The position numbers and the translations under genes were made by a program. This document shows positions 1-64,000 of a DNA stretch of 64,000 nucleotides, one piece after another. The stretch lies in assembly GCA_002104935.1 (NCBI GenBank), contig MCGT01000018.1, forward strand, positions 62,001-126,000, in the 5' to 3' direction. Origin of the DNA: Hesseltinella vesiculosa (Eukaryota; Mucoromycota; Mucoromycetes; Mucorales; Cunninghamellaceae). Each line of letters opens with the position of its first letter. The first letter of the stretch is position 1. The notes under the pieces are model-generated. The model saw only the letters and a list, made by a program, of their open reading frames with translations, was not told where the DNA came from and ran no database searches.

Positions 1-889
1 CGGCATTTTATCGAGAAATTGCAATTCATGGCTCGAGAAAAATCCGTGCGGGTTTCGTTTTTGGGAGGCGATGTAAAGTGGACAAAGAAAATAGCCGGGG
101 CCGGCCAGTAACTCCTTTCTTTGATAGGTCCATTGCTGTGGTGCAGGTCGACTTTATTCCAAAGATATGAAGCAGCGTGAAGAAGGCGACCCGTATCTCA
201 TGGTGCAGATCATATCCAGTGCCATTGTGAACATGCAAGTCAACGCCAGAAACATGGAAAAAAAAAAAGTAATATAGCGAGAGGCTAATCGAGCCATATC
301 TTCATTTCCCGATAGTCCTCCTCCTCAAGCTCTTTTGACCATTTTGAACCAAAACTCGTCGTACATCACATTCGATGGCAACGTGGAGGAAAAGATGTAC
401 AATCTATTCAAGCGCTCTCCCAATGGCAACACTGTAAGCGATGAAATGGAAGGTAGTAAGGAAATGCATGCTCAGCGCCTTGCATTCAACTTTTATTAGA
501 GACAAAACAAGAAGCTCATGGGAATGCGAAACTACTGCGCAGGCTATGTGGATGAGCAAACAGGCAAGATGCATTTTTGGATCCAAGCAGAAAAGGAAAT
601 TGGCAAAGTTGGTACGATGGGGTACTTGGTGGAAGTGCCTAGATTGATTTTTGGCCAAGCTGCGCAGCGCAATGTCCCACCGTCGTTGCCACCTCGCAGT
701 ACGATGGCGCCCCCTCCTTCTAGGCCATTACCATCCTCGGATCCGCATGTGCAGGGATACGGGTCGAGCACCGTTTCGTTTGGCTCGTCGATTTCCTCGG
801 GCTCGGCAACTTCCTCACCTCCTCCTTTGCCTTCCCGCTCATCCATGGCTGGTCCTGGTGGGTTTGTTCGTCCCCCTACTCATTCATAA
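1..889 (+). CDS. PhoD-like metallophosphatase domain protein, C-terminal part
   Basis: The 5' end is cut off by the window edge. Exons are 1-72, 128-234, 316-433 and 500-889, all in phase. The first junction joins FLGGD to VHCCGAGRLYS, the GDVH metal-binding motif of fungal PhoD-like phosphatases. It is followed by a family-typical segment (YLMVQIISSAIVN, then PPPQALL) and by RNYCAGYVDEQTG. The last ~75 residues are a Pro/Ser-rich tail ending at the TAA at 887-889. PhoD-family enzymes hydrolyse phosphate esters with bound metal ions; the substrate cannot be told from this fragment. The second intron begins with GC rather than GT (see findings). Family assignment is firm from the motifs; substrate and location are unknown. 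Confidence 0.8.
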
Positions 890-1031
890 GAATTAAAGAC
901 CTATGATAGCCGACCTTTTTTTACGCTCCACTACACTTGTGGGGAGACGTCGGCGGTGATTGATTTTTCCGGCTCGATTGTTGTTTTTTTTTTTTTGTTT
1001 CTTTTCCTCTTAAACACATTTTTTTTTTGCC

Positions 1032-1441
1032 ATGTTGTTCCGTCCCACTGTCTTGTTGTCTGCCGCTGCCAAGGCTTCTGTCTATCGCACCATTCCTTCC
1101 CGATTCTACACGGCCACTGCCTTGAGCAACAATGAAATCCAAACTCGTATTTTGGACATTGTGAAGGGCTTTGACAAAGTGGATCAAAACAAGGTAAATC
1201 AATGGCGCACCTCATGTTGAACACCGTCATAATACCCTTCTATTGTTCTTCATTGCTTCTTTAGGTTACTGTCAGCTCCAACTTTGTGACCGATTTGGGC
1301 TTGGATTCATTGGACACTGTCGAATTGGTCATGGCCATTGAGGAAGACTTTTCCGTGGAAATTCCTGACAAGGACGCCGATGAAATCAAGTCTGTGACCG
1401 ATGCCATCAAATATATTAGCACCCGATCTGATGCTCAATAG
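1032..1441 (+). CDS. ACP1: mitochondrial acyl carrier protein
   Basis: Exons 1032-1193 and 1265-1441 encode 112 aa. The first ~35 residues are rich in Arg/Ser/Ala with no acidic residues, as expected of a mitochondrial presequence. The mature part carries the phosphopantetheine site [18 protein letters not shown], where the Ser of DSL takes the 4'-phosphopantetheine arm, and ends in the usual acidic helix region ([16 protein letters not shown]). The protein carries growing acyl chains for mitochondrial type II fatty acid synthesis, feeding lipoate synthesis, and is also a subunit of complex I and of the Fe-S cluster assembly complex in many eukaryotes. Length and motif match the family, so confidence is high. 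Confidence 0.93.
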
Positions 1442-2035
1442 ACTTATTTAATTTTTATTTGAAGCTCGCATCAGCTTCATGAAAATAAAAAAAAAATGAC
1501 AAAGTGAATGGAGGTAGCGATGTGCAATCTTTGGCTGTCGTCCCGAATTAGCCCTGGGCTGACGCCTGCGGCCATCACACCCACAACGCCGTGACCAACA
1601 CTGCTTACGCTAATCAGAACACCTCTAGGAATGCTTGGGAAGAAGCAGTGCCCCCCCTCCCACCTTTTTATTTTCTGTGACAGTAACCAAGTCCTGCTCG
1701 ACCTTGGAAATGTTCCCATTTTTGGTTGCTATGGCAACCTATTCCGTATTAAAGGAGGACTATCGTTGGAATTGGCTCGAGGAATAAAGGAGGTTGGAGT
1801 GTAGGAAATGAAACAGTCCAGGGAGAAAGGATTGAATGTCCATGTTCAGTGCAAATGAACTGCAAATGACGTCGGTCTTTTTTTTTTTTGGAACAGCCAA
1901 CAGAAAAAGGCAGCGAGCCTCTCATTTTTTTTTCGTGTTCCCAAGACTCTTCTTTTGACTCTCTCATCTCTTTCTTCCTTTCATTTCTTTCCTTTTTTTT
2001 TGTTATTCGTTCATTGACGGCTGTTAGTGTATTGT
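1442..2035. other. intergenic region between ACP1 and ARL8
   Basis: No gene is supported here. Open frames on either strand are short and unlike any family. The stretch holds the ACP1 3' UTR (an A-rich AAATAAAA-like signal near 1483) and a strongly pyrimidine-rich run at about 1920-2010 directly before the ARL8 start, probably its promoter and 5' UTR. Confidence 0.5.
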
Positions 2036-2041
2036 ATGACG

Positions 2042-2901
2042 ATGGCCAGTATTATACACTCAATTTTAGAATGGTTGCGTAGTTTATTCTTCAAGGTAAA
2101 AAAAAACTCCCATACACTTTCCTTTTTTTTTTTTTTTTTTTCCTATTGCATTGACGATGGCCTATTTAAACATTTCTCGATTTAGACGGAAATGGAGCTC
2201 ACTTTGGTAGGCTTGCAAAACAGTGGGAAGACTACCTTGGTGAATGTGATTGCCGTAAGTGATAGGAGCGTTCCAATGCAAGCAGCCTGATGGAAATTGA
2301 GCATTGTTCTCACACCTTTTTTTTAAACAGTCGGGCCAGTTTATCGAGGATTCGATTCCTACAGTTGGTTTCAATATGCGCAAAGTCACCAAAGGCAATG
2401 TGACCATGAAATTATGGGATATTGGAGGTCAACCTCGCTTCCGAAGCATGTGGGAACGATACTGTCGTGGTGTTAATGCGATAGTGTATGGCCCTTTGTC
2501 TTTGCGCCTTGGATGTTTCATGCCACTCAACTCAATTTTTTTTCTCTTGGCAATAGGTTTGTGGTGGATGCTGCTGATCATAGCAAATTAGATGCAGCAT
2601 ATACCGAACTTAAAGCACTGCTTGAAAAACCACAGTTAGCAAATATTCCCATTCTGGTCCTGGGGAACAAGAACGATCTTGAAGAAGCATTGACGGCGGA
2701 GCAACTGATTGAAGTGCTGTAATGATCAGGCTGGGAAAAAAAATCCAAGCGGCTGGATCCTACTCATTTTATTTTTAATTTAGACATTTGAAAACGATCA
2801 CCAACCGTGAAGTGTCGTGTTATTCTATTTCTGCCAAAAACCAAGTCAACATCGATGTCACCTTGCAATGGTTGATCAAGAAAGGCAAAGGCCAAAAGTG
2901 A
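2042..2901 (+). CDS. ARL8: ARL8 small GTPase (lysosome/vacuole positioning)
   Basis: Exons 2042-2095, 2186-2254, 2331-2485, 2557-2718 and 2784-2901 give 185 aa, the family length. An in-frame ATG two codons upstream (2036) is an alternative start. The N-terminal amphipathic helix ([11 protein letters not shown]) is the ARL8 membrane anchor. P-loop GLQNSGKT (residues 27-34), switch region [16 protein letters not shown], switch [30 protein letters not shown] and [20 protein letters not shown] all follow ARL8 rather than other ARF/ARL proteins. ARL8 acts on late endosomes/lysosomes and recruits kinesin and tethering factors in animals; a vacuole or endosome role here is inferred. Confidence 0.95.
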
Positions 2902-3170
2902 AATGGACGACTCTACTTTCTGATTAGACCCATTCGAATATCCCCTTTTTTCCCTCCTATTTTTTTTTTTACCAAGGTTTTTTTCTTTTTTTCTATAATA
3001 CCACCAACTGTCATATTTACTGTAATCCACCACATCAATAAACATATATTTTTCCCTGCTTTCACATAAAAAAGTCTACGATTTTTATTGTCTGTGGGGA
3101 GGGGAGGGGTAACAGGTGCAAAAAAAAGCAAGCATTAAAATGGGCTATGTACAGAAAAGGTCAAGTAAGT

Positions 3171-4210
3171 CTAGGGGATGGAGGGTCTTGAGCGTTTTCT
3201 CCATTGGGTCAAAGAGCGGAAGAGGCGTTTGGTTTTGGAGCGTTTAGGAGCTGTGGGGATGGTTGGGGTCAATGGAGGTGAGGGAGGCATTGTGATCAAT
3301 GGGGAGGGCGGTGGGGGTGGAGGTGCTTCGGTGGGCTGAGGCAAGTGCAAGGCTGGGCTTTTCTTGAAGAGAGAATGCCACCGTTTGACTTTTATGTTGT
3401 CGGTGGAAGTCGCAGTGAGAGGGGAAGTAGCCGAAATGGCCGATTCAGTGGAAGAGCTACCAGAGGTGAATGACGTCAGAAGCAAAGGTGACAGGGAGAG
3501 ATGCTGGCGGGAGGTCCTCGTGATCCAGCTGTCGCCCAATGACAATGGTGAGCTGGTCTCGGTAGATGGTGATGCAGGAGGGGGTGAAGAGAATGGCCGG
3601 TGCCGTTGCCACCAGGTTGCCAGTTTAGCAGGTTCACATGTATCCTGACCGTCGGGCCTTTCGGATATCGGCAATACCTGTTGTTCCATTCGAGCGTGCA
3701 GTTGCTGGATAAATCGTTGGCGTCGCAAGGGCTCGTCAGCATCCACGGTGCTTGCGCTGATGGTTGAGCCTAACAAACATGGAAAAAAAAAATAGTTGTC
3801 AGCATCCTGTTCCCCATTGTTTGTCATAAAAATAGGGGAAAGGGCATACTTCGAGGTCTCTTTGTTTTCAAGCAAGGGGTTGGCGTCGTCGAGGAGAGAG
3901 AGGACAAAGGGGATGAGGGGGACGGGGGACGGACGACAGAAGACAATGACTTGGCCAGCAAGAGCTGTCGCTGATGGACTTGTACAGTAGATGCATGTTG
4001 AGGTTCAGAAAATGCACGCAACCGACCGGATCGTCGGGTCAAGGCCTGGTGGACGGATTCATCTAGATCAAGAGGGCGGTCCGACAAGTGATGACAAAGG
4101 TGATAAAAGACCGAGTACAGCCAGTATACTTGCGAGTGTATGACAGCAAAGGAGAGCAGTACAAGAGGTGGTATCGTTCGATGTTTGGTAGAGTCACGAT
4201 CGTTTGCCAT
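3171..4210 (-). CDS. unknown Ser/Pro-rich protein
   Basis: Exons complement(3171-3769, 3850-4210) join in phase to a 319-aa product. I do not recognise the family. The N-terminal part has a Tyr/His/Leu-rich stretch (VYWLYSVFYHLCHHL, residues ~28-42) that is too short and polar for a clear membrane helix. The rest is Ser/Pro-rich and probably disordered, with a PPPPPP run and a strongly basic C-terminus (KRSKTKRLFRSLTQWRKRSR) that could be a nuclear localisation signal. A second short intron inside exon 1 (GT at about 4135) is possible, so the N-terminus is uncertain. It shares a ~170-bp promoter with the divergent UBX gene. Existence as a gene is likely from the phase-consistent intron; function unknown. 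Confidence 0.6.
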
Positions 4211-4379
4211 GGGATTGCATTTGTTGAAAGGTAAAGAAGAAGAGAAGAAAAAGAAACGCAGGTGTGTTTCATCCCCTTTTTTGGCCTTTCATTTTCGGAC
4301 GTGGAATTCAGTGGACTTTCGGCTCTTCTTTTTCGTTTTTTATTTTTATTTTTTTCTGAGAGCGACACTCTTAACAGCA
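4211..4379. promoter_or_regulatory. putative bidirectional promoter
   Basis: Only ~169 bp separate the start codons of the unknown minus-strand gene (4210) and the UBX gene (4380), so both must be driven from here. A long T-rich run at about 4326-4357 precedes the UBX start. No specific factor site is claimed. Confidence 0.45.
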
Positions 4380-5887
4380 ATGGGCAGCGATATTGATACT
4401 CTTGTCGGCATGGGCTTTTCCCGTGGCAAAGTGTACGGAATGATGCATAAGATGAAATCCATCTGAAGTTGATTTTATTTATATATTTAGGCAGAAAGCA
4501 TGGAAGGCGGTCAAAGGAGCCGGGCTTCAACCTGCCATGGATTGGTAATCGACACGATCTTCTATTTTGCAGGTTGTACAAGTGACTTACTCGCGCTCTT
4601 TCTATTTATGCGAAAGGTTATTGAGTCATCCTGAAGTGTCCGATGACCCCGAAGAAGAACCGCAAGGTCAAAGCCTTGCTGCGTCAGCCAATCCCACCTC
4701 CACCGAAACCACTGCTGACGCGGACGAAGGTAAAAATAAACATGCTAATACAAAGGCACCTCGTATATTCATATTGGTATGTCTAGACGAAATCCAACCA
4801 GGTGAACAAACCGCGCAAAGCTTACGATGCAACGAATGTCAAAAGCTCTTCAAAGATCGTAAGTGTTAAAACAAGCAAACTGAGTCAGTGTCGCTCAATA
4901 CGTCACCGCTCATAATTTTTTTTTTTTTTTTTGCCACGCTTAGCGGCTGCGGCTGAGCGACATGCGATCCGAACACAACATCAAGATTTTTCTGAAAGCA
5001 CAGAAGTCATCAAACCATTGACCGAAGAAGAAAAACAGCAGAAGCTTGTTGAACTCAAGGCCAGGTTGGCAGAAAAGCGCGCTGAACAGGCCATGATCAG
5101 TGCAGAGGAAGAAAAAGTGGCCGAACGACTTCGCCGCAAGGCAGGCCGGGACATGTCCGAGATCCGAGCAGAATTGGAAGCTGCAGAAATGAAGAAGATG
5201 TTGGCAGCCAAGAAGCAAGAAAAAGAAGACGATCGTGCACGTCGAGCGAAAATCAAAGCTCAAATCGAACAAGACAAGTTGGAACGCAAGGCTAAGGCGC
5301 GTCCTTCAAAAGTGTTTTGTGTCAACATCTCATGCTAACCTTTCTTTTTTCTACCCATGTTTTAGCGCGAAGCGGCTAAACGCGAGCAAACCGGCGCCGC
5401 TGTTCCAGCTCCTACACCCGTTTCCAATTTACCGCCAGCCGCTCCCAAAGGCAATTATACCGATGCTCGTTTGCAGGTAACACGGAGCCAGTTCTGATAA
5501 AGAAAGCCCTCATGCCCATGCCCTCTTTTTTCAGATCCGTATCCCTAATGCCAATCCTTTAACACAAACATTTTCTGCCGATTCAAAGTTGCAACAAGTG
5601 TTTGACTTTCTGGTGAACGAAAAAGGTGTTGCAGGATCCTTCACGCTGGGAACCACTTTTCCTCGGTAGGAATCGACTGAATCGTGTCCAATGGTTTCCG
5701 ACAACTTACCCTCTTTCTTTCACTTGTATCTCATGTAGAAAAACATTTGGCCCTGACGATCAGACAAAGACTTTGAAAGAGTTGAGTAAGTAGCACCATG
5801 AGTGACGGTTTGCATTTTCTGGGATTGACGGTCTGTTCTTCTGTAGATTTAGTACCTTCTTGTGCTCTTATTTTGCAATACAAATAA
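4380..5887 (+). CDS. UBA/UBX-domain p97 (Cdc48) cofactor, UBXN1-like
   Basis: Exons 4380-4432, 4491-4544, 4617-4729, 4787-4858, 4944-5311, 5366-5476, 5535-5665, 5739-5785 and 5847-5887 give 329 aa. Residues ~1-40 are a UBA domain (TLVGMGFSRGK ... LQPAMDWLLSHPEV). Next come a short linker, a Cys pair segment (SLRCNECQKLFKD), ESTEVIKPLTEEEKQQKL and a long charged coiled coil (~150-230), as in UBXN1/SAKS1. The C-terminal ~85 residues form a ubiquitin-like UBX fold (IRIPNANPLTQTFSADSKLQQVFDFL ... FPRKTFGPDDQTKTLKELNLVPSCALILQYK). The R-FPR-like loop, here TFPRK, is the p97-binding element. The protein bridges ubiquitinated clients and Cdc48. A tempting acceptor at 4572 is excluded because it creates an immediate stop. 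Stop codon lies only 34 bp from the convergent cyanase stop. Confidence 0.9.
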
Positions 5888-5921
5888 AAAAAAATCGGTC
5901 TTTTATTCATGAACTTTTGTC

Positions 5922-6721
5922 CTAGAATTGCTTGTACGGCAAAAACTTGCCATTCAATGTAAGAACTACGCGGTCACCGTTAGGGTGCTCTTCCTAAGAA
6001 TGCCCCCCCCCAAAAAAAACAACGGTGTATCAGTTGGGCCAGTCGATTGCTGCTGTTGAAGAGTAGTCTTACCTTATCTACTTTGGCACTGAAATCGATG
6101 GCAGACATGATACCATCGCCAAACTAGATAACAAGAAAAAGAGTTAGCTATTCATTTTCTCCCTACTCGGCTATGTCCTACCTTTTCATGGATGACAGCT
6201 TTGATCGGGTAGCCAAAGACCTGGATCATTTCGTACAGTCGATAAAGTAAAGGGTCAGTGGGAGGATTTTCCATCAGACCACCTCGATCAGGATAGAATT
6301 GTGGTCCGTAGGCCTCTGTCAGGTGTGACATGGGTATATTAAGGGCCTTGGACAGTCTTGCCAAATCTTTTTCGGTAGGCTTGGCCTATAACCATTGCAA
6401 AGATGAGTCTGATTGACAACTAGGGCACAGTGGGTCGGGCATTTACCTGGCCGTAAAATATGGCCGCCACATACACCTCTTCATGGCCAAGGATCTCAGC
6501 TAGTTCAGCAAATCTACATAAGCAGACAGAAAAACGTTGAAATGTTGTCAGATGATACGGTCAAAGATGGAAAAATAGAGGACGTTACGATATCTTTCGC
6601 TCAGCCTTGGCTTGGAACAGTCTGGTTTGGAGGGATGTTAATTTCGGTTGCTAAAAAACAAAAATAGAAATGAACGCTAACAAGTCAGTAAAGACGTGGA
6701 TCCCCAATGATGACTTGCCAT
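5922..6721 (-). CDS. CYN1: cyanate hydratase (cyanase)
   Basis: Exons complement(5922-5993, 6073-6123, 6182-6385, 6447-6513, 6589-6650, 6719-6721) give 152 aa; cyanases are ~156 aa. It converts cyanate plus bicarbonate to ammonia and CO2, detoxifying cyanate and supplying nitrogen. The N-terminal helical domain (KISFAELAEILGHEEVYVAAIFYGQAKPT) is followed by the catalytic C-terminal region: [32 protein letters not shown] carries the conserved Arg, Glu and Ser of the active site, and the end VLTLNGKFLPYKQF matches family C-termini. An in-frame stop precedes the second exon, so the start must be spliced in. The best solution is a 3-nt coding first exon (ATG) with a GC-AG intron. That start is less certain than the rest. 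Confidence 0.88.
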
Positions 6722-6834
6722 GGAATTGTTTTGCAGAAAAGAAATCATGAACGCGTGGGAGATTTTTTTTTATGTGATTATGCAGGCCGAAGCGGCGGAG
6801 ATTTAATTCGGTCATGACGAAGTTACAGCACGCA

Positions 6835-8013
6835 CTACCCGGTGAATTCGTAGGTGCTACCTACACGGTCTTTGACGTCGAATTTCATGTTGACGATTGG
6901 ACCTTGTTCTGTTTCCAAGCCGCAAGTGATGACATCTCCATGGACAATCCGGCCAACACCTTGAGGAGTGCCAGTCAGCATCACGTCGCCTGGTTGCAAT
7001 TTCATGATCGAGGACACATAGGCAATCAATTGAGGGATCCTATTTAGAAAAAATAGCACATGAGCATTTTGAGCAACTAAGGGATAGCAATCACTCACTT
7101 GAAAATCATGTCCTTGGTATTCCCGTTTTGACGGAATTGGCCATTTACCTTGATGGTGGCGAACAAAAAAGCATGAGCACGCTGATGGTTGCCATTTTTG
7201 ACGAGGTGCGTCTCTTTTTCTTACCTTGAGCCACAAGCTCACGTTATCAGGATCAGGGATAGTTTCCTTGAGTAAAAAGTTACTAAAAGAGAGGTGGGAG
7301 AGGGTTACAAAGTAGCCAAGCAGTATTTTTTTTTCTCACGCGCACAAGCCAATGGTCAACCCGGGCCACCCCGCATTCTCTCCTAATTACCTGACGGGTG
7401 TGAATGTATCGAAACCCTTGGCAGTGCTCCAGGGCAATCCCTTTTTCTTGACCTCGTTCTAGAATTTTTTTTTTCCAAAGAGAGAGAGAAGAGGGGTAAA
7501 AAGGGGCTGATTGATCTAATCTTGTGGAGAGCTTCCTTACTTGGACGTTTCTTGCTGTCATATCAATCGCCAGTGCATAGCCTGAAACAAACAAAATGAG
7601 CGAAAAAGCGAAAGGGTTGAATTTCATACCGGCGACATAGTTCATCGCTTCCTTCTCCGAGATGTCACGGCCTTCTTTTCCAATGACGACGGCCAGTTCG
7701 ACTGAAAAGAGAGGTGAATGGGTCCAATGATGGGAGGTTTATGGGTGTTCTTACCTTCATGATGGACTTCACAGCCTCTGGGAATCTCGACAATGCCACC
7801 GTCCTGTAGGTAGGTGGATGTTGGCTTCAAGAAGTAGAATGGTTTGGTAGGTACAGCGTTGCCGAGCTCTTTGGCGTGTTCACTAAATCAAAGCTTGCTC
7901 GAGTCTTTTTCTCGTGGACCGCGTATTATCCAAAGTCTCGAGTCATACCTAAAGTTACGGCCAATGGCAATGATGTTTCGACCTACGGAAAAAAAGTTGG
8001 CTGCCCTTGTCAT
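6835..8013 (-). CDS. FAHD1-type acylpyruvase / fumarylacetoacetate hydrolase family protein
   Basis: Exons complement(6835-7039, 7099-7148, 7225-7282, 7391-7458, 7541-7581, 7630-7701, 7755-7882, 7949-8013) give 228 aa, the length of FAHD1 (~221). Family signatures in order: GRNIIAIGRNFSEHAKELGN, KPTSTYLQDGG, EVHHEVELAVVIGKEGRDI (metal-binding Glu residues), YALAIDMTARNVQ, KGLPWSTAKGFDTFTPVS, LWLKVNGQFRQNGNTKDMIF and GDVMLTGTPQGVG. FAHD1 enzymes act on acylpyruvates or decarboxylate oxaloacetate, usually in mitochondria; the short Arg-containing N-terminus (MTRAANFF) could be a weak presequence. Substrate is inferred from family only. Stop lies ~110 bp from the cyanase start on the same strand. 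Confidence 0.92.
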
Positions 8014-8384
8014 TCTGAAAACTTTACAAAGGAAAAGGTCCAAAAATGACAACAAAAAAAAATTGAAATGTTCAGTCCGCCCTGGCTCTCATTTTGGGGC
8101 CTGGACAAAAAGTGGGCGTTTTTTTACTCCTTTTTTCTTGCTCTTTCTTCCCTCTTCTTTTTGCTTGCTCCATTTGTTGTTGTTCATTGGTGTTCTTTTC
8201 ATTTTTATCATTGTCCTGGCATTGCACGTTATTGATCTAGTTGCTATTCCGTCTTCTTTTTTATTTTTATTTTGTCACAGGATAATTCACACACGGTGAG
8301 TAAAACGGCGTCATGGGAGAGATGGACGTGGTTTTGACCTTTGGCTTTTGTTTTTGTCATTGTTCTTTAGTTGCCAGAAATAGC
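8014..8384. promoter_or_regulatory. divergent promoter region between FAHD1-type gene and HMG-box gene
   Basis: This 371-bp gap separates the two divergent start codons. It is T-rich on the + strand (long run at ~8125-8220). A possible 5'-UTR intron of the HMG gene ends at the TTCTTTAG at about 8363-8370, 14 bp before its start codon. No other gene is supported. Confidence 0.4.
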
Positions 8385-11378
8385 ATGTCAGAATGGAAGC
8401 ATGGTGAAGTTGAGTATCTCTCAGATCAGACGACAGCCATTCCAGGCATGCCGCTCGTGTCCAAGCATACGCCATCATTACCAGTGTACAACATGACCAC
8501 GCATGGACCATTTATGGCCCCATGGCCATCAGCAAGACGCCATAGTGCAACCGCGCTACCACCACACAGGAAATCATCCTTTATCGAAGACCGTACACCG
8601 TCGCCTTCCTTTGTGCCCACCAGTCGCCACAGCAGCCTCACCAGTTCTTCTTCCTCCAAATCATTTCCCCACATTGACTCCGACCGGTCACTTCCATTTC
8701 ATCAAATGACGCCTCCGGTGACCCAAACTTTGCCGCATCCTTATTACGATCACTACGCTTCGTCCTCTTCTCGGTTTTTCACCATGAAACCCGCCCATCA
8801 AGACAATCATCTGTTTCACCCTACCCCCTTTGTCTCACAGCCATCTTTTTCATCCGAACCACCTTCCACCTCTTCATATTTCCCACATTCTTCTTCTTCA
8901 CCCTCCGCCGAACACACTGCCGCACAGGCTGCTGCTGTTGCCTATCAACACCAGTCGTTGCATTCTGATCCGGTAAAAATATGCTCCACCACATCTCTCG
9001 GCGATTATTCAATCATTTCGTTCATTCTTAGATTGCTTGGTACACTTCCAGCAATTACACAAAGTATGCCGCCTCAGATTCCTCGACACCAAAACCCTCA
9101 TTTGCAAGATACCAGCATGTTGAGTATCAAGGTGCCTAAAAAAAAAAAAAAAAAAAAGCTCCTTGCTTCAACTTTTATTTTTTATTCTCCTGCATTTTAA
9201 GGACCTGCCTCTATACCTGCTCATCGACATTCCATTCCATGGTCAAAACCCGAGCCCACCACTGCTCCTTTGGCATCATCGGACCAATCCGAAGAGCCTG
9301 TGCCTAAAAAGAAACGCAAACAATCCAACGGTGCCATCACCGTCAACGGTAAACGGCGTTCCCCCAACGGCTTTTTTGTCTATTGCGATGAACTACGCCC
9401 GGTCTTGAAGCGCCGTAATCCAAACGCTCGCAATACAGATATCAATCGAGAATTAGGATCCAAATGGAAAGCTCTCAGTCAGGTATGCTTGGGAAAAAAA
9501 AAAAAAAAAAAAAAAAAAAGAGGCGTGGTTGACACATGGCCTCATTTTGTTTTCTATCAAAATAGGAAGTGCGTGATCATTACAAGCAACGTGCCGACAG
9601 GATTCGTGCTCAATTGCCTGAACCATCACAACCACTTCAAGAGCCTCCTGTTCCCCCTCTCACATCCTTGCACCCCACTGAGCCTAACCCTGACCTTCAT
9701 TACATGCCGTCTACGCACTCCTCTTCGTCATCTTCACTTCCCTCGTATACAAGTAAGCATCATGCTCCTGCTATGACCATTGCTGCTAGTGACGATGACA
9801 ACGATGACAACCAACCCCCCAATACCACTTTTCGCCCTGCACAAGACCTTATCCAAATACACAAGCCATTGTCACAACCACATCTTGACCCTGCACATCA
9901 GCGTGCTCTCACCGAACCCCACCGATCCTCCAATTCTCCACCTCACCTAGATCCTGTTTCTCACTTTGATTCCTACCACCAGCCACCCTCCTCCTCCTCC
10001 TCCTCCTCTTCCATACTAAACGTTGCAAGTTATTCGGGCGCAGCTGAAGCCACTGCACTGGAACAAGCTGTAGCTTCCACCACCTCTAAACCCGAAACCC
10101 GCCTCAAACGGCCGCCCAATGCGTATTTGCTTTTCAACAAGGAACTGCGCCCTAAGCTCTTAGAAGAACACGAAAGTCTGTCTGTCGCCTCCATTAGCAA
10201 AATGATCAGCGACCAATGGAAGTCCCTGCCTCCAGTAATCAACGCGTTATAGACATTGCACTCAAACCAGATACTTATCTTCTCACCCATAGGACGAAAA
10301 GAACCGGTACATCCAAATGGCTGCCCAATTAAAGGACGAGCTGCTAAAAAAGCACCCAGATTATGTCTACACGCGCCGATCCCGTGCCGAACTGGAACGT
10401 GTTGGCTACAAGTCAAAATCGCTCAAACGCCAGCAAAACCCTCCAGTGACACAGCACGACCATACCGCTCCAGAACATGCACTCCAGCTCGACCCTTCGA
10501 TTGCCTACCCAAGCAACCGACCTTTTCCTTACAACCATACTGATACCCACTTGTCTGCTGACAAGCATGACCCCACCCCACCCATGCCATCCGCCAAGAA
10601 GGAGCGACGTGTGCCTGACCCTCGTGGCCGAAAAAAGAAGAAGCACAAAAACCCACACGGCCCCAAGCATCCAATGTCTGGCTTTTTATTTTTTGCCTCT
10701 CACACACGCCCCGAAGTTGTCCGTGACTATCCCAAATACAATGTTGGCATGGTCAGCAAGGTCATTGCTCGAATGTGGAACGATATGTCCGACCCCGAAA
10801 AACAGCCTTGGGTGGAAAAGGCAATCAAAGACAAAGCGCGTTATGCCCGTGAAATGGAAGAGTACAACCGAGCAAAGCAATCGCCTAGGGACGTTGATAA
10901 CTCATCCCAAGAGTATACACCTGCCTCCTCGTCTACAATGACCACAGACGCAGCCACCATCGCCAAAGCCAGCGACCGTACTCGCCTGCGTGCTATGATC
11001 TTGGAAAACGCCTCACATGACGATGACGACCGTCGCAGTCATGACCATTACTACAGCCCAACCTCGCGCATCCACTCTGTCCTTAGCCATCCACGCCCTA
11101 ATTCACCCACCGAAGTCGATGATGACACCATTGCTGCTGTCGCTCAAATGGTCAACCCAAAACATCACCATATTGGCATACACCAGCCCAGACATGACCA
11201 TCAAAACCATCTGGTAGCCCCTCTGTCTTCCTCCTCTTCCTCTACGTCTTCTCTACAGGGCGACTCTCCTCCTCCAATCACTGCTTTACATTATCCCCAG
11301 CATGACCATGAGTCTCTCTTTCATCGCTTCCATGGCCCTGCCACACCCCCCTCCCCTTCTATCGAACATCCCTTGTGA
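8385..11378 (+). CDS. three-HMG-box DNA-binding protein
   Basis: Exons 8385-8972, 9032-9131, 9202-9482, 9566-10234 and 10293-11378 give 907 aa. The N-terminal ~230 residues are Ser/Pro/His-rich and probably disordered. A basic patch (PKKKRKQ, ~264-270) looks like a nuclear localisation signal. HMG box 1 lies at ~281-345 (RRSPNGFFVYCDELRPVLK), box 2 at ~502-575 (KRPPNAYLLFNKELRPKL) and box 3 at ~669-740 (KHPMSGFLFFASHTRPEVV), separated by His/Ser/Pro-rich linkers with SSSSSS runs. Boxes 1 and 2 are each split by an intron at the same point (after WKALSQ and WKSLPP), which suggests they arose by internal duplication; box 3 lies within a single exon. A role in chromatin or transcription is inferred. 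It is not flanked by the genes that border the Mucorales sex locus. Confidence 0.85.
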
Positions 11379-11505
11379 CCCATCTCTTTATTTTTTTTTG
11401 AAGAATTAAAAAAGTCAAGGGCTGCGTTGAATTTTTTTTTTCAGGAAAATGACTCCGCCACATTGTACTGAACGTTTTTTTTTTTTTTTCCTCTTCTTCC
11501 CCATA

Positions 11506-12850
11506 ATGGCAACATCAGCAAAAAAGAAGCAATCGACAAGACAAAGAGGTACCAAGTGTTCATTCTAGTACGACCGATACATCCTAACATTCTATTTTTC
11601 TCGCGTTGGTCATGTGTTCCATGGCAATAGCCTTGCCTGCAAGAAAGCGAAAACAAATACTACCCAGCAGCCATGAAGCCAGCGACAGCAGTGAAGCCAG
11701 TAACAGTGACGACGATGATTTCGAGCCCGTACCTGAACAATTTAGAAAGAAGAAAAAAGCGAAACGCGTGCAGATCCAGTCTGACTCGGACAGCGAGAGC
11801 GATATGGCTCCATCTAATCGTAAAGCTAAACGATCTACGAAAAAAGCGATGCCTGAATCCTGCCAGGATTCTTCTGACAATGACCTTGTCGACAGCCCAG
11901 ACAAGACCCAGCTGTCCAAGAAGGAACCGGATGATACAGAGGACGATATCTCGAACAAGGACCCAGACTCGGGTGTGGAAGAAATGGAATTCAAACCAGC
12001 ACTTATCAAAGTGCCAGTGCCAGTTGGCTCTCCATTTGCTGACGCTGTCCACCCAGCCACACTGGAATTCCTGGCACTTCTCAAAGCTAACAACGAAAGA
12101 GAGTTTTATTTGGCACACCAGGTAAAAGACAATGGAATTCCTTGATGAAGCATTGACAGCCGACATTTTTTTTGTAGGATATGTGGAAGGCCGCCAAGCA
12201 AGACTTTATGGATTTCGTCGACACATTTGCCAAGGAGCTACATTCAGTGGATTCCAGCACTCACATTGAACCAAGCAAAAATGCCATGTATAGACTCCAG
12301 TAAGCTACCTCAGTACCTCGGAAAAGGTGGAGAGGGCTGACGGGCCATTTTTTGTACATCCTGCAGTCGCGATCTCCGATTTACCAATGATCGATCTCCT
12401 TACAAAACACGGCTGATGGCCTCGTTCACCACTGCAGGAAAACGATCGCCATTGCCAGGATACCATTTGATCATCGAACCTGGAGGCGAATCCAGGCTGG
12501 CGGCCGGGGTGGTTCTTCCTCCATCACATTTAATGCAGCGGATGCGCCGTGGCATTGTGAGACAGGCTGACTTGCTGCGTGAATCGCTGGCGACGGATAC
12601 CATGAAGGAAATATTTGGCGAGGACAACGTGGGCACCAAGCTCTTGATGGATCGTGACATGCTCAAGGTAGCTCCAAAAGGATACGAAAAGGATCACCCT
12701 GAAATCACCCTCCTGCGCTACAACTCGCTCTGCGTGTCCAAGAGATTCACAGATGAACAGGTGGTTTCGCAAGGCTTCTTGGATGACTTACTGGATGTAG
12801 CCGAAGCGTTCTTGCCATTTGTCACGATCCTGAACGCTTGGATGGTGTGA
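11506..12850 (+). CDS. DUF2461 (TIGR02453) family protein
   Basis: Exons 11506-11548, 11631-12121, 12178-12299 and 12367-12850 give 379 aa. I chose the upstream start (MATSAKKKQSTRQR, spliced to ALPARKRKQ) because it gives a clean GT-AG intron and phase; starts at 11612 or 11621 without that intron are possible. The first ~150 residues are acidic/basic low-complexity sequence with nuclear-type basic clusters. From ~165 on comes the DUF2461 domain: ATLEFLALLKANNEREFY, DMWKAAKQDFMDFVDTFAKEL, LHRDLRFTNDRSPYKTRLMASF, GYHLIIEPGGESRLAAGVVLPP, IVRQADLLRESL and a C-terminal FVTILNAWMV. The domain is widespread in bacteria and fungi; its biochemical role is unknown to me. Confidence 0.85.
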
Positions 12851-13116
12851 AGGATTAAAATAAATAGCAGCCTGCTTGAAAAACATACGGCATGGAGGTT
12901 ACGACGATGCTGGAGCTGATTCAAGGGCGAAATCCAGTCAGCTCAAGTTCCCTTCTTCTACCTCCATAGGTTGCCACTAGCACCTGAATCTTTCGTGTTG
13001 CTAAACTGTATATCAGTGAATGTGACAGTGAACGTGAATACACATCGAGAAAATTGCCGTAAACAGCAGGTTTTGCTCGGAGCAGACGAGAATTGCTGCT
13101 TATTTTCGCCAGACGT

Positions 13117-13993
13117 TTATTTATTGACAGAGGCTGTTTGTTTTCTTCTGCGCCTCCTCCGTCGCTCTTCCTCTTCAAAGTCGGAGCAAGCCTGATGAGG
13201 GGCTGGGTTAGTGTAGCAACACGATCGCGCCTTGGATGAAAAAGAAGTCGCCATGACCATGTATCCCTGACCAAACATAGTATTGGATAGAGTGGAAGAC
13301 CAGACCACATTACCACTGCGTGCTTGAAGGCAGTATACCATTTTAGCGCAACCGACATAGACAACGTCGTGAAGCCATCCCGTCGGTCCATGGCACCGAG
13401 GCTCGCTGAGTGCAACAGGTAAACAGTGTCCTGCCCCAGGACAATCAAACCGCCACACTGTGATGCCTGAGGTCTCCTGGAGGGCCACCACTTTTCCATG
13501 GCTGCAAGCGAAAATGAGAGCATGATCATTCGATTGATCTTCGTAGGAAGGAGGCGCTTCGTTGCGTGCATCCAATAAGCTCGGCGATGTCTCCATCAGC
13601 TCGTGACCATTCCCTGCCACGTTTACTTCGTAATAGCCCACGCCCTATTTTTTTTTACTTCAGAAAGGCGAGTTTTCAATTGTATTTTTTTTTAGTTGCC
13701 TCCATGTGATTGATCCATTTAACGATACCGTTGGTGATGTTGATGCATACCAGTTTTCCGGCGGCGCCTGCCATCACATTTTCCCCTTTAATATAGAGAG
13801 AGATAACGTCGCTACTGTTTCCACAAAAGAAGGATGCAGGAAAGCTGTATTGCCAAAGGCGCGTGCCGTCCCGTTTTGAAAGAGCGCTGATTTTGCCCAG
13901 GGTTGAGCAAATGAGAATCTCACTGGGTCTCGTCGTCGGCATGGGAATGCTGGGCAGTGGTTTTTCTTTGGGAGGAGCTGGTTGAAGCTGCAT
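13117..13993 (-). CDS. PQQ-like beta-propeller repeat protein, copy 1
   Basis: Exons complement(13117-13644, 13700-13993) give 273 aa. It is a clear paralogue of the next gene upstream: shared segments include PSEILICSTLGKISALSKRDG, GKLVCINITNGIVKW, LIFACSHGKVVALQ and VVYVGCAKMVYCLQARSGNVVWSS. These repeated 'G-V-A-L-[DE]-x-G-x-x-W' blocks are PQQ-type propeller blades, too few (~4-5) for a complete catalytic dehydrogenase. The C-terminus ends in a run of Glu then eight Arg residues. An in-frame hydrophobic extension exists upstream (to 14152, FLFLFFFF), but the chosen MQLQP start matches the paralogue's MQQQP. Its single intron starts with GC where the paralogue has GT. Function unknown; a scaffold or sensor role is only a guess. 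Confidence 0.7.
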
Positions 13994-14441
13994 TTCTTTA
14001 TCTTTTATCAAAGGTTTGACAAGGGCCAGTCGACGATCAACCACTTTAAAAAAAAAAAAAAGAAAAAGAAAAACCAGCAAGGAATGAAGCTTAAAGAACA
14101 GGTAAGCAACTGGGCTTTGCATGCTGGTCGGTGTGGCTGCGGTGGGAACCACTTTTGAATGGCTCCTTGAGCTTATTTCTTTTTAGAATTTATGAAATTA
14201 AAAAGCTTTGTTTGGTCATGCAGAAAATAAAAAGGGTCCAATTTCTACAATAATTTGCCGAGCAGCAACAACACGGAAGGAAGGGTAAAATGGGTGCCTC
14301 GATCTGTGCTAAAAAAAAATCGACTAGCTAGTTTTAGGGATCATTGACGTCATTTGTTTATTGCTACAGTGTTTTCCTGATCTAATATTAGCAGAGGGGT
14401 GTTCATGAAAGAGAAGTGGCTTGGGATAATGTCAAAGCCCG

Positions 14442-15299
14442 TCAATGGCGTCGTCGTCGACGGCGTCGTTCTTCTATGTCTACGCAAGCTTGGTGAGGGA
14501 TGGTAGAATTGTCGGTGTAGCAATGGGAGCGTACCTGGGATGCAAAGAGCGTTGCCATGCACATGTACCCATGGCCAGAAATGGCATTGGAAATGGCAGA
14601 TGACCAGAGAACTCCGCCATTGTGAGCCTGAAGGCAGTACACGACTTGCCCGCACCCGACATAGACGACATCGTGAGGCCATTGCATCGTGCCATGATAA
14701 CGAGGTTCCGTGAGTACCGCTGGCATGTGATAGCCGCCGCCTGGACAGTTAAATCGCCACGCCGTTTGACCTGTGTTCGTTTGAAGCGCCAGTACCTTGC
14801 CACGGCTACAGGCAAATATCAGTGAAGGGTCTTGCGCTTGGCCAACGTAGGAAGGAGGCAATTCATTGTGCACTCCCATAGAACTCGAGGAGGCACTGTC
14901 AGCTGGTGCCATCGGGGTGTGATCATTTCCCACCACTCCTACTTCGTGATAGCCCATGCCCTGAAGAAGAAATTGAGCCAGGGTTCAAGCAAACTTTTTT
15001 TTTATTTTTCATCTTACCTCCATGGCATTGGTCCATTTCGTCCTGCCGTTGATTAGATTCAAGCACACAATCTTCCCACCAGCGCCAGCGATCACGTTGT
15101 TTCCTGTGAGGTACAGTGATATCACTTCACTGCTGCCGCCTCCGAGAAACCCAGAAGGGAAGTCTTGCCGCCAAATGCGAGCACCATTACGTTTTGAGAT
15201 GGCATAAATTTTACTATATGTCGAGCAGACCAGGATGTCGCTGGGATTTACTAATGGTGTACTATCTGGAAGCTTGGAAGAAATTGGCTGTTGCTGCAT
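14442..15299 (-). CDS. PQQ-like beta-propeller repeat protein, copy 2
   Basis: Exons complement(14442-14960, 15018-15299) give 266 aa. It is a tandem paralogue of the gene at 13117-13993, in the same orientation, with the intron at the same codon boundary (after NAMEV/NHMEA). Blade-like blocks: DILVCSTYSKIYAISKRNGARIW, GGKIVCLNLINGRTKW, LIFACSRGKVLALQTNTGQTAW and DVVYVGCGQVVYCLQAHNGGVLWSS. It also ends with an Arg-rich tail (ERRRRRRRH). No signal peptide is evident with this start. Most conserved between the copies are the blade motifs; the PSYVGQ/PSYEDQ linker is variable. Function unknown. Confidence 0.7.
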
Positions 15300-16249
15300 A
15301 TTTTTATATATTCATAATTTTTTTTTTTGAGCTGCTTTAAATAATGTAAATTTGGCTGCGGAGGAATTAGTCTCAGAAACCATGATCGACATTCATTGGC
15401 TCTCTGACAATCCTGTGAAATTACAAATAATTATTTTTAACTTACTTCCCAAACCATCCGGCTTCCTGGAACGCACCATGGTTGACTGGCTCTTGACCTT
15501 GGGTTATTCGGCAGTGACATCGTGCTGTCCATCGCTCTTGCTACGAAGCTCAAGTGGTACACAGCTTAGTCATGTCCATGGCTTTTCTTTGCAAGTTTGA
15601 CGCCATTCAGTGGAGGTCGTGATTTTTTCGGCGCACCCACCGAAGGTGATCCAAACACTTGATGGCTCTTCTTGGAATTAAGCAAGACATCACCGCCTGA
15701 GCCAAAGCAATTGCTTGTTTTTTTTTTTGCAACTCCTTTCATGACTTTGTCCCAGGTGATTTGAGCTGCTTTAAAAAGTCCTTGGTGCCATTTTTCTGGA
15801 GGTGTGTGAACATTCTGGACGTTTTGAAATGTGCCAACGTGGAGATCTGTCTTTTTTATTTCATCCCAGGACGGCCTTGGAACAAATGATTTGAGTATAG
15901 GGCTCCAGACACAGGCGTGGGTTGGTGAGAACTGTTCCATTCAAATCACATGAGTTCACCTTTTTTTTCTGTACTGATGTGCCAGTGATGACAGGATTTC
16001 TCTTTGCTCATAGTACAGACATGTGTCCAGCTCTGTTCTTTGACGACAGCGAGCCAATGCGCACGGATCATTTCAGAAAAAAAAGAAAAAAGGGCAATGC
16101 GCCAAAGCACACGCAAGCATGAAATCCAGCCAATCAAGTACCGTGATTCAGGGTTGCTTTTTTTTTTTTCTTTGACCTTATTTTTTTTTTTTCAACTTGT
16201 CTTTCTTTTCCACCTGTCACACTTATTAATCCTCCTCAGCATATTGATC
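15300..16249. other. region with an unassigned minus-strand frame
   Basis: A 124-codon open frame runs on the minus strand from 15940 to 15566 (begins MEQFSPTHACVWS, with Lys/Gly/Ser-rich C-terminal half). I cannot match it to a family. A plausible GT-AG intron on the same strand (about 15417-15448) hints at a transcribed exon between it and the PQQ-like gene, so this may be a small gene or a 5' extension of copy 2. The remainder (15950-16249) is T-rich and holds the promoter of the XPB-like gene. Confidence 0.3.
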
Positions 16250-18258
16250 ATGGTGCTCGGCAAATTGGAGAACACTTCTCCAGAAAAACGTCAGCAACAT
16301 TTGTCCAATCTTCTGTCCTTGGTTCAACAGCGATCTCAAGAACAAAAGCGTCGCAAGCTTGAAAACGATCTACAGGCTGAGATTCCACAGGAAGACGAGA
16401 ACAACAATGACAGCTACTTGAAAACCAAAAACCAAATGCCTAGAATCGCTCCCAAGGCCGTACAAGCTTCTGCCCCTGCCGATTGCCTTCCTCCTTATGA
16501 CTTTAAGAACGATACAAACATGGCCACCTTGCCCTGTGAATTGCGACCTGAAATTGAGCCACGGCCATATCAACTGGAAGCCTTGGCATCTGTCCTTATA
16601 CCTCCTTCCTCTGACGAAAAGGCAGTAGCATCATCGCCTCTCACCATGAAGTCACTATTTCAAGAACGATCGGTGGCACAGTCTGGGATCATTGTGCTGC
16701 CCTGTGGCGCTGGCAAAACGCTGACATCGATTCTTGTGGCCTGCGCCATCCAGCAACCCGTGCTTGTGGTGTGTTCGACCGTCATAGCCGCCATGCAATT
16801 TCAAAAGGAATTCCTGCGCTTCACCAATATCATGGCCTCACGCATGGGCATGTTTGCTGGTAGCAAGAAATGGCCTTTCAACGGCCCCTCTGGCGTCCTG
16901 TTCACCACCTACACTATGCTCATGGACCACCGCAACCGCACCGCCGATAGCAAGCGCATGGCCCAGTTCATTGATAAAACCAACTGGGGCCTGGTGATTT
17001 TTGATGAAGTACACTGTGGTCCAGCCGCAAACTATAGCCGGGCCATGACCAAGATCCATGCCAAAGTGCGACTTGGGCTGACCGCCACCTTGCTGCGTGA
17101 AGACGAAAAAATTGGCGACTTGGAAGTCATTGTCGGGCCAGTGCTTTATCAGGCCAAATGGAAGGAGCTTGCTGAACGTGGCTATATTGCCAAGGTGATC
17201 TGTACCCAAGTCGAAACCGAAATGACGCCTGTGATCCGCCAAGCCTATGAAGACCAGGATGCAAAGGAGCAGGGCGGGCCAGCCTCTAGTGTCCTTGGCG
17301 TGCGTCATCATCTGAAAAGTCTCTTGTGCATTTTGAACCCCAAGAAAATGCAAGTCTGTCAGCGGTTGATTCAGTATCATGAAGCCAAAGGTTAGTCCGT
17401 TAGGGAAAAAAAAACAGGGCTTCATGCAATTTTTCCCTCCATGTAGGTGACAAGGTTCTAGTTTATTGCGATCATATTGACGCTCTCAAGCTGTATGCAC
17501 AAAAGATGAACCGTCCCTTTATCTATGGCGGCACACCAACCACCGAGGCGCAGATGCTCTTGCAGCGATTCCAAATCGACGTTTCTCAAATCATCAAACA
17601 GCAGCAAGCCAGCGATCAGCAACCAACCTGGGCCCAACTGACCCGCCTACGCAAGGAACGCGCCCAGCAAATCGACACCTTGTTTCTGTCCCGCATTGGC
17701 GATACTAGTTTGGATTTGCCTGCCGCCACAGTGCTGATCCAAGTCTCGAGCCATTTTGGCTCACGTCGTCAAGAAGCCCAACGTCTCGGCCGTGTCCTTC
17801 GTGCCAAAAAGCGACATGAAAAGGGCTTTTATTCACGATTCTACACCTTGGTTTCTACCGACACGCACGAAGTCACGTTTTCCGGACGGCGTCGACAGTT
17901 CCTGGAAGAGGAGTGTGGCTATGGTTATCAAATCTGGTGTGTTGGTGATCAACAAACTCCGGAAACCGGCGAGCAGTCTGAAGATTTGGACGACCCCAAG
18001 CACTATGGATGGCAAATCGAGCCCATGCCCAATACCACCACGCCTCTGGACGATGAGATCAAGCTGGACCCTCTGACTTGCCATTTGCAAACCTCAGACC
18101 CTCGACCCTACGACACCACAGACACCCAACAGCAATTGGTGACTGATATCTTGGCTCTGAAGAATATTCAAGTGGAACCTGATTCGGACATGGACGATCT
18201 CCCTTCAGCTTCTACGCCAACCCCTTCTACTCCCAAACGAAAGCGCAATGCTAATTGA
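16250..18258 (+). CDS. XPB-like DNA helicase, short form
   Basis: Exons 16250-17390 and 17447-18258 give 650 aa. Helicase core in order: RPYQ (~105), motif I LPCGAGKT (K156), DEVH box VIFDEVH (252-255), RED motif LTATLLREDEKIGDLE (283-285) typical of XPB, GYIAKVICTQV, VLVYCDHIDALKLYAQKMNRPFIYG, DTSLDLPAATVLIQVSSHFGSRRQEAQRLGRVLRAKK (motifs V-VI) and FYTLVSTDTHE. All catalytic motifs are present. Compared with TFIIH XPB/Ssl2 (780-840 aa) the N-terminal part before RPYQ is only ~100 residues, so most of the damage-recognition and p52-binding region is missing, and there is a Gln-rich insert (~450-480) before motif V. It is either a very diverged XPB or a second paralogue. The TFIIH role is therefore not assumed. 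Confidence 0.85.
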
Positions 18259-18364
18259 TTCCCCGTCTGATTTTTTTTTTTTTTTTTTGCGCCTTTCCCT
18301 CTTTCAACCTCTCTTTCGCTTGATGGTTTCGAAATAAAGGATAAAGTGTATTTAAGTTTCGTGT

Positions 18365-20892
18365 CTAATAGGCTGCACCTAGGCCGTATTTGCGTGGGTC
18401 GGAAGCTGCTTGCACCGTGCCATCTGGCAATCGCTGAACAGCCTGGACAGCAGAGACTGTGTCATTTCTAGTCAACCAGTAAATCTAAGGATACACTGGT
18501 CAGATTCTCTGGTGAAATCTTTGTTTGCTTTACCTTGTGATTGCGCTGCACAAGTTGCTCCGTCAGAGCACGGTCAAAGCCAAGCTCCAAGGAGGCGCGG
18601 TTGGGCATCAGTTGGTGGTGAAGACGAGGAGATTCCACAGCATCATACAGCTCCATTCCAAAGTCGAGGACATTGAGGAGAACCTACGAGTAAAAATAAA
18701 AGGGGGGGGGGAGGCCATCCGGTCAATACACATCGTTGCTCACTTTTTTAAAATCAACGTACATTCAAGCTGGCAGTGGCGATTTGAGAGCCACCCGAGC
18801 CACCAAGGGCCAATTCAAAATGGCCGTCTTGTTCAACAATGACGGGAGTGATCGAAGACAAGGGTCGCTTCCCAGGAGCTACGGAAGGAAGAGAAAAAAT
18901 CAGCATGTGCACCCTGCCATCTGAAATGTCATACCGATATAGTTGTCCGCACTGGGGTATAGGCCAAAATCGTTGGGCACGCCAGGAATCGAGAAATCGT
19001 CCATTTCATCGTTGAGAATGATGCCAGTGACAGGGTCGATCACTCGCGAGCCAAACATCAGATTGACAGTGGAAGTCAATGCCACAGCACCTTCATTGCT
19101 GTCCACCACTGACAAATGCATCGTGCCATGGTTGCTGATATGGTCATATTTAGGATTATAATACAAAGGGTCGTGTGTTTCATTCTATGGGAGCGAAAGC
19201 AAGAATGGGTTACATGCACGCTCTTGTTTTGGCAACGATCTTACGTCGGTCAAGTTGCCTCGGACCTCATCGGCCCAGTCCTTTGAAGCGACTTGTTCAT
19301 AGCGAGCATCCAGGTGAGTAAAGTCAGGGTCACCAAACTCTGTGCGGAACGCATAGCCAAATTTCATGGCCTCGGCCATGCGGTGGATATTCACGCCAAT
19401 CTTCCCGAGGACAGGTAGGTTGTAGCGTTCCAAGAGATTGAGCATGCTGACGAGAACCTGACCACTGGTAGGCGCAGTACAGGTGGTGATCTTGCGACCA
19501 TGGTAATAAGTGTGGACTGTCGGACGGATCAAGGGCTTGTAGCCACGCAGGTCTTCCAATGTCAGGATACCACCGGTTTCTCGCACGCGTTTCACCATCG
19601 CTTCAGCAATAGGGCCCTATACCAGCAATGTCAGTACCATTTACTTGATTTCATTAACAAATTGGTACCTCATAGAAAGCATCAGGACCTTCGGTAGCAA
19701 TGGTTTGTAACGTGACAGCCAGGGCAGGTCGCTTGACGATATCACCTGGACGGACAACGTAGCCATTTGGTGCATACACACTAGCCCATTCTGGCTTCTC
19801 CAAGAGCCATTCCTCATGTTTCTTTGCAATAGAAAAAAAAAGCGTGGGTGACACAAATCTGGCATGTATCTGCTTTTTTTTTACCTTTAGTTTTTCGTGC
19901 AAGTAATCGGGCGTCTTGAAACCCTCTCGAGCAACTTTGATCGCTGGTTCAAAAATCTTTTCCCATGGCAATACACCATGCCTAAAAAAGGGGATCATGC
20001 CATGAGTCTGACTGTCATGGGACCAATCCAAAATTTTTACCTTTTATGAGCCATTTCAAACCCACGGATCTCACCCCTGAGAAAACGAGTGGTCAATGTC
20101 TGTCATTTTTTTTAAACCAGTCTTACGGAACAGCCACGGCCAGACCACCGCGTTGAGCAAGCATAGGGTCGTCCTTGTACATATCTTGGCTTGCTGCTTG
20201 AGGAGCTGTTTCCCGGAAATCAATGAATTCATAGGTACCGTTGGGTGACCGGATCAGCATAAACCCGCCCCTAGAAAGCGAAAAAAAAAAAAAAAAAAAA
20301 GAAAAAAAGGTGTGAGATCACGTCATTGCCCAATTTCTTGACGATTTGTCACCTACCCGCCGATCCCTGACCAAAAAAAAATAAAAAATAAAAAATGAAT
20401 CAGTTAGCTGAATAATCGACTACTCGCAGCTAGTCTTTACCGGTGGCAAAGCTGTTCATCACCCCAATACAGAGCGCCGAGGCAATTGCAGAGTCGACTG
20501 CATTCCCACCTTGTCGCAAGACTAGCATAAAAAAACAGATCAGTTGCTGTATCAAAAAGGGTCAAAAAGGGTACGTTACTTTCAACGCCAACGGTAGAGC
20601 ATTCTTTCGTTTCCACAGCAACAGCGCCATGTTTCCCGGTGGCCGTTTCACCTTTAAACCCAAAGGGGCCCGAAGAATCTGTCCATTGTTGTTTCGTAGT
20701 CTTGGCCCAAGAGGGTGGGTCCACAGTCAGCAGTGCAGCCAAGCAACCCAACGCAATGAGAGAGAGACATCCGATCCATCGTTTTTTTGGTTCATTGAAT
20801 CTCGATCGTCGTTGTTGCTGTGAATAGCGATCACGCCGCTCTCCCATGGGCGATTCTACTTTTTCCAGATCTACAATGGCATCATAAGACAT
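18365..20892 (-). CDS. GGT1: gamma-glutamyltransferase (type II membrane glutathione hydrolase)
   Basis: Twelve exons: complement(18365-18484, 18534-18683, 18763-18878, 18935-19184, 19245-19616, 19669-19821, 19885-19981, 20041-20076, 20127-20270, 20357-20366, 20441-20521, 20580-20892), 613 aa. It removes the gamma-glutamyl group from glutathione and conjugates. A cytosolic N-terminus is followed by one membrane anchor (WIGCLSLIALGCLAALL, ~39-55). Family blocks: LRQGGNAVDSAIASALCIGVMNSFATGIGGGGFMLIR, RETAP, GEIRGFE, FEPAIKVAREGF, GPIAEAMV, the autoprocessing/catalytic threonine in HGTMHLSVVD (T423), GSRVIDPVTGIILNDEMDDFS and GGSGGSQI. The precursor should cleave before T423 into two subunits, lumenal or external. 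The GIGG part of the glycine loop is encoded by a 10-nt exon (see findings). Confidence 0.94.
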
Positions 20893-22694
20893 GTCTGAAG
20901 AGAAAAATAATAATATTACAAAGAAAAAAGAAAAAAGAAAAAAAAGCGCTGCCGATTAAAAAGGAACATTTTTCACCATGCCCGAGATGGCGGCCTACTC
21001 GGAAACCTCGAGAGAATGAACAGTTTGTTACAAGTAAGATTTTCCGCTTGATGTCATTGACTATCTTCACACGGGTTGAAGTCCTCATCCTTTCCGGAAG
21101 TTCTGGCATCCATTGCCTAGCCTTTGCGAGTCCACGGCTTTATGCGCAGCATTTGCCTGCTGTAGCTCAGTTTTGCATAAATACCGCCTTCCGCATTTTT
21201 CCGCCTGCATCGCTTCCACGCCCAAAAAAAAAAAAAAAAAAAGATGAAGGCAGCCCATTCATTTTGTTTGAAAAAGTAGGGTTGAGTAATGAAGCTACTC
21301 AAGCTATCCTCCTCTGACGAAGTGAGGCACTACGTCATATCTGTTCAACCTCATTGGACAAAAAAACTTTCGGTGTTTTTATTCATTTTGCTCTCCCAGA
21401 CAATTTGCTCTTGATTAAGAGCCCTAGAAACCTGGCCCCAGCAACCCGGTAGTGATGTGAAGGATCGTGAATGCGGTCGGGTAGGCGAGCATCGACTTTC
21501 TTTGTCTTTGGTGAGGAGGCTGCCATGACGATTGGAAGAGCATTTTTTTTCTCATTTTTGATACAAGTTGAGCTGGGGAAATGGAGTTGCCAAATCGATA
21601 CAGATGAATCGTTTGCTGGGGGACTACCGCCAATCGATTTGATTTTTTCAGAACCTTGATAGTTTACAATTTAATACCTCCATAACCAGTTCGCTGCGGA
21701 TTCATTTGCGGAAAACCGCAGTAGAGCAGCGTCCTATTTTCCAAAATGGCCGGAACAACCCCAGGATGATTTGGCAAAAAAAAAAAAAAAAAAAAAAGAA
21801 TCATCGAAAATCGACCCCCCTTAAAATTTGCATACGAGTACCATTTGATGAAATAGGATCATTGACGATAAAAGAATGCGTTTCTGATCAGCTAGAGGCA
21901 CAGCAGCTGCCAGTTTGACAGCTGGCCAGGGGTGCTGCACTTGTGAAATGCCATCACACCAGCATTTATCCCCTCCATCCGATTTACCCCAAATTTTGAA
22001 CACATGCATACCGATAAAAGGACCTAGTTAAAACTTTAGCTCATTTAGGCGGCATGGGCTGATTGATCATAGCGTTACCAGTTGGTGAGGGACAGCTTCA
22101 TGGCACGGGAATCCACGGGACAGCGGGGTTGTCATATTTGGCTGTGAACAATTTTTTAGCGAGGGAATCGGACGATCTTGACCAAGCGACTTGATTTTTT
22201 TCACTGTCATGCCTTAAGATTTGAGTGCACCCAGCAAAATTTCACATGGACTCATTCGCTTTAAAGCGCTGTAGAATACTACCATTTAATTCACGCTTGC
22301 TATGGATCCCGCAGGCCATTTGGGCCAAAAAATCATGGGAATCCTCTGGGAATCAACAAACGTTTAACCTCCCCCAGATTACTTCAGCCTTAGGGGCAGT
22401 TTCAAGTCAACAATCACAGGCTCTTGCCTTACTGTAGCGAAGGATGAGAGGGGCAGCGAGCATCACCAACCACCCCCAGCAGCAAGACCCCTCAACAGGC
22501 ACAAAAAAAACATCAATGCCGTGGCAGGCTAGTCAAATTGACAGCTGCAAGTTAATTCTCAAGAAATCAGGCACTCTCTACCGATCAGTTTTTTTTATAT
22601 TTTATTTAAAAGGAGTATATCATAATGATTCAACACATCAGCTAAACATACAGCTGATATGGCCAAGGCATTTGAATCCAGTTTTGCGACTGGA
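20893..22694. other. 1.8-kb gene-free region
   Basis: No convincing gene. Only short frames without family similarity or splice structure occur on either strand. It contains several A/T homopolymers (21223-21242, 21775-21797). The left end carries the GGT1 promoter. The remainder is moderate-GC unique-looking sequence and could hold decayed elements or a non-coding RNA that I cannot recognise. Confidence 0.4.
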
Positions 22695-25150
22695 CTACCT
22701 AAGCACACCACCCGCCAGAACAAAGTGCCACAATAGGTTCGGGGTCGTATTCGGGCGGTGCTGAACACTTGCCGAAAAAAGTCTGCCGTAGGCACCACTT
22801 TCCTTCAAACTTTGTTCAATCTCAGAGCAGCCAGCATATTTCTCGTAAACCCATTCTTGATCGACTTTTGTACACCCCATCAGGTTGAGGTTGCCAGAAA
22901 GCTCTTGACACCCGTCAAAGACAATCCATTGACCATCGACCCATTCTCTACTACCGTCATATACGTGATACAGTGTTGATGTATGGTGTACTGTAGCATC
23001 CTTGGCGCCACTGTCAAAAGACCGGCGGTACATGGATTTGTAATGGCGAAATGCCGTTTGCATGTACATGCCGTTGAACATAGCCTTGCGCACGGATTTG
23101 TCGTCTCCAGAAGTCAACTCCATACACATATCCGTCATTTTGCCCAAAAGTTCTAAGCGTACCTCTCTGGCGTTTTCCAAGGATGTGAAGCGGAAATACT
23201 TTTCCTCGCACCAGGCCTGGCGGTCACTTTCTTGTTCTTCAAACGAGAAAGAAATGAGTGTTCCTCTTTTTTTTTTTTTTTAAGCAGCTGTGACATTACG
23301 AGCCAGGAAGTCACGAAACACTTTAAGCAAAGTGAGGCCATAGCTGTCCTTGTCCTTATACTTAGAGTGGGAGTCGTTGACCTTATTGTTCATTTCCTTG
23401 CTTTCTGTCGGGACGTTCAGGACAGGAGGCACAGCCATCATGGCGACGATATCCAGAATTTGCTCAGAGCATCCTTCTTTTTCACTTTCAATGAGCATCT
23501 TCGCCAACTTTGGTGCCAGTGGCAGCTTGCGCACATCTCTGCCAAGAGCTGTGAACTCATGGCTCGTTTCCATCACCCCCAAACCAACGAGAGTGTCCAT
23601 TGCAGAATGGACGGCGAGTGCCGACGGCCTTTCCAGGAAAGGAAACTGCCCAATGTCAGTGACGCCTGCGGACAGCAGAAAAAAGATATGATTCGTCAAG
23701 TCCGCTCGAAGGATCTCTGGCGTGGCATGGTTGCGCAGCCGGGAAAATTCTTTCTTGGTGTACATTCGATAGGCTTCACCAGGGCTCGTTCTACCCGCAC
23801 AGCTTGCTCGCTGGTCGGCTTCCGTCTTTGATACCCATGCGTCGGAAAGGATCTGCGTGGATGTGCTGGGATCAAATTCATGGGCCTTGACATAGCCACT
23901 GTCAACAACAAAGTGGATGCCCTTGATTTCGTAGCCTGCCTCGGCGAGGTTGGTGCTCACAATCACTTTTCTACCAGGTTGGTCGTGATTGCGGGACGAG
24001 GTAGCCTGGGATATCTTCTTTGGCGGTAGCGTGGTATGCAATGGTAGGATGTTGACTGGGCCGGCGCGACGGTTCTCGGTCAAATTTTTGCATTTTTCCT
24101 TGATCATGCTAATGGCGTTGTAGATGTCCGTTTCACCAGGTAAGAACACAAGAATATCACCGCTGCCTTTTGTTTCATGGATCTCAGCAACCTTCTCAGC
24201 TGTCGCCTCGACGTATTTTTCTTGGGGTTTTTCGCAATAGTGAAGTTTAACATCGTGGATTAGACCATCAAATTTCTAACAAAAGCAGTGAGCCTTCGTA
24301 AAACGCATGTAAAAAAAACCTAGACCTACAACAAGGGGTGCGTTGTCAAAATAAGTTTGGATTGTCTTAACCTCCACGGCTGACAAGATCACAACTTTGA
24401 GGTCTTTACGCTTTTGGCATGCCTAAAAATAATATATATAATAAAAAAAAAAACGTCAAGACTTGTTGGCAAGATCGGGCACATTTCATTACCAATCTCA
24501 AAAAGCACATGAGGAGGTCATTGCTGATGGTGCGCTCGTGAGCTTCATCGATGATGATCGCAGAATACTTGGAAAACACATTGTCCACGACCACTTCCTG
24601 CAGCAGGGTCCCGCTTGACATTACACTGAGCTGAGTGTTGTCAGTGGTATTTTTATCAAATCGAACAGCATGGCCAATACCAGTGCCATAGCCAAGGGTG
24701 GTCTTATCGCCAATAGACTGAGCCATGCGTTTCGCTGTATCACGACGCAGTTGGGTACATGCTATGACCTTTCCAGATTTCAGAAGCGTTTCGTCATACG
24801 CTAACAACTGCACGATCCTTGTTGCAGAAAAACTGGGTCAGAAAAAAAAAAGAGAAAGAGACATAAGAAGAGCCTTACCGTGATGTCAAGCTGCGGCCTG
24901 TGGTGCCAACCACCAACGTGAATTGGTTGTTTCTGAAGGCTCTAAGGAAATTTTTGTCCTGGCGCTTGTCAGTCTGCAGTGGATTGGCAACCAAGGCGTC
25001 TTCTGAGTTGCTCTCTGGCATTTCATAGCGGTTATAAAGGAATGGTGTTTGCCTAGGTTCTTTTAGCATGTTTTGTATCTGCAGACTTGCTATGACACAG
25101 AAGCGTAAAGAAGAAGAAAAAGTAGAAAATTGTAATTTTTTTCGGTTCAA
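22695..25150 (-). CDS. diverged DEAH-box (Prp43/DHX15-like) protein with degenerate catalytic motifs
   Basis: Exons complement(22695-23236, 23300-24275, 24330-24422, 24493-24832, 24879-25150) give 740 aa; the start is uncertain (later ATGs exist). The overall layout is that of DEAH RNA helicases: NNQFTLVVGTTG (motif I region), IACTQLRRDTAKRMAQ (Ia), SAIIIDEAHERT (motif II, 185-188), VVILSAVEV (III), DILVFLPGETDI, KVIVSTNLAEAGYEIKGIHFVVDSG (V) and ADQRASCAGRTSPGEAYRMYT (VI), then winged-helix, ratchet and OB-like segments (LGVMETSHEFTALGRDVRKLPLAPKLAKML). Motif I reads GTTGRSLTS, lacking the GKT lysine; SAT is SAV; the first Gly and middle Arg of QRxGRxGR are replaced. It is probably an inactive or regulatory paralogue. 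Confidence 0.8.
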
Positions 25151-26200
25151 TGATTTATAAAAGGTACAGGCGTTAGGCGGTGCTCAACCTTATTTTGGGT
25201 AGGTCACATGCTTGATGGAAGTCAAAAGCTGGGTCCCAGCAGGTTATGCACCAGATAAAACTGCTTAAGCCTCTCTTTTTATGGGGGGTGCATCAGTTAG
25301 CCGGCATCGTGACCCACACGCCCCAACCTTATCTAAACGTATCCGTGGTTGAACTCTAGACTCATTCGAACCAGCCTTTTGAGCAGATTTTTGATTTTAC
25401 ATGAATTTGTGCGTCGAAAAAACTTGTTTGGTTGGTTACAAGACCTTGCATGATTGTGGCCCATGGCATGGGCTTAGCGCGCAAGTTGCGGCTGAATGGA
25501 TCTGCACGGAGATCCAAAATGCTACGTCATTTTCTGAAAAAGATGTTACATCAACCCTCATTTTTTACCCCAGGAACCAACAAGTAAATTTGTCAGCTTA
25601 GTACATTATCTGAGCCCAGCGTTGGTTGCTTCGCATGAATAAAAGTTCACCTTGAAAGGTTTCGCTCCACATCGTCTGGTGGCGTAGCTGGGCTGACTAG
25701 CTCTTTTTTCTTATTCTTGTTCGAATCAACACCACCAATTCTGCCTCCAAATTCGGTTGGTTGGTATTGCAAGGTGATTAGCGACACCCCTGAAGCGAAA
25801 GCGCATCTACGCACCTTTGCGACCCCCCCCGCATATCGAAGTTACTCGCAAGGGTCCGTCGTCGTAAAAGCATGCTCTAGCTTGCCGTTAGGTTAACTGT
25901 GGATGTACATTTGGACCGTATCATCCATGACGTCGCAATGCTGAACGTTACCCCAAGTCAGAATATATCGAAAAGTTGTCGTCTCACAAAGGTATCTCCA
26001 TAAAGGCATCGTATGTTTCAGCGATGTGCGTGCCGTATAGAGTTAGATGAGGCAGACCCAACTTGAAATTGGCGATGAAGGCGGTTCTTTTTACTTTTTT
26101 TTTGTTACTTTTTAATTCAATGCTTTGATATGGATGATGTTTGAGTCGGGAAATAATAATAATCAGCAATGGGGCAGGATGCGTTTAGATATCGATGGGC
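25151..26200. other. 1.05-kb gene-free region left of RPL12 copy A
   Basis: No gene is supported. It contains the DEAH-gene promoter at the left and ends exactly at the RPL12 copy A stop codon. The sequence just left of that codon shares no extended similarity with the equivalent position beside copy B. A T-box-arm-like motif near 25365 on the minus strand was examined and is not part of a tRNA. Confidence 0.4.
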
Positions 26201-27024
26201 TTATTTTTCCTACAAAAAAAAAAAAAAGTCAGGCACACATTCAACTTCCATCCAGCGCCCACCGCTTACAGGGATTTCAACTTCACCAGCATCGATGCTC
26301 TTGCAAAGGTCATAGGGCGATTGACCATCGACAGTGCAGCCGACAGAGTGGGCAGTACCCAAGATTTCCTTGACAGTGCCCGACAATTCGCGAGCATACG
26401 ACTTGTAGCGCATGGTGCGAGCAATTTCAATCACGTCGTCCAAGGTAATGTTGCCGCTGTGCTTGATGTTCTTTTCCTTCTTGCGGTCACGTGGGGGTTC
26501 CTTCAAGGCGCGGATCACCAACGACGAGGCCGAGGGCACAACCGACACTTGGGCTTGACGGTTTTGAATCGTCAATTGCACGGTCACGCGCAGACCCTTC
26601 CATTCCTTGGTGCCCTTGGCAATGTCTTCACCCACCTTCTTGGGAGACAACCCGAGTGGGCCAATCTTGGGAGCTTGGATAGAGAAAGAAGAAAAGAAAA
26701 AGAAATGAGACAAGATGAGCAACGGCGGCAAGAGGGTGTCGGAGTTGGAATTTGGGAAGGTCAAGAAGAAGAGGTGCAGCGGTGGCAATGAAGTGGGATG
26801 ATCAAGGATGATGGGGCTCACTGATCTCGCAGAGGGGCTGGGGGGTATTTACCGAGGGCACTGGAGGCACCAACTTCACCACCTGGAGATTGGCAGAGCG
26901 AAAGAAAAAAAAAGAGGATGTTAGGTCACATGCATGTCGATTCGTAGAGGGGATGGTTCGTGTGATTACCGGTGGCGCGGAGGTAGATGATCTTCACTTC
27001 GTTAGGGTCGAGCTTGGGAGGCAT
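26201..27024 (-). CDS. RPL12: 60S ribosomal protein L12 (uL11), copy A
   Basis: Exons complement(26201-26209, 26270-26673, 26853-26882, 26970-27024) give 165 aa, exactly the eukaryotic L12 length. A 5'-UTR intron lies at 27025-27093. Hallmarks: [41 protein letters not shown] (proline-glycine-rich rRNA-binding N-domain), [36 protein letters not shown] and [22 protein letters not shown]. uL11 forms the base of the ribosomal stalk at the GTPase centre. The last coding exon is only 9 nt (Glu-Lys-stop). The gene is about 99% identical to copy B at 41060-41886 across exons and introns, and the identity ends at the stop codon. Confidence 0.96.
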
Positions 27025-27093
27025 CTGATAAATGGAGATGGAGGGTGAGCACGCGCGGTGGATGGATGGAAGGATGGATGGATCAAAGCTTAC

Positions 27094-27535
27094 GGTTTGC
27101 TAGAAGGATAAAAAAAAAGAGGAAGAAGAAGAGGAGGCGGAAGAGGCGCTGGGCTTTTTTTTGTCGATGAACAAGCGGCGATTCTATTGGCTGGCAAGGT
27201 GGTTTTTTTTTTCCCCTTTGCCAGCCCTCTTTGCTTGTCTGTCACCAGTTGGGACGACCGTGGGTTATGATGGGGAGATGCGTGGAAAATGTAGTCAGTG
27301 CTCTGATGACTATGCTGATACATTCCAGTTTATGGCCAGAAACGTTGTTGTGATGTTGCCAGTTGCGATTTATTCCGTACGTAGGGATGACAGCACCAGA
27401 AAAAAAAAGTAGCTGACGTTCTTGTCATTTATCTTTAGTTTGCAACTCTTGTCAGTGGCATCCTGCTTGACCATATGATAACCAAACAAGCTCAAGGTTC
27501 GACATGCTGGTAGAATGCAACCTCACAACGCGCGT
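27094..27535. promoter_or_regulatory. RPL12: RPL12 copy A promoter/5' region
   Basis: The first ~150 bp (pyrimidine-rich on the RPL12 strand, with a long TTCTTCTTCCTC-type run) is nearly identical to the region upstream of copy B at 41956-42110. Similarity then becomes patchy (27240-27400) and is lost before 27535. Presumably it serves both RPL12 and the divergent endonuclease-like pseudogene. Confidence 0.5.
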
Positions 27536-28180
27536 TTTTCTCTTGGTTAAAATCAAGCAAGGTTGAGACTGGCGGGCTTTAAAGAGTTGATAAATGGTGT
27601 CAGGCTCTTTTTTTTTATTAAAAACGCTTTCTTTTCTTTTTGTTCCTTTTTCCACTCAACTCTCCTCTTTTTTTAAAAGTTCAAAGGCAATCTACCGTTG
27701 TAATCGTGTGAATGTTTCCAGGAATGCTCGTCATTAATCTATTCATGACTTAGTTCTCATGAGATCAATGGTCTACCAGAAAACGGGCCTACCAGCTCTC
27801 CTGACGCGAGCCCTTTTGAAGACGTGCGGGCGAAGATGAAACACCTGTGGGTATCCTGGTCCATGGAAACATGAACTGTGGGAGCGTCCTGACGTAATGA
27901 GCATCAGTGTCAAAGTTACCCCTTGCATGCCACGCCGTTCGCAACCAAGATGTGAACGATGCGAAGGTGCTAAACTTGGTAATCATAAAAAATTGTGCTC
28001 AGTCAAAAAAATTATCACTAATCGATTCGCTCGCATTTATTTTTAGCTTGAAACTTTTAAAGGCGGAAACAATGAAGCTCAAGACTCGGCATTCGGCTTA
28101 ATGTAACTACGCAGCATGCTTATCTCTTGGTCGAACAAAGAGCCAGCTGTCATTGGAAAGGACGTTGTCCAAAAAAGGTA
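27536..28180. repeat. repeat R, also present beside the right-hand element
   Basis: This segment recurs in direct orientation at 45664-45943 and 46411-46756, with scattered substitutions; there it is split by an insertion containing host-gene fragments. Here it lies directly upstream of the endonuclease-like pseudogene, so the right-hand repeat is probably the remnant upstream region of a further copy of the element. No coding function is evident. Confidence 0.7.
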
Positions 28181-28639
28181 CCCACCCAAAAAAAAAAAAA
28201 AAAAAGGGAGTGACGGGACGCGCTCATCCACTACTTACCCTCTATTTTTCTATATCAGCTCCATGTCTGGTATTAAGCGAAAGATCAGCGACCAAGAAGA
28301 CAAGAGCCAAGAAAAACGCATGATCTGCGACGACCAAGACTCGCAAGGGCGTCGGGATTCGCAAGTTCTCCTTGACCGTTATCTGGGTGACTTGGATGAT
28401 TGCGGCCATCTTGCCATTCTCTTGGGTCAACCTTGCACTCCATTACCAGAAGGTTAAGACTTTGAGATGCATTGGAGGATTACTTGGACCAGTTTGATGA
28501 CGTGGTTGACCAGTTGATTGCTGCGGGAGATGAAGAAGCCACAGTCACGACCAAGAAAGACAAAGGCAAGGGCCGCGTTTTCTCTCTCAATCTTGATCCA
28601 GTCCACTTGCCCCGAATCTCCTCCACGCAGCCCTGCTCT

Positions 28640-29690
28640 TGTCAAGCATAGCACAAAAGATTCTTCTATCCAAGCACTAGCTGATCTAGGAAATTCTCCC
28701 CATCGACCAAAGGTGCCCCGTCTTGATATGGATGCCATCACCAATCACGTTGAGATCTGCACCAGCTCCAGCGCGTCCCCAGGATCCTCCGCCATGGACC
28801 TCCTTTTTGCCGATAACCTGAAGGAGCAGCGCATGAATCATTCTCTCAACGTTCTCGGGACATTCACCTTCTTGACCGATGCATTGGAATTGAGCTATGA
28901 AGGGTTTGCAGAAGCTCTCCATGGATTTTGACACCACAGGCAATCGCCGATCTCATGAATTTGCTCTAATAATCAAGTATGCATTGACTGACTTCCACAT
29001 GATCTGCCAAGCTCCTTCTGTTCAAGTGAAGCACGAGCGAACGGCATTTGTTGAGTTTGTGATTCCATATCTCAAGGCTTTGGACAAATGGACCGGCTTG
29101 GTGAAGATTGGATGGTAGTCCCACTTGCCCACCTCACCTTCACACAATCATTCATATCTAACTTTTTTTCTTTGCTCCTTGTTAGGTGTGAAAAAGACCT
29201 CAATGCGAACAAATTGATTGTGCTGAACAGAAATGATACGCTCAAGAACGCTGTCATTCGCAAGATCGATGCCCTGGGAACGCTGAATACTTCGACCACC
29301 ATGGAAGATTTGAGAGAAATCGCATCATGACTAGAACTAAAGAGTTGCCCTATTTTTTTTTTTTTCACGGCAACTTCGAAGAAAATGTAAAGCACGCCCA
29401 AGAAGACACCTTGAAGGTGATCGAGTGCAGCGCCATGGTCCTGAAAGCCGAAGCAAGCCAGCGTAAGGATGCCGCGTTCGATCTCTTCAAGCAATCCAAG
29501 GTCATGTCTCTCCTGTGTCATCAAGAACCAACAGACCCTTTGCTCGACCGGCATCTTGGAAAACAAGCGCTGGTCATTTTTCCAGCTTCGCTCTGCAATT
29601 CTGCCTGTCTCATGGGAGCAACGTTATCTATTGGTCAAAGTCTTTGAACTGCTCGCGACTTTGATGGTAAGCTGTCCTGTCATTAGTAAC
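28640..29690 (+). other. coding-like segment of unknown origin inside pseudogene copy A
   Basis: This stretch is absent from the intact paralogue. It shows broken coding potential in shifting frames: a piece with TALELSYEGFAEALHGF, then ERTAFVEFVIPYLKALDKW, a GT-AG-like intron near 29116-29185, ANKLIVLNRNDTLKNAV and EDTLKVIECSAMVLKAEASQ. The style (ERT-x-FVE-x-VIP) resembles repetitive mucoralean gene families of unknown function, so it may be a fragment of another gene or element captured here. Identity is not established. Confidence 0.4.
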
Positions 29691-30411
29691 AGTGCCTTAT
29701 TTTTTATTCCTAGTTTGGCGTAGCTCATTTTCATCGGTTTCTACATGGGCGATGCCATTCACTCTACCATTGGCTATAAACTTGGCATTGGTGCCTGTGC
29801 CACAGCCATGTTTGACCTCTTTTGGCTCTTGTCCATCGGTGTCAGTTCTCGTCAAATCACCCTCCATGCTTTGCCAGCGACCTCAGTGTACAGCGGTGGA
29901 CTTTAGGCGATGCACGTTGGATCACCTCGTACAAGATAAACGATGCTTACTGGATTGAACTTGGCCTTGCCACCCCCATCATAACCGTCCACGTCTGCAA
30001 CCGCCAGAAAAATGAAAGCCTGGCGGGACAAAAATCGAGTGCAATATAACCAAATGGCTGCTGGCCCTTTGATCGAATGCTAGCGGCATACTACGAAACA
30101 CTTGCCGAGCGCGTCACTGAGGGAGCTCCGGTTGACTATGTCATCAAGGTAAAAAGGATGTACCGCTTCAGCCGTTGCATACTGACTTGTTTCCTTAAAA
30201 TCGCGCAGAACCGTGGGTTCCCCTGTGACCGCTGCGGTGATTGGTTCATGACCACCGATCACCTTGCCCGACATGCTTTTATTGCACAGAGGTAAAACGA
30301 TTATGTCACCGGTGGATAGCTGGCAGAAAAATTCAAACTATATTTTTAGGGTCCTTGTCTCCCTTGCCCTATGCCCTACTGCTCCGAAATCTGTTCTTAC
30401 AAGTTTGCTCT

Positions 30412-31825
30412 TGTCATAGTTACCTTTTTCTGGAGTCCACCATTGCCCATGTTGTATTCAAGTTCCGCCCTTTCTTTTTTTTTTTCTTTATCTCTTTCGT
30501 TTCCGTCGACTCAACATCCAGCCTTGCAGGCACGGTGGATCTCCAATGTGCTACAAGGTCTACCTTCTTTCCTTGGATCCCCTTTCGGCAAGACCTTATT
30601 GTGGTGTCTTAGCTCCCATCTTGAAACCGGTCATGCCATTATCCGTTATGTTCCCTTCGCTCCGCTCTAGTCCTCTCTGGTCTGGCTCTAATCTTCCCTC
30701 CTGTCTCTCCCCATTGATTGATGCCTTTGACAAGCTTCCGCGGTTCTGGCGCTGTCTGGTGCTCCCTGCCCATGATTGGTCTGTCCTCCCCATGGAATTT
30801 CTCTGGTCATCATCGTCTCTCCCTGCTGATCTCCGCTCTATCGCACGAAGAGTTGCTAGCCTACCCATCGGCTACGCTTTCCGTGTGACAAACTCGGGGC
30901 CGTCTGGCTGCTCACTACAACTTCGGCCGTCTTGTGAATTGCCTATACGTCCTTATACCATCCGACGACTGTGGTCCGTCTTGCTTCCCCATTTTGGGCC
31001 CCCACACCAGGCTGTTGCGTCTTTTGTCACCATGTTCCCCGACCTACCTGACTGTGCGTTTGTGCCTCGTCCCCCCAGCCCTCCTATCCCGCCTACACTG
31101 TCTTGGATCGGCGCATCTTTATGGGCCTGCTTCTTTCCCCTCTTCCCTGCTCCACTACACTCCAATCAAGGACAATCCACCTGCTCCTCACACCTCGATA
31201 CGCCCTACCGTTTCACGCCCCGGGTGTGGAGTAATCTGCTGCCAAATGGGAATCCTTTTGGCGTACGTCTCTCCCTCATTCCTAACGCACTGTCTTGTTC
31301 CGGTTCCTAACTGGCAAGCTCACCTCACGCTCACTACTTTATCGCATCGTCCCCACCCTTGTGCCTTCGCCAAAATGTTCGATCTGCCGATACCATGACG
31401 AGTCGAGTGTCCACTTACTTTTCGCATGCCCTCTCAAGATGCAGGTATGGCGCCTGGCTTGGCAAAGACACTTTGCCACTCCTTTCGACTCAATACAGAA
31501 CGTCGTTTCCTCCTTCACATCCTGGTCTTGGCCTCCAATACGTCCTGGCACTCCGTCCCTCTCCGCACCTTTCGTCCTCGGCACCATTCTGACAGCCATC
31601 TGGTCAGCCCACTGGCGCCACGTTTACGATAACAGTCCCTTTTCCGCTCCCAATGTCCTTATTTCCGTGAACAAGTCCATCCAGTTCCTGTGTGATGAAT
31701 CCCGTCTCCTTTACCCCGCTACCCTCTAAACATATTCCTCGCTACCCTCTTTGCTTTGACCCCTTACATAGTTACGTCACTGCCAAATAAAATTTCTGAT
31801 CGCCTCGATCTCAAAAAAAAAAAAA
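30412..31825 (+). mobile_element. 5'-truncated LINE (non-LTR retrotransposon) 3' fragment
   Basis: The left boundary is where similarity to the intact paralogue stops (after GTTTGCTCT). The right end is a poly(A) tract of 13 at 31813-31825, preceded by AAATAAAATTTC. The frame at ~31295-31729 carries the reverse-transcriptase-associated zinc motif typical of LINE C-termini (C-x2-C ... H-x4-C, here CSICRYHDESSVHLLFAC) and ends at 31729; the upstream part (30546-31310) is in another frame, so one frameshift is present. The RT catalytic domain is missing. Insertion deleted roughly 200 bp of target, including the exon for zinc finger 3 of the pseudogene. Confidence 0.7.
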
Positions 31826-32008
31826 TATCTCTTTCTCATTTTTTTATTTTATTGTTCTTCAGCCTTGCAATGACCCATTACGCCCGTTCATTTGTCTTCA
31901 CGATAGGTGCCTCCGAACCTTTGCTCACAATTGGGAGCTGACTCAGCACAAGCGCGCCCACAGCAATGTAAAAAAATCGCCTCTTCTGGTTATACGCGCA
32001 ATCGTGTT

Positions 32009-32389
32009 CATTGATTATTTTCGTTTAGGAAAACCTCACAAATGTAACAAATGCCCAAAGGCTTTCAAGTGCAAGAGTGACCTGAACAAGCATATCGAAG
32101 CAATACACATCAACACTGATCGAGTAGGCAATTAAAGAGAAAGAAAAAGTAACCAGGTATCTGACCATTTTTTTTTTTATTTTACAGCTCCCATGCCCCA
32201 ATGAATGTGCTCGCACCTTCAAGACCAAGAAAACCCATTATGTCCACATGAAGAAGGCATGCCCCAACACCCATTAGAAATAAATAAATAATTTTTACTC
32301 ATGATTATGAAAATAGTAGTTTTAGTTTCTCCTTATGTCGTTTACGATATGTTGTGAGTGAAAAAAAGTCTGAGCCGCAGCAAATACCT
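32009..32389 (+). repeat. left arm of a ~0.35-kb inverted repeat (3' end of zinc-finger gene)
   Basis: Contains the last two zinc-finger exons of pseudogene copy A plus its 3' UTR. It is repeated in reverse orientation at 32835-33178, with a ~445-bp unique spacer between the arms. The spacer contains no gene but has a long A run at ~32744-32762. Confidence 0.85.
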
Positions 32390-32834
32390 CTATGCTTTGG
32401 ACGAAATGAAATGAATTAGGAAAAATAGCGTCCTGTCAATAGTTTTTTCTAACCAAGTGGATTTTCAGTGTTGATTGATATACACAAAATATGAATTACG
32501 TTCCGGTGCATGCATACCCGATCTCCATTGCACACAATCCTGATATCTGCGTCACGCTTATTCACTCACTACGTTCAACGCTGTGCAAAATTCAAGATGG
32601 ACTTGGCCTTAGTCTTTTTATATTTATTTACTTGACTAAACTTGGTCAAAATTAGCACAAAAAATAAGAATTGGCTATTACCCCCTTTCTATTTTAACGG
32701 CGAGCTCTAGTGTGAACAATTTTGTGCGCTACCGAGAAAAACCAAAAAAAAAAAAAAAAAAAGCACAACGCAACGCCGACTCGCATGGCTTACGTTTTTA
32801 TTTGCTGAAAACGATGGCTCTGGGAGAAAGCCTT

Positions 32835-33178
32835 TTTGCTGCGGCTCAGACTTTTTTTCACTCACAACATATCGTAAACGACATAAGGAGAAACTAAAAC
32901 TACTATTTTCATAATCATGAGTAAAAATTATTTATTTATTTCTAATGGGCGTTGGGGCATGCCTTCTTCATGTGGACATAATGGGTTTTCTTGGTCTTGA
33001 AGGTGCGAGCACATTCATTGGGGCATGGGAGCTGTAAAATAAAAAAAGATGGTCAGATACCTACTCGATCGGTGTTGGTATGTATTGCTTCGATATGCTT
33101 GCTCAGGTCACTCTTGCGCTTGAAAGCCTTTGGGCATTTGTCACGCTTGTGAGGTTTTTCCTAAAACAAAAATAATGA
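32835..33178 (-). repeat. right arm of the inverted repeat
   Basis: Reverse-complement counterpart of 32009-32389. It includes a third copy of the endonuclease-like gene's final two exons (see next entry) and matching 3'-UTR sequence, ending ~280 bp before the LAA1 start codon. Confidence 0.85.
32942..33160 (-). pseudogene. third, 3'-terminal fragment of the zinc-finger endonuclease-like gene
   Basis: Exon-like blocks complement(32942-33031) and complement(33065-33160) are 90 and 96 bp, exactly the sizes of exons 8 and 7 of the intact gene, with GT-AG boundaries kept. They encode fingers 5 and 6. The first zinc ligand of finger 5 is changed from Cys to Arg (HKRDKCPKAF), and no upstream exons follow, so this is a fragment. 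Confidence 0.8.
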
Positions 33179-33461
33179 ATGCATCAATTCTCACTTTCTC
33201 TTTTTTCCATTCACGGCACCTTCATGAACCAGTTTGCCAGTGCTAATCTTCGTGGTTTTTTTGTACCACGCATTTGCCGTGGTGCCAGCCAAACATCCAT
33301 TTCACAGGCCGCCGTTGCTGTGACCCTGCTCCTGGCAGAAAAAAACCCGCCCTTTCTTTTTTCTTCTTCTTTTCGTGCCTCATCCCTTTTTTATATTTTG
33401 TAACACTGTCCTTCTTCATTGTTTCAATCATCCATTGTGTAGGTGCTAAAACAACAGTAGA

Positions 33462-36400
33462 ATGACCGACCCAAAAACGTCAGCATCTATAGACATCCCG
33501 GCAGTGTTTGTCCTGGATGAAAACAAGCTGGCCAGCACGGAGGCGTCCGACAAGCAAGAACTCTACCTCCTTCAATGGCTGGCCCAAGTCGAACGTGAAA
33601 TCAAAGCAGCCTCTCCTGTACGTTGAACCATATAACGTGATCCTTTTTTCTTAATGCCGGTCGTCTTTTATTTTACTAGGATGTCTTGAAACGTGTCCAG
33701 CCTACATTAGAAAAAACCTTGCTTAGACTGATTTCTCTCTCGACCGCCAAACCTCGACGCCCCATACGATTCCTCATTGGCCGTTGCTCTGTGCTGCTCT
33801 ATACCAAAGGCGACACCCGACAACTCTTTGATACTGTCACAGCCCTTCAAGCCCTCATCAATGCTAATAAGAACATTGACGTTGAAGCTAAAATGTAAGC
33901 AGCAGCATCGAAACGTGTTTGGATAGAAAACGCAAGCACTCACCTTCTTTTCTTCTTCTAGTGCCGCATGTTCAACCGTGGGTACCATTATGGAAGCTGT
34001 TGGAGGCAATGTAGGCTTGCTAAAATAAGAGAAACACGCCACCCCACCTGCTTACCCTCTCTCGCTTTTTTTTTTTTTTCTCTTTCGTCTCTTCCTCTAG
34101 GTTCTCTCACTCTATGTGGATACAGCCAATGGGTTGTTCAAGGTTGTAAAGAATCGCAATGTAAGCACACAGCATCCAAACTTAGACAGCCCAATTCATT
34201 CTTCCCAACTTAGAACTCTCTCCTCTTGCGCTTGGTTGCAATGCAAGCTTATGCGCAATTACTAAAAGGCGCGGGCAAGGCAGCCACAGAATCCAGCTTG
34301 AAGGATTGGATGAAGCAACTGAAACTTGGTCTGTTGGACAAAGCGCTGGCTATGCGCGTCGCATCTGCACAGGTACAGCTCTTCCTTCAATACTGCGTGC
34401 CTTGACTTACCTCACCCTATCATGCAGTGCATTGAAGCTTTGCTACAGCACGCTACACAATCCCTCACCGTCCATGACGTCGATGGCCTATTACAAATTT
34501 GCATCAAAGCCTTTGAAAACGCCACATTTGCTGTCCGTCGCGCTGTGTCTTCACTGTGCGCAACATTGCTTGCCTTGACTCAAACCAAGGCTGTGTCTGA
34601 CCCTAGCAAACCCAACATCAAGTACGTCGTCAGCGGAAATGGCACGTCCACCTTGGCCGCACCTGGCGCGCCTGCCCAGACTACCCCACTGCTAACCATG
34701 AACGAGATGCTCCAGCTGCTGGCGGCTAGCTACCACCGGCCAACCACAACCACAACCATGCGAGAAGTCAAGATCGGTATCATCGAAGTCTACGCCACCC
34801 TCTTCACGCTGCTCGGCACCGAGAATATTGAATCCAACTATGCTACCATTGTCAACCATGTCTTCAAAGAACTACTTCAACCAAGCACGAAGGACGCCGC
34901 CCAGTCCACCACGTCTGCCGAGCTTACTTTTACCCGTGCACAAGCCTTCTTCCTATTGCATCACACTATAGGCAAACGCCTTCTCAGCGAGCAGGGCCAA
35001 GCCGAAGCCATTCGTATCCTTGTTTCCCAATGGATCAAAGCCTGGCCGCCTCTTGGTCACCAGCCGCCTCCCGACAAGCAAGCCCTCCTCTGCGCGACCA
35101 ACATGGTTGCAGCTCTCATCTGTGAACTCGAAGGCGCTGCAGTCTCTGTTCAGGTAAGCACTTTTCTTCGACGATGATAACAACAACTCATCACACTCTT
35201 ACACAGAATGTCTTGGTGGATCCGCTTTTTGTGCTGCTGACCCACCCCAGCTTTTCCATTCAGATGGCAGCCGTTTGGGCCATCCGTTGCCTTTGCACTG
35301 CCGTTCCTTCAAACCTGCCGTATCTCCTTCCACGGGCTCTCAACTCGCTCGAAAAGGACCTGGCCAACCTCGCCAATCCCTCGGCTTCGATCTCTTTGTT
35401 CCGCCGTGCCCTCGTCTACGCTTATACCTCGGCAGCCATCATGAGTGTGTTCCCACTACGAGCCATCTACACCTCTTTTGAGCTGAGCGCCCGGGCCATG
35501 TCACTTGCCAGCCAGCTTCTCAAGAATGCCCAGCAGCAGCAGCATCAGCAACCAGCTACCGCATCCTCTCCTCAGCCCATGGTCACCGCTCTGCAGCTGC
35601 AGATCGCCTGGACCCTGGTCGGCGGGCTCATGTCGCTCGGCCCCAACCTAGTCAAACTCCATCTGCCGCAGCTGCTGCTCTTCTGGAAAGCCGCGTTGCC
35701 CAAGCCCACCGGCAAAGAAGCCAACACTATACGCGTCGAAACCGAATGGTCTTTCCTCTTTCACACCCGCACCTGCGCCATCAATGCCATCTACAGCTTC
35801 CTTGCCCACAACAGCCAGTCATTGGTCACCCTCGACATTGCTAAGCGTATCGCCGCTCTGCTCAACAACACTGTCGCGTTCCTAGCTACGGCGCCCAACA
35901 GCTTTAGCCCCGCCACCCAGTCGCCATGCGTGCCTTACCCCACCAAGCTCACTGATCAATATTATGCGCTTCGCCGCCGCCTGTGCCAATGCTTTGTTGT
36001 CCTGCGACCCCTGCTCTCAACACACGAAGCCTCCTTGACCAGCCTCTTGCGCCATTCCCTGACAGTCCTGACCGAGCCTGACAAACTCACGCCATCCTCG
36101 GGCTCTCACACCCAAATCACCGCTACCGTGCCTGGCCAGTTCGTGTCCCTGTGGACCGCCGTCGATGGCCACGGCCACGGTGTCACCAGCAAATTACAGG
36201 GCTACCATGTCGACGGCCCACCTCTTTTGTCCTTTGGCCACGCACCCAACCAGCCGCACCATGCCCATCGACCACCTCAGCAGTTCCGTGGCGCAACCTC
36301 GCATACCAATGGCTCGCCAAATCACCATGACGCGTTGTCCGCCGCCACTGTTTCTGGTAGCCACCCGGATGACGAAGATGAGGCCCACCCCTGGCAAGCC

Positions 36401-38178
36401 AAAGACCACTTTGAGCCCATCGAGGCATTGCTCGAACGCCCTATACTAGGTGCCGTCCATCTCGATCCTCTCTATGTGTACACAACGTTTGATAAGACGC
36501 GGTACTTGCGCCAGCCCGAACCTGTCGCCCCTTCCACAAGCTATGTCGACGCAGCCCTGGACCTCTTTACCACCCTCTTTCCTCACCAGCCGCCTCCCGT
36601 GCAAGAGGCTGCCTTTGACCAGATGGCCAAGGCCCTCAAAGAATGCCGCGCAGAAAAGAACTCTCCCAAGCGCGCGGCTCTCCTTGTCAACATTGTCGTG
36701 GCTCTCCTGAATGCCCTGCAGAGTGGTCCGCTCCGGTTGAACCAAGACAGCCGTGCTGTGCCTCTGGTCCAAGATATCCTCATGGAAGCTGTGGGCCACC
36801 CCGATCCGTACTTGCGCAACGCTGCGAGCGAGACCCTCGGTAGATTAACAGCCATGGTGGGTGGTCCATTTGTCGCCACGCAAATGCAGCAGCTCGTCGA
36901 CTTGGTGGTGTCCAACCGCGACCCCGATGTGCGTGCAGGTGCGGCTCTGACCATTGGATACATTTACAGCCATGTCGGTGGTATGGCTGCCGCGTCGCAT
37001 CTCAAGACATTGGTGGGAATTCTCCTGTCGCTCAGCAGCGACCCTCATCCTGTCGTACATGTATGGGCACTGGAAGCCCTGGCCATGACCATCCGTGCTG
37101 CCGGTCTGTTGTTTTCTGGCTATGTGAATAGCACCCTGTCCATGGTGGCGAAACTCTACTTGTGTGAAAGCCACGAACCCGGCAGCGGCTCCGTTGCCGT
37201 CTCCAATGCCGGTATGACGTGCTCTGCCACTGCCTATATGTGCTTTGGCCGTATCATCTACGAACTTATCGGCACCCTTGGCCCTGAGCTGCAACAATCG
37301 CCCAAAATTCGTGAGCTGTGCCTGACCATGGTCGAAGAACTCAAACTCGAGCCAGACAACCGTGTCAACGTCCAAGCTATCCGCTGTCTGCAACACTTTT
37401 TGATGTTTGCTCCTCAATACATCGATGTCCGAGACATGGTGCCTTATTTGCAACGCCAGCTTGTCAGTGTGCACCTCCCCTTGAAAAAGGCGGCCATCAC
37501 CTGCCTGTACCAGCTTGTCCAGCGCGATCCGTCCATGGTCTTCAAGATGGTCCAGCACGGCATTGACAGCGACCTCTTCACCATGCTCGACACCGACCCT
37601 AGGCTCTATGACGTTAAAAATGTCATCAAAACCTGGCTCAAGGAAACCTGTGTGCAAGAACCTTCGGTGTGGGTCAGTATTGCCAAGCGTATCTTGACTC
37701 AGCAGCCGTCCTCTTCATCTGCAGATGTCGCTGCTGCTGCCACGTCTGCCCAAGATAACAATGCAAGTCTCGGTGGCTCTACCTTTGACGAAGATGACGA
37801 TGACGGCGCTGGCGATGACGACGACGCTCTTGGCCTGGGGAATGACGACGACGACACGATGATGGACCTGCCTACCTCAGTCGTAGATGCCTCTGGTGTG
37901 ATGGCGACCCGTGTGCGCCTCGATTTACCCCCGCGCTGGCGTACCCAGCTCTTTGCACTCCAATGCTTGCAAAAGACCATTGAATGGATATCCTTGCATG
38001 GTGAGCCGACCCATTTTGATCTTATTCTTGCTCGCCGCCGGCGCCAGCAAGCCGGCCTTGGCGATTACCTGGTGTTCCGGCTCCCTGATCTCATCCGCCT
38101 CTCCTTCACCGCTGCCACTGCCCAAGTCAACGAGCTCCGACTCACCGGCATTGCCCTTTTGAAGATGATTATCGAGGT

Positions 38179-38214
<36 letters not shown>

Positions 38215-40895
38215 CGCACAGTACTATCTAAACACGCTTGTTTACACAGAAATTTGCAGCAACAGAAGACGCCGACATGGAAGGCATGCTGCTCCTGGAG
38301 CAATATGCGGCACAGATCGGTGCTGCCCTCACCCCAGCCTTTGGTGCTGACTCGTCTTCCGAAATTGTGGCTGCTGCTGTGCGTGTGTGTGCCATTTATG
38401 TTGGCAGTGGCATCGTCAAAGACCTGTATCAGCTGGGTCGCGTGCTCAAACTCTTAACCTCGGCGCTCGATCGCTGCAAGGACGAATCCAAGCTCTCTGG
38501 CGTCGGTGAAGTCAAGGATCTCAGTCCCCATGCCTCGGTCATGGTCAAACTCTCCGTCCTCAACGCTTGGGCTGAACTCCAAGTGGCAAGCCAGCGCCAA
38601 GATTACATCCGCCAAATCCTCAAGCCGTATGTCCCTCCCACTCCCTCTCTCGACAAAAAGGACGTACTCAGTCTTTTTTTTGTCGTCTCTTTAGCAATCT
38701 GTCTGTCCTCAGCCCTCTTTGGTTGCGGTCGCTCAAAGATTATGCCCGCATCCGCCTGGAATCCGACATCATGGCTCTCTCCAATGGCTTGGACGGTGTC
38801 CATGCATCGTCGTCCTCGGGCATGGATGCCATGTATTCCGTTGCCACCAAAGAGGTCGTCTTGCCCGTAAGTCCTTCCATCAACTCGATTCTCTTTTTCT
38901 GACTCTTTCTCGGCCCGTGTGCTAGTACTATCGACGGTCCTGGCTGAAGATTATGGAGGCTGTGGCAACCCTGATTGAACAGCAATCGTCATCCATGCTC
39001 GAAGCCTTGGCTGCGGAAAAACAGGACGAGTCGGGCGACCTGTTCTCCATCCTGTTTGGTCTTTGTATGGAAAGCCTGTCGCGTGTCGCTGGTGCCAGCG
39101 GTCGCATCGAAGCATCCATGGTGATGATGACCTGCCTGAGTTCCCTCAAGACCTTTATCCAGCCCTCACTGACTGGCGATGAATTCATGACCAAGGGCGT
39201 CTTTCTGGAGCTGGCCAATGTGCTTGATCGTCTCATCCAAACCGAAGGCTTCCAAGTGAAATCCATCATCATCACTCTCCTTCAGCAGCTGATGACCAAT
39301 TATGGCATTACCATTGTCAATGACGATTTGGACCCCGAAGATGAAGACGCGTAAGGAGCCACTGTTATAAGAAAAAAAGTGAGTTGATTTTTTTTTTATG
39401 CGTAGACCGAATGACTTGGTGCCTGTCGACCATGATCTTGCCTCGGATGTCTTTCCATCAACCTCCAAATTATATTACATTCTTCGATTACTGGTCACCG
39501 TCTTTCTGCAGCAGATCCCAAGCCTTGGCAGCAAAGCTATGTCAACGCCGCGTAATCATGACAAACTAACCTGCAAAACCGTCGTTTTTACCCCATCTCT
39601 TTTTTTTTTTTTCGTTTTGTAGGTAAAGAAAGGCGAAAGGACCAAATTCAAAGTCTGCTCCAGCAGAGCTTGGAAGCTTTGGCCCAGCTTGCAAAGCTAA
39701 CACCAACCAAGTACCGCGTGGACCTACTCTCCGTATGCATGTATATTTACGACGGTAAACCTAGTCACTATGCTACAGAAGCACTTGCTTACCGTCATTC
39801 CTCTTTCTCTCTCTGCACAATTAGCCATTTTGATGGGCGACTTGGAACACCAAGCTCTTGCTCCAACTGTGCTGATTTGCCTGAAAATCGCACTGCACCA
39901 GTTCGAAGACCCACTCTCCACCCACCAAATCCAAGCACTTTCGGCCTTGGTCACAACCATTTCGCAAAAGTTGTTGACCGGCATCTTTAGGTTCGCCTTT
40001 ATTATATGCTCGGCTAGTTACTGACTCTCTCATTTTTCCCTTTCCAGCGACTTGTCCTCGAAGGAACAGGTGGACCTGGCCAAGAACCGCCTGCTTGCCA
40101 TCATCTTAGTCGTCACGGGATGTCCGCACGCCTTCTTGTTGGAGCCCACGAATCTGGGTTTATTGATCTCTGTGGTACAACAAGGCATGGACCTGACCGA
40201 CACGGACGAGGTATAGCAACGCAAAGAGCACGTGGAGAATGAATGCCACCCTAACCGTCACCCTCTACAGATCCGACTTGTCACTCACCAATGCCTACGC
40301 ACGCTCATGGGCATGTCAGAGAAGGAGAACACAACCACTGCGAGTCAGCGTCTTGGTCGGCAATTCACCAACCAAATGATGCCACTGCTCATAAACCGGG
40401 TCCTAGCCCTGCGCCAACACGCCAATCCCTCTTCAGACGACATCGACACTTTGGTTGCCCTGCCCTCGGCCTTCAGCCAAGCTCATCGTAAGTGAAATCA
40501 TAGCCACCCTCTCCCCGCTTTCGCACCCATGCGTCATCTCATTCATCCCTTTCTCCGCAGAAATCCAACTGCTCGAATTGATCATGCCTACGCTGACAAT
40601 GCTCTTGGACCCCATGCCCTATGACGATACCACGCCACTCTCGCCCCTGCACACCTTGGTTGTCCCCTGCCTGCTGTCCCTCGCCTCCAACATGCCAACG
40701 GTGTTCCGAGAAAGCATCCAACGCCTACCCCAATCAACACGGAGCCACCTCGAAGCTGCTGTTCGCTACAACGTCCAGTCTCAGCAACGCGCCCAGCAGC
40801 TCCAGCAAGAGCAACGTCAGCAAGAGCTCGAAAAGACCCAGCAAGACCGCCAGCCCACCATCCAGCTCAAGATGGATTTCAGCAACTTTGCCTAG
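33462..40895 (+). CDS. LAA1: HEATR5 / Laa1 homologue, large HEAT-repeat AP-1 accessory protein
   Basis: Sixteen exons: 33462-33617, 33680-33894, 33962-34010, 34101-34160, 34214-34372, 34428-35153, 35207-38176, 38250-38626, 38695-38866, 38926-39350, 39406-39551, 39623-39754, 39825-39990, 40048-40210, 40271-40487, 40561-40895; 2155 aa (yeast Laa1 and animal HEATR5 are 2000-2100). Family landmarks: LQWLAQVEREIKAA, AWTLVGGLMSLGPNLVKLHLPQLLLFWKAALP, ASETLGRLTAMVGG, VDLPP-like block RWRTQLFALQCLQKTIEW followed by HFDLILARRR and LVFRLPDLIRLSFTAAT, ILLEQYAAQIGAALTPAF-type segment, and a C-terminus ending PTIQLKMDFSNFA. An acidic insert (DDDDGAGDDDDALG) sits near 37790-37860. The protein works with clathrin adaptor AP-1 at the trans-Golgi/endosomes. 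It lies between the two RPL12-associated elements and appears intact. Confidence 0.93.
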
Positions 40896-41059
40896 ACCTC
40901 TTCACCTCTCCTGACCACCTTTTTGTAAATTAAACCATCTTCCACCTATTTAAGTTGCCTGTTACAATTTTAATGCCAAACTTTTCAATGTCCTCGGGAG
41001 CATCAAGATACACAATAAAAATTCTAGCAAAGCTTCAAAGATCTACAATGCGGATGCAT

Positions 41060-41886
41060 TTATTTTTCCTACAAAAAAAAAAAAAAAAAGTCAGGCACAC
41101 ATTCAACTTCCATCCAGCGCCCACCGCTTACAGGGATTTCAACTTCACCAGCATCGATGCTCTTGCAAAGGTCATAGGGCGATTGACCATCGACAGTGCA
41201 GCCGACAGAGTGGGCAGTACCCAAGATTTCCTTGACAGTGCCCGACAATTCACGAGCATACGACTTGTAGCGCATGGTGCGAGCAATTTCAATCACGTCG
41301 TCCAAGGTAATGTTGCCGCTGTGCTTGATGTTCTTTTCCTTCTTGCGGTCACGTGGGGGTTCCTTCAAGGCGCGGATCACCAACGACGAGGCCGAGGGCA
41401 CAACCGACACTTGGGCTTGACGGTTTTGAATCGTCAATTGCACGGTCACGCGCAGACCCTTCCATTCCTTGGTGCCCTTGGCAATGTCTTCACCCACCTT
41501 CTTGGGAGACAACCCGAGTGGGCCAATCTTGGGAGCTTGGATAGAGGAAGAAGAAAAGAAAAAGAAATGAGACAAGATGAGCAACGGCGGCAAGAGGGTG
41601 TCGGAGTTGGAATTTGGGAAGATCAAGAAGAAGAGGTGCAGCGGTGGCAATGAAGTGGGATGATCAAGGATGATGGGGCTCACTGATCTCGCAGAGGGGC
41701 TGGGGGGTATTTACCGAGGGCACTGGAGGCACCAACTTCACCACCTGGAGATTGGCAGAGCGAAAGAAAAAAAAAGAGGATGTTAGGTCACATGCATGTT
41801 GATTCGTAGAGGGGATGGTTCGTGTGATTACCGGTGGCACGGAGGTAGATAATCTTCACTTCGTTAGGGTCGAGCTTGGGAGGCAT
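41060..41886 (-). CDS. RPL12: 60S ribosomal protein L12 (uL11), copy B
   Basis: Exons complement(41060-41068, 41132-41535, 41715-41744, 41832-41886) encode the same 165-aa protein as copy A, with a 5'-UTR intron at 41887-41955. I count only about ten single-base differences from copy A over ~830 bp including introns, plus a slightly longer poly-T in the last intron. Similarity stops precisely at the stop codon (TTATTTTTCC on the + strand), so the two genes have different 3' UTRs. It is convergent with LAA1 (165 bp between stops) and divergent from the intact LAGLIDADG/zinc-finger gene, whose start is 644 bp away. Both copies appear functional. Confidence 0.96.
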
Positions 41887-41946
41887 CTGATAAATGGAGA
41901 TGGAGGGTGAGCACAGGCGGTGGATGGATGGAAGGATGGATGGATC

Positions 41947-42243
41947 AAAGCTTACGGTTTACTTGAAGGATAAAAAAAAAGAGGAAGAAGAAGAGGAGGC
42001 GGAAGAGGCGCTGGGCTTTTTTTTGTCGATGAACAAGCGGCGATTCTATTGGCTGGCAAGGTCCTTTTTTTCCCCTTTGCCAGCCCTCTTTGCTTGTCTC
42101 TTGCCAGCTTGCACGAGAGCGTGCTTCTTGGGGCAAGGTGGTAAGTGTTTCTAGTGCTCTGATGATTGTCCTGATGCGTCCCAGTTTGTGGACGGGAGCG
42201 TTGTCGTGATGTTGTCAGTGGCGGTTAATATCTGGCGATGACT
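41947..42243 (+). repeat. left arm of inverted repeat flanking the intact endonuclease-like gene
   Basis: This is the RPL12 copy B 5' region: the start of its 5'-UTR intron, the first untranslated exon and the promoter. Its reverse complement occurs at 45380-45664. The arms enclose the complete zinc-finger/LAGLIDADG gene. Identity is high (a few substitutions and a small indel). Confidence 0.85.
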
Positions 42244-42529
42244 GTGCAATTGGCTGAAGTGGAAGTCGATTTACACGCATTTATTTTTAGTTGCAACTTT
42301 TACCGGTGATATCCAACTAGAAGCATACAATGAAGCTCAAGACTTGGCACGATGAATAAATGCAACAATGCGGTGTGCTCTATTCTCTTGGTAAAACAAT
42401 GAGCCTGGCTGACAATGTCAAGGTCCATATCCAAAAATGGTACGCACCCAAAAAAAAAAAAAAAAAAAAAGAGGGCGCGCTGATCCACATTTTTCTTTCC
42501 TTTCATTATTTCACACAGTATTTACCAGT

Positions 42530-45263
42530 ATGTCTGGCGTTAAGCGAAAAGCTGGTGACCAAGAAGACAGCAGCCAAGCAAAACGCAAGATCTACGGCGA
42601 TGAAAGCACGCGACATGATTCGAAACCCCACCCTGACCATTATTGGCGTGACTCGCATGAACGTGACCTTCCAACCACACCTTTGGACCCACCTTGCACT
42701 CCATTGCCAGAGGTTCAAGGCTTTAAAAATGACTTGATGGGTTACATGTACCAATTTGATGACATGCTTGACCAATTGACTGCAGTGGGTGATGAAGAAG
42801 CAACGGCCAAGGCCAAGGAAGACAATCGCGAGGGCCATGCCACCTCTGCCAACCTGGAACGTCCTGTGCTTGTCCAGAATGATGTATCACATGATGCTGA
42901 ACCCACGATTAGCCATGAAGCCGTGGACAATAGTGCAACCTCCGCCTTGGAGGATGAGCTCGACGATATAGAGCTCGACCATGTCCCTTTGAATCAGCTT
43001 CTGCACGTTGAGCAAGTAGCTATGCCAGCTGGTTCCGTCGATGACTTTGGCATTGGCTCTTCTCATCAAGCCACTGCTCCCACGCCAGGTCTTGCTGTCC
43101 CTGGACCTACCTTGCCTGGTCATGTTGAGACCAACGAATATCCTCAAGAACCAGACTATGCCACAGTAGATTTTGATGCCATCCCAAATATTCGGAGCAA
43201 GCGCGTGACCAATTTGACCACACCCAACCAAGACCATGGCGGCTTGCAACGCCCCAACTTGCTTCCTATTGGCTTCATCGACACCAGTTCTTTAGTATCT
43301 CTCTTTTTCATCGGCTTCTACATGGGCGATGGCATCCACTCTACCACTGGCTTCAGACTTGGCATTCGCGTCCGAGCCACAGCCATGTTTGAGCTCTTTT
43401 GGCTCTTGTCAAATATCGGCGTCTGTTCTCTCGTAATCACCCTCCATGCTTTGACAAAGACCTCAGTGTACAACGGTGGGACTCTAGGCGGTGCTAGCTG
43501 GGTGATCACCGACAACGTAAGCGATACTGCATGGAATGAACTTGGTCTCCCCTCGTCCAAAATTCACGACACAAACATTGTCCTTGCCGATCGCTTCTGG
43601 CCAGTCCCTGTGAATCCAAGTGATGTCGAAAAGGAGTGCTTTGTGGTGTTTGTGCTTGGATACGTGTCGGCCGATGGAGCTGTAGAACATGCCAGCTGGA
43701 AGGAAGGGCTGGTGGGCTTGACGTCCGTGTCAATCACGGCTCGCGACAAGGAAATCCTGCCCTGGATCCGAGACCGCTGGGTGGCTCTTGGTGGAACTGT
43801 CAGCGCGATCAAGATTGACCATCGCAAACGCTGGCGATTCCGAATGTATGCCCAGCCTGTAAACCGACAACTGTGGTCCCTTGGTCTAGCTGCGATCCGT
43901 CGTGAAGGTATATTTGTACCAGCAAAGTTGCAAATGTTGGAAGCATTGCTCGACAGCCCTAATCTACCAGAAACGATGCAGAGTGTCCAGTACCAGCATG
44001 TCCCGTTTTCCAAGTTTGCCGGTGGATCCAATGATCCCCGCTACTCAGTGCTGGCCCAGTAAGTTTGCCGATGAAACGAAAGAGAGGTAGTCTGTAGCTC
44101 ATGCTGACTACCTGTTTTTTTTTCTGTTTGCTATAGGGACATGTACACATTGAGCATTTTCTCCGTGCGACACTTTTACGACGCCTTGGGCTTGGGCAGC
44201 ATTGTCTCAACGATGGACATTGACTTGAAGGCCATGCTGGAGGCTCTTGCGAGCATTACTGGCCGCCGGCCCTTTGATCGAATGCTGGCGGCATACTACG
44301 AAACACTTGTCCTGCGCGTTACTGAGGGAGCCCCGGTTGACTATGTCATCAAGGTAAGAAGGGCATGCTGCTTCTGCCGTTGCATACTGACTTGTTTCCT
44401 TAAAATCGTGCAGAACCGCGGGTTCCCCTGCGACCGCTGCGGTGAATGGTTCATGACCACCGACCACCTTGCCCGACATGCGTTTTATTGCACAGAGGTA
44501 AAACGATGATGTCACCGGTGGATAACTGGCAGTAAAGTTCAAACTACATTTTTAGGGTCCTGGTCTCCCTTGCCCTTTGCCCTACTGCTCCGAAATCTGT
44601 TCTTGCAAGTTTGCTCTGAACTTGCACATCAAAAACTTCCATGTGCCCAACGTAACTGTCCACGCTGCTCAGCTGACAATTTCTTACCGGGCTTTTTATT
44701 ATGAATGCTGCAGGCCGACCACCCATTCAAGTGTCCTCGATGTGAACGATATTTCTATCGTGAACATGAAATTGTCCAACACTTGTTTGACCAGCACAAC
44801 GTCAAAGTAAGTTTTTTTTTTCTTTTTCGATCTCTGAGATGCTCTTTTTTTGTAGCCTTGCCATGACCCGTCCCGCCCGTTCGTTTGTCATCACGATGGT
44901 TGCCTCCGAACCTTTGCTCACAAATGGGAGCTGACTCAGCACAAGCGCGCCCACAGCAGCGTAAAAAATCGCCTCTTCAGGTGATACGCGCAATCGTGCT
45001 CATAATTATTTTCGTTTTAGGAAAAAACTCACAAATGTGACAAATGCCCGAAGTCTTTCAAGCGCAGGAGTGACCTGAACAAGCATATCGAAGCAATACA
45101 CACCAACATTGATCGAGTAGGCAAAAAAAAAGAGAAAGTAACCAGATATCTGACCATCTTTTTTATTCTACAGCTCCCTTGCCCCAATGAATGTGGTCGC
45201 ACCTTCAAGACCAAGAAAACCCTTTATGTCCACATGAAGAAGGCATGCCCGAACGCCCATTAA
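42530..45263 (+). CDS. LAGLIDADG homing-endonuclease-like protein with six C-terminal zinc fingers (HO/WHO-like)
   Basis: Exons 42530-44058, 44137-44353, 44414-44497, 44556-44651, 44714-44806, 44856-44960, 45021-45116 and 45174-45263 give an intact 769-aa product. Residues 1-250 are acidic and low-complexity with a basic start (MSGVKRKAGDQED). Two LAGLIDADG helices follow: LFFIGFYMGDG (catalytic-type Asp D267) and FVLGYVSADG (D382), separated by ~115 residues as in monomeric double-motif enzymes, each followed by a plausible alpha-beta fold. Then come six fingers, one per exon after exon 2: C2HC (CDRCGEWF..), C-x4-C H-x4-H (CPLPYC..), CPRCERYF.., C-x4-C (CHHDGC..), CDKCPKSF.. and a C-x3-C/H-x4-C finger. 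A LAGLIDADG-zinc-finger fusion is characteristic of yeast HO; DNA binding plus site-specific cleavage is inferred. I see no intein splicing motifs. Confidence 0.82.
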
Positions 45264-45379
45264 CATACATATATTTTACTCATGATTATGAAATAGTTTT
45301 CTCCTGTTGTCGTTTACGTTATAGCAGGCAGACCAATCGACGAAAAAATAAATGAGAAGTGCTTCATATTTTTTTATCA

Positions 45380-45664
45380 GCTGCAGCCATCGCCAGATAT
45401 TAACCGCCACTGACAACATCACGACAACGCTCCCGTCCACAACTGGGACGCATCAGGACAATCATCAGAGCACTAGAAACACTTACCACCTTGCCCCAAG
45501 AAGCACGCTCTCGTGCAAGCTGGCAAGAGACAAGCAAAGAGGGCTGGCAAAGGGGAAAAAAAGGACCTTGCCAGCCAATAGAATCGCCGCTTGTTCATCG
45601 ACAAAAAAAAGCTCAGCGCCTCTTCTGCCTCCTCTTCTTCTTCCTTCAAGTAAACCGTAAGCTT
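45380..45664 (-). repeat. right arm of inverted repeat (inverted RPL12 promoter/5' UTR)
   Basis: Reverse complement of 41947-42243. It carries the RPL12 untranslated first exon and ends within the first bases of the 5'-UTR intron (GTAAGCTT), so no RPL12 coding sequence is present. It sits ~115 bp downstream of the endonuclease-like gene's stop codon. Confidence 0.85.
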
Positions 45665-45943
45665 TTCTCTTGGTTAAAATCAAGCAAGGTTGAGACTGGC
45701 GGGCTTTAAAGAGTTGATAAATGGTGTCAGGCTCTTTTTTTTTATTAAAAACGCTTTCTTTTCTTTTTGTTCCTTTTTCCACTCAACTCTCCTCTTTTTT
45801 TAAAAGTTCAAAGGCAATCTACCGTTGTAATCGTGTGAATGTTTCCAGGAATGCTCGTCATTAATCTATTCATGACTTGTTCTCATGAGATCAATGGTCT
45901 ACCAGAAAACGGGCCTACCAGCTCTCCTGACGCGAACCCTTTT
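45664..45943. repeat. repeat R, left half
   Basis: Direct-orientation match to 27536-27830 beside copy A, starting at TTCTCTTGGTTAAAATC and ending at GCGAACCCTTTT. The last ~55 bp (CTCATGAGATCAAT...) are repeated at 46412-46460, flanking the insertion of host-gene fragments. Confidence 0.8.
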
Positions 45944-46200
45944 GATGGCCCTACGACACCAAGTCGATGATAAAGTACAATACAGAGATATCGGTTCTAT
46001 CAACGACATGACCCGTCAGGCTATTTCTGGGAAATCACGCAATGGTGGTCTGCACATCGGACACATGGAGCGCAACATCCTTGTCGCTGTAGGTACGCAA
46101 CAAAGAGCTGGAATATTTCTACAGCATTGACAAGACGCAGATACCCTGTTGTAACACGTGTGGTCTTATTGCGATGGTCAACAAAATGGATGCTTGTTCT
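45944..46200 (+). pseudogene. fragment of an RNA polymerase second-largest subunit (RPB2-like) gene
   Basis: The + frame reads RHQVDDKVQYRDIGSIND, MTRQAISGKSRNGGLHIGHMERN, then after a frame change [18 protein letters not shown]. These correspond to the C-terminal RPB2-family blocks (R-H-x-V-D-D-K, L-T-R-Q-P, G-R-S-R-D-G-G-L-x-x-G-E-M-E-R-D) and its zinc site. The Glu and Asp of GEMERD are replaced (GHMERN), and no start or rest of the gene is present. It is a captured, decayed fragment within repeat R. Confidence 0.7.
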
Positions 46201-46261
46201 CACGAGAGAGAGAACGTATCTTGTCACCACCATCTGATTGTATGCGTGTCAATGTTGCGTG

Positions 46262-46412
46262 CTCCAAATCAGAACCGAATTGGGCAAAGGCAGCGGCTTC
46301 ACGGTATTGAGCCAAGAAAAGCTTCAAGGAACCGGCAACTTGCTTCATGGCCATGGTTTGGGCGGCGGAACCGACACGGGAAACGGACAAACGGATGTTG
46401 ATGGAGGGACAG
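46262..46412 (-). pseudogene. fragment of mitochondrial ATP synthase alpha subunit gene (ATP1)
   Basis: The minus frame reads [21 protein letters not shown] and [21 protein letters not shown], then GSDL, which is the highly conserved alpha-subunit segment after the nucleotide-binding domain. Similarity ends at GSDL. About 50 codons only, with no flanking exons, so this is a captured piece in the opposite orientation to the neighbouring RPB2-like fragment. Confidence 0.8.
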
Positions 46413-46756
46413 TTCTCATGAGATCAATAGTCTACCAGCTCTCCTGACGCGAACCCTTTTAGACATGCGGACGAAGCAGAAACACCTGTGGGTATCCTGG
46501 ACCATGGAAACATGACCTGTGGGAGCACCCTGACGTAATGAACCTCAGTGTTAAATTTACCCCTTGCATGTCACGCCGTTCGCAACCAAGCTGTGATCGA
46601 TGCAAAGGTGTTAAACAAGGTACTAATAAAAAACTGTGCTCAGTCAAAAAAATTATCACTAATCAGTTCCCTCGCATTTATTTTACTTGAAACTTCTGAA
46701 GGCGGTACAAAGCGCCAGCTGTCTTTGGAAAGGACGTTGTCCAAAAAAGGTAGTGT
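46411..46756. repeat. repeat R, right half
   Basis: Direct-orientation match to ~27760-28180, with more substitutions and small deletions than the left half. It ends at GTCCAAAAAAGGTA, where the copy A equivalent continues into the endonuclease-like pseudogene. Here no such gene follows. Confidence 0.75.
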
Positions 46757-47798
46757 GGAGGCGCTGATTTCGATCGACATTCATAGTTTAGCTGGCGGAT
46801 GGGAGGTGTCAAAACTAAAGATGTAGGAAGTTGACTGGACAACGATTGCTAATTGGCTTAATTTTTTCAGGACCAAAGCGTATGATAAGGGCCTGCTCCT
46901 ATGCAACATTTTGCACCAACGCATTGATCCAAAGATGAGTATGAACGGTTTCCTTTTTTTCAGAAGCAAAGGGGATCCGCCTTGCCGGTATGGCCATTTT
47001 TTTTTCTAAAGCCTAACTTTGCCCAATCCGCCTTTCATTTGGTACACAAGTTATATCGATGGAAATATTTGATATCATCAAAGAATACACTTCACTATTT
47101 TGCGATCAACCCGCCCATGGCTATTCCAGATGGTGCTCAGTGAACGATTTGTCGTTTTTGAATCAACGCCCGACAAAAATGCAAAAAAAACTACGTATTA
47201 GACGATGTCTACCATGGTATCTATTAAACCGAGGCAAAGGATTACCATATATGTAAGTGACTAATATATCTATTCGTAGACGATTTACTGGGGTACATTT
47301 GTAACCGTATGCCCAAATACAAAGACTCGATAACGACTTGAAAAAAAAATGGAAAAATGGCTACGAAATACTGATGAGGCCGCGCAAGATAATTTTTTTA
47401 GCAGGCAATACAGCGCTTGATATGCTTCAAAGTTTATCAACTGTCCACGATCAAGTTTCAAATAATTGACAGCAAAGCCAGCTTGCGGGTCTCTGCATGT
47501 TGTTGGAGGCTTGTCATCAAACGTTTCATAAGCTCCAGCAAACAGATCAAGCTCCTCTTCCATGGACATGTATGAAGCAGTTTCAACGCTGTCGGAGTCG
47601 CTGATAGCGTTGGTAGAAGCACGGAGGTTCCAAATAGAAGTCATAGTACATTATGTAGGAAAAATTCGAAATAAAATATGCAGTGTTCACGATTGGTTTT
47701 AATTTCACAAAAAAAAAAAAAATTAGGGCCATCATCTTTTGATCCAGCGTGTTCAGGAAATAGTCAATTGGACTTGACGACGTCTTATTTTTTTTGGC
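46757..47798. other. region without a recognisable gene
   Basis: A minus-strand frame at 47285-47644 (SDSVETASYMSMEEELDLFAG in part) and short + frames at 46840-47250 look faintly coding, but I cannot join them into a gene or name a family. They may be remnants of a decayed element. Confidence 0.3.
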
Positions 47799-47935
47799 AG
47801 ACTTGGTGCGTTCAAAAATGTTCAAAAATTATTAAACTTAAACTTGGGAGTTGGGAAGTTGACGACATCTTTTTTTTTTTGGATGTCATCTCCAAGTTTG
47901 ATAAGTTTTGAACATTTTTGAACGCACCGAGTCAA
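47799..47935. mobile_element. short foldback/MITE-like element
   Basis: An inverted repeat of ~135 bp. The left arm GGTGCGTTCAAAAATGTTC begins near 47804 and the right arm near 47930 is its perfect reverse complement over ~23 bp; imperfect complementarity (including AAACTTGG and GACATC) extends toward the centre. No coding capacity. Target-site duplications are not obvious. It lies ~120 bp beyond the U11/U12-65K-like stop codon. Confidence 0.6.
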
Positions 47936-48057
47936 AGTTGAATATTCATTTTGAATGCTCGCAAAGCAGAAAAGAAGGAGCGAAAAAGGTGAATGAATGC
48001 GCCCTGACCATCCGATTTCTGCATTTTTTTTATTGAACTCGACAAGGACGTAATCTT

Positions 48058-49119
48058 TCAGTTTTTTTTCAGGGCATGGCGTTGATCCAGGATATTCATG
48101 CGTCGTAGCTTTGTTCGCTCGTCTCCCTTGCTGTCTTCATCCGAAGACATTTCAGATTCATCGCTGGCCAGTAATTCGTCCCGGTCCCTTTTGAGCTAAA
48201 AGTGTAAAATGAAAAGCGGTGAGTAGTTCGCCCCCAACGTTATCTTCGTACCATGGCTGGTGCAGATGCTGTGGCAGGAAGGTCGAATGGTGGTGGCAAA
48301 TTCATCTTGTTCATAAGGTGGAGCACTTGGACATAAAGGCGGGGCACAGTGGCAATGGCATTGGCCATATTTTGGATGATTTCTGGCGTTGGGTCAGGGT
48401 ATTTGTAGATCAGCTGGGGATTGGCAGGGTAGGTCACTCTAACAAAAGGACAGTTGAGGGTCATGGTTCACTCGCTCTACAATGCGTTGACTTGCCCTAA
48501 TTCAGGAGCAATGGGTGGGGCATTCTCACGTTTCATATCTGTAATGTTCTGGTTGCTGCTGCTGCCTTGATTGTTGCTGCTGCCTTGGTTGTAGCTGCTG
48601 CCTTGGTTGTAGCTGCTGCCTTGGTTGCTGCCCCTGCCGCTGTCGATGCGATCGCCGCGGTTGCTACGTTTCTTGGCATATTCGACACGAAGTCCTTGGT
48701 GATTTTTGCCGAGTACCAGTCCGTTAAGCTGCAGAAAAGCAGCTTGAGCGGCTGGTGGCGATGGGAAATCCATAAAGGCTGTGCCGCGCTATCGAGACAA
48801 AGTCAAAGGATTGAGCCAATTCGCCTTCGACCATACCGTTGTGTACTTACTGAAAGTCGTCCATTCATTCGTCGAACATCAATGGCGCCATATTTTTCAA
48901 AGGTTTTGGCAAATTCTACTGGGGAATCCGCTATTTGTTTAGGAATGTCGCAGATAAAGAGAGTGGTTTTGGTTACTTCCTGCTAAAGAAGACAAAAGAG
49001 ATATATTGAGCAAGCAGTAAGAGAGAAATACACGAAACAAAAGGAATCATAAACAATCGATCCATGAAGAGCGCCTTTGTGTTTCTTACACTTCTTTTTG
49101 TTGTGCTGGAAGATCGCAT
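48058..49119 (-). CDS. U11/U12 snRNP 65K-like RNA-binding protein (RNPC3 N-terminal type)
   Basis: Exons complement(48058-48195, 48252-48438, 48496-48788, 48851-48982, 49090-49119) give 259 aa. An RRM occupies ~11-95: RNP2-like TLFICDIP, RNP1-like RGTAFMDF, then QGLRVEYAKKRS. A Gly/Ser/Asn/Gln repeat follows (tandem NQGSSY units at ~48565-48635). Then comes PQLIYKYPDPTPEIIQNMANAIATVPRLYVQVLHLMNKMNLPPPF, a near-exact match to the block after RRM1 in human RNPC3, and an acidic/basic tail like its ESDEEDRQRM segment. RNPC3 bridges U11 and U12 snRNPs in the minor spliceosome. The second RRM of the animal protein is absent. The third intron uses a GC donor. Confidence 0.85.
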
Positions 49120-49214
49120 GGTCAGGTCAAGCTGCTTAAAAAAAAACGCCTGAGGAAGAAAAAAAAATGAAGTAAAAAGTTTGCTCGTTCACGCTTTTTT
49201 TTTTTTTGTCGGCA
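49120..49214. promoter_or_regulatory. 95-bp bidirectional promoter
   Basis: The start codons of the U11/U12-65K-like gene (49119, minus) and the NAT9-like gene (49215, plus) are only 95 bp apart. The interval contains two A/T homopolymer runs (49140-49147, 49195-49208). Confidence 0.5.
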
Positions 49215-50183
49215 ATGAAACAGAACGAGAATCTCGTCCTGGTGAGTGCTTGAAAAAGGGACCAATATATGTTCTGATTGTAATTGTACAGGTTGGATCC
49301 AAGGCTATTCTTGTTCCATATAAGCGTAACCATGTTGAAAAGTATCATGAATGGATGACCTCACCGTTTCTACAAGGTTTGTGAAAGGAAATCCGAAGCT
49401 TTTTGCAGGTTTTCGCGATCCATGCTGATTGATTGCTTGTTTGCACTTAGAAATGACCGCCTCAGAACCATTGACCTTGGAAGAAGAGTATGACATGCAA
49501 CGATCTTGGCATCTCGATGACAACAGTACGGTTAAAAAAGACCTGCACAGAATGACTGACAGACCTCGTCGTTTTAAGAGTGCACCTTTATCATTCAAGC
49601 TGTCAAGGAAGGCGCTCCTGCTTTTTCCAGTTCTTGGACAGGTGACGATATTCGCAAGCATACCGGTAACAACAGAAAAGAAAAATGAGCTCTCAATGAT
49701 ACCTGACCCTCGGCAATTTGTCGTGCAGTGATGATCGGCGATGTGAATATCTTTCTAAACGACCCTGACGACGACCTCACGTTTGGCGAGATTGAAATTA
49801 TGGTGGCCGAAGAAACTTATAGGAGGAATGGCTATGGATTAGAAGCGCTTCGAATGATGATGGCCTATGGTAAAAACAAGAACAACGAATCAAATGTTGA
49901 CTTTTTTTTTTTTTCGACAGCGATCGAGAAACTTGGGCTCAAGACCTTCCATGCCAAAATTTCGACAAAGAACACGCCTAGCATCGAATTGTTTGAAACC
50001 AAGCTGGGATTCTATCAGGTAGCCAAGTCGGAAGTGTTCCAAGAAGTGACGCTGGAATGGTCCATCAGCGACGGTTCAGGGCCATCGGAGTACGGTGCCA
50101 AGGCACCGTTGACTATGGAAAAAACCCACAGCGCCCTGCAGTCTCTCTGGGCCTCCCTTTCCTCGCTGCCATGGGAATCATGA
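49215..50183 (+). CDS. NAT9-type GNAT N-acetyltransferase
   Basis: Exons 49215-49241, 49292-49376, 49451-49525, 49579-49641, 49729-49869 and 49921-50183 give 217 aa. Signature blocks of NAT9 occur in order: MKQNENLVLVGSKAILVPYK, VEKYHEWMTSPFLQEMTASEPLTLEEEYDMQ, KCTFIIQ, MIGDVNIFLND, GEIEIMVAEETYRRNGYGLEALRMM (acetyl-CoA-binding R-x-x-G-x-G/A loop, here RRNGYG) and SIELFETKLGFYQVAKSEVFQEVTLEW. NAT9 proteins acetylate or stabilise microtubule components in animals; in fungi the substrate is unknown to me. Confidence 0.92.
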
Positions 50184-50230
50184 TAGACGGACGACATACA
50201 TAAATGATATTTATTTTATTTTATGGAAAC

Positions 50231-51042
50231 TCACCAGTACCGGTGGTCTATAAAGTAGCCAGCAGTCTCGTACTGATCAAGGACGTCCCACCACCAGGTT
50301 GCAGAGGTTTCGAGGGTATCGAGGTGCAGGGATAGGATTGGGTAAAGGGGGGGTTGTTGGCGCAGCTCCTCGGAGCAAGGCACCAGTCGAAAGTGCAACC
50401 ACATGCCTACCGATTCTTGGAGACACAGGTTGTTGGCAGCTTCGCTTGTTAATGACGAATGATCCCGAGTGGCCAGCTGACCAGTGAAGCTATCATCCAA
50501 AGACGTAGCGTACTCCAAGAGCTGGGTCTTGGCATTTTCTTTGACGAGGTTGATTTGGAAGTTTGTCGTGGAGTCGGCTGGCAAAAAAATGCATTGCTGT
50601 GCCGAGTTGCTACCAAGATCACCTGGTACGATATTGAACTGCGCTTGCACAGGTGCAATGTTCACTAGAGAACAGTAGCCGTCGTCGCTGATCGTTTGCA
50701 CCGTAAAATAGAGCTGCAGGGTCCTGGGGTTGACGTGAGAAAATTGGCATACGTGTTCGATGCCTTCTTCATAGACACTCTCACGATCGTTTTCGACATG
50801 GCTCAGCCTTGTAACGGCACCAATCTACGATCAAAGATCAGTCGTGCTTTTCCTGCTTTTTTTTTTTTGAAGCCTACCATCAATCGCCAGCCTTCCTTCA
50901 TGGATGCTCTGGCTCGTTCTGTCAATAGCAATGTTGCAGTGTCGGCGAGGCATGCAATATAGGCTAATTTGGTAATGTCTTTGGAAGGTAGGTAATGAAG
51001 AATGTGATAGTGGATTTCAGATGGAAGTGCGTTGATTGTCAT
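50231..51042 (-). CDS. F-box protein
   Basis: Exons complement(50231-50824, 50878-51042) give 252 aa. The N-terminus MTINALPSEIHYHILHYLPSKDITKLAYIACLADTATLLL is an F-box (LPxEIxxxIxxYLP), which would bind Skp1 in an SCF ubiquitin ligase. The rest has no repeats I recognise (no LRR or WD); it contains VNPRTLQLYFTVQTI and ends in WWWDVLDQYETAGYFIDHRYW. Reading straight through the intron gives a stop, and splicing at CGTAG restores a 198-codon frame, so the two-exon model is preferred. Upstream in-frame ATG at 51093 lies inside the foldback element. Substrate unknown. Confidence 0.75.
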
Positions 51043-51074
51043 TAAAAAAAGGGGAGGGCGAAGAAAAAGAGAAA

Positions 51075-51501
51075 AAAAGCGGAGTGAGCACATACTGAAT
51101 CAAATGGTACCTTTTTTTTTAAAAAAAAAATAAACGAGACACTGCGCTAGCCAGACTAGCATCGGTACATTCAGAGGTATCCAACAAGAGTCGACTACGC
51201 AGTATGGCACGGTTTCAGTCTGGCAAGAGGAGGGGAGAGTCGCGGGGGTGAGACGTTGCCTGGGCGGGTGAAGACGGTAGGACGGCGTCCCAAGAAGATG
51301 GTGTTCCAGGCAATGGCAAGAATGTTTCGAGAGGCCGTCCTACCGTCTTCACCCGCCCAGGCAACGTGCCATACTGCGTAGTCGGCTCTTGTTGGATACC
51401 TCTGAATGTACCGATGCTAGTCTGGTTAGCGCAGTGTCTCGTTTGTTTTTTTTAAAAAAAAAGGTTCCATTTGACTCAGTATGGGCTCACTCCGCTTTCC
51501 C
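51075..51501. mobile_element. ~425-bp foldback (long inverted-repeat) element
   Basis: The outer ends (GCGGAGTGAGCACATACTGA near 51079 and its complement near 51497) and ~170 bp inward are reverse complements with few mismatches, including GAGACACTGCGCTAGCC, TCGGTACATTCAGAGGTATC and GGGCGGGTGAAGACGGTAGG. The left arm has an extra ~44 bp (51212-51255). A small loop lies at ~51296-51330. There is no coding capacity. It adjoins the F-box gene's 5' end, replacing or forming its promoter. Confidence 0.8.
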
Positions 51502-52242
51502 ATCATCAAAAACTGAAAAAAAAAAAAAAAAAAGCACAGAAGAATCATGAATTTGACATTTATTTCGAAACGAGTGTATTAAATGGACGTGCTTGGAAGT
51601 GGTCTGTCCAAAAAGAGAGAAATATGTATTAGTTTCTGGGATCCCAACTGTTTTTCACATCTCTGTTCAAAAAAGGGAGCCGAGGAACAATGATGCTTCA
51701 GAGATTGTTCACCTTGGTTAGCCCACATATCAAGAGCAGTGAACCATCGGATAATGTCATAAATGATTCAGGACCAAAAAATTTTTTCCATCATTGTACC
51801 ATGCCCTGTTCCTCGGCTTGGGTTCCCCATGTCACTCCAAACAACAGCACTTTGCTTACCTGATATAAACTTATACCAAACGATGCCTACCAAGTGGTCA
51901 ACAAGAACAAAAGCATCAAAAGAGAAAAGAGCATGAGAACAAAAAGAGTTCCCCAGCCTTTATAGCTGACCAGAAAAAAAAATTTTTTTTTTTCTTTGCA
52001 AGCGTGGTCACAACTCCGCTAGAAACAATTTTTGGTTTTTCGAAGGGTGCTGAAGAACAAATGTGAAAGTTTTTGATTAACACTTTTATCGAAATCCAAT
52101 AGATATTGTATTTAAATTACTCTATTTTTCATAAACCTATTTTATAACAATACAAAATTCACTTTTTTTTTTTTTCTAATGTTTTATTTAATGTAAAGGA
52201 TTCTGGCGTTGACAACGGAGATACTTCCCAAACCGGAGCCCT
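51502..52242. other. gene-free A/T-rich region
   Basis: No supported gene. Several A/T runs (51517-51533, 51978-51993) and no long open frames. The right end holds the 3' UTR of the minus-strand unknown gene. Confidence 0.4.
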
Positions 52243-52731
52243 TCATTGGTAGAGCACGAGACTGGACCAGCCCATGGTTCGGTCTTCCCAGTCTATGCCA
52301 TGCAGCTGGATCATCAGACCACCACCTCGTTCAAATTTGTAGTCAATCCAACAAGGCACGCGCCCGCCTCCACCTTTGCGGTTTGGTTCTCCCAAGAGGG
52401 AAACGAGCTCGTGCGCTTGCATAGCTGGCGTCACACCACATGGCAAAGGCAAGTCGCCCTGATAAGTCTGAAATCCATCCTTGGTTGTGCCATTGTAAAT
52501 GTCAATGGCATTGAGACGTAGCACGGGATCATTGGGATCGCATTCGTTGATGGGTTTAGTGATTGCTGTGAAGCAAAACGCGAGGCCAAGTGACTTGTAA
52601 CTGTGGTAAATGCAGTCAGGAAACACTTTGATGGTGCGCTCAGCCGTGGCCAGGACGGGTAGTTGTGACGTAGTGGCAGGCGACTGATTGAGCAAGTCAA
52701 AAAAGTAATTGTCGCTCGGCGTGGGCAACAT
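52243..52731 (-). CDS. conserved-looking protein of unknown function
   Basis: Single exon, 162 aa from the ATG at 52731 (an in-frame ATG at 52809 would add 26 residues). It contains DCIYHSYKSLGLAFCF, LNAIDIYNGTTKDGFQTYQGDLPLPCGVT, ELVSLLGEPNRKGGGGRVPCW and GIDWEDRTMGWSSLVLY. The order 'sYksLGlsf.f, D.idlyn, Y.G.LP.gl, d.v.llGEP.rKggg...WidY' is one I associate with small fungal/bacterial proteins without a defined function. No signal peptide or membrane segment. The lack of introns contrasts with all neighbours. Confidence 0.6.
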   Translation of the reverse strand: MLPTPSDNYFFDLLNQSPATTSQLPVLATAERTIKVFPDCIYHSYKSLGLAFCFTAITKPINECDPNDPVLRLNAIDIYNGTTKDGFQTYQGDLPLPCGVTPAMQAHELVSLLGEPNRKGGGGRVPCWIDYKFERGGGLMIQLHGIDWEDRTMGWSSLVLYQ

Positions 52732-53563
52732 AACAAATGCGGGAAGAAAAAAAATGCGGGATGAAAAAAAATGTGATCCGAAGCGACGCCGCCTTTTTGC
52801 TGCAGGCAAAAGTCAAAGCCGTTTTGTACGAGGTTATGGCTGGGACGTGTAGGACATTGGCGAATAAGAAGAAAATTTGGTGACAAGTGACGAGCGTGAC
52901 ACCAAAGGAATTTTCTTTTTTCTGTGCGTGTTCCTTGTAGCAAAAAAAAGTGACACGATTTGGTGTAATCATCATCCACGAGTCACTCGCTCAAGTTTGG
53001 AGATTTTGAACGTGGAGAGGGTGGTCACCAAAGGAAGATAATACGTCAACGGCAACGCTTTTATTATTTTTTTTGTCAAGTGGCAGTTGGACTCACCGCT
53101 GCAAACCTTAATCGTTGTCCGTTGCTTGTGTCGCACCAGCTATTTAATCCTTTCCATTTCCTTCATTATCATTGGAGATGTTTCATTTTGGGATTCTTCT
53201 TACACTTTTTTTTTATTCACCACTGTGGTCTCTGTTTACTCGTTTGCTTTTGGCGCTGGCTTTGAGGGAAAAAAATTGGTCTCTTGTTTTTTTTTCCTCT
53301 TTCTTTTTTTTTCTTTGGCTTAATTTATTGATTAACTTAAAAGCTTGTTACCATCTTCGTTTATACCTTGCACGACAGCACTTGAACGAAAGGAAAGCAT
53401 CCAAACATTTTACATTTACCAGGTTCGTTTGAGAAAGAAAAAAAAAACACTGGCTCATGTTTCTCTCATGACTGCTAAACTAACCATCCATAACTCTTGA
53501 TACACGTGTTCCAGGTGCATTTTACATTTGATTAATTTGTGCGCTTGTTTATAATCATCAGCT
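52732..53563. other. intergenic region, promoter of the FAR1-type gene
   Basis: T-rich, especially 53200-53330. Short frames here are low-complexity (Phe/Ser-rich) and not supported as genes. Confidence 0.4.
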
Positions 53564-55527
53564 ATGAATCAACAACAACAGCCAATGGATGGTTCTGAAG
53601 AACAGGTAAATGAACATTGATTTTTTAAAAAATGCCACAAATTGATAAGACCACATTTTCTCAAACATGTTACTTCATTCAGCTGGAGACCTTTTATGGG
53701 CGATTGCTTGGTCCAAAATACCCTGATAACATTGCTGCTATCAACAGCTGCCGTGCCTTGTGTGCTGAATATGGTTTCACTGTCAAACAAGAAGCAAGTA
53801 CACACCGCGTAAGTTTATCATTCGCTGGAAAAGCGTAGGAAGATAAAGCTGGCCATCTGACAACTTTTTCTTTATTGAAGAACATCTACGTCTATTGTTC
53901 GCGTGAAGGTCTGCCCGATTCGGTACGCAACCCGAAACAAGTGCGACAGCGAAAGCGAGACTCCAAACGATGTGATTGCCGCTGGCGAGTAGTGCTGTTT
54001 GAACGAGGTGGTCAGTGGGAATTCCGAAAGTCACTCAATCCTGAAGCCGCCAACCACAACCACCCTCTGATGCGCCCTGATGAAATCGAAAAAACTTGGC
54101 CACCCGACATGGTCAACATGATTATCGACTTGGCTCGACAGAAATTCTCTACACAGGACATCCGACACCGCGTGCGATCCCAGTTCCCGGGGGTCACTTG
54201 GAATGAACGCCGCTTTTACAACCGCCTGTCGGACGAGCGTCAACGCATTCGGTTTCGACAAGCCTCGAACCGTGGGCGCGAGCTTACGGGAATGTGGGCC
54301 AAGATCTGCTCCATAGCAGCCGGTAACGAAGAAATCAGCAAGTACGTCGAGGCTGTCACCGCCCGTCTTTTGGATGCCTTGTGCCAGGCTACTGAAACCG
54401 ACCCTTCCACCCTGACCATTCCGGAAGAACTCATGATTGAAGACGATGCGCCCATGGACCTATCTTCGTCAGCCGGCGCTGGCGAGCCATCTACGACACA
54501 TCACCCTACTCCTCCACATGCCGACCCACACATCTCCACCTCATCCACGCGATTCATCGTCTCTGGTCCTGGCCACCCTTCCACTTCTACCGTGACACCA
54601 GCTCCTGCACCTTCCAATATTATTTTGGTAGGCAAAAGATCCAGAAAAGGCAAGGAGCCCGACCAAGGCAGCAATGGCATCCCAGAGCCACCCAAAGGCT
54701 ACGCAACCGTGGTCATTCCTCAGCACCACTATTTCACAAAAGTCCACACCCACCGTGTCGGTTGCACGCCCTTTTATGTGCCTCGTTTGCTCCGCGTCAA
54801 GATGCCTGAAGAGGACGAAACCGATGAAGACAAGGCCCAACTAGCTGCCCAACTAGCTGGTCGACAGCCGCCCAACTTTACGAGCGCACACGATTTGATT
54901 GAACTACCTCCTAAAAAAGTTGCTCGCCGAGACAACCCCGCCCCAGTACCGGACCCAGCCCTCAGCACACTCGATTCCACGCATGCTGGTCATTTCCCAG
55001 CCATAGCTCCTCGTCCCATGATTCGGCCAGCGCCAGCCATTGCACCTGCGCCTGCCGCCGCATCTGCCTCCTCTGCTGCTTCAGCCTTGGTAGCCCACCT
55101 GTCCTCCTTAGCTCCCTCCTCGCAGCCGCAGCAACCCTTTCAACCCACCTTCACCGCTGTGGCCCAAGCCAGCACCTCATCCCCATCACAACAACAAAAT
55201 CAGCAGCAAAGCCAGCAGCAAAATCCCTTTGTTCATTTCCAACCTTCAACGTTGCCTTTGCCACCTCCACCCAACAATGCCCATTTTTCTGAATTGACCT
55301 TCCAATTCGACAACCCAGGTAATGCCACCAACCATGATACCACTGAATCAGCCCAGGACAGCTCAGAAGCCAACCAAGGCCGGTCTGGCCCAACCATCCA
55401 CCCAGCATTGCAATCGAACCCAATGTCTCTTGAACGCTCGGCCCATCCATCGTCCGACTTCCATCCCGATAGCCCGGATCACAAGCATCGCCATCGCCAG
55501 CCCTCAAACGCCTCCACCTCCCCATGA
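53564..55527 (+). CDS. FAR1-type DNA-binding domain protein
   Basis: Exons 53564-53605, 53683-53808 and 53881-55527 give 604 aa. Residues ~15-110 resemble the FAR1/WRKY-GCM1 zinc domain: LETFYGRLLGPKYPDNIAAINSCRALCAEYGFTVKQ, IYVYCSREG, KRDSKRCDCRWRVVLFERGGQWEFRK and AANHNHPL, giving C-x(n)-C-x-C ... H-x-H ligands. A helical segment follows (MVNMIIDLARQKFSTQDIRHRV..). The C-terminal ~380 residues are Pro/Ser/Gln/Ala-rich with His-poor linkers. FAR1 domains come from Mutator-like transposases; no transposase catalytic domain is present here, so it looks like a domesticated transcription-factor-type protein. Target genes unknown. Confidence 0.78.
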
Positions 55528-55923
55528 TTCCTTCACCTTTGTGCCTTTCCCAAAAGAATGATTTTTTTTTTTTACATCATTGACTTTCACAAATAAAAAA
55601 AGAAGTTGGAGTCACCTTGTTTGCTGCAGCTTCATCGCAGAACGCATCGTGAGAAAGGAGGGATTTTTTTTTTGGTTCTTGTTGATGACACGATTTTTGA
55701 TTTGTTTAATTGTTTATAGGAGGGAAAGGCAAGGGCATTAGAAAATGGTTGAAAAAGGAAACTGTACGAGGTCAAGCAGCGTTTTTTTTTTGTTGTTGTT
55801 GTTGTTGTTTGTAGGGGCATGTTAAAAATGGCAGTAAAGAAAGGGAAAGGGAGGGGAATACACAAAAAAAAAAAAGAGAAATATAATATGAACAGTGGAG
55901 AGAGAGAGAGAGGGGGGGGAAAT
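55528..55923. other. 3' region between convergent genes
   Basis: Contains the 3' UTRs of the FAR1-type gene and of exportin-T (convergent). GTT-trinucleotide repeat at ~55791-55810, a GA-repeat at ~55901-55912 and poly-A/T runs; AATAAA at ~55591. No gene. Confidence 0.5.
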
Positions 55924-58900
55924 CTAGCTTTTGGCTTCGGTAATGAAGGATTGGTAGTATTTCTTGAACTGCTTGAGATCACATTGTTGAATGGCTTGAC
56001 AGTAGCGCTCGGCGGTTTCACGTGGGCATTGGATGGATGGGAAGAACACATTCATCATGTATTCCAGGTATTCATTGCCTTGCTTGTCGTACAATGTTTT
56101 TTGAATGCCAGTGATTTCACCAAACACCTATAAAAAGAAAAATAGAAGAGGGTGGGCGGAGGCGTTCTTTTTCGGGAAGACAAGCTTACAAGCATGGATT
56201 GGCCATCAGCGACATTGAAGGAGTTGCTCATGGGAATGGAAAAGGTGATAGGCAAGAGTTCATTGTAGACAAACTGATCAAAGCCAGGCACACGCGTGCC
56301 TTGTTGCACCGAGCCAGCAAAACAAGACACGAATTTCAAAAACACGCCAAAGGACATCTTTTGCGTCGAGGGGTCGGAGTTGTCTTTGCTAAAATGCAAG
56401 ACGGTTTGCAGGATGGTGACCAAATGGCCAATGTTGCGGTCCGATGCCAGTACCTGTTCCAAGTCGGCGTGGAAGATGGACATCAAGAACGTCAAATAGG
56501 CTCTGCGGAGGTCCATCAGCAAAATAGCTTCGTCAGTGCCAGAGGCGGTGGCGTTCAAAAAGTCAAACACGCGCTTGACAAGGGGGAGCAGCAATTCGTC
56601 CATCACATTTTGGATCATGGGCTAAGATAGCAAAGGCATGAGTCTGGTTTCTTTTCTCTCTCGCTCTAACTCTGCTAGTCTCTCTTACCTTGTACTTGTG
56701 CGCGATGAGGCCGATAAAAGGCAAAAAGTCGACAAGTTCGGTGATTTGGCATTCGGTCAAGAGGCCATTAATCAAAGGTGGGAGGTAAGCGAGGATGTCG
56801 GCACCCAGGCAGGTGATCAATCGGGCAAACGAGAACCGGGCAGCATCCCGGATCAGTTCAAATTGGTTGTAAGTTTGAAGGACGTTGAGGATGATTTCTG
56901 TCGCTTGAATGAACACGCTAGCCCAGGGTTGGTTACAGCTTGCACCTTTTCCGAGGGTAGGGAAACCTAAAAAAAATTTTTTTACTTGCCTGTTCGTAAC
57001 AAACACCTTTCCGCTTTACCTTTGGCAACACTGCCGATAGCCATGATGTTGTGGTGCAACTTGATCATGAATAATTCATCGTCATTGGTGTAGCCCTGAG
57101 CCATGGTGGTTTGGATGCCATCGACCATGGGTTGCAGGGCGATTTGCAGGTATTCGGTCTGTTTGGCCACATCCAGATGTTCAGACGAGATCAGCATTCC
57201 GACAGCTTCGAACAGATACAGCTGGCTGTCAAAAGTGGAAGCCACAGGCAAAGGCATGCCATCAGCAGAGCTAGCCATCACGGGCAATTCTGCCTCGACG
57301 GTCAACAAGTCGCCCATGGACGATAACACTGTTTGCACAAAGGGACCCAGGATGGGTTTAAGTGTCTTGACAAATCGGTAGAACAGGTACCAGCATCGGG
57401 AGCGGATAGGCTTCAAGGAGTGGTGAATGCCTCGGGTGTCGACAAATGCCTCGAGAGCTTGGGGTAGGAAATCAGGACGCAATTCAAAGAACTGATAGTA
57501 ACGCACCAAGTTTTCAAAGTATTGCAAAGGAACTGAAGGGTGGGCAAACGTCGAGATGTCTGCGGTAAGAGAAAAAGAGGTCGACGGTCAATTTCTCCTA
57601 GTTTCATTTGGCCATTTTTTTTTGTCCTTTAGCAAAGCTTACTCGAAGTAACCATCTCACGGACCATTTCACCAAGAGGTGACAGATGATTAGGATCTTT
57701 GTCCACAGAATATTGTAATGCAGCCTTGGGCAAGGCTTCGCCATAGGTGTAGAACACATAGAGACACAGTTCCACGTCGCGCCAATCCAATTCGGAGCCT
57801 GCCTTGAACTTATTAATAATATCCATCACCGAGGTATGAATGTATTGAATATACAAATTGGTGTCGATGGCAGCAATATGTTCCATGAAGATGCGCAGAT
57901 TCTACAAAGGCAAGGAACCTGTCAGTCCCGACAAGTTCCTATTTTTTTTTTTTTTTTTTTTGTGGTTCACCTTGCGTAACTCAGCAAACAAAGCTTCTTC
58001 ATCAGGCTCGTCTTCTTCGCTTCCCCATTCGGTATCTTCATCATATTTCATCTTTGCGATAAACACACCAAGGAGCGACCCCAGCAGTTCGAGTTGACTA
58101 GGGCTAAATGGGCGCATGGTTTTCTTTTGCTTTTTAAACTACGGTGCATGATAAAAGAGGGGGGTCAGATTCGTTCATAAGCAGCATGTATCACTTACGA
58201 TGACCATGAGGTCGTTGACAAAGGCAAATACCGCTGTGGTGGTGTCATCATATTCATTAGCAAGGAACTTCAGCAAAAAAGGGGACAGCTGTTCAATCAA
58301 TAGCCATGTTGAGTCTACGTGCGAAAAAAAAAAAAAAAAGTTGTCAGGGACACATCCTCTTTTGTGAAGCTTCCCGTAATTTACTTTTGGCGTCATCCGG
58401 CAAGGATGAGTCGTTGTAAATTTTGCAAAGTTCAATACCCAGAGCATTGGTTAAACGAGCGACGCTTTCCACAAACTCGGGATCCGACTGAAAAAAAAAA
58501 TGGAATCGAGTAAGTTTCATCACACATAAAGAGAAAAGAGAGGCCCAATTTTTTTTTTACCAAATCAAGGCGTCCAAGAGTGTCGGTGATATTCAGCATT
58601 TGAATCATGTTCAGCTTATCCAGAGGAAGCATACCTTTGCTGACGACCTACAGAGCAAGGTGAGTCATTTCTCGTTAAATCGTTGAGCGCAAGTATACCT
58701 CGGCCAAACATTCACATGAAGGGATACGGAGATTGGCATCCGACAGGAGTTCGTACAGGGCATTCATAACTTGGTCGTTGACAACAAGAGAAATATCCAT
58801 CCAGGCGACATAGCAACCAATGTTTTTCAGGGCTAATTGGGCGATGCTGGGGCTCTGTCCACGAAATTCTTGCAGCAGCTCAAACCAGTAGGCAGCCAAT

Positions 58901-59836
58901 AGTTGGATGTCGCCCATTCGCATGGCATCCTTGATACTGGTATTACGGGTGAGCTCGTCGCGGTGTCGAGGGATATCCATGCGACCAATTTCCTCGTCAA
59001 TGCTGATACACAGGCGCAAAAAGAAATCGGCTGCCTTTGCATGGCTGGAACCAGTCGACGTACGTGCCAGAGCCATCAGGTCTTTGAAAAATGTTGGCCA
59101 GCCGCTTGGATACACATGAGCGAAGAGCAGTGTCAAGGACTGAGCGGCTTTGTTTCGAATGTCTTTTTTTTTTTTTCGAAATAAGAGGGTGAGCTGATTA
59201 TCCCTGGCATCCTTTTTTACCCTGTGACTCTTACAGTTTTCTTCCGAGTCTGTCTCGGTGTTTTCAACAAATTCTCGGCGCAGGTATTCCATCATTGTTC
59301 GCTCAATGTATTCCACGGCAGAAGCGTCTAACGTATCATATCTACGAGAGAGAGGTCAGTGAATGCCAAGCTAATAGCTTCTATTTACCTATTTTGTAGA
59401 GTGTTTTCCAAGACTTGAAGGGCAAAGAATCTAGCCTGTGCCACGCTAAAAAAAAAAAAAAAAAGTGGGTGAGGTTTGCTGGAACGGGGGTTGGCTGGCT
59501 TGGGGACCTACGCCTTGGGTTCCTTCATGAACAGTTGCAAACAGATTTGCCAACCATCGGGCGATTGCTTCACTTGTTCACAATATGTATTGGCCTATCA
59601 TTCAAAGAATCGAAGAAAATGAGATGACTGTGCCTTTTGACCATGTAGATCACGCGCCTCTTGCACCCCCCAAAGAAAAAAAAAAAAAAAAAGACGCAAC
59701 ATGAGTCACAGTGCATTGGCATCATCGCCGCAGCATGGTCTAATTCTCTTCAAGATGTTGTCAGTACCTGAGCTTTCAAATTAGGATCCACTGAAGGATC
59801 TAGAGCGTAAACAACGGCTTGTTCGATTTGGTCCAT
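55924..59836 (-). CDS. LOS1: exportin-T (tRNA nuclear export receptor)
   Basis: Fourteen exons: complement(55924-56127, 56190-56621, 56689-56966, 57020-57559, 57643-57901, 57971-58138, 58199-58314, 58385-58487, 58561-58647, 58699-59162, 59235-59341, 59389-59445, 59512-59594, 59768-59836), 988 aa (human XPOT 962). Matches run the whole length: SPDGWQICLQLF, ARFFALQVLENTLQNRY, IRNKAAQSLTLLFAHVYPSGWPTFFKDL, YVAWMDISLVVNDQVMNALYELLSD, ELLGSLLGVFIAKMKYDED, EEALFAELRK, FENLVRYYQFFEL, GIHHSLKPIRSRCWYLFYRFVKTLKP, LISSEH and KQFKKYYQSFITEAKS. It carries mature tRNA from nucleus to cytoplasm with Ran-GTP; HEAT-repeat architecture. The gene appears intact. Confidence 0.95.
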
Positions 59837-60814
59837 AATCAAAAATCTACCCCCCGTAAAAAAAAAAAGAAGAAAAACGTTTAGACATTGTTGACCAGCA
59901 AGGGGATACCAGGGTGATAGACGGGCAGAAAAAAATAGGATATGTGTGATAAAAGGACAGAAATCTTACAATTTTAGAGGCCGGGATTGACAGGTGTAGA
60001 TGTGGAGAGTGAGAAACTGAAGTGTAAATTAGATGGAGATGAGGAGAGTGACGGGATTAGAAACGTTGGTACAATTCGAAGGATCGTTACAGCTGGCGCG
60101 ATACTATTGAGCAATCACAATCTAAAGCAAGACGAAAAAAAATATGCACTGGTCTATGGGTTAAGCTAAAAAGAACAGCAGAGTAGAAGGGAAAAAAAAA
60201 AAAGGAGAGGGGCGAAAAGAAACAAGCAAAAAATGTGTGATGCGATGCACTTTTTTTTTTCCTGATTGGAACTCCGGTGCCGTTTTTGGCTTGCTGTCAC
60301 TCGAGGCCACGTTGGCTGCACTTGACAAGAAAATCGAAAAGAATCATAACAATCCGCATTATTTATAGCGAAGCCTACATGTTTACCCAGCCTTGGGCTG
60401 ATAGCTCCACTTGTTGCTTATTTTAATTTTCTCACATTTTGAAGAAACGTTTCAATGCAGCAGCGGAAATTGCTGGTGGCTTTGAACTTCTTCTTCTTCA
60501 GCTCTTCTTCTTGAAGCGTGGCATGATATATGGCGAAAGTAAGCCTATGGCACGGTCTACCTCTTTGTATGTTCAGTAGCGCTCATAAAAAAAAAGGAGG
60601 GGGGGTGCAGAACAAGAGTGTTGTCAGTAACGTTTGTTATACTCGCTTGCATGGGGCACATCATCATGTAAGCGCAAAACTGACTTTACTGCTTTTGCGG
60701 CCCTTTTTTTTGGTGCCTGAGTTCCAAATATCCAGAGAAAGTGAAAATGAATGGTGGCCGTCCAATTCTTTTTCTTTTTAAAAAAAACTCGACTCATTTC
60801 TAGCGATTATCAGC
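59837..60814. other. divergent intergenic region between LOS1 and SEC1
   Basis: Nearly 1 kb without a supported gene. It has purine-rich runs (60180-60240), a T run (60250-60260) and a GAAGAAGAAGA-type stretch near 60485-60515. It presumably contains both promoters. Confidence 0.4.
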
Positions 60815-63669
60815 ATGATTGGGGTGGACGAAATTTTAAAGAAACGTAAGTAGCAAAGCCATCAGCTTGTATCTAACATTGCAATGAGCTTATAAACATA
60901 TTTCCATCCCTTTCCCCCGCCCCCTTTATATTACTGATGCAGGCTTGCTCGAACTCATCAAGTCCGTGCAGCCAGCTGGCCGTTGGAAGCTTGTGGTCGT
61001 AGACTCGCTCTCCTTGAAAATATTAAACTCGGCATGCAAGATGTATGACATTTTAGAAGAAAACGTAAGCTTTTGCTCATGGATGTCATTTTAAAATGGG
61101 GCTCACCAGTTTATCTTTTTTTTAACTAGGTGACTCGTATGTGGATGACAATGTTCTTTGCATTTTTAGCCGTAGGTTGATACTCATTGCTTTCTTAATG
61201 GTCTTTTATAGTGGTCGAAAATATTGAAAAGGCCAGGACCCCTTATCCCAGCGTGGAAGCAGTGTATATCCTGACCCCTTGCGTCGAGTCGTGCTCCCGC
61301 TTGGTTGACGATTTTTCAAGAAAGGATGGCCCAATGTATGCTGCCGCTCACGTCCATTTCATCAATGGTAAAGAACCAAGTGCGTGAACCAACTGGTCAC
61401 TCATGCTTATTTGTAGGTCTGGACAACGTGGTCTTTGACGAATTCACACGTAGATTGAATGCTGCCAATGCCTCCAAATATATCCAGAGTCTCAAGGAAA
61501 TGTATGTTGATTTCATGGGTAAGTTGATTTTGACTGTTTTGAAAAGACTCCATTCACCCACCTTGTCCTCTTTTTTTTTTTTTTTTTTTAGTACGCGAAC
61601 CTAACCTTTTCACTTTGGACGACCCTTCCAAATTCCAGCGTCTCTTTAATCAAGAGATTTCAAAAGATCGCGCCCACATTGATCGGGAATTGGACGATAT
61701 GGCCAAGCAGGTAAATCAAAGGGCACGGCCGACAACCAACGCTCACTGATTTATTTTATGCTCGAGTAGCTGCTCTGTCTGTGCGTGACGATTGGCGAAA
61801 ACCCTTTGATCCGATACCATCGACCCTTGGATGTCCCTGGCACCATCAATCGCAATATACCATGGCACCTGGCCAAACTGGTTCAAGCAGAATTAGACAA
61901 CTTTTGCAAAGTCAATCCTGAATTTCCTGTAAATCTGACACTGCCCTGCCAATGCAACTGCTCACCGATTTTCATCCTTAGCCTCCAAGAGACCCTCCTC
62001 TTCCTCGCGGCACGTTGATTATTTTGGACCGCACCATTGACCCAGCCTCCCCTTTCTTGCACGAGTTCACCTACCAAGCAATGCTGGCCGATCTGCTACC
62101 CACCGAAGATACACTCTCCGGCGTCAAATACTCGTATGAATACACCCAGGAAGACGGTACTTCCAAAGACACTGAAATCGTCCTCAACGAACAAGACACC
62201 GTCTACACCTCCATCCGCCATATGCACATTGCCAATACCACCGAACAATTGATCGACGACTTTAACAAGTTTGTGGAAGAAAACAAAGGATCCTCGGGAG
62301 GGTGAGTCGCTGCTGGAAAACAAAAAGAAAAAAAAAACCGTTGGACCTAACGCTCCTTCCCTAGCCAATCGTCTGTGCGCTCGCTAAATGATATGAAAAA
62401 CGTCATTGCCAATCTGCCCCAGTTCCAAGAAATGAAAACAAAGGTAAGAAATGGTAAGAGGCATCCAATACAACAAGCTCAACTCTTTTTCCTGCTAGTT
62501 CTCGGCTCACATGGCGATCGCCAGCGATTGTATGTCTGAATTTACAAAGCAAAACTTGGAAGCGATCGGGTTGATAGAACAGGTAACGATGGGGATGACA
62601 CCAAGGGATCAAGCAGCTCGATCTCAAAGACGCTGACGTTGGTTTGTAGGATATGGCCTGTGGCGAAACCCCTGATGGACACGCCCCAAAGCACCTTGTG
62701 GATGAATTGGTGCCCATTTTGGATGACCCATACACGAGGTAAAAATTGCCGCTTCGTTTTGAGAAACATCACATCTTATTTTTTCTTCTTCCATAAGCCA
62801 AATGATCAAAACACGATTAATCATGCTTTGGATCTCGACGGCTGACAAGGTGGATACGGAAGAGTTAGAGTTGCTGCTTGCCCATGCCCGTCTTGACCAG
62901 GAATACAAGGATGCCATTGACAATTTGTCATTGCTCGGTGTCCAGCTGTCCAAGAGTGCGAGCAAATTTGGGAAAAAGTCCAAGAAGGAGCGTAAGAAAC
63001 AAGCAAACATCGTTAACCCCAACGATGTGCCTTTTGATTTGTCCCGCTATGTACCTGTGGTCAAGCGAGTTGTCGAGGGCCATATGAACGAAACCATCGA
63101 CCAGAGCCTGTTCCCTTTGCTGCGCATGCCCGAACCTGAAAATCTCAAGGCCGATGCTTCGTCTGCTCGCAAACAGCACCATCAATTGCGTGTGTACAAG
63201 ACCCAATGGCACAAGAAAACCATCGGCACCACAGTAAGCAGCCCTGGCACTTTCTATTCATCCACCGATACATAGAAAAGGCTTGAGAATTGATCCATTC
63301 TTTTTCATCTGCAGACGTCCAAACCACCTTCGGGCCCACCTGTGATTATTTTTGTTGCCGGGGGCATCACTTGGTCTGAAGCCCGATCTGCCTATGAACT
63401 TGCTGCTACGTTTGACCGTGAGGTGTATATTGGTAAGCTAAGAAGTATGGCGGCGGGACGTGGTGTGCACTTACGCATTTCCTTTTACATCACAAGGCTC
63501 CACCCACATCCTTTCCCCTGACAGCTTTGTTCGCTCTCTTGGTAACTTGGACAAGCCTCTGCCACCTTCCAAGAGTATGGTACCTCACTATGATGGATCG
63601 TCTCGTACTTCAGCAGCAGCCTCCAGCACCGCTTCACCTGCGCACAAGAAGATTTTGAAAAAATGGTAG
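60815..63669 (+). CDS. SEC1: Sec1/Munc18 family protein (exocytic SNARE regulator)
   Basis: Fourteen exons: 60815-60845, 60943-61064, 61130-61136, 61212-61367, 61417-61518, 61592-61710, 61770-61928, 61982-62301, 62365-62443, 62499-62582, 62650-62738, 62798-63233, 63315-63432, 63497-63669; 664 aa. SM-family blocks: LLELIKSVQPAGRWKLVVVDSLSLKILNSACKMYDI, VENIEKARTPYPSVEAVYILTP, GTLIILDRTIDPASPFLHEFTYQAM, DDFNKFVEENKG, MIKTRLIMLWI, VPVVKRVVEGHMNETID, PPVIIFVAGGITWSEARSAYEL and EVYIGSTHILSP. It should bind syntaxin-type SNAREs at sites of secretion. Exon 3 is only 7 nt. A short Ser/Ala tail ends KKILKKW. Confidence 0.94.
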
Positions 63670-63878
63670 AACCACCTTATTTCCAAGTAACATTAAATGA
63701 AGATTTATCAAGGCAAGAGAACCAAAATGGTAGCCGAAAAAAAAAAAAAGAGAGAGAGAGAGAGTATTTAATGTACAAAAAAAAAAGGTAATAAGATGAA
63801 GGGTATGTATAAAAAATGAAAAGGGGTAAAAATGATGTTGTTGAGAGCAAGGGAAGTGGCAAAAGCAAGCAAAAAAAA

Positions 63879-64000
63879 TTATACCAGTGCTTCCCGAACG
63901 CTGGGGCCTTCATAGGGCGTCACCCCGGCAGCGGACTTGTCCAACTCCAAGCCAAGTCGTTCCATTCGCTCCAATTCCAACTAGGAATAAAAAAATGAGG
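63879..64000 (-). CDS. 3' end of an unidentified gene (partial)
   Basis: Minus-strand terminal exon complement(63879-63980) preceded by a good acceptor (TTTATTCCTAG) and an intron running off the window. The 33 visible residues read LELERMERLGLELDK then SAAGVTPYEGPSVREALV. The style suggests a charged helical C-terminus. I do not recognise the family from this fragment. It is convergent with SEC1 (about 210 bp between stops). Confidence 0.5.

Follow-up and report, generated by a model that had tools for sequence, protein, structure and literature searches.

LAGLIDADG endonucleases make double-strand cuts at specific sites, adopt a double alpha-beta-beta-alpha-beta-beta-alpha fold, and have two acidic motifs, roughly 90-150 amino acids apart. 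The two-motif endonucleases I-DmoI, PI-PfuI, and PI-SceI are encoded by introns or inteins and do not have C2H2 fingers. In WhiA, the LAGLIDADG fold is coupled to another DNA-binding domain. The WHO elements were studied in Torulaspora and Lachancea (Coughlan et al. 2020, PMC7282813). That paper describes WHO proteins as similar to inteins; they carry a CXXC finger domain and no exteins. WHO genes adjoin FBA1, where clusters of intact and decayed genes are found with 3' fragments of FBA1, and some insertions bring in fragments of other genes. In the homing model given there, the fragment past the endonuclease gene is the second region of homology. (The same source describes WhiA as a bacterial transcription regulator that has lost cleavage; PMC7282813.)

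We analyzed 64,000 nucleotides of DNA from Hesseltinella vesiculosa ("the window"), in which a gene that joins a LAGLIDADG-type domain to zinc fingers (copy B) lies head-to-head with an RPL12 gene (RPL12-B; Table 1). We give roughly even odds that copy B belongs to a convergent, selfish homing-type element that is anchored at RPL12. The same odds cover the predicted role of its protein, in which six C2H2 fingers would add DNA-binding specificity to a freestanding LAGLIDADG endonuclease.

The initial annotation had proposed an HO/WHO-like element. The organization is indeed like that described for WHO: a freestanding gene for a predicted endonuclease with zinc fingers sits beside an intact essential host gene, in a cluster that also holds decayed copies, duplicated stretches of host sequence, and captured pieces of other genes. 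Membership in the family is another matter (see below). Compared to the WHO elements as published, the host gene is RPL12 instead of FBA1; copy B has no Hint domain that we could find, has C2H2 instead of CXXC fingers, and contains seven introns; and the displaced host fragment is an inverted promoter (5'), whereas in WHO it is a 3' coding fragment.

Table 1. Features of the RPL12/endonuclease cluster (positions within the window)
Feature	Position	Strand	Remarks
RPL12-A	26201..27024	-	complete; protein identical to RPL12-B
Decayed endonuclease gene, copy A	28263..32277	+	stops, missing parts, insertions
Third endonuclease-gene piece, inverted 3' fragment	32835..33181	-	
RPL12-B	41060..41886	-	complete, 165 aa, three introns inside coding part
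RPL12 5' region (P)	41947..42244	-	upstream of RPL12-B, between RPL12-B and copy B
Intact LAGLIDADG-C2H2 gene, copy B	42530..45263	+	8 exons, 769 aa
LAGLIDADG-type domain of copy B, as modeled	43283..43993	+	residues 252-488
Six C2H2/C2HC fingers of copy B	44414..45263	+	residues about 588-768
Inverted copy of P	45384..45665	+	downstream of copy B; 279/282 aligned bases identical, 16 gap columns
Repeat X	45663..46752	+	split by captured gene fragments

The LAGLIDADG-type domain and its fingers

With splice sites (GT...AG) that we picked by eye, the reading frame of copy B is open for 769 codons. The exons are 42530-44058, 44137-44353, 44414-44497, 44556-44651, 44714-44806, 44856-44960, 45021-45116, and 45174-45263. 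The first motif is FIGFYMGDG, with the acidic residue D267, and the second is VLGYVSADG, with D382. The fingers are encoded by six exons, with one finger per exon, and are of the C2H2 class according to both Pfam and the pattern C-x(2-4)-C...H...H/C. The intact gene, the D267/D382 motif pair, and the six fingers of the initial annotation are all present in the spliced frame. We regard the LAGLIDADG-C2H2 fusion as likely to be real and unusual.

The two motifs are 115 amino acids apart, and four archaeal LAGLIDADG references have spacings of 95-113, so copy B has the pair of acidic motifs expected of a LAGLIDADG endonuclease. It is very improbable that copy B is an ordinary zinc-finger gene with LAGLIDADG-like motifs by chance. 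Using a motif pattern that was composed with both motifs already known, we found two matches in 50,039 amino acids of ORFs from the window, both of them inside copy B. Shuffled ORFs gave 22 single matches in 5,003,900 amino acids and no pairs at 70-190 amino acids from each other, which together with the canonical spacing argues against chance. A reading by chance is more in keeping with the Pfam result: LAGLIDADG_3 matches the copy B protein at 14.8 bits, when the curated cut-off is 22.5, and E is only 0.31 for the full 769 residues. Folding from the single sequence gave no fold (pLDDT 33), whereas an alignment-based model was confident. (For this alignment, which was our own choice, archaeal LAGLIDADG proteins served as seeds; 13 members were taken from an 18-member reference set. 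We did not use an iterated reference set, which drifted to 3 members.) The structural matches of the alignment-based model, with its borrowed archaeal rows, include WhiA.

Shuffles that keep the motifs separate the two halves of the domain. The N-terminal half scores no better than many of these (331 of 1,000 scored as high), so the motif is its sole support, but the second half has signal beyond the motif, which argues against chance motifs. We also tried a profile-profile comparison. None of 300 ordinary shuffles and none of 53 ORFs from the window reached the score of the full domain, but 66 of 300 motif-keeping shuffles matched it, as might be expected if the motifs arose by chance, and the N-terminal half alone (23.4) scored under the best ordinary shuffle (24.8). 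We therefore dropped this comparison as support for LAGLIDADG. Overall, the motif pair, the sub-threshold Pfam match, and the seeded model make it likely, short of independent proof, that the domain is LAGLIDADG-type. With two motifs and the modeled fold, copy B resembles I-DmoI, PI-PfuI, and PI-SceI; unlike them, it is freestanding and has C2H2 fingers.

Copy B also resembles HO of Saccharomyces, in which a LAGLIDADG domain is followed by zinc fingers and there are no exteins. But HO scores at E = 6.7e-46 with Hom_end_hint and 4.4e-45 with Hom_end, whereas the 769 amino acids of copy B have no match to Hint or Hom_end at E up to 1. In this respect the initial annotation, which noted an apparent lack of intein splicing motifs, agrees with the profiles. 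A BLASTP comparison with HO alone found no similarity (best E = 0.26). CXXC or Ash1/GATA-like C-terminal fingers were not found in copy B either, with Pfam and the pattern giving C2H2. Because we found neither a Hint domain nor similarity to HO in copy B, and its fingers are C2H2 rather than CXXC, the proposed membership in the HO/WHO family is not supported.

We did not find homologs of copy B. At E up to 10, protein searches gave none for residues 228-600 (among the best 7996 candidates by common words) and none for the 282-residue domain (2856 candidates). The database does include early-diverging fungi: the closest RPL12 proteins, at 90-91% identity among the best 120 of 6065, are from Syncephalastrum, Basidiobolus, Umbelopsis, Lunasporangiospora, and Mortierella. 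Judged by this RPL12 similarity, the source would be an early-diverging fungus, probably one of the Mucoromycota. A caveat is that the homolog searches require common 5-residue words, so remote relatives could be missed. NCBIfam had no match for copy B, PHROGs had only weak matches of unknown function (best E = 0.072), and a search of PDB by sequence with 510 amino acids of exon 1 gave a single, unrelated match (E = 0.74). In viral contigs, one stretch matched a pattern, and no relative was found. LAGLIDADG_3, Hom_end, and LAGLIDADG_1 had no match in the organism's own genome; since the LAGLIDADG_3 search fails to recover copy B itself, there may be distant paralogs. The best match to the fingers outside contig C10 (on contig C48) is just 35% identical, so we do not name a donor. 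In the literature, as covered by titles and the openings of abstracts with few subscription journals, we recognized no precedent besides WHO and HO.

Could copy B instead be a domesticated DNA-binding protein? The gene would then be a regulator with a LAGLIDADG part that has lost cutting, like WhiA, or else a programmed cutter, as HO became. The six fingers, the spliceosomal introns, and the intact frame would suit such a role, and WhiA, which like copy B pairs a LAGLIDADG fold (modeled, in copy B) with a second DNA-binding domain, is among the model's structural matches. But D267 and D382 are both retained, and the decayed sister copies and the lack of detected homologs are more in keeping with a selfish gene than with a regulator that is conserved. 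We consider domestication improbable.

Repeats and decayed copies of differing age

RPL12-A and the decayed copy A form a second pair to the left of RPL12-B and copy B, at an offset of about 14.86 kb. (The initial annotation had placed a second RPL12/endonuclease-like pair 15 kb away.) One long host gene separates the two pairs, as it would after a local segmental duplication. It is a credible alternative, though one that we doubt, that the endonuclease gene is a bystander, which neighbors RPL12 by chance and was duplicated with it around this host gene. Its target, if any, would be elsewhere, and the similarity of the RPL12 genes would be due to ordinary duplication and gene conversion.

Exchanges of mixed age argue against this. 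The identity of copies A and B rises from 71% (5' end) through 80% (LAGLIDADG part) to 87-92% (3' parts), and the first part of repeat X (X1, 45663-45945) is 99.3% identical to 27536-27819, so parts of the cluster differ in age. The copy of P is also nearly identical to P (Table 1). Because the exchanges within the cluster differ in age, a single duplication is not sufficient. Along the gene, dS between copies A and B declines from 0.47 (5' part) to 0.29, 0.17, and 0.10 (fingers), a gradient that would fit a later exchange of the 3' part.

Within the aligned 354 of 769 codons, dS exceeds dN between copies A and B (46.8 changes at 225.8 sites versus 115.2 at 830.2; ratio 0.63; Fisher p = 0.012 from rounded counts). 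Their introns show 23 differences in 236 sites, a level similar to that of the finger exons. Under neutral drift, with an assumed 0.04-0.07 changes per site, 3.3-5.8 stops would be expected in copy B and none was found, in a copy that was chosen for its openness. With dN/dS just mildly below 1 and introns that diverged like finger exons, these comparisons give modest evidence for constraint on copy B; it is modest because copy A is decaying.

Copy A is split by an insertion (30411-31852) with a poly-A stretch at its end. By eye, this insertion looks like the 3' portion of a non-LTR retrotransposon, but its 296-amino-acid ORF has no match in Pfam. Between the 5' and LAGLIDADG parts of copy A lies about 1.1 kb (28575-29723, containing an ORF-like stretch), compared to about 0.46 kb in copy B. 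The third gene piece is part of a perfect inverted repeat of 213 nt (32172-32384 with 32835-33047), a kind of repeat that misassembly can produce.

Full or partial copies of the sequence upstream of the endonuclease gene lie near 27.4, 28.0, 42.3, and 46.7 kb. Besides X1, repeat X includes 46432-46705 (88% identical to 27789-28066) and 46707-46752 (96% identical to 28135-28180). Between both parts of the repeat are an Rpb2-like fragment on the forward strand (E = 2.2e-5) and a 148-bp fragment of ATP1 on the reverse strand (96.6% identical to the ATP1 on contig C7). The segment with these two fragments (45879-46461) bears a repeat of about 50-65 nt at both ends; the region of copy A has a single such repeat and no such segment. 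(Elsewhere in the window, 53839-55527 is a long ORF whose product, by eye, we take to be a FAR1-type DNA-binding protein lookalike. An RNA family scan of the window had no match.)

On the far side of copy B, where the displaced FBA1 fragment of WHO is a homology arm, the copy of the host promoter is inverted, and an inverted arm would not work in this manner. It stops within the RPL12 5' leader, and we found no RPL12 coding sequence after it. The WHO model, as published, predicts no inverted fragment, which counts in favor of a bystander gene. If copy B does belong to a homing-type element, then the event differed from the WHO model, or fold-back repair left the inverted copy as a side product.

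RPL12 copies and the proposed homing

RPL12-B has both the Ribosomal_L11_N and Ribosomal_L11 domains (E about 1e-20), so the complete RPL12 described at this position is confirmed. It may be a host paralog instead of a replacement that was carried by the element. The genome search found three RPL12 genes, which encode the same protein: A, B, and one on contig C34, which has no adjoining endonuclease gene. The identical proteins could be explained without homing, and other housekeeping genes are multi-copy as well (ATP1 is found in three places, and RPL23 and RPS5 in at least two each). But the RPL12 introns are far more alike than the introns of two control pairs. In RPL12 introns 1 and 2, identity among the copies is 94-99%, indels aside. 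In the controls (a small sample of two gene pairs), similarity is about 90-94% in the exons, and the introns have drifted apart: the RPL23 introns gave no blastn alignment, and the RPS5 intron has 36 matches in 53 aligned bases (0.58 of columns, versus 0.51 in shuffles, of which 4 of 200 were as high). (ATP1 was left out as a control because its alignable part is mostly one long frame. The RPS5 copies, C10:17401-17823 and C13:162592-163038, share a 110-base identical run in exons that are otherwise about 90% alike, which is possibly a small conversion tract.)

The 9.9 kb around the C34 gene has only the RPL12 block in common with the window, aside from matches under 50 bp. Past the last donor site, just 27 of 60 sites in C34 agree with A and B, although all three share the 9-base last exon. 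Together with the similar introns 1 and 2, this suggests that older loci exchanged a tract by conversion, and not that a complete gene was newly inserted.

The cluster contains one intact and two decayed or partial endonuclease-gene copies, two complete RPL12 genes, and, flanking copy B, an RPL12 promoter that was recently copied in inverted orientation. This is suggestive of an element anchored at RPL12, and homing into RPL12 is a good hypothesis for the targeting. The predicted protein would cut in or near RPL12. Repair of the break off the element-bearing copy would spread the endonuclease gene and homogenize RPL12, the intact adjoining RPL12 would keep the host alive, and spent copies of the element would decay. 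The C34 gene has no endonuclease gene beside it, so either the element is not yet there or this copy is resistant. We found no cleavage target site for the copy B protein, and the high similarity of the RPL12 genes may come from ordinary gene conversion or recent duplication.

If the element does home, then by analogy with WHO, the same strategy was more likely reached by convergence than by descent, because the starting protein differs from WHO's. We tentatively propose the fullest version of this reading: an independently arisen WHO-type element in an early-diverging fungus, in which a new LAGLIDADG-C2H2 fusion would home at RPL12, keep a working RPL12 alongside, and drive the concerted evolution of the RPL12 copies. 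If true, it would provide a natural meganuclease-C2H2 fusion, an architecture that to our knowledge is otherwise only engineered. And if this class of elements arose a second time, with different fingers and a different essential host gene, that would suggest that it is a repeatable evolutionary solution.
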